In this document: one piece after another, positions 1-36,897 of the stretch
Layout of the letters: each line of letters begins with the position of its first letter
Position numbering within the stretch: position 1 is the first letter of the stretch
NCBI GenBank assembly: GCA_017543335.1
Contig: JAFYGE010000045.1
Coordinates: 1 to 36,897 of the forward strand
Reading direction: 5' to 3'
DNA length: 36,897 nucleotides
Source: Ruminococcus sp.
Lineage (GTDB): Bacteria; Bacillota; Clostridia; Oscillospirales; Ruminococcaceae
Notes under the pieces: generated by a model
What the model was told of the DNA's origin: nothing
What the model saw: the letters and a program-made list of their open reading frames with translations, nothing else
Database searches by the model: none
Translations under genes and position numbers: made by a program

Positions 1-20
1 GGAGCGTTTTACAGCTATAT

Positions 21-98
21 GCGGGGCTTTGCCCCACACCCCACAAGGGCTGTCAGCCCTTGACCTGACCAAAGGGATAATAATCCCTTTGGAATCCC
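21..98. repeat. Triple-hairpin intergenic repeat
   Basis: Three short inverted repeats stand in tandem. GGGGC-TTT-GCCCC is at 23-35. AAGGGCTG-T-CAGCCCTT is at 45-61. AAAGGGAT-AATA-ATCCCTTT is at 71-90, followed by a partial echo, GGAATCCC, at 91-98. No reading frame uses it and it has no T-tract typical of a terminator. The composition is more GC-rich than the flanks. I take it to be a dispersed palindromic (REP-like) element; the copy number cannot be seen from this window. Confidence 0.6.
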
Positions 99-169
99 AT
101 TATTATGGTTATCCTTTTATTTTATAGTTTTTCGACACTCTGATTTTATCGTATTTTTTACAAATCTTC

Positions 170-198
170 TTGACATTACAGGTAAAATGGTATACTAT
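170..198 (+). promoter_or_regulatory. Promoter of the 853-aa membrane protein
   Basis: TTGACA lies at 170-175. TACTAT at 193-198 gives a 17-bp spacer; the overlapping TATACT at 191-196 would give 15 bp. The expected start point is about 205, roughly 25 bases before the ATG, with a GGAGG-type ribosome site at 215-220. Confidence 0.55.
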
Positions 199-229
199 TA
201 TAAAGTAATAAAAATGGAGGTCTATATTT

Positions 230-2791
230 ATGAGCATTGCAGTTACAGCGATAATCCCCTTATTGCTTTTCATTCTCAGTTTTCTTTCAGCAAATACCAT
301 AATGACTAAAATGAAAACAGATGAAAAAATTAAGAAGCAGAAACTTCAGAAACTTTTTAAATTATTCATTCTGGAATGGTGCGTACTCCTTTTGCTTAAC
401 GCACTTTCACAGTTCTTTATGTCAAACGACGGCAATATGATCTCGCCTGTAGCAATAACTATTACAAGCGTTCTTCCGTTTGCTGCCTTTCTTATCAAGG
501 AATTCACCTCGAAAAAACAACTTGCATCTTTCCTGAAAAGAGCTGCTGTTGCAGCATTTGCTGTTATGAGTGTGGAAATAATTATTTTCAATTTTAAAAG
601 CTTCGACACTAAGAGAAAAAGTGAGACCCTTGATCTTAGTCTGCTGCCGACAAGCGGAAGTGCAGTTTACAACGATGATACTATAGGTATATCCTCAAAT
701 TCTGATATCTTTATCGATAATGTACCGGACTATTGCAGAGCTTTAGTCATCGACATCGAACAGGAGCGAAATGACGCATCATCACCTGTTTGTGTTTCAC
801 TCGGCGTAAAAGACGATAATGTAACTACCGATTACGATACCGCTATGCAGGTATATGACTCTGCTACCGGTAATCCGATAAGCCTTTCATTTATCCCGTA
901 TGGTGAGATAAAGTCCCTGAAAATCGGCTTTTCTGACGTAAATAATCCCGTTACTGTATTCTCTGTAAAAGCTTTTAGTGCGATACCTTTCAGCTTCTCT
1001 CTCCTGAGATTTATGATAGTACTCTCTATAGTTATATTGATACAGGCAATACTAACGTTCAAGCTCTACAAAGTCACATACCAGACTTCAAAACCGCTTC
1101 ATATGGTCTTGGTTGAAGCTATGGTACTTCTTTGTACGTTCTCCGCAGTAATGTTCACTGCTCCTTACCTCACAGACGGTGACAAAGATATTAAGGGCGT
1201 TTTCAATAAGTTCCAGCACTCTTTCTTCAGTAATTCATTTGGTTCAAGAGCAATTACATTCTTTGTTCTCTTTATATCTGCAATTATAATTATTACAGCT
1301 ATTTCCAGAAGCAAATCACTCGCTAAAAATAATACAAATCAGACCATAATCAAGATATTCACACTCGCCTGCACTCTGTTCCTCGCCATTACATTCTGTC
1401 CTCAGAGCAGAGGTTTTGAGTACAGCAAGGAAAATCCTCCTATAGGCGACCCTTACGCTGCTACCTTCGATGCTTTCCAAAGAGATCAGACTTACCTTGA
1501 AATAGAACCGGATCAAAGCCTTTTGAATATGGATGATCCTTATAGCCGTACAGAACGTGACAACCAAAATGTCTCATATTTCTGGGACCTCGCTTACAAA
1601 GACGGTCACTACTACAGCTATTTCGGAGTTACTCCGGTCATCACTTTCCATATCCCTTACTATGTACTTACCGGCAAACTCCCTGATCGTCCTATGGTAA
1701 CTGGATTCTTCGGTATATTAGGCATATTCTTTATGTGTCAGACATTGCTTGCTGCTGTAAAGTTGCTTGCTCCGAGAACTAATCTGCTGCTTTTGCTTCT
1801 TTCACTTCCTGCTGCTGCAAGCTGTGCCGGATTCTACTTCTGCATGAACTTCTCCGATACCTATACATTACAATTAGCCTGCGGTCTGGCTTACCTGTTC
1901 TTCGGACTATGGATGGGGCTTGGAGCTTGCTCACAGAAAAATAAAGCAGTTCGCTTCATCATGCTGTTCATCTGCGGTGCTTCACTTGCTGCTGCTGTAG
2001 GTGCAAGACCAAGCGTCGCACTTTCATCTGCTGTACTCATCCCATTCTTCCTCGGAATACTCATGGATAAGAAGGTAAAGCTTTCATACCGTATAGCTCA
2101 GGCTGCTGTATTCTTTGTTCCGCTTATTGCCGGCGGTATAGCAATAATGTGGTACAATAACGCTCGTTTCGGTTCGCCATTTGACTTCGGTGCAACATAT
2201 CAGCTCACAGTAAGCAACGTTAACGCTAATGTGCTTTATCTCGGCGGACTCCCTCCAATGCTGTATCACTATTTCTTCCTTGTCCCACGTCCAAAGGGAG
2301 TTTTCCCGTTCATCGAGCCAAACTATTCCGGACTTTTCAACTACTCAAAATATACTTATGTCGCTGATACGGTCGGACTTATGACTATTCCTGCACTTCT
2401 GTTCGGTACTTTACTGATTCCGTCAGCAATTCAGCGTCACGGTAAGCATTTCACCTGTTCAACCACAAAGCTCCAGCGTAACGCATTTATTATAATGTGC
2501 TTCGCTCTGGCTTTGATAATCGGCTGGATGGACTTCTGCATGGGCGGAGTTAATCAGCGTTATGTTGTTGACATAACTCCTCTCATACTAATGGGAGCAT
2601 TTATCTGTATCTTCCGTGGAACAGGTAATGCTGAAAAACACCCTCAGCGTTACATCCTTGCAATTGCTTCATTCGCAGGTGCATTTGTTATGAGCTGGTT
2701 TATCATGCTGAGCGTCAAGGACGGTCTTCTCTTAAAGCACTGTCCGAACCTCATTCACTACGCAGAAGACCTTATAATTTTCTGGCAATAA
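230..2791 (+). CDS. Large polytopic membrane protein, possibly GT-C-fold glycosyltransferase-like
   Basis: The 853-residue protein has many hydrophobic segments, about 14 or more. A run of four lies within residues 1-120, an outward-facing beta-rich stretch covers about 130-255, and the rest is mostly membrane. The loop near residues 410-480 contains DLAYKDGHYYSYFG followed by a proline-rich turn. A later WYNNARFGSPFDFG motif follows an RPS motif. These features recall uncharacterised membrane proteins of Clostridia that resemble GT-C (lipid-linked sugar) glycosyltransferases. That family link is from memory and unproven, and I see no definite catalytic Asp-Glu pair. The gene stands alone, with its own promoter and a strong terminator. 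The ATG is preceded by GGAGG at good spacing. A role in cell-surface polysaccharide assembly is only an inference. Confidence 0.75.
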   Translation: MSIAVTAIIPLLLFILSFLSANTIMTKMKTDEKIKKQKLQKLFKLFILEWCVLLLLNALSQFFMSNDGNMISPVAITITSVLPFAAFLIKEFTSKKQLASFLKRAAVAAFAVMSVEIIIFNFKSFDTKRKSETLDLSLLPTSGSAVYNDDTIGISSNSDIFIDNVPDYCRALVIDIEQERNDASSPVCVSLGVKDDNVTTDYDTAMQVYDSATGNPISLSFIPYGEIKSLKIGFSDVNNPVTVFSVKAFSAIPFSFSLLRFMIVLSIVILIQAILTFKLYKVTYQTSKPLHMVLVEAMVLLCTFSAVMFTAPYLTDGDKDIKGVFNKFQHSFFSNSFGSRAITFFVLFISAIIIITAISRSKSLAKNNTNQTIIKIFTLACTLFLAITFCPQSRGFEYSKENPPIGDPYAATFDAFQRDQTYLEIEPDQSLLNMDDPYSRTERDNQNVSYFWDLAYKDGHYYSYFGVTPVITFHIPYYVLTGKLPDRPMVTGFFGILGIFFMCQTLLAAVKLLAPRTNLLLLLLSLPAAASCAGFYFCMNFSDTYTLQLACGLAYLFFGLWMGLGACSQKNKAVRFIMLFICGASLAAAVGARPSVALSSAVLIPFFLGILMDKKVKLSYRIAQAAVFFVPLIAGGIAIMWYNNARFGSPFDFGATYQLTVSNVNANVLYLGGLPPMLYHYFFLVPRPKGVFPFIEPNYSGLFNYSKYTYVADTVGLMTIPALLFGTLLIPSAIQRHGKHFTCSTTKLQRNAFIIMCFALALIIGWMDFCMGGVNQRYVVDITPLILMGAFICIFRGTGNAEKHPQRYILAIASFAGAFVMSWFIMLSVKDGLLLKHCPNLIHYAEDLIIFWQ

Positions 2792-2816
2792 AATATTAAC
2801 CATTATGCTTTTTACG

Positions 2817-2849
2817 ATCTCCGAGGGAACTTCCCCCGGAGATTTTTTT
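2817..2849 (+). terminator. Rho-independent terminator
   Basis: The stem has arms ATCTCCGAGGGAA and TTCCCCCGGAGAT, 13 bp with one mismatch, and runs directly into seven T residues. It ends the membrane-protein transcript 26 bases after the stop. Confidence 0.9.
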
Positions 2850-2968
2850 GTGAACTTCAGCATTGTACCTTATGATCGACAGCAATTCCGCAGTTCGTTA
2901 GTTTCAACATTAAATTTGTTTGACAATATTATAATTTTGTTAGCATATACAAACGATTTTGATTTGAA

Positions 2969-2997
2969 TTGACAATAAAACTATAAGATGATATAAT
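2969..2997 (+). promoter_or_regulatory. Promoter of eno
   Basis: A perfect TTGACA (2969-2974) and perfect TATAAT (2992-2997) are separated by 17 bp. The expected start point is near 3004, which leaves a leader of about 135 bases. A second TTGACA at 2920-2925 may belong to a weaker upstream promoter. Confidence 0.85.
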
Positions 2998-3003
2998 ATA
3001 AAT

Positions 3004-3019
3004 GTTAGGTAATTCTAAC
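3004..3019. promoter_or_regulatory. GTTAG-N6-CTAAC operator-like palindrome at the eno start point
   Basis: GTTAG (3004-3008), GTAATT, CTAAC (3015-3019). The site begins six bases after the -10 box, so a bound protein would cover the start of transcription. An imperfect copy, GTTAG-N6-CAAAC, lies upstream at 2939-2954. The same palindrome stands before the iron and flavodoxin genes of this window. Function as an operator is inferred. Confidence 0.5.
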
Positions 3020-3032
3020 TAAATCATTATAA

Positions 3033-3089
3033 AAGCAGGCTCCTTTCGGTTATGGATAAGTGCGATATCCTGCATACACGAGTCTGCTT
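3033..3089 (+). promoter_or_regulatory. Structured eno leader with alternative pairings
   Basis: AAGCAGGCTC (3033-3042) pairs with GAGTCTGCTT (3080-3089), 10 bp with one G-T pair. The stem encloses a small hairpin, GGATA (3054-3058) with TATCC (3066-3070). GCAGG (3035-3039) could instead pair with CCTGC (3069-3073), so two mutually exclusive folds exist. The stretch of 2792-3138 has no gene; it holds a terminator, promoters, operator-like sites and this leader. It matches no riboswitch class that I recognise. Confidence 0.45.
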
Positions 3090-3096
3090 ATGTCAA

Positions 3097-3116
3097 TAAT
3101 GTGAATGTTCACATTA
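3097..3116. promoter_or_regulatory. Perfect 9-bp palindrome in the eno leader, cre-like
   Basis: TAATGTGAA and TTCACATTA flank TG. The 14-base core (3100-3113) fits the known CcpA cre consensus TGWNANCGNTNWCA at all but one defined position (T instead of C in the centre). It lies about 95 bases after the start point and 12 bases before the AGGAG ribosome site. It could be a catabolite-control roadblock, an RNA hairpin near the ribosome site, or chance. Confidence 0.3.
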
Positions 3117-3117
3117 A

Positions 3118-4437
<1,320 letters not shown>

Positions 4438-4465
4438 TCTACTAACCATAAATAGACCACCTCAT

Positions 4466-4505
4466 AAAAAAACTCGCCTGTAACTCAATACAGGCGAGTT
4501 TTTTT
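4466..4505. terminator. Bidirectional terminator between eno and the ZIP transporter gene
   Basis: A perfect 12-bp stem (AACTCGCCTGTA at 4471-4482, TACAGGCGAGTT at 4489-4500) is flanked by seven A residues on one side and seven T residues on the other. It therefore works for both converging genes. The TAA of the ZIP gene (4504-4506) lies at the edge of the T-tract. Confidence 0.92.
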
Positions 4506-5286
4506 ATCCAAGCATGGTATCTAAAGTCATCATCATGGTAAAACCGACCGAAAAGAGCACCACTCCTACATTGGAGTGTTCTCCTTCCGACATTTCCGGT
4601 ATAAGTTCTTCCACGACAACGTATATCATCGCTCCGGCAGCAAAGCTGAGCAGATATGGCATTATCATCAGAAGATGACTTGCAAATAATATCGTAAGCA
4701 ATGCCCCAATAGGTTCTACAGCTCCAGAGAGAACTCCGTCCACAAACGACTTCCACTTGCTCTTTCCCTCAGCGTGGAGCGGCATCGAAATAATAGCTCC
4801 CTCCGGAAAATTCTGTATTGCAATACCCAGAGCAAGTGCCAACGCACCGCCAGATGTCATATCTGCCGAATCTGTCAGGACTCCGGCATAAACTATACCT
4901 ACAGCCATTCCCTCCGGAATATTGTGAAGTGTGACCGCAAGTATCATCATAGTCGTTCGTGCAAGTTTTGAAGGCAATCCCTCCGCCTTATCCGAATTCA
5001 TATGAAGATGCGGTATCAGACTGTCAAGCATCAGCAGGAACAGTACCCCACACCAAAATCCAACAGCGGCAGGCAAAAACGAGAATTTTCCCATATCTTC
5101 CGACATATCCATCGCTGGAATGATAAGACTCCATATCGAGGCAGCTGTCATAACTCCAGCCGCAAAACCCGTCAGAGCTCTTTGAATGCCTCTGCCGAGT
5201 TTTTGCTTCATGAAGAAAACGCACCCCGAACCTGCTGCTGTTCCCAAAAACGGAATAAATAATCCACATAGTAACTGCGTATTCAT
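4504..5286 (-). CDS. ZIP-family divalent metal transporter
   Basis: This 260-residue inner-membrane protein has about eight hydrophobic helices, the usual size for ZupT/GufA-type ZIP transporters, which import zinc, iron or manganese. The transport-site motifs are visible: HNIPEG at 121-126, QNFPEG at 158-163, a buried Glu at 191, and EELIPE at 226-231. A His-containing loop (HLH near 93-95) precedes the first metal helix. It follows the methyltransferase gene by 66 bases on the same strand, so both may be read from the palindrome-controlled promoter near 6200. The ribosome site is weak: no clear GGAGG stands before the ATG. Metal specificity cannot be read from sequence; the iron-gene surroundings make Fe(II) or Zn(II) likely. 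Confidence 0.92.
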   Translation of the reverse strand: MNTQLLCGLFIPFLGTAAGSGCVFFMKQKLGRGIQRALTGFAAGVMTAASIWSLIIPAMDMSEDMGKFSFLPAAVGFWCGVLFLLMLDSLIPHLHMNSDKAEGLPSKLARTTMMILAVTLHNIPEGMAVGIVYAGVLTDSADMTSGGALALALGIAIQNFPEGAIISMPLHAEGKSKWKSFVDGVLSGAVEPIGALLTILFASHLLMIMPYLLSFAAGAMIYVVVEELIPEMSEGEHSNVGVVLFSVGFTMMMTLDTMLG

Positions 5287-5352
5287 TTAATTAACTATCA
5301 AATCCCATTACTAAAAAGTTTATTTCTCATTTAATGATGTATGTGTATAGTT

Positions 5353-6150
5353 TTACCACTTAAATGTTGCCCAGCGGTCATTTACTTTTGGCAGAAGAAG
5401 GGCAAAAAGTTTAGCACGTATACTGTATTTTTTCATTTCTTCATTAAAACTGTGTTCTTCAACAAGCTCGATTCCGTCTGCTAAATCAGCTATTTCCTGT
5501 GCTGAATCAGTACCGGATTTAAAATGTGCATTTGTATTTTTAACAGTATCGTGATGCTTTTCACTCTTCTGCATCAACTTACAATTTTGTTCAGCAATAA
5601 GAATTCCGCCATCCGGAAAATTATTTTTCAGTATTTCTAAAAAAGTACGTATCTGTTCAAGTGTCAGGTACATAAACAAGCCTTCTGCTATGAAAACAGG
5701 TTTTGATTTTCTGTCTGCAAGTGCTTCTTGCACTGGTCCGCACCAATCGTCCTCCAACGCACTTCCTGCGAGCATTGTAACACGTTTACGCTCTGAAAAA
5801 GCTTTTTTTCTCGCAGCGATAGTGTCCGGAAGATCAAGATCAAACCAGATTATCCTGCCGTTATCGACTCTTGAAAAGCGGTCGTCAAATCCTGCACCCA
5901 CGTTTACGATAACTGTATCAGGTGCGTTATTAATGATCCCCTTTAACTGGCGATCAAGCATGATAGTTCGTGCAACAACTCCCTCGTGCGACATAAACTT
6001 GTCGTAAGGTTTAGTATCGATTTTAAGCGTTCTGATGATCTCTACAGCCTTTTTATCCTTTATGCGTGGATTCTTTCGCAGAGTTTCATTTGCTTTTACT
6101 GCAAGAGGAATAAGAGCTGTTGTCTGTACATCACCTAATTTAAGTTCCAT
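5353..6150 (-). CDS. SAM-dependent methyltransferase, leucine carboxyl methyltransferase (LCM/TcmP-like) family
   Basis: This is a 265-residue class I methyltransferase. The SAM-binding motif I is VNVGAGFDDRF (82-92), followed by FDLDLPD (103-109) and AEGLFMYL (155-162). ART and LDRQL near 60-69 match the substrate-end signature of the LCM/PPM/TcmP family, which methylates carboxyl or hydroxyl groups of small molecules or proteins. The substrate is unknown. GGGAG stands at good distance before the ATG. A 19-bp perfect inverted repeat lies just upstream (6169-6212) and contains the operator-like core shared with the iron genes. The pairing with a metal transporter suggests a metal-linked job, for example modification of a metal-binding molecule, but that is inference. 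Confidence 0.88.
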   Translation of the reverse strand: MELKLGDVQTTALIPLAVKANETLRKNPRIKDKKAVEIIRTLKIDTKPYDKFMSHEGVVARTIMLDRQLKGIINNAPDTVIVNVGAGFDDRFSRVDNGRIIWFDLDLPDTIAARKKAFSERKRVTMLAGSALEDDWCGPVQEALADRKSKPVFIAEGLFMYLTLEQIRTFLEILKNNFPDGGILIAEQNCKLMQKSEKHHDTVKNTNAHFKSGTDSAQEIADLADGIELVEEHSFNEEMKKYSIRAKLFALLLPKVNDRWATFKW

Positions 6151-6168
6151 GATATTACTCCCGTCTAT

Positions 6169-6212
6169 ATGATATAATTATAGTTAGTATATTCTAACTA
6201 TAATTATATCAT
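6169..6212. promoter_or_regulatory. 19-bp perfect inverted repeat over the methyltransferase promoter
   Basis: The arms ATGATATAATTATAGTTAG (6169-6187) and its exact complement (6194-6212) flank TATATT. The centre is GTTAG-N6-CTAAC (6183-6198). Each arm contains TATAAT. The minus-strand copy (6203-6208), with TTGAAC at 6228-6233 and a 19-bp spacer, is the likely methyltransferase promoter, which places the operator core on its start point. The long symmetric arms exceed what one dimer needs. Confidence 0.6.
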
Positions 6213-6313
6213 GCTTTTTTATATAACGTTCAAATGTTGCTATACAGCAACAAATATTTGTGAATTACTTGTTCTGATGCATTGTGTTTATATAACCTCA
6301 CGCAATACCTAAA

Positions 6314-6357
6314 GCAATACCGCACAAAGCTCGCCTGACGGCTTTGTACGGTGTTGC
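6314..6357. repeat. Long hairpin after the reductase gene, terminator or dispersed palindrome
   Basis: GCAATACCGCACAAAGC (6314-6330) and GCTTTGTACGGTGTTGC (6341-6357) form a 17-bp imperfect stem with two non-canonical positions and a 10-base loop. It lies 11 bases past the stop of the reductase-FMN gene. On that strand only a short TTT follows, so it is a weak intrinsic terminator at best. It may be a dispersed palindromic element. Confidence 0.5.
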
Positions 6358-6367
6358 CCTAACAAAA

Positions 6368-7801
6368 TTAGTTTTTAGCCTTCTCCAAAGCATCCCTTGC
6401 AGCTTCTATGATACCGTTAGAGCTATATGTAGCACCTGAACAAGCATCAACACCGTCAGCACTTATGCTCTTCTGTATCTGCGGTATAACGTGCTGCATA
6501 GCATCGCTGAAATAGTCGGGATCGTCGTCATCAGCGTATGCGGAGAAACCTGTAATAAAGTCGTTTTCAATAGTTATCGAAACATGGACTGAACCTGCAT
6601 AACCATCGCCTGTTCCTTCAAAAGTTCCGTTTTTAAAGCGGTATGAAGGCTGTTCTTCGGCAGGAGGAGTTTCCTGTGTATTTTCCTTAGGCGGTTCAGG
6701 AGTTTTTTCCTGCTGATTTTCTGCCGGAGTTTCGTTTTCTTCAGGAACATTCTCTTCCTGAGTTTCTTCATTTACTGCTTCTTCTGTCTCAGTTGTATTT
6801 TTTGTGTCAGTAGTCTGAGTTGAAGTAGTTAAATCTGTTCCGGTCGAACCGGTCGCAGTACCTGAAGTTGAGGTTAAAGATGTTGTTGTTGTCAGAGCAG
6901 TATTCGTTATAGTAGTTGTAACAGAAACAGTTCCGGCATTAGAAGAAGCAGCATTATCTGTTGGTGCTTCAAATACAAATGTTGCCGGATTTTCCTTTGT
7001 AGCTTGAATTGTCTCTTTATTTCCGGTATTGCGGGAAACAAATCCAATTATACACAAAGGCACTATCATCGCACAGGCACATACAACATTAGGAACTGTT
7101 TTAGCTTCCGGCTTCTTTTTAGAAATATATGCCTTGCGGATACGCATAACTGCATAACCGATAAATACAGCACTGTAAACTATAACACTAAGAAAATATC
7201 CGTCCTTCCCCTTCTGAGCCTTCGGAATGAAAAGAACCATTACATGAACAAAAATAAATCCATAGAAAATATAAGCTGTACGCTGTATCTTCTTCCACGT
7301 TTTAGGATTCATCTTTTTACGTATCGTCTTGAATGACATAATAGTCAGCGGTATCATTATGATTACCATTACAAGACATACTGCACTTGTTATAACAAAG
7401 CTGCGAAAAGCTTCGCCTGAACCTATTCTGTCACGGATAATGTCGGAGATATACTGTATACCATATGTAACTACGTGAGAGAGCGTGAGTATAGCAGCAG
7501 TTATGGAAAGCTCACCACGTATCGGCATGATCTTTTTAATAGCAAATGTGCCGTTAGGCAGAGCTCCTGCCCACATAACGACTGCCCAGAAAGCGACTCC
7601 CAAAGCACCTCTTGTGAATACTCCGAGGACATAGTCTTTAACAAAGCTGTTTGATATAGTTACATTTGACTGTTCTATTATGATAGTTACGACTGTCAGT
7701 ACAGCAGCTGATGCATAGAATAACACAGGGTGTTTTTTCAGCGGTTTATCCAGACAAAAAGCAACGATCACCGCTATTACAAGTGAAATTAAAAATAACA
7801 T
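6368..7801 (-). CDS. Ferric-reductase-like membrane protein fused to an extracytoplasmic FMN-binding domain
   Basis: The protein has 477 residues. Residues 1-225 carry six hydrophobic helices resembling the ferric-reductase-like/MsrQ heme domain, with His109 (LTLSHVVTYG) and His186 (FIFVHVMVL) as candidate heme ligands and MNPKTWKKIQRTAY before the latter. A seventh helix covers about 236-254. A Thr/Ser- then Glu/Pro-rich linker runs from 275 to 385. The last 90 residues form an FMN-binding domain ending in DACSGATYSS; in this family the Thr of SGAT (here T458) is covalently flavinylated by ApbE. Electrons would pass from inside through heme to surface FMN. GAGGT stands before the ATG. It is last in the flavodoxin/surface protein/reductase operon. 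Surface iron reduction is inferred. No ApbE is seen in the window. Confidence 0.88.
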   Translation of the reverse strand: MLFLISLVIAVIVAFCLDKPLKKHPVLFYASAAVLTVVTIIIEQSNVTISNSFVKDYVLGVFTRGALGVAFWAVVMWAGALPNGTFAIKKIMPIRGELSITAAILTLSHVVTYGIQYISDIIRDRIGSGEAFRSFVITSAVCLVMVIIMIPLTIMSFKTIRKKMNPKTWKKIQRTAYIFYGFIFVHVMVLFIPKAQKGKDGYFLSVIVYSAVFIGYAVMRIRKAYISKKKPEAKTVPNVVCACAMIVPLCIIGFVSRNTGNKETIQATKENPATFVFEAPTDNAASSNAGTVSVTTTITNTALTTTTSLTSTSGTATGSTGTDLTTSTQTTDTKNTTETEEAVNEETQEENVPEENETPAENQQEKTPEPPKENTQETPPAEEQPSYRFKNGTFEGTGDGYAGSVHVSITIENDFITGFSAYADDDDPDYFSDAMQHVIPQIQKSISADGVDACSGATYSSNGIIEAARDALEKAKN

Positions 7802-7824
7802 AAAATATACCTCTTCGCAGTATT

Positions 7825-7855
7825 TGACCTCCGCAGCACTATGCCACAGAGGTCA
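7825..7855 (-). other. Intercistronic hairpin
   Basis: TGACCTC (7825-7831) and GAGGTCA (7849-7855) form a perfect 7-bp stem between the surface-protein gene and the reductase gene. No T-tract follows. It may act as an RNA processing or stability element that tunes the reductase below the surface protein. Confidence 0.35.
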
Positions 7856-7877
7856 TTATTTATTATGAAAGGAAAAT

Positions 7878-9377
7878 TTAATCGTTCTTTCTTCTCATTA
7901 CAAATGCTGCTGCACCTGCAAGAGCTAAAATTGCTGCCGGAACTGCTGCACCAGTTACTCCGGTCTTAGGGCTGTCAACGTTATTTGATTCAGCCTTATT
8001 GCCAGCAGATTTTTTTGTCTTACTTGCTGCTGATGTAGATTTTGAATCTGTTGTCACCGTAGTAGTTGAAGTAACTTCTGCTGAAGATGTGTTAGTTGTT
8101 GTTACAACAGGTTCTTCAGGCTTTATCTCAAAATTATAAGGAGATGTATAACCTGTAGCAGTTACTGAAATTGTGTAATTGCCGCTTCCGTCGAATACAT
8201 CATTTTCGCCGGACTTTGCAGCAAAGTCGATAGTTCCGTCCTCACCGACTATCTTAACAGAGCCTCTTCCGGAAGCACTATAAGTTGTTTCATTAACTGT
8301 AAGTGATGCGATGTTTTTGATGAAGTTAGCTGCATCTTCATCTGAGAAGCCGTCAGCCTTTACAAGCTTACCGTCCTCATATTTAACAGGAATATCTTCT
8401 GATGAAAGTATAAATGCAGCTGAAAGCGGAGCATACTTGCCTGTAGCATCGTTTACTGTAACAGTATATTTGCCCGGTTTAGCATTTGTGTAGCTTATTT
8501 CAGTTTCACTTGCTTTAAATTCTTCACCAACTGTGATATTCTTTCTGTAGTCATCAGGGAAACCGGTAAATGTAAGTGAAGTTTTGCCTGTACCGGCAGT
8601 GCCGTCCTCAGCTTTTATCTCGCCCTTGAACTTTACAGGGAGATACTGATCGCCGATATTTACATTTGTGTATCCGTCAAGGGTTATGAAAGTAACTGAT
8701 GTAGCAGTTTTGCCCATTGAGCTTGCATAATCCTCAAATCTCAGTTCGTTTCCGTGACCTTCTTTTGTAGTAATACCAGTTGACCATGATATCTGACCAT
8801 TTCTCCAGATATTTTCAAGGTGACGGAGTGCATATTTATCGCCCTCCTTAGTATTGACTATAACACCATAGAGGTCAGCTCCCTCAGGAAATCCCTTTAC
8901 ATTAAGCTGATAGTCACCGTATCTTGTTGATGTTGAAACAGTCGCAGAGCCGTCAACGTTCTGTTCGCCGTTTGAATCGACAAGCTTTGATACACTAAGT
9001 GCATCACCGGAAAGTGAAACTCTCTTATATGCAGCAGGCTTTTCATCGAGTACCTTGAAGTCATATTTTGCAAGCTTATCAACATCGCTTGCATTTACTT
9101 CAACAGGGAACGTAACGCCGAGGATTGTACCGTTTCCGTCGTTATATGTTCCTGCTACAAGCTTGCCGGGTTCATTCATTGCCCATTTGCTCTTTGTAGC
9201 GGATGATACTGCATCAACTTCATAAGCATTGCCTATTTCAGCTGAATAAAAGTCTGCATAAGGGATATTCATAGTGCCGTAAACTTTTTCACTGCTCGCA
9301 GCATTTGCTGGTAAAGAAGCTGCTGCAAGTGCAGTCATGCAAGCTGCCGCACTGATGATAGATGTGATTTTCTTCAT
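7878..9377 (-). CDS. Wall-anchored surface protein with an N-terminal Tp47-like domain
   Basis: The protein has 499 residues from the ATG at 9377, which is preceded by a perfect TAAGGAGG. A frame extending further upstream exists, but the signal peptide (Lys-Lys, hydrophobic stretch, ANA cut near 26) fixes this start. Residues 32-70 (YGTMNIPYADFYSAEIG, then DAVSSATKSKW) closely recall the start of Treponema pallidum lipoprotein Tp47. IWRNGQISWSTGI further on fits its later SWWKTGR-like region. The middle looks beta-rich. A Thr/Ser-rich stalk leads to SPKTG (469-473), a hydrophobic helix and RRKND, the layout of a sortase signal. The flavodoxin stop codon overlaps its ribosome site, so the two genes are coupled. 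The context suggests binding of iron, heme or a flavin partner. Ligand and function are unknown. Confidence 0.82.
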   Translation of the reverse strand: MKKITSIISAAACMTALAAASLPANAASSEKVYGTMNIPYADFYSAEIGNAYEVDAVSSATKSKWAMNEPGKLVAGTYNDGNGTILGVTFPVEVNASDVDKLAKYDFKVLDEKPAAYKRVSLSGDALSVSKLVDSNGEQNVDGSATVSTSTRYGDYQLNVKGFPEGADLYGVIVNTKEGDKYALRHLENIWRNGQISWSTGITTKEGHGNELRFEDYASSMGKTATSVTFITLDGYTNVNIGDQYLPVKFKGEIKAEDGTAGTGKTSLTFTGFPDDYRKNITVGEEFKASETEISYTNAKPGKYTVTVNDATGKYAPLSAAFILSSEDIPVKYEDGKLVKADGFSDEDAANFIKNIASLTVNETTYSASGRGSVKIVGEDGTIDFAAKSGENDVFDGSGNYTISVTATGYTSPYNFEIKPEEPVVTTTNTSSAEVTSTTTVTTDSKSTSAASKTKKSAGNKAESNNVDSPKTGVTGAAVPAAILALAGAAAFVMRRKND

Positions 9378-9387
9378 GTAAGCCTCC

Positions 9388-9792
9388 TTATGCAAGCTGT
9401 GCAGCAAGCTCTTTGAGTTTTGCAAGGTCATCGTCTGAAGGAGCTTCGTTAACGATAAATCCTTCGTCACCTATAAGGTCTGCACCGGCTGCCTTTGTAC
9501 GGTCATACCAGTTTCTCATCCACTCGCCGTCTCCCCAGCCATATGAACCGAAAAGAAGAACTTTCTTTCCGCTGAGTGAACCTTCGATACCTGTGAAAAA
9601 TGGCTCGAATGTATCTTCTTCAAGCACCTCTGCACCCATTGCAGGGCAGCCAAAAGCGAATGCGTCATAGTCGGCAGCGTTGCCGCTGAAGTCTGATACC
9701 TCAAAAAGCTCTGCATTTGCACCTTCAGCTACTGCTTTTGCCATAGCCTCAGTATTGCCTGTGCCGCTCCAAAAAATTACTGCTGTTTTCAT
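9388..9792 (-). CDS. Short-chain flavodoxin
   Basis: This is a 134-residue cytosolic FMN electron carrier. The phosphate-binding loop SGTGNTE lies at 9-15. The isoalloxazine-binding regions are FGCPAMGAEVLEEDTFEPF near 47-65 and GSYGWGDGEWM near 82-92. The length fits short-chain flavodoxins. AGGAGG stands before the ATG. It is the first gene of a three-gene operon, and its TAA is part of the next gene's ribosome site. In many bacteria flavodoxin replaces ferredoxin when iron is short, and the palindrome upstream (9914-9939) fits such control. It could also feed electrons to the reductase encoded two genes downstream. Confidence 0.95.
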   Translation of the reverse strand: MKTAVIFWSGTGNTEAMAKAVAEGANAELFEVSDFSGNAADYDAFAFGCPAMGAEVLEEDTFEPFFTGIEGSLSGKKVLLFGSYGWGDGEWMRNWYDRTKAAGADLIGDEGFIVNEAPSDDDLAKLKELAAQLA

Positions 9793-9913
9793 GAGTATTC
9801 CTCCTATTTTAGTCTTTATATAAGACTATTATTTGATCTATCGAACAGGATATTCCTGCAGCGATCATGTTTAATGCCGAACGTCAGATTCCGGCGACTG
9901 TTATATGTATTTT

Positions 9914-9939
9914 ATATAGTTAGATATAGCTAACTATAT
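9914..9939. promoter_or_regulatory. Perfect 10-bp palindrome upstream of flavodoxin
   Basis: ATATAGTTAG (9914-9923), ATATAG, CTAACTATAT (9930-9939). The core is GTTAG-N6-CTAAC, as in front of the methyltransferase and enolase genes. It lies about 120 bases before the flavodoxin ATG. A second dyad, TAGTCTT-N5-AAGACTA (9810-9828), lies next to the ribosome site. No strong -35/-10 pair was recognised here, though A/T-rich -10-like sequence overlaps the palindrome. Confidence 0.6.
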
Positions 9940-9943
9940 GATC

Positions 9944-9977
9944 TAAGTAAGAGCCTCATGGTTAAGGCTCTTACTTA
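9944..9977 (-). terminator. Hairpin at the end of the feoB unit
   Basis: TAAGTAAGAGCC and GGCTCTTACTTA form a perfect 12-bp stem with a 10-base loop, 44 bases after the small FeoB-partner gene. No long T-run follows on the minus strand, so it is a probable but imperfect terminator separating feoB from the flavodoxin promoter. Confidence 0.55.
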
Positions 9978-10021
9978 TGCTCTGTCTCCATAAAATTACG
10001 TTGTAAATTCTGCTTCTTAGA

Positions 10022-10165
10022 TTATTTATGGCATTTTCCGTGCATAGCACAGTTCTGACAACCGTGCGAGCATCCGCCCTTTCCAGAGCGTTTATCTTTT
10101 ATCATAGTATGAATTACAAGTCCCACTGTAAGCAGTAAAACTAAAAGTACCAAGAAAGTGCCCAT
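10022..10165 (-). CDS. FeoB-associated Cys-rich membrane protein
   Basis: I found this 47-residue gene by reading the gap after feoB. It has a single hydrophobic helix (about residues 4-20), a basic stretch (KDKRSGKGG), then a tail with GCSHGCQNCAMHGKC, giving four Cys and three His. This matches the small Cys-rich partners encoded next to feoB in Firmicutes (the FeoB_associated family), thought to help Fe(II) transport at the membrane. AGGAGG lies at the right distance before the ATG, and feoB ends 15 bases upstream, so the genes are co-transcribed. The Cys/His tail could bind iron, an inference. Confidence 0.9.
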   Translation of the reverse strand: MGTFLVLLVLLLTVGLVIHTMIKDKRSGKGGCSHGCQNCAMHGKCHK

Positions 10166-10180
10166 AATAATTCCTCCTGT

Positions 10181-12664
10181 TTAGGAACGAGATTTGCTTA
10201 CTTTAACATTTTTATCAAGCTTTGTAGCTTCCTTATAAGGTCTTACAAGGAGATAAACAATAAGTGCGATTATTGCAATTGCAAAGATAAGACCAACAAT
10301 GTGTACATTTCCTGTGAACATACAACCGAGCTGATAGATTATAAGTGATACAGCATATGCAAATCCGCACTGATATCCGATAGCGAATAATGTCCACTTA
10401 GGATTGTTCATCTCACGTCTGATAGCACCGATAGCAGCAAAGCAAGGTGCACAAAGCAGATTGAATGCAAGGAATGAGTAACCTGCAAGCTTTGTTAAGC
10501 CTTCAAAGTCGAGAACTCCGAATACTCCGACAACCTCTTCCTTAGCAACAAGACCCATAACTGTTGCAACTGTTGCAGCAGCATCGTCAAATCCAAGAGG
10601 TGCAAATAACCACTTGATAGCATCGCCAAAGTGACCGAGAATAGAATCTTCAAGTTCAAGATCAGCATACCAGCCAAATGAACCGTCTGACCAGCCAAGT
10701 GTTGAAGTTATCCAGATTACAATGGATGAAAGAAGGATTATAGTACCGGCTTTCTTAATGAATGACCAGCCACGCTCCCACATTGAACGAAGTACGTTGC
10801 TTACAGTTGGCATATGATATGCTGGAAGCTCCATTACGAATGGTGCAGGATCACCTGCGAACATTTTTGTCTTTTTAAGCATGATACCAGAGATTACTAT
10901 TGCTGCCATGCCGAGGAAGTATGCACTTGGACCTACCCACCATGCACCTCCGAAAAGTGCAACTGCGATCATAGAAATGATAGGGAGTTTAGCTCCGCAT
11001 GGGATGAAAGTAGTAGTCATGATAGTCATACGTCTGTCACGCTCATTTTCGATAGTACGTGAAGCCATGATACCAGGAACACCACAACCTGTACCGATAA
11101 GAATCGGAATGAAGGACTTACCTGAAAGACCAAATCTGCGGAAGATACGGTCCATGATGAATGCAACTCTTGCCATATAACCGCAAGCTTCAAGGAATGC
11201 AAGGAAGATAAAGAGTACGAGCATCTGTGGAACGAATCCAAGAACAGCTCCCACACCGCCGATAACACCGTCAACTATGAGGCTCTTGAGCCAATCAGCA
11301 CAGCCTATCTTGTCAAGACCTTCCTCAGCATAACCCGGAATACTGTTTACGAATCCCTTGTAATCAGCCATATCCGGTGCTGTGAATTCGCCCTCTTCAT
11401 CGAGACCTTCGCCAATAGCAGCGTCTATATCGTATACAGCTTCAGGATTAAGAGGAGTTTCCTCATCCTCATCGTCCTCAGCATATTCAGCTTTTTTGTA
11501 GAATTCATCTCTGTAGAATCCGTACTGCTCCTCAAAGTCTGCAAATTCGCCTGACTCGAAAGCATCTTTTATATCTTCTGCACCGTGAATGTCTTCATCT
11601 TCACAAGCTGCATCGATAACTTCTCCTACTTCATCAGTAAAGATATATTTATCTGCCCATTCTTTTGTATCGTCCTCATAATCTTTTTTCCCTGAGGATG
11701 AAACTATGAAACCGTCACCAAAAAGATTATCATTTGTCCAGTCGGTGAGAGTTCCTCCGAGAGTGGTTATAGACACATAATAAACGATTATCATTATCAG
11801 TGCGAAAATAGGAAGTCCGAGGAAACGGTTCGTTACAACTCTGTCTATCTTATCTGATGTATTCAGTTTACCTGCACTCTTCTTTTTATAACAGGACTTA
11901 ATAACGTCAGCTATGTAGATATAACGCTCGTTTGTTATGATACTCTCTGCATCATCGTCAAGCTCCTTTTCAGCAGCAGCTATATCTTCCTCGATATGCT
12001 TTTTGACATTCTCAGAGATATTAAGTTTCTCCATGACCTTATCGTCACGCTCAAAAACTTTTAATGCGTACCAACGCTGCTGCTCCTCAGGCATATCGTG
12101 AACTATTGCTTCTTCAATGTGAGCAAGTGCGTGTTCAACAGGTCCTGAGAAAGTATGCATCGGAACTGTCTTGTCGCTCTTAGCGGCATTTATAGCAGCT
12201 TCAGCAGCTTCCTGAACTCCGGTACCTTTAAGAGCTGATATCTCAACAACTTTACATCCAAGCTGTTTTGAAAGTCCTTCAATATTTATCTTGTCGCCGT
12301 TCTTTTTAACGACGTCCATCATATTTACAGCTATTACGACCGGAATACCAAGTTCAGTCAGCTGTGTTGTAAGGTAGAGGTTACGTTCAAGGTTCGTACC
12401 GTCAATGATGTTGAGGATAGCATCCGGACGCTCACCTATGAGATAATTTCTTGCAACTACTTCCTCCAGAGTATATGGAGAAAGTGAATAAATTCCCGGC
12501 AGGTCAGTGATAGTAACATCGCTGTGCTTTTTCAGTTTACCTTCCTTTTTCTCAACTGTAACACCCGGCCAGTTTCCGACAAACTGATTTGAGCCTGTCA
12601 GAGCATTGAAGAGGGTTGTTTTGCCGCAGTTCGGGTTTCCCGCAAGGGCAATACGTATATCCAT
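10181..12664 (-). CDS. feoB: Ferrous iron transport protein FeoB
   Basis: This is an 827-residue Fe(II) importer of the inner membrane. The N-terminal G domain shows G1 GNPNCGKT (9-16), switch I NWPGVT (31-36), G3 DLPG (54-57), G4 NMMD (114-117) and G5 SALK (143-146). A helical GDI-like region reaches about 260. Two Gate repeats form the membrane part, with conserved Cys in GTGCGVPG and FIPCGAKLP. The odd feature is an insertion of about 140 residues (318-456) between the first two membrane helices, with about 45 Asp/Glu, predicted outside the membrane; E. coli FeoB is much shorter there. The ribosome site is AAGGAAG. The gene follows two feoA genes but has its own operator-like site. It is the iron entry route for the redox island around it. 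Confidence 0.97.
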   Translation of the reverse strand: MDIRIALAGNPNCGKTTLFNALTGSNQFVGNWPGVTVEKKEGKLKKHSDVTITDLPGIYSLSPYTLEEVVARNYLIGERPDAILNIIDGTNLERNLYLTTQLTELGIPVVIAVNMMDVVKKNGDKINIEGLSKQLGCKVVEISALKGTGVQEAAEAAINAAKSDKTVPMHTFSGPVEHALAHIEEAIVHDMPEEQQRWYALKVFERDDKVMEKLNISENVKKHIEEDIAAAEKELDDDAESIITNERYIYIADVIKSCYKKKSAGKLNTSDKIDRVVTNRFLGLPIFALIMIIVYYVSITTLGGTLTDWTNDNLFGDGFIVSSSGKKDYEDDTKEWADKYIFTDEVGEVIDAACEDEDIHGAEDIKDAFESGEFADFEEQYGFYRDEFYKKAEYAEDDEDEETPLNPEAVYDIDAAIGEGLDEEGEFTAPDMADYKGFVNSIPGYAEEGLDKIGCADWLKSLIVDGVIGGVGAVLGFVPQMLVLFIFLAFLEACGYMARVAFIMDRIFRRFGLSGKSFIPILIGTGCGVPGIMASRTIENERDRRMTIMTTTFIPCGAKLPIISMIAVALFGGAWWVGPSAYFLGMAAIVISGIMLKKTKMFAGDPAPFVMELPAYHMPTVSNVLRSMWERGWSFIKKAGTIILLSSIVIWITSTLGWSDGSFGWYADLELEDSILGHFGDAIKWLFAPLGFDDAAATVATVMGLVAKEEVVGVFGVLDFEGLTKLAGYSFLAFNLLCAPCFAAIGAIRREMNNPKWTLFAIGYQCGFAYAVSLIIYQLGCMFTGNVHIVGLIFAIAIIALIVYLLVRPYKEATKLDKNVKVSKSRS

Positions 12665-12689
12665 TATATATTCTTCCTTCCTGATATTT

Positions 12690-12705
12690 GATAGATTAAG
12701 CTAAC
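12690..12705. promoter_or_regulatory. Operator-like site before feoB
   Basis: GATAG-N6-CTAAC, one base from the palindrome seen at eno, the methyltransferase and flavodoxin. It overlaps a local dyad, ATTAAG-CTAA-CTTAAT. On the minus strand a TATTAT box stands six bases before it, the same geometry as at eno, but no good -35 box was found. Confidence 0.45.
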
Positions 12706-12714
12706 TTAATGATA

Positions 12715-12738
12715 ATAAAAAAGAGGAATTCTCCTCTT
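12715..12738 (-). terminator. Terminator or attenuator between feoA and feoB
   Basis: AAGAGGA (12721-12727) and TCCTCTT (12732-12738) pair around ATTC. Six T residues then follow on the minus strand. The feoA stop codon lies inside the stem, so ribosomes finishing feoA could disturb the hairpin. It may limit read-through into feoB. Confidence 0.6.
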
Positions 12739-12961
12739 ATTCGCTGACTTCAAGCATTTCTGCGTCAGCCTTGCGGATAGATAACTCATATCCACGAACA
12801 GTTACTTCTATCGGATCTCCAAGCGGTGCGACCTTGCGAACGGTCACATCAGTTCCCTTTGTGATGCCCATATCCATTATTCTGCGTCTGACTGCTCCCT
12901 CACCATGTACCTTGACTATCTTTACTGTTTTGCCGATAGCTGTTTCTCTCAAAGTTTTCAT
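12737..12961 (-). CDS. feoA: FeoA-domain protein, second copy
   Basis: This 74-residue SH3-like FeoA protein is a cytosolic partner of FeoB. MKTLRETAIGKTVKIVKVHG is followed by RRRIMDMGITKGTDV, PLGDPIEVTVRGYELSIRKADAEML. This is the full family pattern, including the (R)xxMDMGIxxGT turn and the closing Leu-Arg-Lys strand. The ATG at 12961 has GGAG four bases away with GAGG further upstream; a TTG 15 bases earlier is less likely. It begins 11 bases after the first FeoA gene, so both share one transcript. A hairpin over its stop codon separates it from feoB. Confidence 0.93.
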   Translation of the reverse strand: MKTLRETAIGKTVKIVKVHGEGAVRRRIMDMGITKGTDVTVRKVAPLGDPIEVTVRGYELSIRKADAEMLEVSE

Positions 12962-12972
12962 TTTACTCCACC

Positions 12973-13185
12973 TCAAATCATAATTTTTCTTGCAAGTTCT
13001 TCGCTGATCGCTACTCTCGACTCCTTGACCTTTACGATCACATTGTCACCAAGTCGTGAAACCAGACTTATACAGCCGCCAACGTGAAACCCAAGATCCT
13101 CCAGATGCTTTTTCACCTCTGGATTTCCGCCTATCTTACGAATAACAAGTTCCTTTTCCTGTTCAGCCATACTGAGCGGCATCAT
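12973..13185 (-). CDS. feoA: FeoA-domain protein, first copy
   Basis: The protein has 70 residues and is a divergent FeoA-type SH3-like domain: KELVIRKIGGNPEVKKHLED, LGFHVGGCISLVSRLGDN, VIVKVKESRVAISEELARKI. It has the same fold signature as the second copy but a different N-terminus and little shared sequence. The two may be partners with separate jobs, for example FeoA and FeoC-like roles, which cannot be decided here. ATG-ATG starts the gene after an AGGGTGAG ribosome site. It is first in the unit and stands behind the clearest promoter of the island. Confidence 0.88.
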   Translation of the reverse strand: MMPLSMAEQEKELVIRKIGGNPEVKKHLEDLGFHVGGCISLVSRLGDNVIVKVKESRVAISEELARKIMI

Positions 13186-13229
13186 TTTCTCACCCTTCCA
13201 CCTATTATAATTGAAAGTGCAATCACATA

Positions 13230-13245
13230 GGTTAGCACTCTAAAA
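13230..13245. promoter_or_regulatory. Operator-like dyad at the feoA start point
   Basis: GGTTAG-CACT-CTAAAA is related to the GTTAG/CTAAC palindrome but has a 4-base centre. It lies seven bases downstream of the -10 box (13253-13258) on the minus strand, over the expected start point. Confidence 0.4.
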
Positions 13246-13252
13246 CATTATT

Positions 13253-13281
13253 ATAATAGCACTCCTGATATTTTTTGTCAA
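13253..13281 (-). promoter_or_regulatory. Promoter of the feoA genes
   Basis: On the minus strand TTGACA (13276-13281) and TATTAT (13253-13258) are separated by 17 bp. Transcription would start near 13246, about 60 bases before the first feoA ATG, inside the operator-like dyad. Confidence 0.75.
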
Positions 13282-13316
13282 TCATATCATAGAAAGTTTG
13301 TATACGATAACAAAAT

Positions 13317-13332
13317 ATTAGATTTTCCTAAC
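13317..13332. promoter_or_regulatory. Upstream operator-like site of feoA
   Basis: ATTAG-N6-CTAAC, one base off the common palindrome, 36 bp upstream of the feoA -35 box. Together with the dyad at 13230 it brackets the promoter, as a looping or activating pair might. Confidence 0.45.
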
Positions 13333-13354
13333 AAAACTAATATATAATAGTGCC

Positions 13355-13398
13355 AAAATAAAAAATGCGACACCGCAGCATTATGCGGTATCGCATTT
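13355..13398 (-). terminator. Terminator of the acetyltransferase gene
   Basis: AAATGCGACACCGCA (13363-13377) and TGCGGTATCGCATTT (13384-13398) form a 15-bp stem with one mismatch. On the minus strand it runs into TTTTTTATTTT. A second small hairpin, GGGAGC-N9-GCTCCC (13405-13425), precedes it. It insulates feoA from the gene behind. Confidence 0.88.
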
Positions 13399-13432
13399 CT
13401 CTAAGGGAGCATTATATCAGCTCCCCTGTTTA

Positions 13433-14062
13433 TTATTCAAACAATTGACCGGGTAATTTTAGTTTTTCTTTGTGAGAGAAGTTCTTATCGAACTCCTCAA
13501 CGTCAGCATCATCGACGTAGTAACCATCCGGAGTAAGATACACACCTGTAACATCACTTAGATAGTCAGGTATCAGCTCCTTGCAAAGAAAGAACGACTG
13601 ATCCGCATCCTCAGGCATATCGTGATATCTTATACCAAACTTTCGGGCATAGTCAAATCCGCTTTTACCGTAGAAATCTATATTACCCTCGAAAAGAACA
13701 GCTCCAAAATCAAGCTTTGCAGCTTCTTCTATAGAGTAGTCCAGCAAAATTTTTCCGAGTCCCATTCGCTGTAACTCAGGCAAAATACCTATTGGACCCA
13801 TTGTAAGTACCGGTACTTCCCGACCGTCATCAGCATTGATAATGGTTTTCATGAACATATTCTGACCGATGATCCGACCGTCCATTTCCATTACAAAATC
13901 AAGTTCTCTGACGAAAGCCGGATCGTCACGAAGCATATGCAGCACATAATGCTCACTGCACCCCGGACGATATACATTCCAGAACGCTTCTCTTACGAGA
14001 TCTTCAACATCTCTATAGTCTTCCTTTTTTTCAAATCTAATTATGTAATCATTTTTATTCAT
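13433..14062 (-). CDS. GNAT-family N-acetyltransferase (YhbS-like)
   Basis: The 209-residue cytosolic enzyme is predicted to move an acetyl group from acetyl-CoA to an amine. The acetyl-CoA loop is QRMGLGK (98-104), following the strand TMGPIGILPEL. FYGKSGFDYARKFGI further on is the usual GNAT beta6-beta7 region. An acidic 60-residue tail lies beyond the core. The substrate is unknown. AGGAGG stands before the ATG and a strong terminator follows. It lies 123 bases downstream of glgA on the same strand, with a hairpin (14106-14137) between, so read-through from the glycogen operon is possible. Confidence 0.88.
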   Translation of the reverse strand: MNKNDYIIRFEKKEDYRDVEDLVREAFWNVYRPGCSEHYVLHMLRDDPAFVRELDFVMEMDGRIIGQNMFMKTIINADDGREVPVLTMGPIGILPELQRMGLGKILLDYSIEEAAKLDFGAVLFEGNIDFYGKSGFDYARKFGIRYHDMPEDADQSFFLCKELIPDYLSDVTGVYLTPDGYYVDDADVEEFDKNFSHKEKLKLPGQLFE

Positions 14063-14105
14063 TGTTTAACCTCCTGAAAATTGTTGACTTCAATTGCTTT
14101 TCAAG

Positions 14106-14137
14106 CGGGAGGTTTACAGATCGCAGCAAACCTCCCG
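14106..14137 (-). other. Hairpin between glgA and the acetyltransferase gene
   Basis: CGGGAGGTTT and AAACCTCCCG form a perfect 10-bp stem with a 12-base loop. There is no T-tract on the minus strand. It could end or protect the glg mRNA, or be a leader structure of the next gene. Confidence 0.4.
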
Positions 14138-14185
14138 GTCAGCCTACAATCTCCAGTTTACCGTAATTATTCAAACAGCACTCTC

Positions 14186-15610
14186 CTAAATTTTATCATT
14201 TAACAATTCTTCATATACTTCAATATACAGGTCAGCAGAAGCTTCCCAGCTGAAGTCGCATGACATTGCTCTCTTTACAAGAGCGTTCCATTTTTTCTTA
14301 TCGTTATAATCACTTACCGCACGTTTGACTGCATCAAGCATATCATTAGCATTGATAGTTTTGAACGTGAATCCATTTCCGTCGATACCGCCGTTATCAC
14401 GTACAGAATCACGGAGTCCGCCGGTCTCTCTTACTATCGGAGCAGTTCCGTATCTCATAGCTATCATCTGAGCCAGACCGCAAGGCTCGCTCATAGACGG
14501 CATCAGGAACATATCAACTCCGGCATAAATACGGTGTGATAATTCCGGAATAAAGCCAAGTGTTACGGATACTCTGTCAGGGTATCTTGCTGCCATTTCA
14601 CGGAAAAAGTCCTCATAGATCTTCTCACCGCTTCCAAGAACAGCAAACTTTATTCCCATATTGACCATTTCTTCAAACACACAGCGTATCAGGTCGATAC
14701 CCTTATGCTTCACGAATCTTGTAACGATACCTATGACCGGTTCATCTCCCGGAGCAAGTCCGAGCTCTTCAAGCATAGCTTTTTTACACTTAGCTTTGCC
14801 TGAAATACTCTTTGCACTGAAATGTGCGTCTATTTCCGGATCGTGCTCAGGGTCATAACGCTGAGTATCGATACCGTTCAGTATACCTTTCAATTTATAC
14901 TGCTTTGTAACAAGTATGCGGTCGAGTCCATGAGCATACCACGGGTCGAGAATCTCCCATGCGTAGCTCGGACTTACAGTCGTTATCTTGTCAGCAGTTT
15001 CAATTGCACCTTTAAGCATATTTACGTATCCGTCATAATCGAGCAGACTTGCATTATATGCAGGAATACCCATAAGTTCATTGAGAACTTCTTTTCCGTA
15101 TTTGCCCTGATACTCGATATTATGGATAGTAAACACAGTTTTTATCCCGTCATAACCCTGCTGATACTTATAATAAACGCTGTAATAAACAGGTATAAGA
15201 GCAGTCTGCCAGTCATTGCAGTTTATGATATCGGGAGTAAAATCGATGTACTTCAGCATTTCAAGAACAGCTCTGTCGAAGAATACGAATCTTTCGCAGT
15301 CATCATAAAAGCCGTACAGACCGTCTCTTGAAAAGTAGTACTCATTATCTATAAAATAGTATGTAATGCCGTCATATTCAGTTTTGAAGATACCACAGTA
15401 CTGTTTACGCCATGAAACGTCTACTGTGATATTCTTCACGAACTCCAACTCAGAGCTAAGCTCCGGCTTTATTGCCTTATAAAGCGGAATAACAACGCAG
15501 CATTCATGTCCTTTAGCCTTTATGGCTTTAGGGAGCGATCCAACCACGTCTGCAAGTCCGCCTGAAGCTGCAAAGGGTACAGCTTCACTGGAAGCAAACA
15601 AAATTTTCAT
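14186..15610 (-). CDS. glgA: Glycogen synthase (ADP-glucose, GT5)
   Basis: The 474-residue protein adds glucose from ADP-glucose to growing alpha-1,4-glucan. It is a GT-B fold enzyme with an N-terminal start, MKILFASSEAVPF, and a C-terminal nucleotide region, PSMSEPCGLAQMIAMRYGT then RETGGLRDSV. ITRFVKHKG-type and VLGSGEK motifs lie between. The N-terminal KxGG loop reads AASGGLADV: Ala15 stands where E. coli and B. subtilis have the Lys that contacts ADP-glucose. I believe related Clostridia share this, but have not checked. It is last of glgB-glgC-glgD-glgA, 16 bases after glgD, with an AGGTGAT-type ribosome site. Confidence 0.96.
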   Translation of the reverse strand: MKILFASSEAVPFAASGGLADVVGSLPKAIKAKGHECCVVIPLYKAIKPELSSELEFVKNITVDVSWRKQYCGIFKTEYDGITYYFIDNEYYFSRDGLYGFYDDCERFVFFDRAVLEMLKYIDFTPDIINCNDWQTALIPVYYSVYYKYQQGYDGIKTVFTIHNIEYQGKYGKEVLNELMGIPAYNASLLDYDGYVNMLKGAIETADKITTVSPSYAWEILDPWYAHGLDRILVTKQYKLKGILNGIDTQRYDPEHDPEIDAHFSAKSISGKAKCKKAMLEELGLAPGDEPVIGIVTRFVKHKGIDLIRCVFEEMVNMGIKFAVLGSGEKIYEDFFREMAARYPDRVSVTLGFIPELSHRIYAGVDMFLMPSMSEPCGLAQMIAMRYGTAPIVRETGGLRDSVRDNGGIDGNGFTFKTINANDMLDAVKRAVSDYNDKKKWNALVKRAMSCDFSWEASADLYIEVYEELLNDKI

Positions 15611-15626
15611 ACAGGATCACCTACCG

Positions 15627-16748
15627 TCAAATTCTACCGTCTTTTCCTATATATAGTGGATATGTCTCTGAACCTGTCAGGACTTTTTCATCACTTATCT
15701 GAACATTTTTATCTGTTATTACTGATGAGATACTGCAATTCTTACCTACCTTTGTTCCTTGCAGCAATACAGCATTTTTAATCACTGTACCTTTTCCAAC
15801 TCTTACGCCTCTGAACAGAATTGAATTCTCAACTGTTCCCTCAACTATACAGCCGTCAGCGATAAGAGAATTCTTTATATTTGATTCAAGTCCGTATTTA
15901 ACAGGACCATTATCTCCTATTTTAGTGTATACAGGCATATTCTTCTTGAAGAGAGCGTTTCTCTTTTCTGTATCAAGAAGAAGCTGATTTGCAAGATAGT
16001 AATTCTGAACACTGTCTATTCTTGTGAAGAACTCCTTGTGCTCATATCCCATGATATTGTACTCATCTTTTTTGCCCTGAAGGATAGTCCTTGTAAAGCT
16101 GGACTGATTTCTGCTTGCTGCATCAAAAACTATCTTTTTGAGGAAATCCTTGCTGATTATGAACATTTCGAGCCAGATATTGCACTCGCCTGTTATCTGC
16201 GGATCGACAAGAACGTCCTTCAGACGGTTATCAGCATCAAATTCAAGTATAGTCGAGCAGCTGTTCTTTTCACTGTCATGGATACCCTTGCTGTATATCA
16301 ATGTGATATCAGCTCCGGAGCTCATGTGCTGTTTAAGTACAGGATTAAAATCGATAGTAGTTATAACATCGCAGTTTGCCATTATAACGTACTTTGCGTT
16401 TGAATGCTCAACGAAGCTCCAAACGTTATTAAGAGCATCAAGTCTGCCCTTGTATATACCTCCTGTCTGACTGTATGGCGGGAGCAGATGAAGTCCGCCT
16501 TTTTTACGTGAAAGATCCCAGTCACGGCCTGAACCGAGGTGGTCAAGAAGTGAACCGTAGTTCGACTTTGTAATTACTCCGACCTCTGAAACACTTGAAT
16601 TGACCATATTTGAAAGTGGGAAATCTATAAGGCGATAACGTCCGCCAAAAGGTATCGAACCCATTGTACGCTGTTTTGTAAGCTCGCTGACATAAGAATC
16701 ATGCATACTTGCGAAAATAAGACCTAAAACATTATAATTTACACTCAT
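15627..16748 (-). CDS. glgD: GlgD, regulatory-type ADP-glucose pyrophosphorylase homologue
   Basis: The 373-residue protein is a GlgC paralogue known in Firmicutes to pair with GlgC. The nucleotide loop is degenerate: FASMHDSYVSELTKQR replaces the [16 protein letters not shown] of GlgC, and ANCDVITTIDF replaces [25 protein letters not shown] and a left-handed beta-helix tail (NSLIADGCIVEGTVENSILF) are kept. It is therefore likely non-catalytic and regulatory. AGGAGG lies before the ATG, and the gene follows the glgC stop by 17 bases. With glgC broken (next entries) this subunit could be left without an intact partner. Confidence 0.95.
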   Translation of the reverse strand: MSVNYNVLGLIFASMHDSYVSELTKQRTMGSIPFGGRYRLIDFPLSNMVNSSVSEVGVITKSNYGSLLDHLGSGRDWDLSRKKGGLHLLPPYSQTGGIYKGRLDALNNVWSFVEHSNAKYVIMANCDVITTIDFNPVLKQHMSSGADITLIYSKGIHDSEKNSCSTILEFDADNRLKDVLVDPQITGECNIWLEMFIISKDFLKKIVFDAASRNQSSFTRTILQGKKDEYNIMGYEHKEFFTRIDSVQNYYLANQLLLDTEKRNALFKKNMPVYTKIGDNGPVKYGLESNIKNSLIADGCIVEGTVENSILFRGVRVGKGTVIKNAVLLQGTKVGKNCSISSVITDKNVQISDEKVLTGSETYPLYIGKDGRI

Positions 16749-16765
16749 ACTAATAACTCCTCCTG

Positions 16766-17131
16766 TCAGATACTTTCGCCAATTATCTGCTTAGGCTCTA
16801 CGACCTTATTTTCAGATATTGTAACATTGTGTCCGACAACAGCGATGCCCCAATCGTCCCTGTTTTCAATATTTTCAGGACTTGTGCCTATCTTTGCACC
16901 GCTTTCGATAACGCTGTCGCTTCCTACTATTGCGTACTCAACTACAGCACCGGATTTGATAACAGTACCCGGCATGATTATACTATAGTTTACTGTAGCA
17001 CCTTCTTCGATAGTAACTCCGGAGAAGAGTATCGAGAAATCTACTGTTCCATCGATCTCGCTTCCTTCTGAGATCATTGAATTTTCTATATTTGCATTAT
17101 CGCCAACATACTGCGGCGGCATATTGTTATT
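16766..17131 (-). pseudogene. glgC: C-terminal part of glgC, cut off by an in-frame TGA
   Basis: This is the left-handed beta-helix and tail of ADP-glucose pyrophosphorylase: MPPQYVGDNANIENSMISEG, then hexapeptide repeats. It continues the N-terminal half in the same frame: ...WKIYS, TGA, Asn-Asn-Asn, MPPQY. In B. subtilis GlgC the same junction runs WRIYS into PPQY without a stop. The ATG at 17122 has no ribosome site, so independent translation is doubtful. The part ends with its own TGA and is followed by glgD. It is translated only if the stop is read through, or if the stop is a sequence error. Confidence 0.85.
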
Positions 17132-17992
17132 TCATGAATATATCTTCCAGCTTGGATCATAGAGATCAAGAGGTACACTTGGACTGAGAAGGTCCATATT
17201 AGCCTCCCAGAGAGAATCGAGAGTTCCAACGTCCTTCCAGTAGCCCTCGAACTCATATGCAAAGAGTCTCTGCTTATCACGCAGCATAGAAGTGATAATA
17301 TCCTTACCGAAGTCCTTTGACCATGATTCACCACGGTCACGCTTTGCATTAGCATCCTCTTCATTTTCAATGAGATACTTTTTAAGCTTATCCCAACTGA
17401 ACACATAAATACCCATTGAAGCAAGAGTAGACTTAGGCTCCTTGGGTTTTTCAACGAAATCTATTACCTGATTCTGATCGTCACATATCATGATACCAAA
17501 ACGTGAAGCCTCAGACTTAGGAACATCAATAACAGATATTGTACAATCTGCGTTATTAGCTATATGAAAGTCCACCATTTTGGAATAATCCATTTTATAT
17601 ATATGGTCACCGCCGAGAACTACTACATATTCAGGGTCATAACGCTCAATGAATCTCATATTCTGATAGATAGCATTAGCAGTACCCTCATACCATGAAG
17701 CACCTGCCTGAGTCTCGTAAGGCGGCAGAACATGGACACCGCCATTCATTTTGTCAAGGTCCCATGGCTGTCCGTTGCCTATATACTCATTAAGAACAAG
17801 CGGCTGATACTGTGTAAGTACGCCGACTGTATCTATACCGGAGTTTGTGCAGTTTGACAGAGGGAAATCAATAAGGCGATATTTACCGCCGTATGGAACT
17901 GCTGGTTTTGCCACATTCTTAGTCAATGCATATAATCTGCTTCCTTGTCCACCCGCAAGAAGCATAGCAACGACTCTTTTCTTTGTGTACAT
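17132..17992 (-). CDS. glgC: GlgC N-terminal catalytic part, truncated by TGA
   Basis: These 286 residues are the nucleotidyltransferase domain of glucose-1-phosphate adenylyltransferase, which makes ADP-glucose. The loop LAGGQGSRL (12-20), [23 protein letters not shown] with its catalytic Asp, [10 protein letters not shown] and GYWKDVGTL are intact. The protein stops at SWKIYS, just before the beta-helix that normally completes a protein of about 400 residues and mediates tetramer formation. The stop is a single TGA with no frameshift. TGA is a normal stop here (ybeY, the CYTH gene and the first feoA end with it), so recoding of the whole genome is unlikely. AGGAGG lies before the ATG, and glgB ends 29 bases upstream. 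Confidence 0.93.
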
Positions 17993-18021
17993 ATTATTCC
18001 TCCTAATAAATGATATAATTA

Positions 18022-20007
18022 TTACTTTTCAGCTTTGGCAGACTGCCTCGTCTTTGCCGGAGCTTTAGCCTTCTTTTCAGTATCAGAAGCTTTCTCAGTT
18101 TTAGGAGTTCTCTTCTTTACAGGAGAGAATTTCAGGTATATTACTGAGAGAGGAGCGAGGGTCATAGATATGCTGTCGTCGAATCCGTGCATACCTACAC
18201 TGTCTGATTTGAAGGACTTTTCTGTTATTCCCGATCCACCGTACTCTACGGCATCGGTATTGAATACAAGCTTATATCTTCCCTTAAACGGCACACCTAT
18301 ACGATAATCTCTGCGTTCAACAGGAACAAAATTACACACCGTTATTATTTCGTCCCCATTGTCATCTATACGCCTGAAGGCAATAACACTTTGCTTGTAA
18401 TCGTCATTTGATATCCAGCTGAATCCGCTCCATGAATCGTCATTCTGCCATAACGGAGAATTCTCGGTATAGAATTTATTCAGCTTTTCTGAAAATTTAA
18501 GAAGATTTCTATGGGATTCAAAATCCATAAGTCCCCAGTCGAGCTGTGACTTATAGTCCCATTCTTTCATTTGTCCGAATTCCTGACCCATAAACAAGAG
18601 CTTCTTACCCGGATGAGCCATCATATACGCAAGAAATGCACGATATGAAGCGAATTTCTGGTCATACTCGCCCGGCATCTTGTTTATCATCGAGCACTTT
18701 CCGTGAACTACCTCGTCATGTGATATTGGGAGTATATAGTTCTCGGAAAAAGCATAGAAGAACGAAAACGTAAGTTTATCGTGGTTGAATGCACGATAGA
18801 TAGGATCAAGAGACATATAACTGAGCATATCATTCATCCAGCCCATATTCCACTTGAAGTTGAAGCCGAGACCGCCGATATCAGTAGGCTTGGTAACAAG
18901 CGGCCATGCCGTTGATTCTTCAGCGATCATAAGAGCGTCCGGATGCTTGAGGAAAACAGCTTCATTGAGGTGCTTGAGGAACTCAACAGCCTCAAGGTTC
19001 TCGTTTCCGCCATAGATATTTGCAGCCCACTCTCCGTCACGTCTATCATAGTCCAGATAGAGCATCGAAGCGACTGCATCAACTCTAAGACCGTCCACAT
19101 GGAATTCATCGAACCAGTAATTTGCACTTGATATAAGGAACGAGCACACCTCTGCTTTTCCGTAATCAAAGACTCTGGTTCCCCATGCTTTATGCTCTTT
19201 TTTGCGGTCGTCAGTGTATTCATAGCAGCAGGTGCCGTCGAATTCATAGAGTCCCGCCTCATCCTTAGGGAAATGAGCAGGTACCCAGTCGAGGATCACA
19301 CCGATGCCGGCTTCGTGGAACATATCGATCATCATTCTGAGATCGTCAGGAGTTCCGTAGCGTGAAGTCGGGGCAAAATAGCCTGTGACCTGATAGCCCC
19401 ATGAGCCGTCGAACGGATATTCAGTAAGGGGCATGAACTCAACGTGGGTATATGACATTTTTTTAAGATATGGTATGATCTCTTTGGCAAAGGTAACATA
19501 GTCCATGTAAACATCATTGCCGTAATTTTTCCATGAGCTGAGGTGAACTTCGTATACATTCACCGGACTCTTGTAAATACTTTTGTCATGCTTCTCCGCA
19601 TACCAATCCTTGTCTTTCCATTCATAACTGCTTTCAAATATTTTAGAAGCAGTACCCGGACGGGTCTCGAAATGTGAGCCATAGGGATCGGCTTTGAGAA
19701 GCGTTCTTCCATCCTTTGTTTCGATGCTGTACTTGTAAGCGTCGAACTGTTTAAGCTTGGAGATCTCAGTCTCCCATACACCGTCTGCGATGAGAGTCAT
19801 AGGATTTTTAGTTCTATCCCACTCGTTAAAATCACCGACAACAGATATGCTTACAGCATTAGGGGCCCAAACTCTGAAAATGAAGCTGCGGCCTCTGCCC
19901 TTTTTCTTGGAGTGAACTCCGAAGAATTTGTATGACTCGTAGTTTTTTCCCTGGTAGAACAGATACAGCGGAAAATCATTTTGATTTGAATTTGTAGTAA
20001 CTGACAT
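18022..20007 (-). CDS. glgB: 1,4-alpha-glucan branching enzyme (GH13)
   Basis: The 661-residue enzyme makes alpha-1,6 branches in glycogen. An N-terminal CBM48-like domain ([20 protein letters not shown], 44-63) precedes the GH13 barrel: LDWVPAHF (239-246), [10 protein letters not shown] with nucleophile Asp310, IAEESTAWP with the acid Glu near 363, and SHDEVVHGK with Asp431. A C-terminal beta domain follows. After it comes a basic tail of about 30 residues rich in Lys, Ala, Thr and Pro, not typical of GlgB, perhaps for binding glucan or nucleic acid. AGGAGG stands before the ATG. It is first in the glycogen operon, with a promoter at 20032-20060. Confidence 0.97.
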
Positions 20008-20031
20008 AATTTAGCCTCCTTTGCTATTTAC

Positions 20032-20060
20032 ATTTTATCAGAAATTGCCGATTTATTCAA
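20032..20060 (-). promoter_or_regulatory. Promoter of the glycogen operon
   Basis: On the minus strand TTGAAT (20055-20060) and TAAAAT (20032-20037) are separated by 17 bp, about 25-50 bases before the glgB ATG. Both boxes are off consensus, as expected for a regulated promoter. No cre-like or GTTAG-type site is apparent in 20008-20178. Confidence 0.5.
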
Positions 20061-20178
20061 GCTTTTTTGCCAAATGTGATAAAATTTCATACGTTATACT
20101 AATTATCGGACGCTTATTTAGTGCACATTGCTGACCGGATATGGTTAAATCTTTACATTCATTGTTAAAATGTACACA

Positions 20179-22428
20179 TTATCGTGTCGGATTTGTTCTT
20201 ACAGCTTTTATACCTATCACAGTAACATCGTCACTTCTCACATTAGGGTTAAAGACCTCTGCCTTTCTGCAAATTTCATCGACAATTCTTTTGAGGTCGC
20301 TGTCGCTAAGGAGCAATTCTTTTATGAATCGGTATTCGTGTTCACAAATGCCGTCTGAAAACATTATTATTATGTCACCTTCTTCAAAATCGCATCTGCG
20401 TGAATAAGCTTCGGATTCCTCATATATCCCTATCGGGAAAGTCGGCTGAGCTATCTTAATAACGTTTCCTCTGTGGCGGATTATAGTTGCTGCTGCACCG
20501 GATTTTATCAGTGTAAGTTCACAGGTATCAAGGTCAACGCTGACCGCATCAAGAGTTGCAAATGTTTCCTCTCCGGACTTAGTGAACATTATAGAATTTA
20601 TGAGCTTTATTGCGGAATTATGCTCTACTCCGCTGCTTACCAGTCTTTTGAACATACGTACTACAAGTCTTGACTCAACCGCTGCATCATGTCCGCTGCC
20701 CATTCCGTCTGAGAGCACCACGTATGCCGAGCCCATTCCGTCATTGAAAACAAGCGATGTATCGCCGTTTTCTTTTGAACCTCCGGCACATACAGCTGCT
20801 CCATAGACCTGAAGTGAATATTCCGGCTTTTCAAACACACGTATCCTCATTTCACGTCCGGAGTAGACCGGTCCGGATATATCAAGAGGCAGACGAAGTT
20901 CGTCAGAAATAAGGTCGCATATCCTTCCGCATTTATCCGGTAAAGCTGATGCCTTGAAGTATATTTCTGCTAAAAATCTGTTCTTTGAGTTATAGTACGC
21001 AATGACGTTCACTGGTGAATATCCGAACTTCACAAGCTTCTCTCTTATGACCTTGCTGACCGGTGCAGAATAGCGTACATCAAGACGCTCTCCGGCAGAA
21101 TCAACTATCTCCTCAGTCATTTTCATATGCTCCGCAAGAAGTTTCCGACTTTCGGAATATCTCATTTCAAGGAGCTTCACGGCAGTTCTCTCCTTGACGC
21201 ATTGCTCAAAGCTTCTGCACAGCTCATCCTTTTTAAGACAATCATGCAGCTCATACGGGAAGTTTTCCTTTGAGAACTCGCTTAGTTCAGCCATTTTCCT
21301 GAAACCAGTCTCAGTATCATCACGTTCAGTCTTCCAGCAGGTCAGTCTTTTATAGCATTTTTTGCACACCTCTTCACTGCATCTTCCGACCATATCATGG
21401 TCACTTTTTTTGACTGTAAGGAGCTCCGCAATTTTCTCCGATTCTTTTCTGACAGCCCCTATAGAATCCGACAAAAAACTCATTCTTGAATTAATTATAT
21501 CCGGAAGTGCAGCGGTGTTTTCCTCCGATACTATCACCCATTTATCAGAATAATACGGTGCGAACACGAGAAATAATCCGGTTCCGCACAGTATATTCAT
21601 CATATTTTCAACACTGTTTATCGTAACTCCCGTGAGTACCATAAGCATAAAATTAAGACCTATAAAAAGTCCGGCTGCTGCATTTATCTTTCGCTGATAA
21701 AAATATCCCGTAATAAGTCCGGCAGCCGGAAGCAGTACAATAGTCATGCCTGCTTCTGTATCTGCGAGAAAAGCACTGCAAGTTGTCAGTGCACCGCATA
21801 GTACTCCGCCTGTGTGACGATAAAAATATGCAGCCGCAAGTGTAACTGCCGCTCCGAAAACGATTCCCGGATTCAGCACAGGCATTTTAACGGTGCAGAG
21901 TGCGGCTGTTATCAAAGTATATGACACCGCATATGCACAGCCTGAAATCCCCGTCAGATCGATCGACCTTCTATGTCTTACTCCTGAAAATATCATGGCA
22001 AGAGAAGCAGCAGAAGCTCCGGAGAGTATGCCGTAGAAAACATAAAATATCAGTTTATATAATACTTCGCCTATCAGAGCTGATACTGCTGCTCCAGATG
22101 TAAAAACAGCAAGTCCGGTGATGATACCTGAAAATTTCGGGTCACGTTTAGGCTCCGAAAACATCTTTGCTATCACTATAAACAGCATAGCTCCTATTTT
22201 GACTATATTCCGTCCTATACTGCGTTTAAGTATGCAATGGACAAGACTTCCTGTAAGTACAGCCGCAGCATTCGGAAGTCCCAGACCTCCTGCAAGGGAT
22301 ATGTCGGCAAATGAGGCAACTCCTGCCATATCAGTACTGGAAAGCCAGAAGCCTGCCGCTGCTGAGAGTAAAAATCCTGCTAAAAATCTGAAAGTTGAAT
22401 CGTCTATGTATTTTCTTATCCTTTCCAT
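20179..22428 (-). CDS. spoIIE: Stage II sporulation protein E, membrane PP2C phosphatase
   Basis: The protein has 749 residues. About ten hydrophobic helices cover the first 310. A central regulatory region contains a CxxxxCKKCYKRLTCW cluster. The C-terminal PP2C phosphatase has SDGMGSGHDAA, MFSDGICE and RSDDVTVIGIK as metal-binding Asp motifs. In spore formers SpoIIE dephosphorylates SpoIIAA to free sigma-F and acts at the polar septum. The length is slightly below B. subtilis SpoIIE. The ATG at 22428 has AGGTGAT seven bases away; the GTG nine bases earlier lies inside that ribosome site and is rejected. It stands alone, after a promoter with unusually long spacing. Its presence suggests the cell can sporulate or descends from a sporulator. 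Confidence 0.95.
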   Translation of the reverse strand: MERIRKYIDDSTFRFLAGFLLSAAAGFWLSSTDMAGVASFADISLAGGLGLPNAAAVLTGSLVHCILKRSIGRNIVKIGAMLFIVIAKMFSEPKRDPKFSGIITGLAVFTSGAAVSALIGEVLYKLIFYVFYGILSGASAASLAMIFSGVRHRRSIDLTGISGCAYAVSYTLITAALCTVKMPVLNPGIVFGAAVTLAAAYFYRHTGGVLCGALTTCSAFLADTEAGMTIVLLPAAGLITGYFYQRKINAAAGLFIGLNFMLMVLTGVTINSVENMMNILCGTGLFLVFAPYYSDKWVIVSEENTAALPDIINSRMSFLSDSIGAVRKESEKIAELLTVKKSDHDMVGRCSEEVCKKCYKRLTCWKTERDDTETGFRKMAELSEFSKENFPYELHDCLKKDELCRSFEQCVKERTAVKLLEMRYSESRKLLAEHMKMTEEIVDSAGERLDVRYSAPVSKVIREKLVKFGYSPVNVIAYYNSKNRFLAEIYFKASALPDKCGRICDLISDELRLPLDISGPVYSGREMRIRVFEKPEYSLQVYGAAVCAGGSKENGDTSLVFNDGMGSAYVVLSDGMGSGHDAAVESRLVVRMFKRLVSSGVEHNSAIKLINSIMFTKSGEETFATLDAVSVDLDTCELTLIKSGAAATIIRHRGNVIKIAQPTFPIGIYEESEAYSRRCDFEEGDIIIMFSDGICEHEYRFIKELLLSDSDLKRIVDEICRKAEVFNPNVRSDDVTVIGIKAVRTNPTR

Positions 22429-22460
22429 TTGTATCACCTTTCCAAATTAATTTACATTCA

Positions 22461-22493
22461 ATTATAACATTTTTAAAAGGCGATAATTGTCAT
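22461..22493 (-). promoter_or_regulatory. Candidate Spo0A-type promoter of spoIIE
   Basis: On the minus strand ATGACA (22488-22493) and TATAAT (22461-22466) are separated by 21 bp. The spacing is too long for a normal sigma-A promoter but is the spacing I recall for the Spo0A-activated spoIIE promoter of B. subtilis. With 17-bp spacing the -35 would be CAATTA. A clear Spo0A box was not seen. Confidence 0.45.
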
Positions 22494-22529
22494 TTTTCAG
22501 GAGTCATTTCTTTATGTGTTAATTTTATA

Positions 22530-22558
22530 TTGACACTAAAAGTCCGCTGTGCTATAAT
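22530..22558 (+). promoter_or_regulatory. Promoter of the 212-aa unknown gene
   Basis: Perfect TTGACA (22530-22535) and perfect TATAAT (22553-22558) with 17 bp between. Transcription would start near 22565, with GGAGGG at 22578-22583 before the ATG. This is an unusually strong promoter for an unknown gene. Confidence 0.85.
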
Positions 22559-22591
22559 TTACCTTAATAATTCATATGGAGGGATGATAAA

Positions 22592-23230
22592 ATGCAAGAT
22601 AATGATAAAAATACAAATCCGTCAAAAGCTCCGGAGCAAAAACTAACTCCGGAAGAAGCTGAAAAAAAGGTTGCTGAAATGTTCGCACTTGCAAGTCCTT
22701 CCAATAAAAATGATAAAAAGAAGAAAAAGGAAAAAGCATCTTCCAACGAAACTTTTACGCCTTATAATTTGCCTGAAACACAAGCAAGTTTATCCAAAAC
22801 AGATAATTACAGCACTTCAAAAAAAGAGCCTAAAAGTAAAAAAGAGGACATTGTTAACGAAAAGGTCATGTCGCTCACCAAATTGACTGAAAGTGAGCTG
22901 AAACCAGATGAAGCTGAAAAAAAGATAGCTGAGCTGTTTGCAGTCGCAAGCACACAAAATCCTCATTCCAAGTCAAAGGGATCTAACCTGTCTGACACAA
23001 GCTTAGAGATAATAATACTCGAACTTATCTCGATCCTTCTTTTTGCTGCTGCAAGAAACTCCGACACACTTTGGGTATTCTCTCCGGTCGCAATATTTTT
23101 GCCCGTACTGCTGGGAATCGGGTACAGGATATATCGATACCAGTACACTTTAAAAGAAGCTGCTTCAAGATGCAAACTCCATATGGTAATATCTGCATTC
23201 TTTTATATATGCGTCATTCTTTCAGTATAA
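22592..23230 (+). CDS. Unknown membrane protein with a duplicated helical motif
   Basis: I do not recognise this 212-residue protein. Residues 1-135 are hydrophilic, Lys/Ser/Thr-rich and probably disordered. They hold two copies of one motif: LTPEEAEKKVAEMFALAS at 18-35 and LKPDEAEKKIAELFAVAS at 103-120. Each should form an amphipathic helix. Residues about 137-212 hold three hydrophobic helices with a short basic loop (RYQYTLKEAASRCK). The N-terminus is likely cytosolic. The gene is divergent from spoIIE, with a perfect promoter of its own and a terminator shared with ksgA. The two helices could be docking peptides for a cytosolic partner, a guess from the repeat alone. Confidence 0.85.
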   Translation: MQDNDKNTNPSKAPEQKLTPEEAEKKVAEMFALASPSNKNDKKKKKEKASSNETFTPYNLPETQASLSKTDNYSTSKKEPKSKKEDIVNEKVMSLTKLTESELKPDEAEKKIAELFAVASTQNPHSKSKGSNLSDTSLEIIILELISILLFAAARNSDTLWVFSPVAIFLPVLLGIGYRIYRYQYTLKEAASRCKLHMVISAFFYICVILSV

Positions 23231-23251
23231 TTCCGGTACAGCAATATAATT

Positions 23252-23293
23252 AAAAATCCTGAGATCAGCTGCAAACTGCTCTCAGGATTTTTT
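23252..23293. terminator. Bidirectional terminator shared with ksgA
   Basis: AAAAATCCTGAGA and TCTCAGGATTTTT close a 15-base loop. The A-run on one side and T-run on the other serve both the plus-strand unknown gene and the minus-strand operon ending in ksgA. Confidence 0.88.
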
Positions 23294-23309
23294 ACGTATC
23301 ACGACACGA

Positions 23310-24179
23310 TCACTCTACTGCATCGTTTTTCTTTTTAAGTTCAACTGCAAAACGGATAAGCTCATCCATGTCAAGCTCTTCAAGTCTTGCACTCCGGCTG
23401 AGTCCCATTTCTTCAAGCGTAGCATATATCTTATCTTTCGGTATCCCAGCCATTGAGGAAAGTGCATTTGCTGCGGTCTTTCTTCTCTGAGAAAATCCGC
23501 TTCTGACTATCCTGAAAAAGAACTTCTCATTCTCTTCATCAAGTTTCGGCTCAGGATGAGGGTCTATTCTTATGACAGCGGAGTCCACATTAGGTGCAGG
23601 CATGAAGCTTCCCCTTGATACATTGAAGACCGTCCTCACTGTACCATAATAATTTACCGCAACTGTTATCGCTCCGGACTCTCTTGAACCTACTTTAGCA
23701 CAAAGTCTCTGAGCAGCTTCCTTCTGCACCATGACCGTTATCGAGTCGACCGGCAGTCTGCTTTCCAGCAGAAGCATCAGTACAGGCGAAGTGATATAAT
23801 AAGGCAGATTCGCACATACAGCTGCTTTAAGTCCGGCAAACTCCTCCCTTATAATCTTATGAAGATCACATTTCATAACATCTTCGTTGAATATTTTTAT
23901 ATTGTCGTACTCTGCAAGAGTTTCATCAAGGATAGGCAGAAGTCTGCTGTCTATCTCAACAGCACACACCTTGTCGGCACGTTTAGCAAGCTCGGCAGTC
24001 AGAACACCTATTCCTGTACCTATCTCGATTATGCCATACCCCGGCTGAGCGTTGCCGTTTTCAGCTATTTTAGGACATATATCAGGATTTATTATAAAAT
24101 TCTGACCAAGTCCCTTTGAGAAGCTGAACCCGTGTTTAGAGAGTATCTCTTTAACAGTTCCGATGTTTGTAAGTATCAT
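23310..24179 (-). CDS. rsmA: 16S rRNA dimethyladenosine transferase (RsmA)
   Basis: The protein (also called KsgA) dimethylates two adjacent adenosines near the 3' end of 16S rRNA. It has 289 residues. Landmarks are GLGQNFIINP (23-32), the SAM loop IEIGTGIGVLT (51-61), VEIDSRL (75-81), the catalytic NLPYYIT (124-130) and FSQRRKTAANAL in the C-terminal domain. The ATG at 24179 has GGAGG nine bases away and matches the family N-terminus; the frame runs on upstream but that part overlaps the previous gene. It is last in the long minus-strand gene block and starts four bases after the preceding stop. Confidence 0.96.
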   Translation of the reverse strand: MILTNIGTVKEILSKHGFSFSKGLGQNFIINPDICPKIAENGNAQPGYGIIEIGTGIGVLTAELAKRADKVCAVEIDSRLLPILDETLAEYDNIKIFNEDVMKCDLHKIIREEFAGLKAAVCANLPYYITSPVLMLLLESRLPVDSITVMVQKEAAQRLCAKVGSRESGAITVAVNYYGTVRTVFNVSRGSFMPAPNVDSAVIRIDPHPEPKLDEENEKFFFRIVRSGFSQRRKTAANALSSMAGIPKDKIYATLEEMGLSRSARLEELDMDELIRFAVELKKKNDAVE

Positions 24180-24183
24180 CCGG

Positions 24184-24453
24184 TCAATCCTCCGCTTTGT
24201 GACGCTGCTTCTGAGCAAATTCGCTCTGTTTTGCGTCATTTAGTTTATTCATATCATTCACAAGATAATCCGCAGACCTGAAGGCTCTCTGAAAATCAGT
24301 GTCACTGAAATAACATTTAAGGTCAACAAAATCTCCGTCAATTATAATGTCCAATTGTCTTATCTGTCGGCCGGGATATTTTTCTCCGGCATACTTAATA
24401 TAAGCGTCCAATTCTTTTCTTTCAAGTTCTCCGCCAATAACATTGATCTTCAT
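24184..24453 (-). CDS. Small unknown protein before ksgA
   Basis: The protein has 89 residues from an ATG with AAGGAGG. It appears soluble and charged, with a likely beta-alpha-beta start (MKINVIGGELERKELDAYIK) and a hydrophilic helical end. The motif IDGDFVDLKCYFSD in the middle could be a beta hairpin. I do not recognise the family. It is tightly packed between an FAD enzyme gene and ksgA, its stop codon lying inside the ksgA ribosome site, so it is surely translated. A ribosome- or RNA-linked role would fit the neighbour only by association. Confidence 0.8.
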   Translation of the reverse strand: MKINVIGGELERKELDAYIKYAGEKYPGRQIRQLDIIIDGDFVDLKCYFSDTDFQRAFRSADYLVNDMNKLNDAKQSEFAQKQRHKAED

Positions 24454-24482
24454 AGTTCTCCTCCTTATCATAAACGAATGTT

Positions 24483-26072
24483 TTATTTTTTCAATCTTTC
24501 GATAACAGCTTCTGCACATTTCATGCCGTCAACTGCTGCTGACACTATTCCTCCGGCATAACCTGCTCCCTCGCCGCATGGGAAAAGTCCGCTCAGAGAT
24601 ACCGACTGTGCTCCATCTCCACGGTCTATCCTTACAGGCGAGCTGCTTCTGCTCTCTATACCTGTCAGCAGAGCATCCGGAGCATCAAAGCCTTTTATCA
24701 TCCTTCCCATTTCCGGTATGCCGAGTTTCAGCGACTCAACAGCAAAATCCGGCAGATACTCCTCCGGAGATGCGTGCTTTACGGAAGGCGTGTAAGATGG
24801 TCTTAAACTTCCTGTGTGTTCTGTAGTTTCTCCGCTGAGAAATTCACCTACTGTGATAACCGGAGCACTATAGTCCGAACCGCCTGCAATAAATGCTTTT
24901 TCCTCAAGTTCTCTCTGAAACCACATACCTGCAAGCGGATGTTCGCTGCCGTAATCAGAAGTATTTATATTCACCAGAAGTGCACTGTTTGAATTTTCTG
25001 CATCTCTCGCAAAACAGCTCATTCCGTTTACGGCAAGTCTCCCCTCTTCCGAGGACGCTGCTACGACCTCTCCGCCCGGACACATACAGAAAGTATACAA
25101 AGTACGTCCGTTAGGAAGATGTGCAACGAGCTTATAGTCCGCAGCTTTAAGTGCCGGATGTCCGGCAAAATCGCCGTACATAGCCTTATCTATATCAGTA
25201 CGCTTATGCTCGATACGCACTCCCACAGCAAAATTCTTCTGTGAAAGACTTATCTTATTTTGATACAGCAGCTCGAAAACATCTCTTGCACTGTGACCTG
25301 TAGCAAGTATAACATTATCCGTTTCAATTGTATCAACTTCGCCGCCGTGCTCATATTGAACAGACCTTATCGTTCCATTCTCCGAGCTATAACCACAAAA
25401 TCTTGACCTGAAACGTACCTCTCCGCCAAGACTTATGACACGCTCCCTTAGATTTTTAACAACTTCTCTGAGCTTGTCAGTACCGATGTGCGGCTTAGCA
25501 AGTATTTTTATCTCATCAGGTGCTCCGAACTCCACAAGCTTTTCAAAGACCCAGCCTATCCGCTTATCTTTGATGCCGGTAGTCAGCTTGCCGTCAGAGA
25601 AAGTACCTGCTCCGCCCTCGCCGAACTGTATATTGCACTCGGTATCAAGCTTACCGGAAGTGCGGAATTCGTCGACCGCTTTACACCGTGAGTCAACATC
25701 TCCGCCTCTTTCAAGGACTATAGGTCTTGCTCCAGCCATAGCAAGCACTAATGCCGCAAACATTCCGGCAGGTCCGAATCCAACTATTACCGGACGTCTT
25801 TCCGGTGACGGTACTTTATCTGTCACATACTTGTATTTCTCGATTTTTGAAGCATTTTTCAGACTTTTCAAAAGTCTGTCCTCATTTTTAGCTTCAATGT
25901 CGACCGATATTATAAAATGAACATCTTTTTTCTTTCGTGCATCTACCGACTTTTTTGAAAGCTTTACACTTTTTATGAGCTTCGGCGATATACGAAATTT
26001 TCTGATACACAGCTCTTTCAGTCCCGACATATCAAAATCAAGCGGTACACTTATATTTGCGACCCTTATCAT
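24483..26072 (-). CDS. FAD-dependent dehydrogenase (COG2509-type)
   Basis: The 529-residue protein has an N-terminal extension of about 85 residues (KSVKLSKKSVDARKKKD region) before the dinucleotide loop VGFGPAGMFAALVLA (97-111) and the acidic strand end IVLERGG. CNIQFGEGGAGTFSDGKL and ILATGHSARDVFELL follow, and PCGEGAGYAGGIVSAAVDG near the C-terminus binds FAD. This is the layout of the uncharacterised FAD dehydrogenase group COG2509, widespread in anaerobes. The substrate is unknown. Its ATG overlaps the stop of the preceding FAD gene (ATGA), so the two flavoproteins are translationally coupled. Confidence 0.9.
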   Translation of the reverse strand: MIRVANISVPLDFDMSGLKELCIRKFRISPKLIKSVKLSKKSVDARKKKDVHFIISVDIEAKNEDRLLKSLKNASKIEKYKYVTDKVPSPERRPVIVGFGPAGMFAALVLAMAGARPIVLERGGDVDSRCKAVDEFRTSGKLDTECNIQFGEGGAGTFSDGKLTTGIKDKRIGWVFEKLVEFGAPDEIKILAKPHIGTDKLREVVKNLRERVISLGGEVRFRSRFCGYSSENGTIRSVQYEHGGEVDTIETDNVILATGHSARDVFELLYQNKISLSQKNFAVGVRIEHKRTDIDKAMYGDFAGHPALKAADYKLVAHLPNGRTLYTFCMCPGGEVVAASSEEGRLAVNGMSCFARDAENSNSALLVNINTSDYGSEHPLAGMWFQRELEEKAFIAGGSDYSAPVITVGEFLSGETTEHTGSLRPSYTPSVKHASPEEYLPDFAVESLKLGIPEMGRMIKGFDAPDALLTGIESRSSSPVRIDRGDGAQSVSLSGLFPCGEGAGYAGGIVSAAVDGMKCAEAVIERLKK

Positions 26073-27313
26073 CTAAGCTCTCCTTTCAGCGATATTGCAC
26101 AATTGCGACCTGCTGTATATCCGGAAGCCCATGCCCATTCAAGATTGAATCCGCCGCAGTCACCGTCCGCATCGAGCAGCTCTCCGCAGAAATAGATACC
26201 CTTTTCTTTTGTGGACTCCATTCTGTCGTTCACGCAGCTTCCGTGAATGCCTCCGGCAGTTACCTGAGCATTTTTCCACGGTGAACAGCCGGTTATGTGG
26301 AATTTCAAGCACTTGACAGCTCCGGCGAGTTTAGCTATCTCACTGTCCGTAACAGTAGCAATACTCTCATTCATCGGACGCTGTAGTGTATTTTTCACAA
26401 GATACACAGCTAAATTCTTGCAGAAAGCTCCGGTCAGCAGCTCGTTGAGTTCAAGTCCGCTGCGTTGATTTCTGATATTTTTTATATAGTCTTTAAGTTC
26501 ACTTTCAGTCATATCCGGAGCAATATCAAGACAAACAGTGAGTCTCCCCTCATATTGCTGCATATACCTCGCCATGTTGAACACGCAGATACCTGAGACT
26601 GAATTTTCTGTGAACTGTATCTCTCCATATTCAGAAGCTATTATCTTCTCACTTTTTCCCTCAGCAACCGCCGTAACTTTTCCCTTTACACGGACTCCTT
26701 TAAGTCCCTTTACAGCGTCGGGAGAAGTCCTGAGCGGAGCTACAGCCGGACATATTTTTTCGGTTTTATAGCCGCTGTCTCTTAGCATTCTCAGAACTGA
26801 ACCGTCCGTACCATACTGTGGAGCGGCATATCCTCCGGAAGCAAATATTATTCTCCTGCACGACAGCTTCTGACCGTCAGCAAAAGTAAGCTCCCAGACT
26901 TTGCCGTTTTTGACGTATGAACTCACCTCAGCTCCGCACATTTCCTGCACTCCCAATGAAGCAAGTTTGATTCTCAGAGCACTCAGCACTGTAGCCGCAC
27001 TTTCACTCCTCGGGTACATTCTCCCCTGTTCGTCCGACACACACAGTATTCCCAGTGAAGAGAAAAACTCATCCGGTGAGGGAGCTTTTTTTATCGTTCC
27101 TACAATATCCCTTACCGTACCATGATAACGCTCAGCAGCTATCTTTCGGTTACCGAGATTACATCTTCCATTTCCGGTAGCAAGTATCTTTTTACCAATG
27201 CGGTCATTTTTTTCAGCTATTACAACTTTTGCGGACGGAAGTTCTTCTTTAGCACTTATCGCCGCCGCAATACCGGAAGCTCCGCCGCCAACTATAACAA
27301 TATCTGCAAACAT
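26069..27313 (-). CDS. HI0933/YhiN-family flavoprotein (BaiN-like)
   Basis: This 414-residue flavoprotein starts with IVIVGGGASGIAAAISA (FAD loop GGGASG at 9-14) and KNDRIGKKILATGNGRCNLGN, the signature of the HI0933/YhiN family. FASGGYAAPQYGTDG and, at the end, GELLDADGDCGGFNLEWAWASG are further family blocks. Members are annotated as aminoacetone oxidase-like or as BaiN, a proposed bile-acid dehydratase; neither activity can be read from sequence. TAAGGAGG stands before the ATG. It starts 13 bases after the phosphoesterase gene. Confidence 0.9.
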   Translation of the reverse strand: MFADIVIVGGGASGIAAAISAKEELPSAKVVIAEKNDRIGKKILATGNGRCNLGNRKIAAERYHGTVRDIVGTIKKAPSPDEFFSSLGILCVSDEQGRMYPRSESAATVLSALRIKLASLGVQEMCGAEVSSYVKNGKVWELTFADGQKLSCRRIIFASGGYAAPQYGTDGSVLRMLRDSGYKTEKICPAVAPLRTSPDAVKGLKGVRVKGKVTAVAEGKSEKIIASEYGEIQFTENSVSGICVFNMARYMQQYEGRLTVCLDIAPDMTESELKDYIKNIRNQRSGLELNELLTGAFCKNLAVYLVKNTLQRPMNESIATVTDSEIAKLAGAVKCLKFHITGCSPWKNAQVTAGGIHGSCVNDRMESTKEKGIYFCGELLDADGDCGGFNLEWAWASGYTAGRNCAISLKGELR

Positions 27314-27326
27314 ACGTAAAGCCTCC

Positions 27327-28211
27327 TTAATCTGAAACTAAATCTATTACCGCTACCTCCGGACGATTATTGAATCTTACAGGTGCCGGAGAATCTCCGA
27401 TACCTGAGGTTATGAACATAACTCCGCCTTCATAGTCAAAAAGTCCCTTATCGTAAACAGTTTCGTCAAGACTGAGCTGCGGGAACCAGCCGTAATCTGA
27501 GGAATAAACAGGTCCCTTATCAAACGGGAGCTGCATCATTCCGCCGTGAGTATCGGCACACAATGTAAGTTCCGCACCAAAATCTGCAAACTTCTCATAA
27601 TTAGGGATATGAGCAAGCAGGATATTGAAGCAGTCCTTTTCTATAGTGAACTCATTTCTGAGGTCAAATGTCTCGCTGTAGTAAACATTGTCGATACCCA
27701 TTATCTGGAACTTATTCCCATTTATATAAGTTATTTCGCTCTCGTAATTCATAACGTGAGCACCGGTATTTTTTATAGCTTTGATATAATCAGGTTCGGT
27801 ATCATGCTCTCCGGTGACGAAATAAACCGGAAGCTCCTCGCCGACTAAATCGGCAGTAAGGTCGACAGGTATCTGAATATCATCCCACGTACTGTCTCTT
27901 GTATACATATCTCCGAGAATAACGACCATGTCCGGATCAGCTTTTTTTATCCTCTTGACGATCCTCTTATTGCTTATACTGTGGGACGTTGCATGGAGGT
28001 CGCTTATAACCGCTATCCTAACGCTTTTATGTATCTTATCCGAACGGATAGTCACTTCTGTAGTCCTCAGCGTATAGTTATTGAACCACCATACTGCTAT
28101 AAGTACAATAACTATCAGACTCAATCGTCTCAGAGCATATTTGGATTTTCCGGAGCTCTTTTTCTTTTTTTCCGGACTGCTCTCGTTTACTTTTTTTGTT
28201 GTCTCTTTCAT
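27327..28211 (-). CDS. Membrane-anchored metallophosphoesterase (YkuE-like), altered active site
   Basis: The 294-residue protein has a basic N-terminus, one membrane helix (29-44), then a calcineurin-like domain probably outside the membrane. The motifs are SDLH (70-73), GD (100-101), GEHD (134-137), His201 in LLAHIPNY and ADTHGG (219-224). The usual motifs are GNHD/E and GHTHGG. The metal and phosphate ligand Asn is Glu here, and the first His of GHxH is Asp. I re-read the codons and both are as stated. The enzyme may use another metal, another substrate (YkuE-like members cleave UDP-diacylglucosamine-type lipids), or be weak. It starts two bases after mscS. Confidence 0.88.
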   Translation of the reverse strand: MKETTKKVNESSPEKKKKSSGKSKYALRRLSLIVIVLIAVWWFNNYTLRTTEVTIRSDKIHKSVRIAVISDLHATSHSISNKRIVKRIKKADPDMVVILGDMYTRDSTWDDIQIPVDLTADLVGEELPVYFVTGEHDTEPDYIKAIKNTGAHVMNYESEITYINGNKFQIMGIDNVYYSETFDLRNEFTIEKDCFNILLAHIPNYEKFADFGAELTLCADTHGGMMQLPFDKGPVYSSDYGWFPQLSLDETVYDKGLFDYEGGVMFITSGIGDSPAPVRFNNRPEVAVIDLVSD

Positions 28212-28213
28212 TG

Positions 28214-29122
28214 CTACCTTTCCTTGATATGGAGATCAAGCTGTTCATACGGGATCTCGATACCGTTCTCATCAAAGCATTCTTTAACTGCTTCGACCAT
28301 ATTATATCTTTCAGCAAAATAATCATCGTTCTTTACATATACCAATACATCTATTGAAACAGAACTGTCGTTGTGCGATGACATCCTGACTACAGGTTCC
28401 GGAGTCTTCAATATCAGCGGATGTTCTTTGATTATGCCGAGTACAAGTTCTCTTGCTTTTCTGAAATCAGCATTATAGCTTATATTGAATTTAAGGTCAA
28501 GTCTTCTTTCAGGAGTCTCAGTATAATTTATTATCTTTGCATCAGAGACTTTGCCGTTAGGGATAAATACTGATTTCTTGTCAAAAGTCTCTATCTTTGT
28601 GTACAGGATATTTATTGACATTACCTTGCCTACAGTATTATCTATCTCTATAGTATCTCCGGCAGTAAATGGTTTTGAAAACAGGATAATAAAGCCTCCG
28701 CAGAGATTTGAAAGGCAATTCTGCAATGCAAGGCTGACCGCAAGTCCTGCCGCACCAAGTATCGTTATTATGGACGACATCGGCACCTTCAGTACTGAAA
28801 GTACTGTTATCAGCACGACCATGTACAGTATTATCCTTATGAATGACACAAGGAAACTCTTAGCCGCACCGTCTATATTTGACTTCGACATGGTCTTGTT
28901 GACCATGCGGCAGATAAGCTTTACTATAAGTCCGCCGATGATTATTATGACAAGTGCCAGTATCAGCGACGGCAGAGCTTCCTGTATATGATTTATAATT
29001 GCACCGAAAAAGTCAGCTGTTTCAGTGACCTTCTCTTGTATAGTCCCCTGAGTAGTCTCAGTTACAGAAGTTGAGCCTGTAGCCGCTTCGGTAGTTATGA
29101 CCTCTGTAATTTTAGTTTTCAT
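28214..29122 (-). CDS. MscS-family mechanosensitive channel
   Basis: The 302-residue inner-membrane channel opens under tension to release solutes. A Thr/Glu-rich N-terminal segment of about 45 residues precedes three helices (about 48-70, 88-108, 118-150). The pore helix is Gly/Ala-rich: LGAAGLAVSLALQNCLSNL, followed by GGFIILFSKPFTAGDTIEI, the MscS beta-domain entry. The C-terminal alpha/beta cage follows. GGAGATGAT is the ribosome site. The length is close to E. coli MscS (286). It lies between mutS2 and the phosphoesterase in the long block. Confidence 0.94.
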   Translation of the reverse strand: MKTKITEVITTEAATGSTSVTETTQGTIQEKVTETADFFGAIINHIQEALPSLILALVIIIIGGLIVKLICRMVNKTMSKSNIDGAAKSFLVSFIRIILYMVVLITVLSVLKVPMSSIITILGAAGLAVSLALQNCLSNLCGGFIILFSKPFTAGDTIEIDNTVGKVMSINILYTKIETFDKKSVFIPNGKVSDAKIINYTETPERRLDLKFNISYNADFRKARELVLGIIKEHPLILKTPEPVVRMSSHNDSSVSIDVLVYVKNDDYFAERYNMVEAVKECFDENGIEIPYEQLDLHIKER

Positions 29123-29154
29123 CGGATCATCTCCATAAATTATTTTACGTCATA

Positions 29155-31545
29155 TCACTTCAGTTCAGCTATAGTAACTCCGTCCTCACCCTCACCGAAA
29201 AGTCCAAGACGGAACGTCTTTACGGAAGGATGCGATTTAAGCCTCTTATGGACTGCCTGTCTGAGAAGTCCTGTACCCTTTCCGTGGATTATAGTGATAG
29301 TCGAGATATTGGACATTACTGCCTGATCTATAAAAGCGTCAAGCTGATAGATGCCGTCATCACAGGCAGAGCCTCTTATATCGAGCTCCATTTTTCCACG
29401 GCGTTCAGCTTTTACTCCTACCTTGTTCATTCTTCTGTTAGGCTTTGCAGACTTGCCTCCTACAGTTACCTTAGGCGTTTCTTCAAGTCTGAGCCTTGAA
29501 ATATTCATCTTAGTCTTCATGACTCCCATTTGTACGAATACGAAGTCACTTCCGTCCGGATCGCCTGAAATTATGCCCTTACGCTGGAGGTCAACAACAT
29601 ATACAGTATCTCCTCTTTTGAGCTTTCTCGGCAGAACATAGTCCGCATTCGGATCATGCTTATCAACTGGATTCGCAGTGTCGTACATCTTGTTGAAGCT
29701 CTGCTTTGACCTTGACTTCATACCGGATACATTAGCACTGAAATCCTTCTTGTCCTTTTCCTTGCGGAGCTTTTCAAGCTCGTCAATGAGTTCATTGGAC
29801 TCAGCCTTAGTCTGTTCGATTATGGTCATAGCACGAAGTCTTGCTTTTTCGAGCTCATCAGCTTTCTTTGCTTCAAGCTCCTCACGCTCTTTGCGGAGCT
29901 TTTCTTCATGCTCAGCAGCCTCAGCCTTCAGACGAGCTGCGTCCTCCTTGAGTTTTTCAAGCTCTATTCTTGAAGCTTCGAGCTTGCCTATGACCTCCTC
30001 AAGTCTTGTATTGGACTCACTCACTCTTGACTTAGCGTCATTGATTATATCGGCAGGCATACCGAGGCTCTCAGATATAGCAAAAGCGTTCGACTTTCCC
30101 GGTGAACCTACTATAAGTCTGTATGTAGGTCTGAGAGTTTCAATATCGAACTCACAGGAAGCGTTCTCGACATTTTCGCTGTCTATCGCAAAAACTTTAA
30201 GCTCCTGATAGTGAGTAGTCACCATGAGCTTAGCTCCGTTTTCCATAAGTCGGCGGATAATTGATATTGCAAGAGCCGCACCTTCAACAGGGTCAGTACC
30301 GGAGCCAAGCTCGTCAAGCAAAACGAGTGACCTTTCATCAGCGGTTTCAAGTATCTCTATGACCTTATTAGTATGAGATGAGAATGTGGAGAGATTCTGC
30401 TCGATGCTCTGGCTGTCGCCAATATCAGCGAGGATATGGTCGTATACTGATATACGGCTGCCGTCCGCAGCAGGTATGAGGAGTCCGCACATAGTCATTG
30501 CACTCAGAAGACCGGCAGTTTTCAGAGCTACGGTCTTACCGCCTGTATTCGGACCTGTTATGATGAGTGTCTGATAGTCCTCACCGAGAGAGAGGTCTAT
30601 CGGGACCGCCTTTTTCATGCTTATAAGCGGATGACGTGCCTTTTTAAGGAACATTCTGCCGTCATCGGTAATTTCCGGAAGTGAGCATTTCAGTTTAGCT
30701 GCAAGATTAGACTTTGCAAAATACAGATTAAGCTCAGTGCAGACCTTGTAATTCTCACTAAGAATATCCGCATAGTCACCGCAGTCACGGCAAAGCTCAC
30801 GGATAATTCTTTCTATCTCCTCCTGCTCCTTGCCTTCGAGGATACGTATGTCATTATTAGCCTCGACGATAGCCATAGGCTCGATGAATATAGTCTGACC
30901 GGTCGCAGAAGTATCGTGGATAAGACCGCTCACCTGTCCTCTGTACTCGGATTTTACAGGAAGAACGAATCTGCCGTCCCTGATAGTAACATTGCTCTCC
31001 TGAAGATACTGCTGAGTGGTCTTGTTTTTGACCATTTTATCCAGCGTTTCTCTGAGCTGCATACCGGCACGGTTTATTTTTCTTCTTATCGCAGCAAGCT
31101 CCGGACTTGCGGCATCAGCTATCTCATTCTCCGAGATTATGGAGCGTTCAAGCTTTTCGAGCAGCCAGTCATTAGGCTGTAAGCGTGAGAAGAGGTAGCT
31201 GAGTTCAGTTTCGATATTTTCGCAGTGACTATACCAGTCAGCGAGTCCCTTTATCTGTCTGAGCATCGCAGCGATGTCCATGAGGTCACGCAGCGAGATT
31301 ATTGCTCCGGACTTAGCTCTTGCAGCCGTTGCGGTAACATCTTTAAAATTGCTGAACGGCGGAGTTCCGAACTGTACAGAGAGGTCGAGAGCCTGAGAAG
31401 TTTTCAGACATTCATACCTTACTCTTTCAAGGTCGTTATCCGGTTCAAGTGACAGAGCCATTTTTCTTGTCTCCTCATTAGAGGTAAGCTCTGCGAGCAT
31501 ATCGAGTATTTTATCAAGTTCAAGTGTCTTTAAATATTTATCCAT
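29155..31545 (-). CDS. mutS2: Endonuclease MutS2
   Basis: The 796-residue protein acts in recombination control and ribosome-collision rescue in Firmicutes. The ATPase has P-loop GPNTGGKT (331-338) and Walker B LVLLDELGSGTD (407-418). A long coiled coil (about 520-625, Glu/Lys-rich) leads to a KOW-like segment, then the C-terminal Smr nuclease domain with LDIRG, IIHGKGTG and GEGEDGVTI. MutS1-type mismatch domains are absent, as expected. The ATG at 31545 fits the family N-terminus and has AAGG before it. An ATG-ATG pair at 31578 overlaps the recO stop and would add 11 residues, so coupled starts are possible. Confidence 0.95.
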   Translation of the reverse strand: MDKYLKTLELDKILDMLAELTSNEETRKMALSLEPDNDLERVRYECLKTSQALDLSVQFGTPPFSNFKDVTATAARAKSGAIISLRDLMDIAAMLRQIKGLADWYSHCENIETELSYLFSRLQPNDWLLEKLERSIISENEIADAASPELAAIRRKINRAGMQLRETLDKMVKNKTTQQYLQESNVTIRDGRFVLPVKSEYRGQVSGLIHDTSATGQTIFIEPMAIVEANNDIRILEGKEQEEIERIIRELCRDCGDYADILSENYKVCTELNLYFAKSNLAAKLKCSLPEITDDGRMFLKKARHPLISMKKAVPIDLSLGEDYQTLIITGPNTGGKTVALKTAGLLSAMTMCGLLIPAADGSRISVYDHILADIGDSQSIEQNLSTFSSHTNKVIEILETADERSLVLLDELGSGTDPVEGAALAISIIRRLMENGAKLMVTTHYQELKVFAIDSENVENASCEFDIETLRPTYRLIVGSPGKSNAFAISESLGMPADIINDAKSRVSESNTRLEEVIGKLEASRIELEKLKEDAARLKAEAAEHEEKLRKEREELEAKKADELEKARLRAMTIIEQTKAESNELIDELEKLRKEKDKKDFSANVSGMKSRSKQSFNKMYDTANPVDKHDPNADYVLPRKLKRGDTVYVVDLQRKGIISGDPDGSDFVFVQMGVMKTKMNISRLRLEETPKVTVGGKSAKPNRRMNKVGVKAERRGKMELDIRGSACDDGIYQLDAFIDQAVMSNISTITIIHGKGTGLLRQAVHKRLKSHPSVKTFRLGLFGEGEDGVTIAELK

Positions 31546-31574
31546 AGTTAATACCTTACGGGCATCTTCCCGCA

Positions 31575-32324
31575 TCATGTTATCGATTTATAGAAATCCA
31601 GCGTCTGGAAATTTCTTTCAATATGAGCGAGCATATACTGCTCTGAAACGTAAGAGAGTCTGCTAAGAGTACTCTCTGAAACTCTGAAATTAAACAGCCT
31701 GTCGAAATCAGTTAGCACGATATGCCGTACTGCACTGAGCACAGGGAGTTTTATCTTGATATAGTCATCATTTTCCTTGCCGACAAAACAGTCCGAGCAA
31801 TAGAAGCCTCCGCTTTTCAGGCAGAAGAAAAGCTCCTGCGGCTCAAATTCTCCGCAATTACGGCAGGCAACAATATCCGGCATATAACCTGTATCCGACA
31901 TAAGCCGGAGTTCAAATATCGCTTTGAGCAACTTTTCATCACGCCTGCCGTTTTCAAGGAAGTACATAGTATTCAGAAAGAGCCGCATGATGTCCTCATT
32001 CTGCCTTTCCGGATTGATGCAGTACCGCAGTACATCGGCAAAATACGAAGCAAGAGAGATCTTAGTAAGCGAATCTCTCAGTCCGTAAAAAATATGTATC
32101 GGCTCTGCACTGTTGAGGTACATACGCTCGCCTCTCTGGTCAATGCAGAACCGTGAATACGCAAAAAGCTGAGTGGAGCTGCCTGATCTGCCTGTGATCT
32201 TCTTTGCACCTTTTACGCAGACCTCGATAACTCCCCTTGTTTTTGTAAGAATATCGATAAATTTATCCTGTTCGCCCACTGAGCGTTCTTTAAGGACGAT
32301 TCCCTCTTCCGTTATCATGTTCAT
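31575..32324 (-). CDS. recO: DNA repair protein RecO
   Basis: The 249-residue protein loads RecA with RecF and RecR during recombinational repair. The N-terminal OB fold starts at EEGIVLKERSVGEQDK, matching the family. Zinc ligands are Cys154, Cys157, Cys176 and Cys179 (CRNC and CSDC). The ATG at 32324 has its AGGG only three bases away; the ATG two codons later is better spaced and may be the true start. The gene start lies within the yqzL reading frame. The stop overlaps ATGs at the mutS2 start. Confidence 0.95.
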   Translation of the reverse strand: MNMITEEGIVLKERSVGEQDKFIDILTKTRGVIEVCVKGAKKITGRSGSSTQLFAYSRFCIDQRGERMYLNSAEPIHIFYGLRDSLTKISLASYFADVLRYCINPERQNEDIMRLFLNTMYFLENGRRDEKLLKAIFELRLMSDTGYMPDIVACRNCGEFEPQELFFCLKSGGFYCSDCFVGKENDDYIKIKLPVLSAVRHIVLTDFDRLFNFRVSESTLSRLSYVSEQYMLAHIERNFQTLDFYKSIT

Positions 32325-32406
32325 TATCCCTGTAAGCCGAATACCTTAGATAGTCCTCTATCCTGCCGGTCTCGGCGAAAATATTCCATAAGATCTGTTC
32401 AGACAT
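32290..32406 (-). CDS. yqzL: YqzL-family small protein
   Basis: I found this 38-residue gene by reading the era-recO gap: MSEQILWNIFAETGRIEDYL, then a polar tail. The WNxFxxTGxIxxYL pattern is that of the YqzL family, and B. subtilis yqzL lies in the same place between era and recO. The ribosome site is a strong GGAGG six bases before the ATG. The last 35 bases overlap recO in another frame, so translation is probably coupled. The function is unknown. Confidence 0.85.
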   Translation of the reverse strand: MSEQILWNIFAETGRIEDYLRYSAYRDNEHDNGRGNRP

Positions 32407-32492
32407 ATTGAGCCTCCGCAAGATAATTATAATAGCTGATCGATACGATCTGTATTTATTATCAGCGGAAGCTCCGTGATCATGTCTGGTAA

Positions 32493-33386
32493 TTATTTCT
32501 CTGAAAGTCCGAAGTTTCTGATGAGTCCCTCACGGTTACGCCAGTCCTCCTTGACCTTCACCCAACATTTAAGATTAACTTTTATCTGGAAGAAATCCTC
32601 CAGTTCGATACGTGCGGCAGTAGAAGCTTTTTTGAGCATTGCACCGCCCTTGCCGATGACTATTCCCTTATGCGACTCTTTCTCGCAATAGATAACTGCG
32701 GATATATCGAGAATATCCTTATCATCACGCTCGCTCATCTCCTCAACTCCGACAGCGATACCATGCGGCACTTCATCGTTTAAGAGCATGAGTAATTTCT
32801 CACGTATCATCTCAGCAGCGAGCACTTTTTCCGGCTGATCTGTTATCATATCATCCGGGAAGAAGTGTACAGACTCTTCTGAGAGCTTTATTATTTCGTC
32901 AATAACTATGTCGATACCGTTATTTTCAGTAACACTTACCGGTATAACCGCCTCGAACTCTATCTTTGAAGTAAGCTCGGCTATGACTGGAGCAATATCA
33001 TCCTTATTTTTAAGCAAGTCTATCTTGTTGAGCACAAGAATGACCGGCATTTTTGACTTATTCATAGAGCGAAGAAGTTTAAGTTCCTGCTCATTTATCT
33101 TCTTTGTGCAGTCCATCATGAATATGACCGCATCAATATCGCTGACCGACTCCTTAACAGTATTCAGCATATGTTCGCTCAGTTTATTCACAGGCTTATG
33201 TAGTCCGGGAGTATCAAAGAAAACGAGCTGAACATCGTCGATATTGCGGATACCTGTTATACGTGTACGTGTAGTCTGAGGCTTATTGCTCACAGAAGCT
33301 ATCTTCTCGCCGATTATAGCGTTGAGCAGAGAAGATTTTCCGGCATTAGTACGTCCGGCAATAGTTACAAAAGCAGTTCTCGACAT
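32493..33386 (-). CDS. era: GTPase Era
   Basis: The 297-residue ribosome-assembly GTPase binds 16S rRNA near its 3' end. The G1 loop is GRTNAGKS (11-18), a variant of the usual GRPNVGKS. G2 KPQTTR, G3 DTPG (58-61), G4 NKID (120-123) and a C-terminal KH domain with GIVIGKGGAMLKK follow. Its start overlaps the ybeY stop (ATGA). The dgkA and cdd genes that sit between ybeY and era in B. subtilis are missing here. KsgA, at the end of the same block, acts on the same rRNA region. Confidence 0.97.
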   Translation of the reverse strand: MSRTAFVTIAGRTNAGKSSLLNAIIGEKIASVSNKPQTTRTRITGIRNIDDVQLVFFDTPGLHKPVNKLSEHMLNTVKESVSDIDAVIFMMDCTKKINEQELKLLRSMNKSKMPVILVLNKIDLLKNKDDIAPVIAELTSKIEFEAVIPVSVTENNGIDIVIDEIIKLSEESVHFFPDDMITDQPEKVLAAEMIREKLLMLLNDEVPHGIAVGVEEMSERDDKDILDISAVIYCEKESHKGIVIGKGGAMLKKASTAARIELEDFFQIKVNLKCWVKVKEDWRNREGLIRNFGLSEK

Positions 33387-33898
33387 CAGTTGTTATCTCC
33401 GTTGACGATGAAAGTAGCATCTCTTGATATACCGAGCTTTTCAAGAACAGACTCTTCCTTTTCACGCATGATACGCTGATCGAGCTGACTTGTCTCGTGG
33501 TCATAACCAAGGAGGTGGAGCATTGAATGTACAGTAAGGAAGCCGACTTCACGCTCAAGTGAATGACCGTAATTCTGAGCCTGCTTAACAGCAGTTTCGA
33601 GCGAAATAACGACATCTCCGAGCTGAACAGCACCTGTCTCAGGATTGAGTTCTTCTGTACCGTCCTCACTTGTAAGCGGGAAAGAGAGTACATCAGTAAC
33701 GCTGTCCTTATCTCTGTATATCTTATTCAGATTTCTTATCTCGTTATTGCTTACGAATGAAACGCTTACCTCGGCATCTCTTCCGAACTTTTCTGTTGCG
33801 AGAACAGCCTGACAGCATCTTCTTATGAGCAGTCTGATACCTACCGGTACCTTGACCTCTGTCTGATTATTCTTAACGTATACTTTTAATTTAGCCAT
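33386..33898 (-). CDS. ybeY: Endoribonuclease YbeY
   Basis: The 170-residue metal-dependent RNase acts in 16S rRNA maturation and ribosome quality control. The zinc motif HSMLHLLGYDHE lies at 124-135, with His124, His128 and His134 as ligands. YRDKDSVTDVLSFP is the other family block. It overlaps phoH by eight bases and era by four, the classic phoH-ybeY-era order. Confidence 0.97.
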   Translation of the reverse strand: MAKLKVYVKNNQTEVKVPVGIRLLIRRCCQAVLATEKFGRDAEVSVSFVSNNEIRNLNKIYRDKDSVTDVLSFPLTSEDGTEELNPETGAVQLGDVVISLETAVKQAQNYGHSLEREVGFLTVHSMLHLLGYDHETSQLDQRIMREKEESVLEKLGISRDATFIVNGDNN

Positions 33899-34862
33899 GA
33901 TTTCTCATTCTCCCTTCATTATACTTTTCGTACGCCTTGATTATGTCCTGAACGAGTCGGTGGCGTACTACATCCTTTTCAGTAAATCTGTGGATCTCGA
34001 TATCGTCGATCCCTTTGAGGACTTTAATAGCCTCAACCAAGCCTGACTTTTTAGCTTCCGGCAGATCGATCTGAGTAATATCACCTGTTATGACCATTCT
34101 GCTTTCATTTCCAAGACGTGTCAGGAACATCTTTATCTGCTCAGAGGTAGTATTCTGAGCTTCATCGAGGATAATAAATGCCTCGTCAAGAGTACGTCCT
34201 CTCATATAGGCAAGAGGTGCGACCTCTATAATGCCTTTTTCCATATATCTTGCGAAACTCTCTGCACCGAACATATCAAAGAGAGCGTCGTAAAGAGGGC
34301 GAAGATAAGGGTCGACCTTATCCTGAAGGTCACCCGGTAAAAAGCCAAGTTTCTCGCCGGCTTCGACCGCAGGACGAGTCAGGATGATCTTCTTTATTTT
34401 ATGCTCACGGAAAGCTTTAACAGCCATTGCTACCGCAAGATAAGTCTTACCGGTACCGGCTGGTCCGATCCCGAGCACTATGGTATTGTTTTTTATGGCA
34501 TCGACATATCTTTTCTGTCCGACGGTACGGGCACGGAGTATCTTTCCGGAAGCAGTAACGCATATGCCGTCACCGCCAAGCTCGGCAAGCTCGCCTTCGA
34601 TACCTTCTTCGACCATAGATGTTACATACCTGATGGTCTGACTGTTCAAAGAATGTCCCATATTATTGATATTGACAAGTGATTCAAGAGCTTTTGCAGC
34701 TGCCTGAACATTTGTCTCATCGCCGATAACTTTTATACGTCCGTCACGGCTTACGACAGAAACGTTATACTGTTTCTGGATACGCTCAGCATTGCCGTCG
34801 AGCTGACCAAAAAGTTCAGCGAGCTGATCCGGATCGTTTACTTCTACAAATTTCTCCGTCAT
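33891..34862 (-). CDS. phoH: PhoH-like ATPase
   Basis: The 323-residue cytosolic P-loop ATPase belongs to the PhoH/YbeZ family, a partner of YbeY in RNA processing. The N-terminal KH-like region reaches about residue 110. The P-loop is GPAGTGKT (133-140). AFIILDEAQNTTSEQIKMFL is Walker B, and VITGDITQIDLP is the sensor region. Its ATG overlaps the stop of the CYTH gene (ATGA). Confidence 0.96.
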   Translation of the reverse strand: MTEKFVEVNDPDQLAELFGQLDGNAERIQKQYNVSVVSRDGRIKVIGDETNVQAAAKALESLVNINNMGHSLNSQTIRYVTSMVEEGIEGELAELGGDGICVTASGKILRARTVGQKRYVDAIKNNTIVLGIGPAGTGKTYLAVAMAVKAFREHKIKKIILTRPAVEAGEKLGFLPGDLQDKVDPYLRPLYDALFDMFGAESFARYMEKGIIEVAPLAYMRGRTLDEAFIILDEAQNTTSEQIKMFLTRLGNESRMVITGDITQIDLPEAKKSGLVEAIKVLKGIDDIEIHRFTEKDVVRHRLVQDIIKAYEKYNEGRMRNHG

Positions 34863-35386
34863 CAGCAGTTCTCCGATCTTTTACGGTATTCACCGGGAAA
34901 AGCTCCTGCATTAGCCAGAGCAGCATTTGAGTATTTTTTATCAGCAGAAACATCTCCCAAGACCTTCACGCTGTCAGGCAGATCAATATGCTGAGAAGTT
35001 GATCTGAGTTCCAGTTCCATAATAGCAAGCTTGTCCGAGAAAGGATAGGTATCCAGTTCAAACAGCTGATCATGGTAATCGAAACAGTAACGCACCTTCT
35101 GAACAGGAGTCAGAGCGAGGTCTCTCTGAGTGAGCAGCCTGTCATACTCTTCACGGCTTATCTCATATTCATTTTCCTCTCTTGTCAAAGGAGAGAGAAA
35201 GACTTTTTCAGTGTAGACATACTTCACCTTACCGTCCTCAGCGATCCTGCGGACTCTACGCTGAGAGTCATTTTCACCTCTGTTCAGGTAGGTTTGAGTG
35301 ATGCCAATTTTTCTTTTTACATTCAGACTTTTGACATCCGGAAGCTCCACAAGGAACTTTCTTTCGATCTCGATTCCTTTTGCCAT
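34862..35386 (-). CDS. CYTH-domain protein (triphosphate tunnel metalloenzyme)
   Basis: The 174-residue cytosolic protein acts on triphosphates or polyphosphate. The hallmark ExExK is EIERK (Glu6, Glu8, Lys10). Further tunnel residues are RVRRIAEDGKVKYVYTEK, EENEYEISREEY, KVRYCFDYHD and MELELRS. The ATG at 35386 has GGAGATG before it; a longer frame upstream lacks a ribosome site. It is first in the long block, behind a strong promoter, and is translationally coupled to phoH. The substrate is unknown. Confidence 0.9.
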   Translation of the reverse strand: MAKGIEIERKFLVELPDVKSLNVKRKIGITQTYLNRGENDSQRRVRRIAEDGKVKYVYTEKVFLSPLTREENEYEISREEYDRLLTQRDLALTPVQKVRYCFDYHDQLFELDTYPFSDKLAIMELELRSTSQHIDLPDSVKVLGDVSADKKYSNAALANAGAFPGEYRKRSENC

Positions 35387-35436
35387 AAAACATCTCCGAA
35401 ATAAAAAATTACAAAGGTACATAGTACCCCAAATAT

Positions 35437-35465
35437 ATTATATAACATTTTTTGATTATCGTCAA
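35437..35465 (-). promoter_or_regulatory. Promoter of the CYTH-phoH-...-ksgA block
   Basis: On the minus strand TTGACG (35460-35465) and TATAAT (35437-35442) are 17 bp apart. Transcription would start near 35430, next to a small dyad GGTAC-ATA-GTACC (35417-35429). It is the only strong promoter I find for the 13 genes downstream; a lone TATAAT occurs in the era-yqzL gap. Confidence 0.8.
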
Positions 35466-35539
35466 CAAAAACCTCATATTTTTTCTGTATAAGTTGCTTA
35501 AAAAAATATATAGGTGTTGAAATTGTGAAAAACTTGTGT

Positions 35540-36298
35540 TCAGTTTTCGTAAATATCTCTGAGCATAACATTAAATATAGAAAAAGAGCCGTCATCGAAA
35601 TAGATCTGATGTGACCTGAAAGAAAGTTCGTTACCGGTTTCAGCCTCCGGCACATCTATATAGACCGCATCTTTCTCTGCTCTTATTTTAACGTTAAGCT
35701 TCTCCTCGACCGCACGGCAGATCACCTCATAATTTTCAGTGAAAAAGCTGTCGAGCATCTCGGTATCATCTGAATTTTCCTTTGCGTCAACAGATTCAGT
35801 TTTCAGATAGATAGTGACAATATTCCCATTTATCTCAGTACCGACATCAGCCTCCAGAGCCTTATCGGGAGCAGAAAGCATCTTTTTTCTGAGGAAACAC
35901 AGCAAATAGTAACGCAGAAGCTCCTCATGCATATAAATAAAGCCTTTATTTTCCCTGTTGATCTTTATAAAGCATTTATCGCCAAGTATGCTGAGACAGC
36001 CGGCAGCGAAATCCTCAAGGAACTGATCGGTATCGATAAGTCTTTTATCCTTTTTCATAAATCCGAACACATTATTAAGAGCAGATTCACGAATGATAGT
36101 TCTGCACATTATCCGGATATTTTCAATTATTTCGTCGCCGTCTTCTTTGCTTGTGTTTTTGACCATATCTTTCAGAAGCTCGCATGAAGCCGCAATTCGT
36201 GTAACAGCGTATCTGATATTATTATCATTCTTTTCAAGGAACTCCATTGCATACGGATTATCAAAAAGCTCGATCATTTTTTCAATGTTCTTCATCAT
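35540..36298 (-). CDS. Unknown protein, possibly a degenerate histidine-kinase-like fold
   Basis: The 252-residue soluble protein is not recognised. Residues about 22-80 look like two long helices: NIRYAVTRIAASCELLKDMV resembles the dimerisation helix of histidine kinases but lacks the phospho-accepting His. The rest is mixed alpha/beta, with no N, G1 or G2 ATP-binding boxes. A pseudokinase or phosphotransfer-type scaffold is possible but weak. ATG-ATG starts the gene; the second (36295) is better spaced from GAAGG. A TATAAT at 36339-36344 is the likely -10 box. The gene lies between gap (divergent) and the CYTH gene. 36299-36544 holds only promoters. Confidence 0.75.
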   Translation of the reverse strand: MMKNIEKMIELFDNPYAMEFLEKNDNNIRYAVTRIAASCELLKDMVKNTSKEDGDEIIENIRIMCRTIIRESALNNVFGFMKKDKRLIDTDQFLEDFAAGCLSILGDKCFIKINRENKGFIYMHEELLRYYLLCFLRKKMLSAPDKALEADVGTEINGNIVTIYLKTESVDAKENSDDTEMLDSFFTENYEVICRAVEEKLNVKIRAEKDAVYIDVPEAETGNELSFRSHQIYFDDGSFSIFNVMLRDIYEN

Positions 36299-36484
36299 CG
36301 ACCTTCTTTCATCTATCTAAAATATTTCTACACTATTTATTATACTACATTTTTTATTAAAATGGAATAGGATAGACAAGAAAATATCAGGAGAAATAAT
36401 TAACAAAATTTTACTTCTTGCTTTTTCAAGCAATGTATAATATGCACAATTAGAAAAAAATCTGTTATTTTTTTATCTAAGCAC

Positions 36485-36513
36485 TTGAAAAAATTTCCGG
36501 ATTGGAGTATAAT
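36485..36513 (+). promoter_or_regulatory. Promoter of gap
   Basis: TTGAAA (36485-36490) and perfect TATAAT (36508-36513) with 17 bp between. The leader is about 25 bases, with AGGAGG at 36531-36536. Unlike eno, it shows no operator-like palindrome and no structured leader. Confidence 0.85.
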
Positions 36514-36544
36514 AGAAATATAAAAATTTTAGGAGGTATATCCA

Positions 36545-36897
36545 ATGTCAGTTAAAGTTGCTATTAATGGTTTCGGCCGTATTGGCCGTCTTGCATTCAG
36601 ACAGATGTTTGATGCTGAGGGTTATGAGGTAGTTGCTATCAACGATCTTACAAAGCCTTCAATGCTCGCTCAGCTTCTCAAGTATGATACAGCTCAGGGT
36701 GGTTACTGCGGAAAGATCGGTGAGAACCTTCACACAGTTTCTGCTGATGATGAAGCAGGTACTATCACAGTTGATGGTAAGACACTCACAATCTACGCTA
36801 AGGCTAACGCTGCAGAGCTCCCTTGGGGTGAGATCGGTGTTGACGTAGTTCTCGAGTGCACAGGTTTCTACTGCTCAAAGGAAAAGTCACAGGCTCA
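36545..36897 (+). CDS. gap: Glyceraldehyde-3-phosphate dehydrogenase, N-terminal part
   Basis: The gene runs off the window; 117 complete codons are visible of about 335. The start MSVKVAINGFGRIGRLAFRQ is the NAD-binding Rossmann loop (GFGRIG at 9-14), followed by INDL with the adenine-ribose Asp, LLKYDTAQG, PWGEIGVDVVLECTGFY. This is the phosphorylating, NAD-dependent glycolytic enzyme. AGGAGG lies before the ATG. The part seen is rich in codons such as GCT, GGT and CTC, like eno, which suggests high expression. Confidence 0.97.
   Translation, partial: MSVKVAINGFGRIGRLAFRQMFDAEGYEVVAINDLTKPSMLAQLLKYDTAQGGYCGKIGENLHTVSADDEAGTITVDGKTLTIYAKANAAELPWGEIGVDVVLECTGFYCSKEKSQA

What the first reader, a model, noticed from the sequence alone, without database searches (positions are those of the whole stretch)
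6368..9792. Operon joining flavodoxin, a wall-anchored Tp47-like protein and a heme-FMN reductase fusion
Three coupled genes encode a cytosolic FMN carrier, a sortase-type surface protein with a Tp47-like N-terminal domain, and a membrane protein with a ferric-reductase-like heme domain fused to an extracytoplasmic FMN domain bearing the flavinylation motif DxxSGAT. The next operons are feoB and feoA. Together they suggest electrons going out through heme to surface FMN, reduction of Fe(III) or heme held by the surface protein, and Fe(II) import by FeoB. Flavinylated FMN domains and ferric-reductase fusions are known; I do not know of a described Tp47-like partner for them, so this may be an uncharacterised system.
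Basis: partly seen in the sequence, partly recalled or inferred. Interest (0 to 1): 0.85.

Follow-up and report, generated by a model that had tools for sequence, protein, structure and literature searches.

The report
Tp47-like protein in iron-reduction operon
A rumen Ruminococcus appears to carry a metal-regulated electron relay in which a membrane heme protein with a tethered flavin arm works with a wall-anchored protein that shares its fold with Tp47, a major syphilis lipoprotein, which gives a concrete idea of what that fold may do.

The parts
9388..9792 (-). short-chain flavodoxin (134 aa), first gene of the tandem
   Evidence: TIGR01753 133.7 bits, cut-off 123; found in 19 of 37 loci with the Tp47-like domain
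7878..9377 (-). Tp47-like, sortase-anchored surface protein (499 aa)
8637..9287 (-). N-terminal Tp47-domain-a-like domain, residues 31-247
9195..9215 (-). conserved loop DAVSSAT, residues 55-61; candidate second ApbE site at T61
   Evidence: D55, A56, V57, S59, A60, T61 and K64 invariant in the 18 sequences of A1; residues 54-69 have pLDDT under 50
8142..8354 (-). Shr-like_HID domain (PF07550), residues 342-412
   Evidence: 31.8 bits, cut-off 22.3
7884..7973 (-). NPXTG-type sortase sorting signal (SPKTG, hydrophobic stretch, RRKND)
   Evidence: NF033846 33.1 bits, cut-off 23.5
6368..7801 (-). heme-FMN fusion (477 aa)
7082..7801 (-). ferric-reductase-like membrane domain; H109 and H186 are the only invariant histidines
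6644..7081 (-). S/T/E/P-rich tether, about 146 residues, between heme and FMN domains
   Evidence: pLDDT under 50 at 283-384
6383..6604 (-). FMN-binding domain
6428..6448 (-). flavinylation motif DACSGAT, residues 452-458, target T458
   Evidence: D452, S455, G456 and T458 invariant in 16 of 16
9919..9934 (.). palindrome GTTAGATATAGCTAAC upstream of flavodoxin
13318..13331 (.). palindrome TTAGATTTTCCTAA, about 146 bp upstream of the first feoA
10181..12664 (-). feoB, ferrous iron transporter
   Evidence: TIGR00437 534 bits, cut-off 315.65
12737..13185 (-). two feoA-like genes (12737-12976 and 12973-13185)
   Evidence: named from sequence and position, no family scan was run on them
10022..10165 (-). 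small Cys-rich membrane protein downstream of feoB (47 aa)
   Evidence: recurs beside feoB in relatives

Best explanation
The tandem encodes a metal-regulated electron relay across the Gram-positive envelope, serving assimilatory iron reduction. A STEAP-like membrane domain with one b heme (H109/H186) takes electrons from a cytosolic carrier, possibly the co-encoded flavodoxin. It passes them to an extracytoplasmic FMN domain, flavinylated at T458 by the genome's ApbE. A disordered tether of about 146 residues lets that FMN domain reach a sortase-anchored, Tp47-like surface protein, which hands electrons to Fe(III) or its complexes, or presents such substrates. Fe(II) then enters by FeoB. Shown by sequence or model: domains, motifs, gene order, fold match, shared palindrome, tether-length trend. 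Inferred: electron donor and direction, flavinylation, physical contact, Fe(III) as substrate, the palindrome being a metal-regulator site.
Against: No biochemical data. The 20 loci that I picked from the A2 hits hold no Tp47-like domain and no feoB (19 of them hold the heme domain), so the heme module works without this partner elsewhere. L027 and L072 show no FMN or heme gene in the stretch held. feoB is in 15 of 37 loci, 14 of them the window and Ruminococcus contigs of one scan. The palindrome also precedes enolase (3 of 3) and a methyltransferase gene, so the regulon is not purely iron; it was not found within 300 bp of any of 7 DUF6110 genes, and directly before only 2 of 19 flavodoxin genes and 4 of 12 apbE genes; with one mismatch allowed it is not enriched in the window (11 found, 21.2 expected). 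Tether data are phylogenetically dependent: the four lipoprotein cases come from two families.
Confidence: 0.55

Rival explanations
1. The relay is real but dissimilatory: it disposes of fermentation electrons on extracellular acceptors, as in flavin-based extracellular electron transfer, and the Feo neighbourhood is incidental.
For: Flavinylated relays can be respiratory (PMC8238504, passages); apbE lies near the Tp47-like gene in 12 of 37 loci, often with NusG_II-type and PF07456-type genes; outside the Ruminococcus contigs only L069 has feo genes in the stretch held.
Against: Palindrome shared with feoA in 12 of 13 loci; feoAB divergent from the pair in a different family, L069; ZIP or P-type metal ATPase genes nearby in 11 of 37 loci.
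Confidence: 0.2
2. The Tp47-like protein is mainly a receptor for heme, hemoproteins or ferric chelates, using the HID domain, and takes no part in electron transfer itself.
For: Shr-like_HID above cut-off in the window protein, and a match at E up to 1 in 14 of 18 relatives. A weak IsdC match (TIGR03656 18.6 bits, cut-off 155.85) covers mostly the wall-anchor end.
Against: L028, L029 and L068 keep the Tp47-like domain and the heme-FMN partner but show no HID match. The invariant residues cluster in the DAVSSAT loop, not in HID, and no Cys, His or inner Met is among the invariant or nearly invariant columns.
Confidence: 0.2
3. The Tp47-like protein is a cell-wall enzyme or scaffold related to Tp47's reported penicillin binding, and shares an operon only because it is made under the same conditions.
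For: Tp47 was reported as a penicillin-binding protein (title of the 2002 structure paper, seen in the reference list of PMC12417408).
Against: Repeated adjacency to, and fusion with, FMN-binding domains points to redox work; lipoprotein, sortase, dockerin and SLH forms all occur.
Confidence: 0.08

Closest known systems
MsrQ-like (PF01794) flavinylated clusters, some linked to iron uptake (Meheust et al. 2021, PMC8238504, passages)
   Same: PF01794 membrane heme domain plus FMN_bind plus apbE, with a ferrous iron transporter in part of the clusters
   Different: The paper describes two heme-binding sites and often an NAD-binding domain; here two invariant histidines suggest one heme, the Pfam scan shows no NAD domain, the transporter is FeoB, and a Tp47-like surface partner is added
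Tp47 (TP0574; [quoted passage not shown]
   Same: Fold over model residues 30-323 and the DAVSxAT loop
   Different: 18% identity; sortase anchor instead of lipid; HID domain; lies beside heme-FMN and feo genes; Pfam Tp47 cut-offs not reached
STEAP metalloreductases
Listeria-type extracellular electron transfer (PplA, FmnB/ApbE, EetB)
   Same: FMN-binding domain, ApbE, PF07456 FAD-export subunit (PMC9973259, passages)
   Different: No PplA-like protein recognised among the window proteins that I scanned; heme-FMN fusion and Tp47-like partner instead

Membership tests
Flavinylated FMN_bind proteins | PF04205 domain above cut-off | tested here: met
   48.2 bits, cut-off 22
Flavinylated FMN_bind proteins | D-x-x-[S/T]-G-A-[S/T] motif | tested here: met
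   DACSGAT 452-458; motif definition from PMC12052999 section 8
Flavinylated FMN_bind proteins | ApbE flavin transferase in the genome | tested here: met
   G000:C33, PF02424 276.7 bits, over cut-off
Flavinylated FMN_bind proteins | covalent FMN on the Thr | not testable with these tools
   needs mass spectrometry
Ferric reductase / MsrQ-like membrane proteins (PF01794) | PF01794 above cut-off | tested here: met
   31.0 bits, cut-off 28
Ferric reductase / MsrQ-like membrane proteins (PF01794) | conserved heme-ligand histidines in membrane helices | tested here: met
   H109 and H186 invariant in 16 of 16, in two predicted helices
Ferric reductase / MsrQ-like membrane proteins (PF01794) | two heme-binding sites, as stated for MsrQ-like proteins | tested here: inconclusive
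   only two invariant histidines, which fits one heme; heme content not measured. I therefore say 'PF01794 superfamily, STEAP-like', not MsrQ
Tp47 family | Tp47 fold | tested here: met
Tp47 family | PF14889 or PF14888 above the Pfam cut-off in this protein | tested here: not met
   no hit at E up to 1 in the window protein; L029, L068 and L073 match PF14889 below cut-off; L106 passes both. Hence 'Tp47-like homologue', not a filed member
Tp47 family | penicillin binding | not testable with these tools
   biochemical
Shr-type heme/hemoglobin receptors | HID domain (PF07550) | tested here: met
   31.8 bits, cut-off 22.3
Shr-type heme/hemoglobin receptors | NEAT heme-binding domains (recalled as part of Shr) | tested here: not met
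   no NEAT match at E up to 1 in the Pfam scans of the window protein

The most novel reading that the evidence does not exclude
The Tp47-like domain is a new class of ApbE substrate: the Thr of its conserved, flexible DAV[S/T]SAT loop (T61 here) carries covalent FMN, so the surface protein is a second flavin station in a wall-spanning relay, and Tp47 itself (DAVSRAT) is an electron-transfer flavoprotein rather than primarily a penicillin-binding protein. For: FMN_bind domains in relatives show the same Gly replacements, including DTVSSAT and DSVSRAT; Tp47-like domains occur fused to FMN_bind and beside apbE. Against: none of 39 readable Tp47-like motifs has the canonical Gly, and profile comparison finds no common fold with FMN_bind (hhalign Prob 7).
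Probability: 0.3. Interest if true: 0.92.

Novelty: new variant of a known kind. Interest (0 to 1): 0.74.

Why it matters
Tp47 is a major syphilis antigen with a solved structure, but the passages of a 2025 review that I read discuss host effects rather than a physiological role (PMC12417408). Finding its fold repeatedly beside, and fused to, flavin electron-transfer domains in rumen and other anaerobic Clostridia offers a concrete, testable function. It also adds a wall-anchored partner and a possibly length-matched tether to flavin-based iron reduction in Gram-positive bacteria.

Tried and rejected
Pfam, NCBIfam and PDB sequence searches with the window's surface protein gave no Tp47 hit; the link came from intermediates and the model. 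The 50 Foldseek rows shown do not list 1o75; VIA-align of Foldseek's candidates ranked it first.

Common ancestry of the Tp47-like and FMN_bind domains, suggested by the similar motif, was tested and not supported (hhalign Prob 7).

Distribution: a protein search found 14 of 197 genomes of the family, own included, three of the 14 matched only by the C-terminal region; the N-domain profile found 7 of 393 of the class, own included, and only the own genome in 348 of the phylum. PF14889 was matched at E up to 0.01 in 5 of 295 genomes of the order, one over cut-off, and in 0 of 348 of the phylum, where the control genomes did not ring either, so that says nothing about absence. The domain is patchy.

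Literature: searches. One search (Tp47, flavinylation, ApbE, extracellular electron transfer; 43 papers with two terms, 20 listed) listed no paper holding Tp47. This covers only the open library held. I saw passages of PMC8238504, PMC11334425, PMC10339131, PMC9973259 and PMC12417408, section 8 and passages of PMC12052999, and listings only of the rest.

The Mann-Whitney p of 0.007 had L024 wrongly in the lipoprotein group (its C-terminus reads SPDTG) and treats related sequences as independent; I do not rely on it. An earlier count said 12 FMN_bind motifs without Gly; the recount is 11. The palindrome's regulator was not identified; two DtxR-type and one Fur-type match exist in the genome, and naming one would be a guess.
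Full report
What is there. The window is contig C29 of a 2.45-Mb MAG; its close relatives in the contig scan are named Ruminococcus sp. or R. flavefaciens. On the minus strand lie two feoA-like genes, feoB, a small Cys-rich membrane protein, then flavodoxin (9388-9792), a surface protein (7878-9377) and a heme-FMN fusion (6368-7801). The surface protein starts at ATG 9377, not at the lister's GTG 9470. It ends in an NPXTG-type sortase signal and carries a Shr-like_HID domain at 342-412. The fusion has PF01794 and PF04205 and the motif DACSGAT with T458.

Neighbourhoods. I collected 37 loci with the Tp47-like N-domain, window included, from genome searches and one contig scan, and scanned them with HMMs built here. 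An FMN-binding domain is present in 32 of 37, the heme domain in 29, the heme-FMN fusion in 28; flavodoxin 19, feoB 15, apbE 12, PF07456-type 9, NusG_II-type 8, a DUF6110 gene with a P-type metal ATPase 7, ZIP 4. The five loci without an FMN match are L032 (truncated heme ORF), L070 and L071 (the same chain carries DAKTGATYT or DARTGATYT; one copy in L070 scores 17.1 bits against PF04205, cut-off 22; L071 is not listed for PF04205), L027 and L072 (nothing found). About half of the loci are Ruminococcus contigs of one scan, so the more independent evidence is by genus: the G handles give 15 genera in five families, of which G055 and G680 lack the link and G793/G664 show it only below threshold; the other 12 genera, and Lachnospiraceae L049, show it. 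Two loci (L030, L049) have a Fer4_5 protein, which I call NapH-like, in place of the heme domain. In L106 one 1,335-residue protein contains SLH repeats, a DAVSSAT-type Tp47-like domain, HID (22.6 bits, cut-off 22.3), PF14889 (176.5 bits), PF14888 (220.4 bits) and FMN_bind (35.1 bits, cut-off 22), divergent from apbE. Conversely, 160 of 393 genomes of the class match the fusion profile, many by the FMN part only; of these hits I fetched 20 loci, chosen for strong matches: 19 hold the heme domain, none a Tp47-like domain or feoB. The heme module is the wider-spread part.

Tether. Between heme and FMN domains lie 109-167 residues where the partner has a sortase signal (23 loci: 22 by script, L024 reassigned by eye), 171 in L026 with a dockerin, and 37-68 in the four lipoprotein loci L028, L029, L068, L069. 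L107 and L108, whose neighbouring FMN proteins look SLH-anchored and have no Tp47-like domain, have 166 and 182. That is the trend expected of a tether that must reach a partner at wall distance. It is phylogenetically confounded.

Regulation. Four exact TTAG-N6-CTAA sites occur in the window against 0.76 expected (1 of 100 shuffles reached 4): before eno, before the 5353-6150 methyltransferase, before flavodoxin and before feoA. With one mismatch allowed there is no excess (11 found, 21.2 expected). In the 37 loci the exact pattern occurs 76 times in 582 kb; the 11 other permutations of TTAG in the same frame occur 2-33 times each. Within 300 bp upstream it precedes 16 of 39 Tp47-like ORFs (permutations: 0-3), 14 of 26 feoA ORFs (tandem second copies count as misses), 4 of 12 apbE, 2 of 4 ZIP, 3 of 3 enolase, 2 of 19 flavodoxin and 0 of 7 DUF6110 ORFs. 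Per locus it precedes the first feoA in 12 of 13; L042 lacks it, and so does the second feo cluster in L031. Within 1,600 bp upstream of the Tp47-like ORF it is found in 32 of 37 loci; in most Ruminococcus contigs it lies about 1,300 bp away, before a DUF2325-DUF3793 pair that precedes flavodoxin. Flanking G (39 of 47 distinct sites) and C (35 of 47), not required by the search, extend it to GTTAG-N6-CTAAC. The genome has 8 extended sites, 3 in this window, reversed control 0; one of the others precedes a DUF2325/DUF3793-like pair, recognised by eye. The palindrome looks like a metal-regulator operator; this is inference.

The loop. D55, A56, V57, S59, A60, T61 and K64 are invariant in the 18 sequences of A1, yet 54-69 is the longest stretch under pLDDT 50 within the folded part. 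Over 40 domain hits the motifs are DAVSSAT 30, DAVTSAT 5, DAVTSST 3, DSVTSAT 1 and one unreadable, so A56 and A60 do vary in more distant relatives. The ApbE motif is D-x-x-[S/T]-G-A-[S/T]; Gly to Ala lowered flavinylation to about half (PMC12052999 section 8). Of 77 FMN_bind hits in these loci, 70 show the searched motif and 11 of those lack the Gly, including DTVSSAT, DSVSRAT and DIVSRAT; two of the 11 are weak hits (31 and 21 bits). So the loop could be an ApbE site, but the constant Ser and the lack of fold similarity to FMN_bind keep this at about 0.3.

Mechanism and rank. The relay in Best explanation is supported by anatomy, recurrence and shared regulation; electron transfer, flavinylation, partner contact and substrate remain inferred. 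The kind, a flavinylated extracytosolic reductase linked to iron uptake, is known; the Tp47-like partner, its recurrence, the tether trend and the shared palindrome were not found in the searches listed.

Noticed in passing
window 3004-3019 and 6183-6198: The palindrome GTTAG-N6-CTAAC also precedes enolase (3 of 3 loci with enolase) and a leucine-carboxyl-methyltransferase-like gene, so the regulon reaches beyond iron import.
   Followed up: partly
L026:4107-5624, L027:4060-5550: In two relatives the Tp47-like protein ends in a dockerin-type module instead of a sortase signal, suggesting attachment to a cellulosome-like scaffold.
   Followed up: partly
L035, L036, L037, L043, L047, L048, L069: A DUF6110 gene followed by a heavy-metal P-type ATPase lies near the operon; a relation to ferrosome iron storage is only a thought and was not established.
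   Followed up: partly
L033:6618-7590; G000:C84 (L135): A DUF2325-DUF3793 pair sits between feoB and flavodoxin in L033 and similar contigs; in the window's genome a similar pair is elsewhere, behind the same palindrome.
   Followed up: partly
window 7802-7877: An inverted repeat TGACCTC/GAGGTCA, seen by eye, lies between the surface-protein and heme-FMN genes without a T run, perhaps an mRNA processing or attenuation site.
   Followed up: no
L070:8166-10577 and 12426-14726: Two very similar genes for 766 and 803 aa proteins that join an FMN_bind-like segment and the Tp47-like domain; the longer has a Cys/Gly-rich insert.
   Followed up: no
window 14186-20007: What looks by eye like an ordinary glycogen synthesis gene group (glycogen synthase, two glucose-1-phosphate adenylyltransferase-like genes, branching enzyme).
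   Followed up: no
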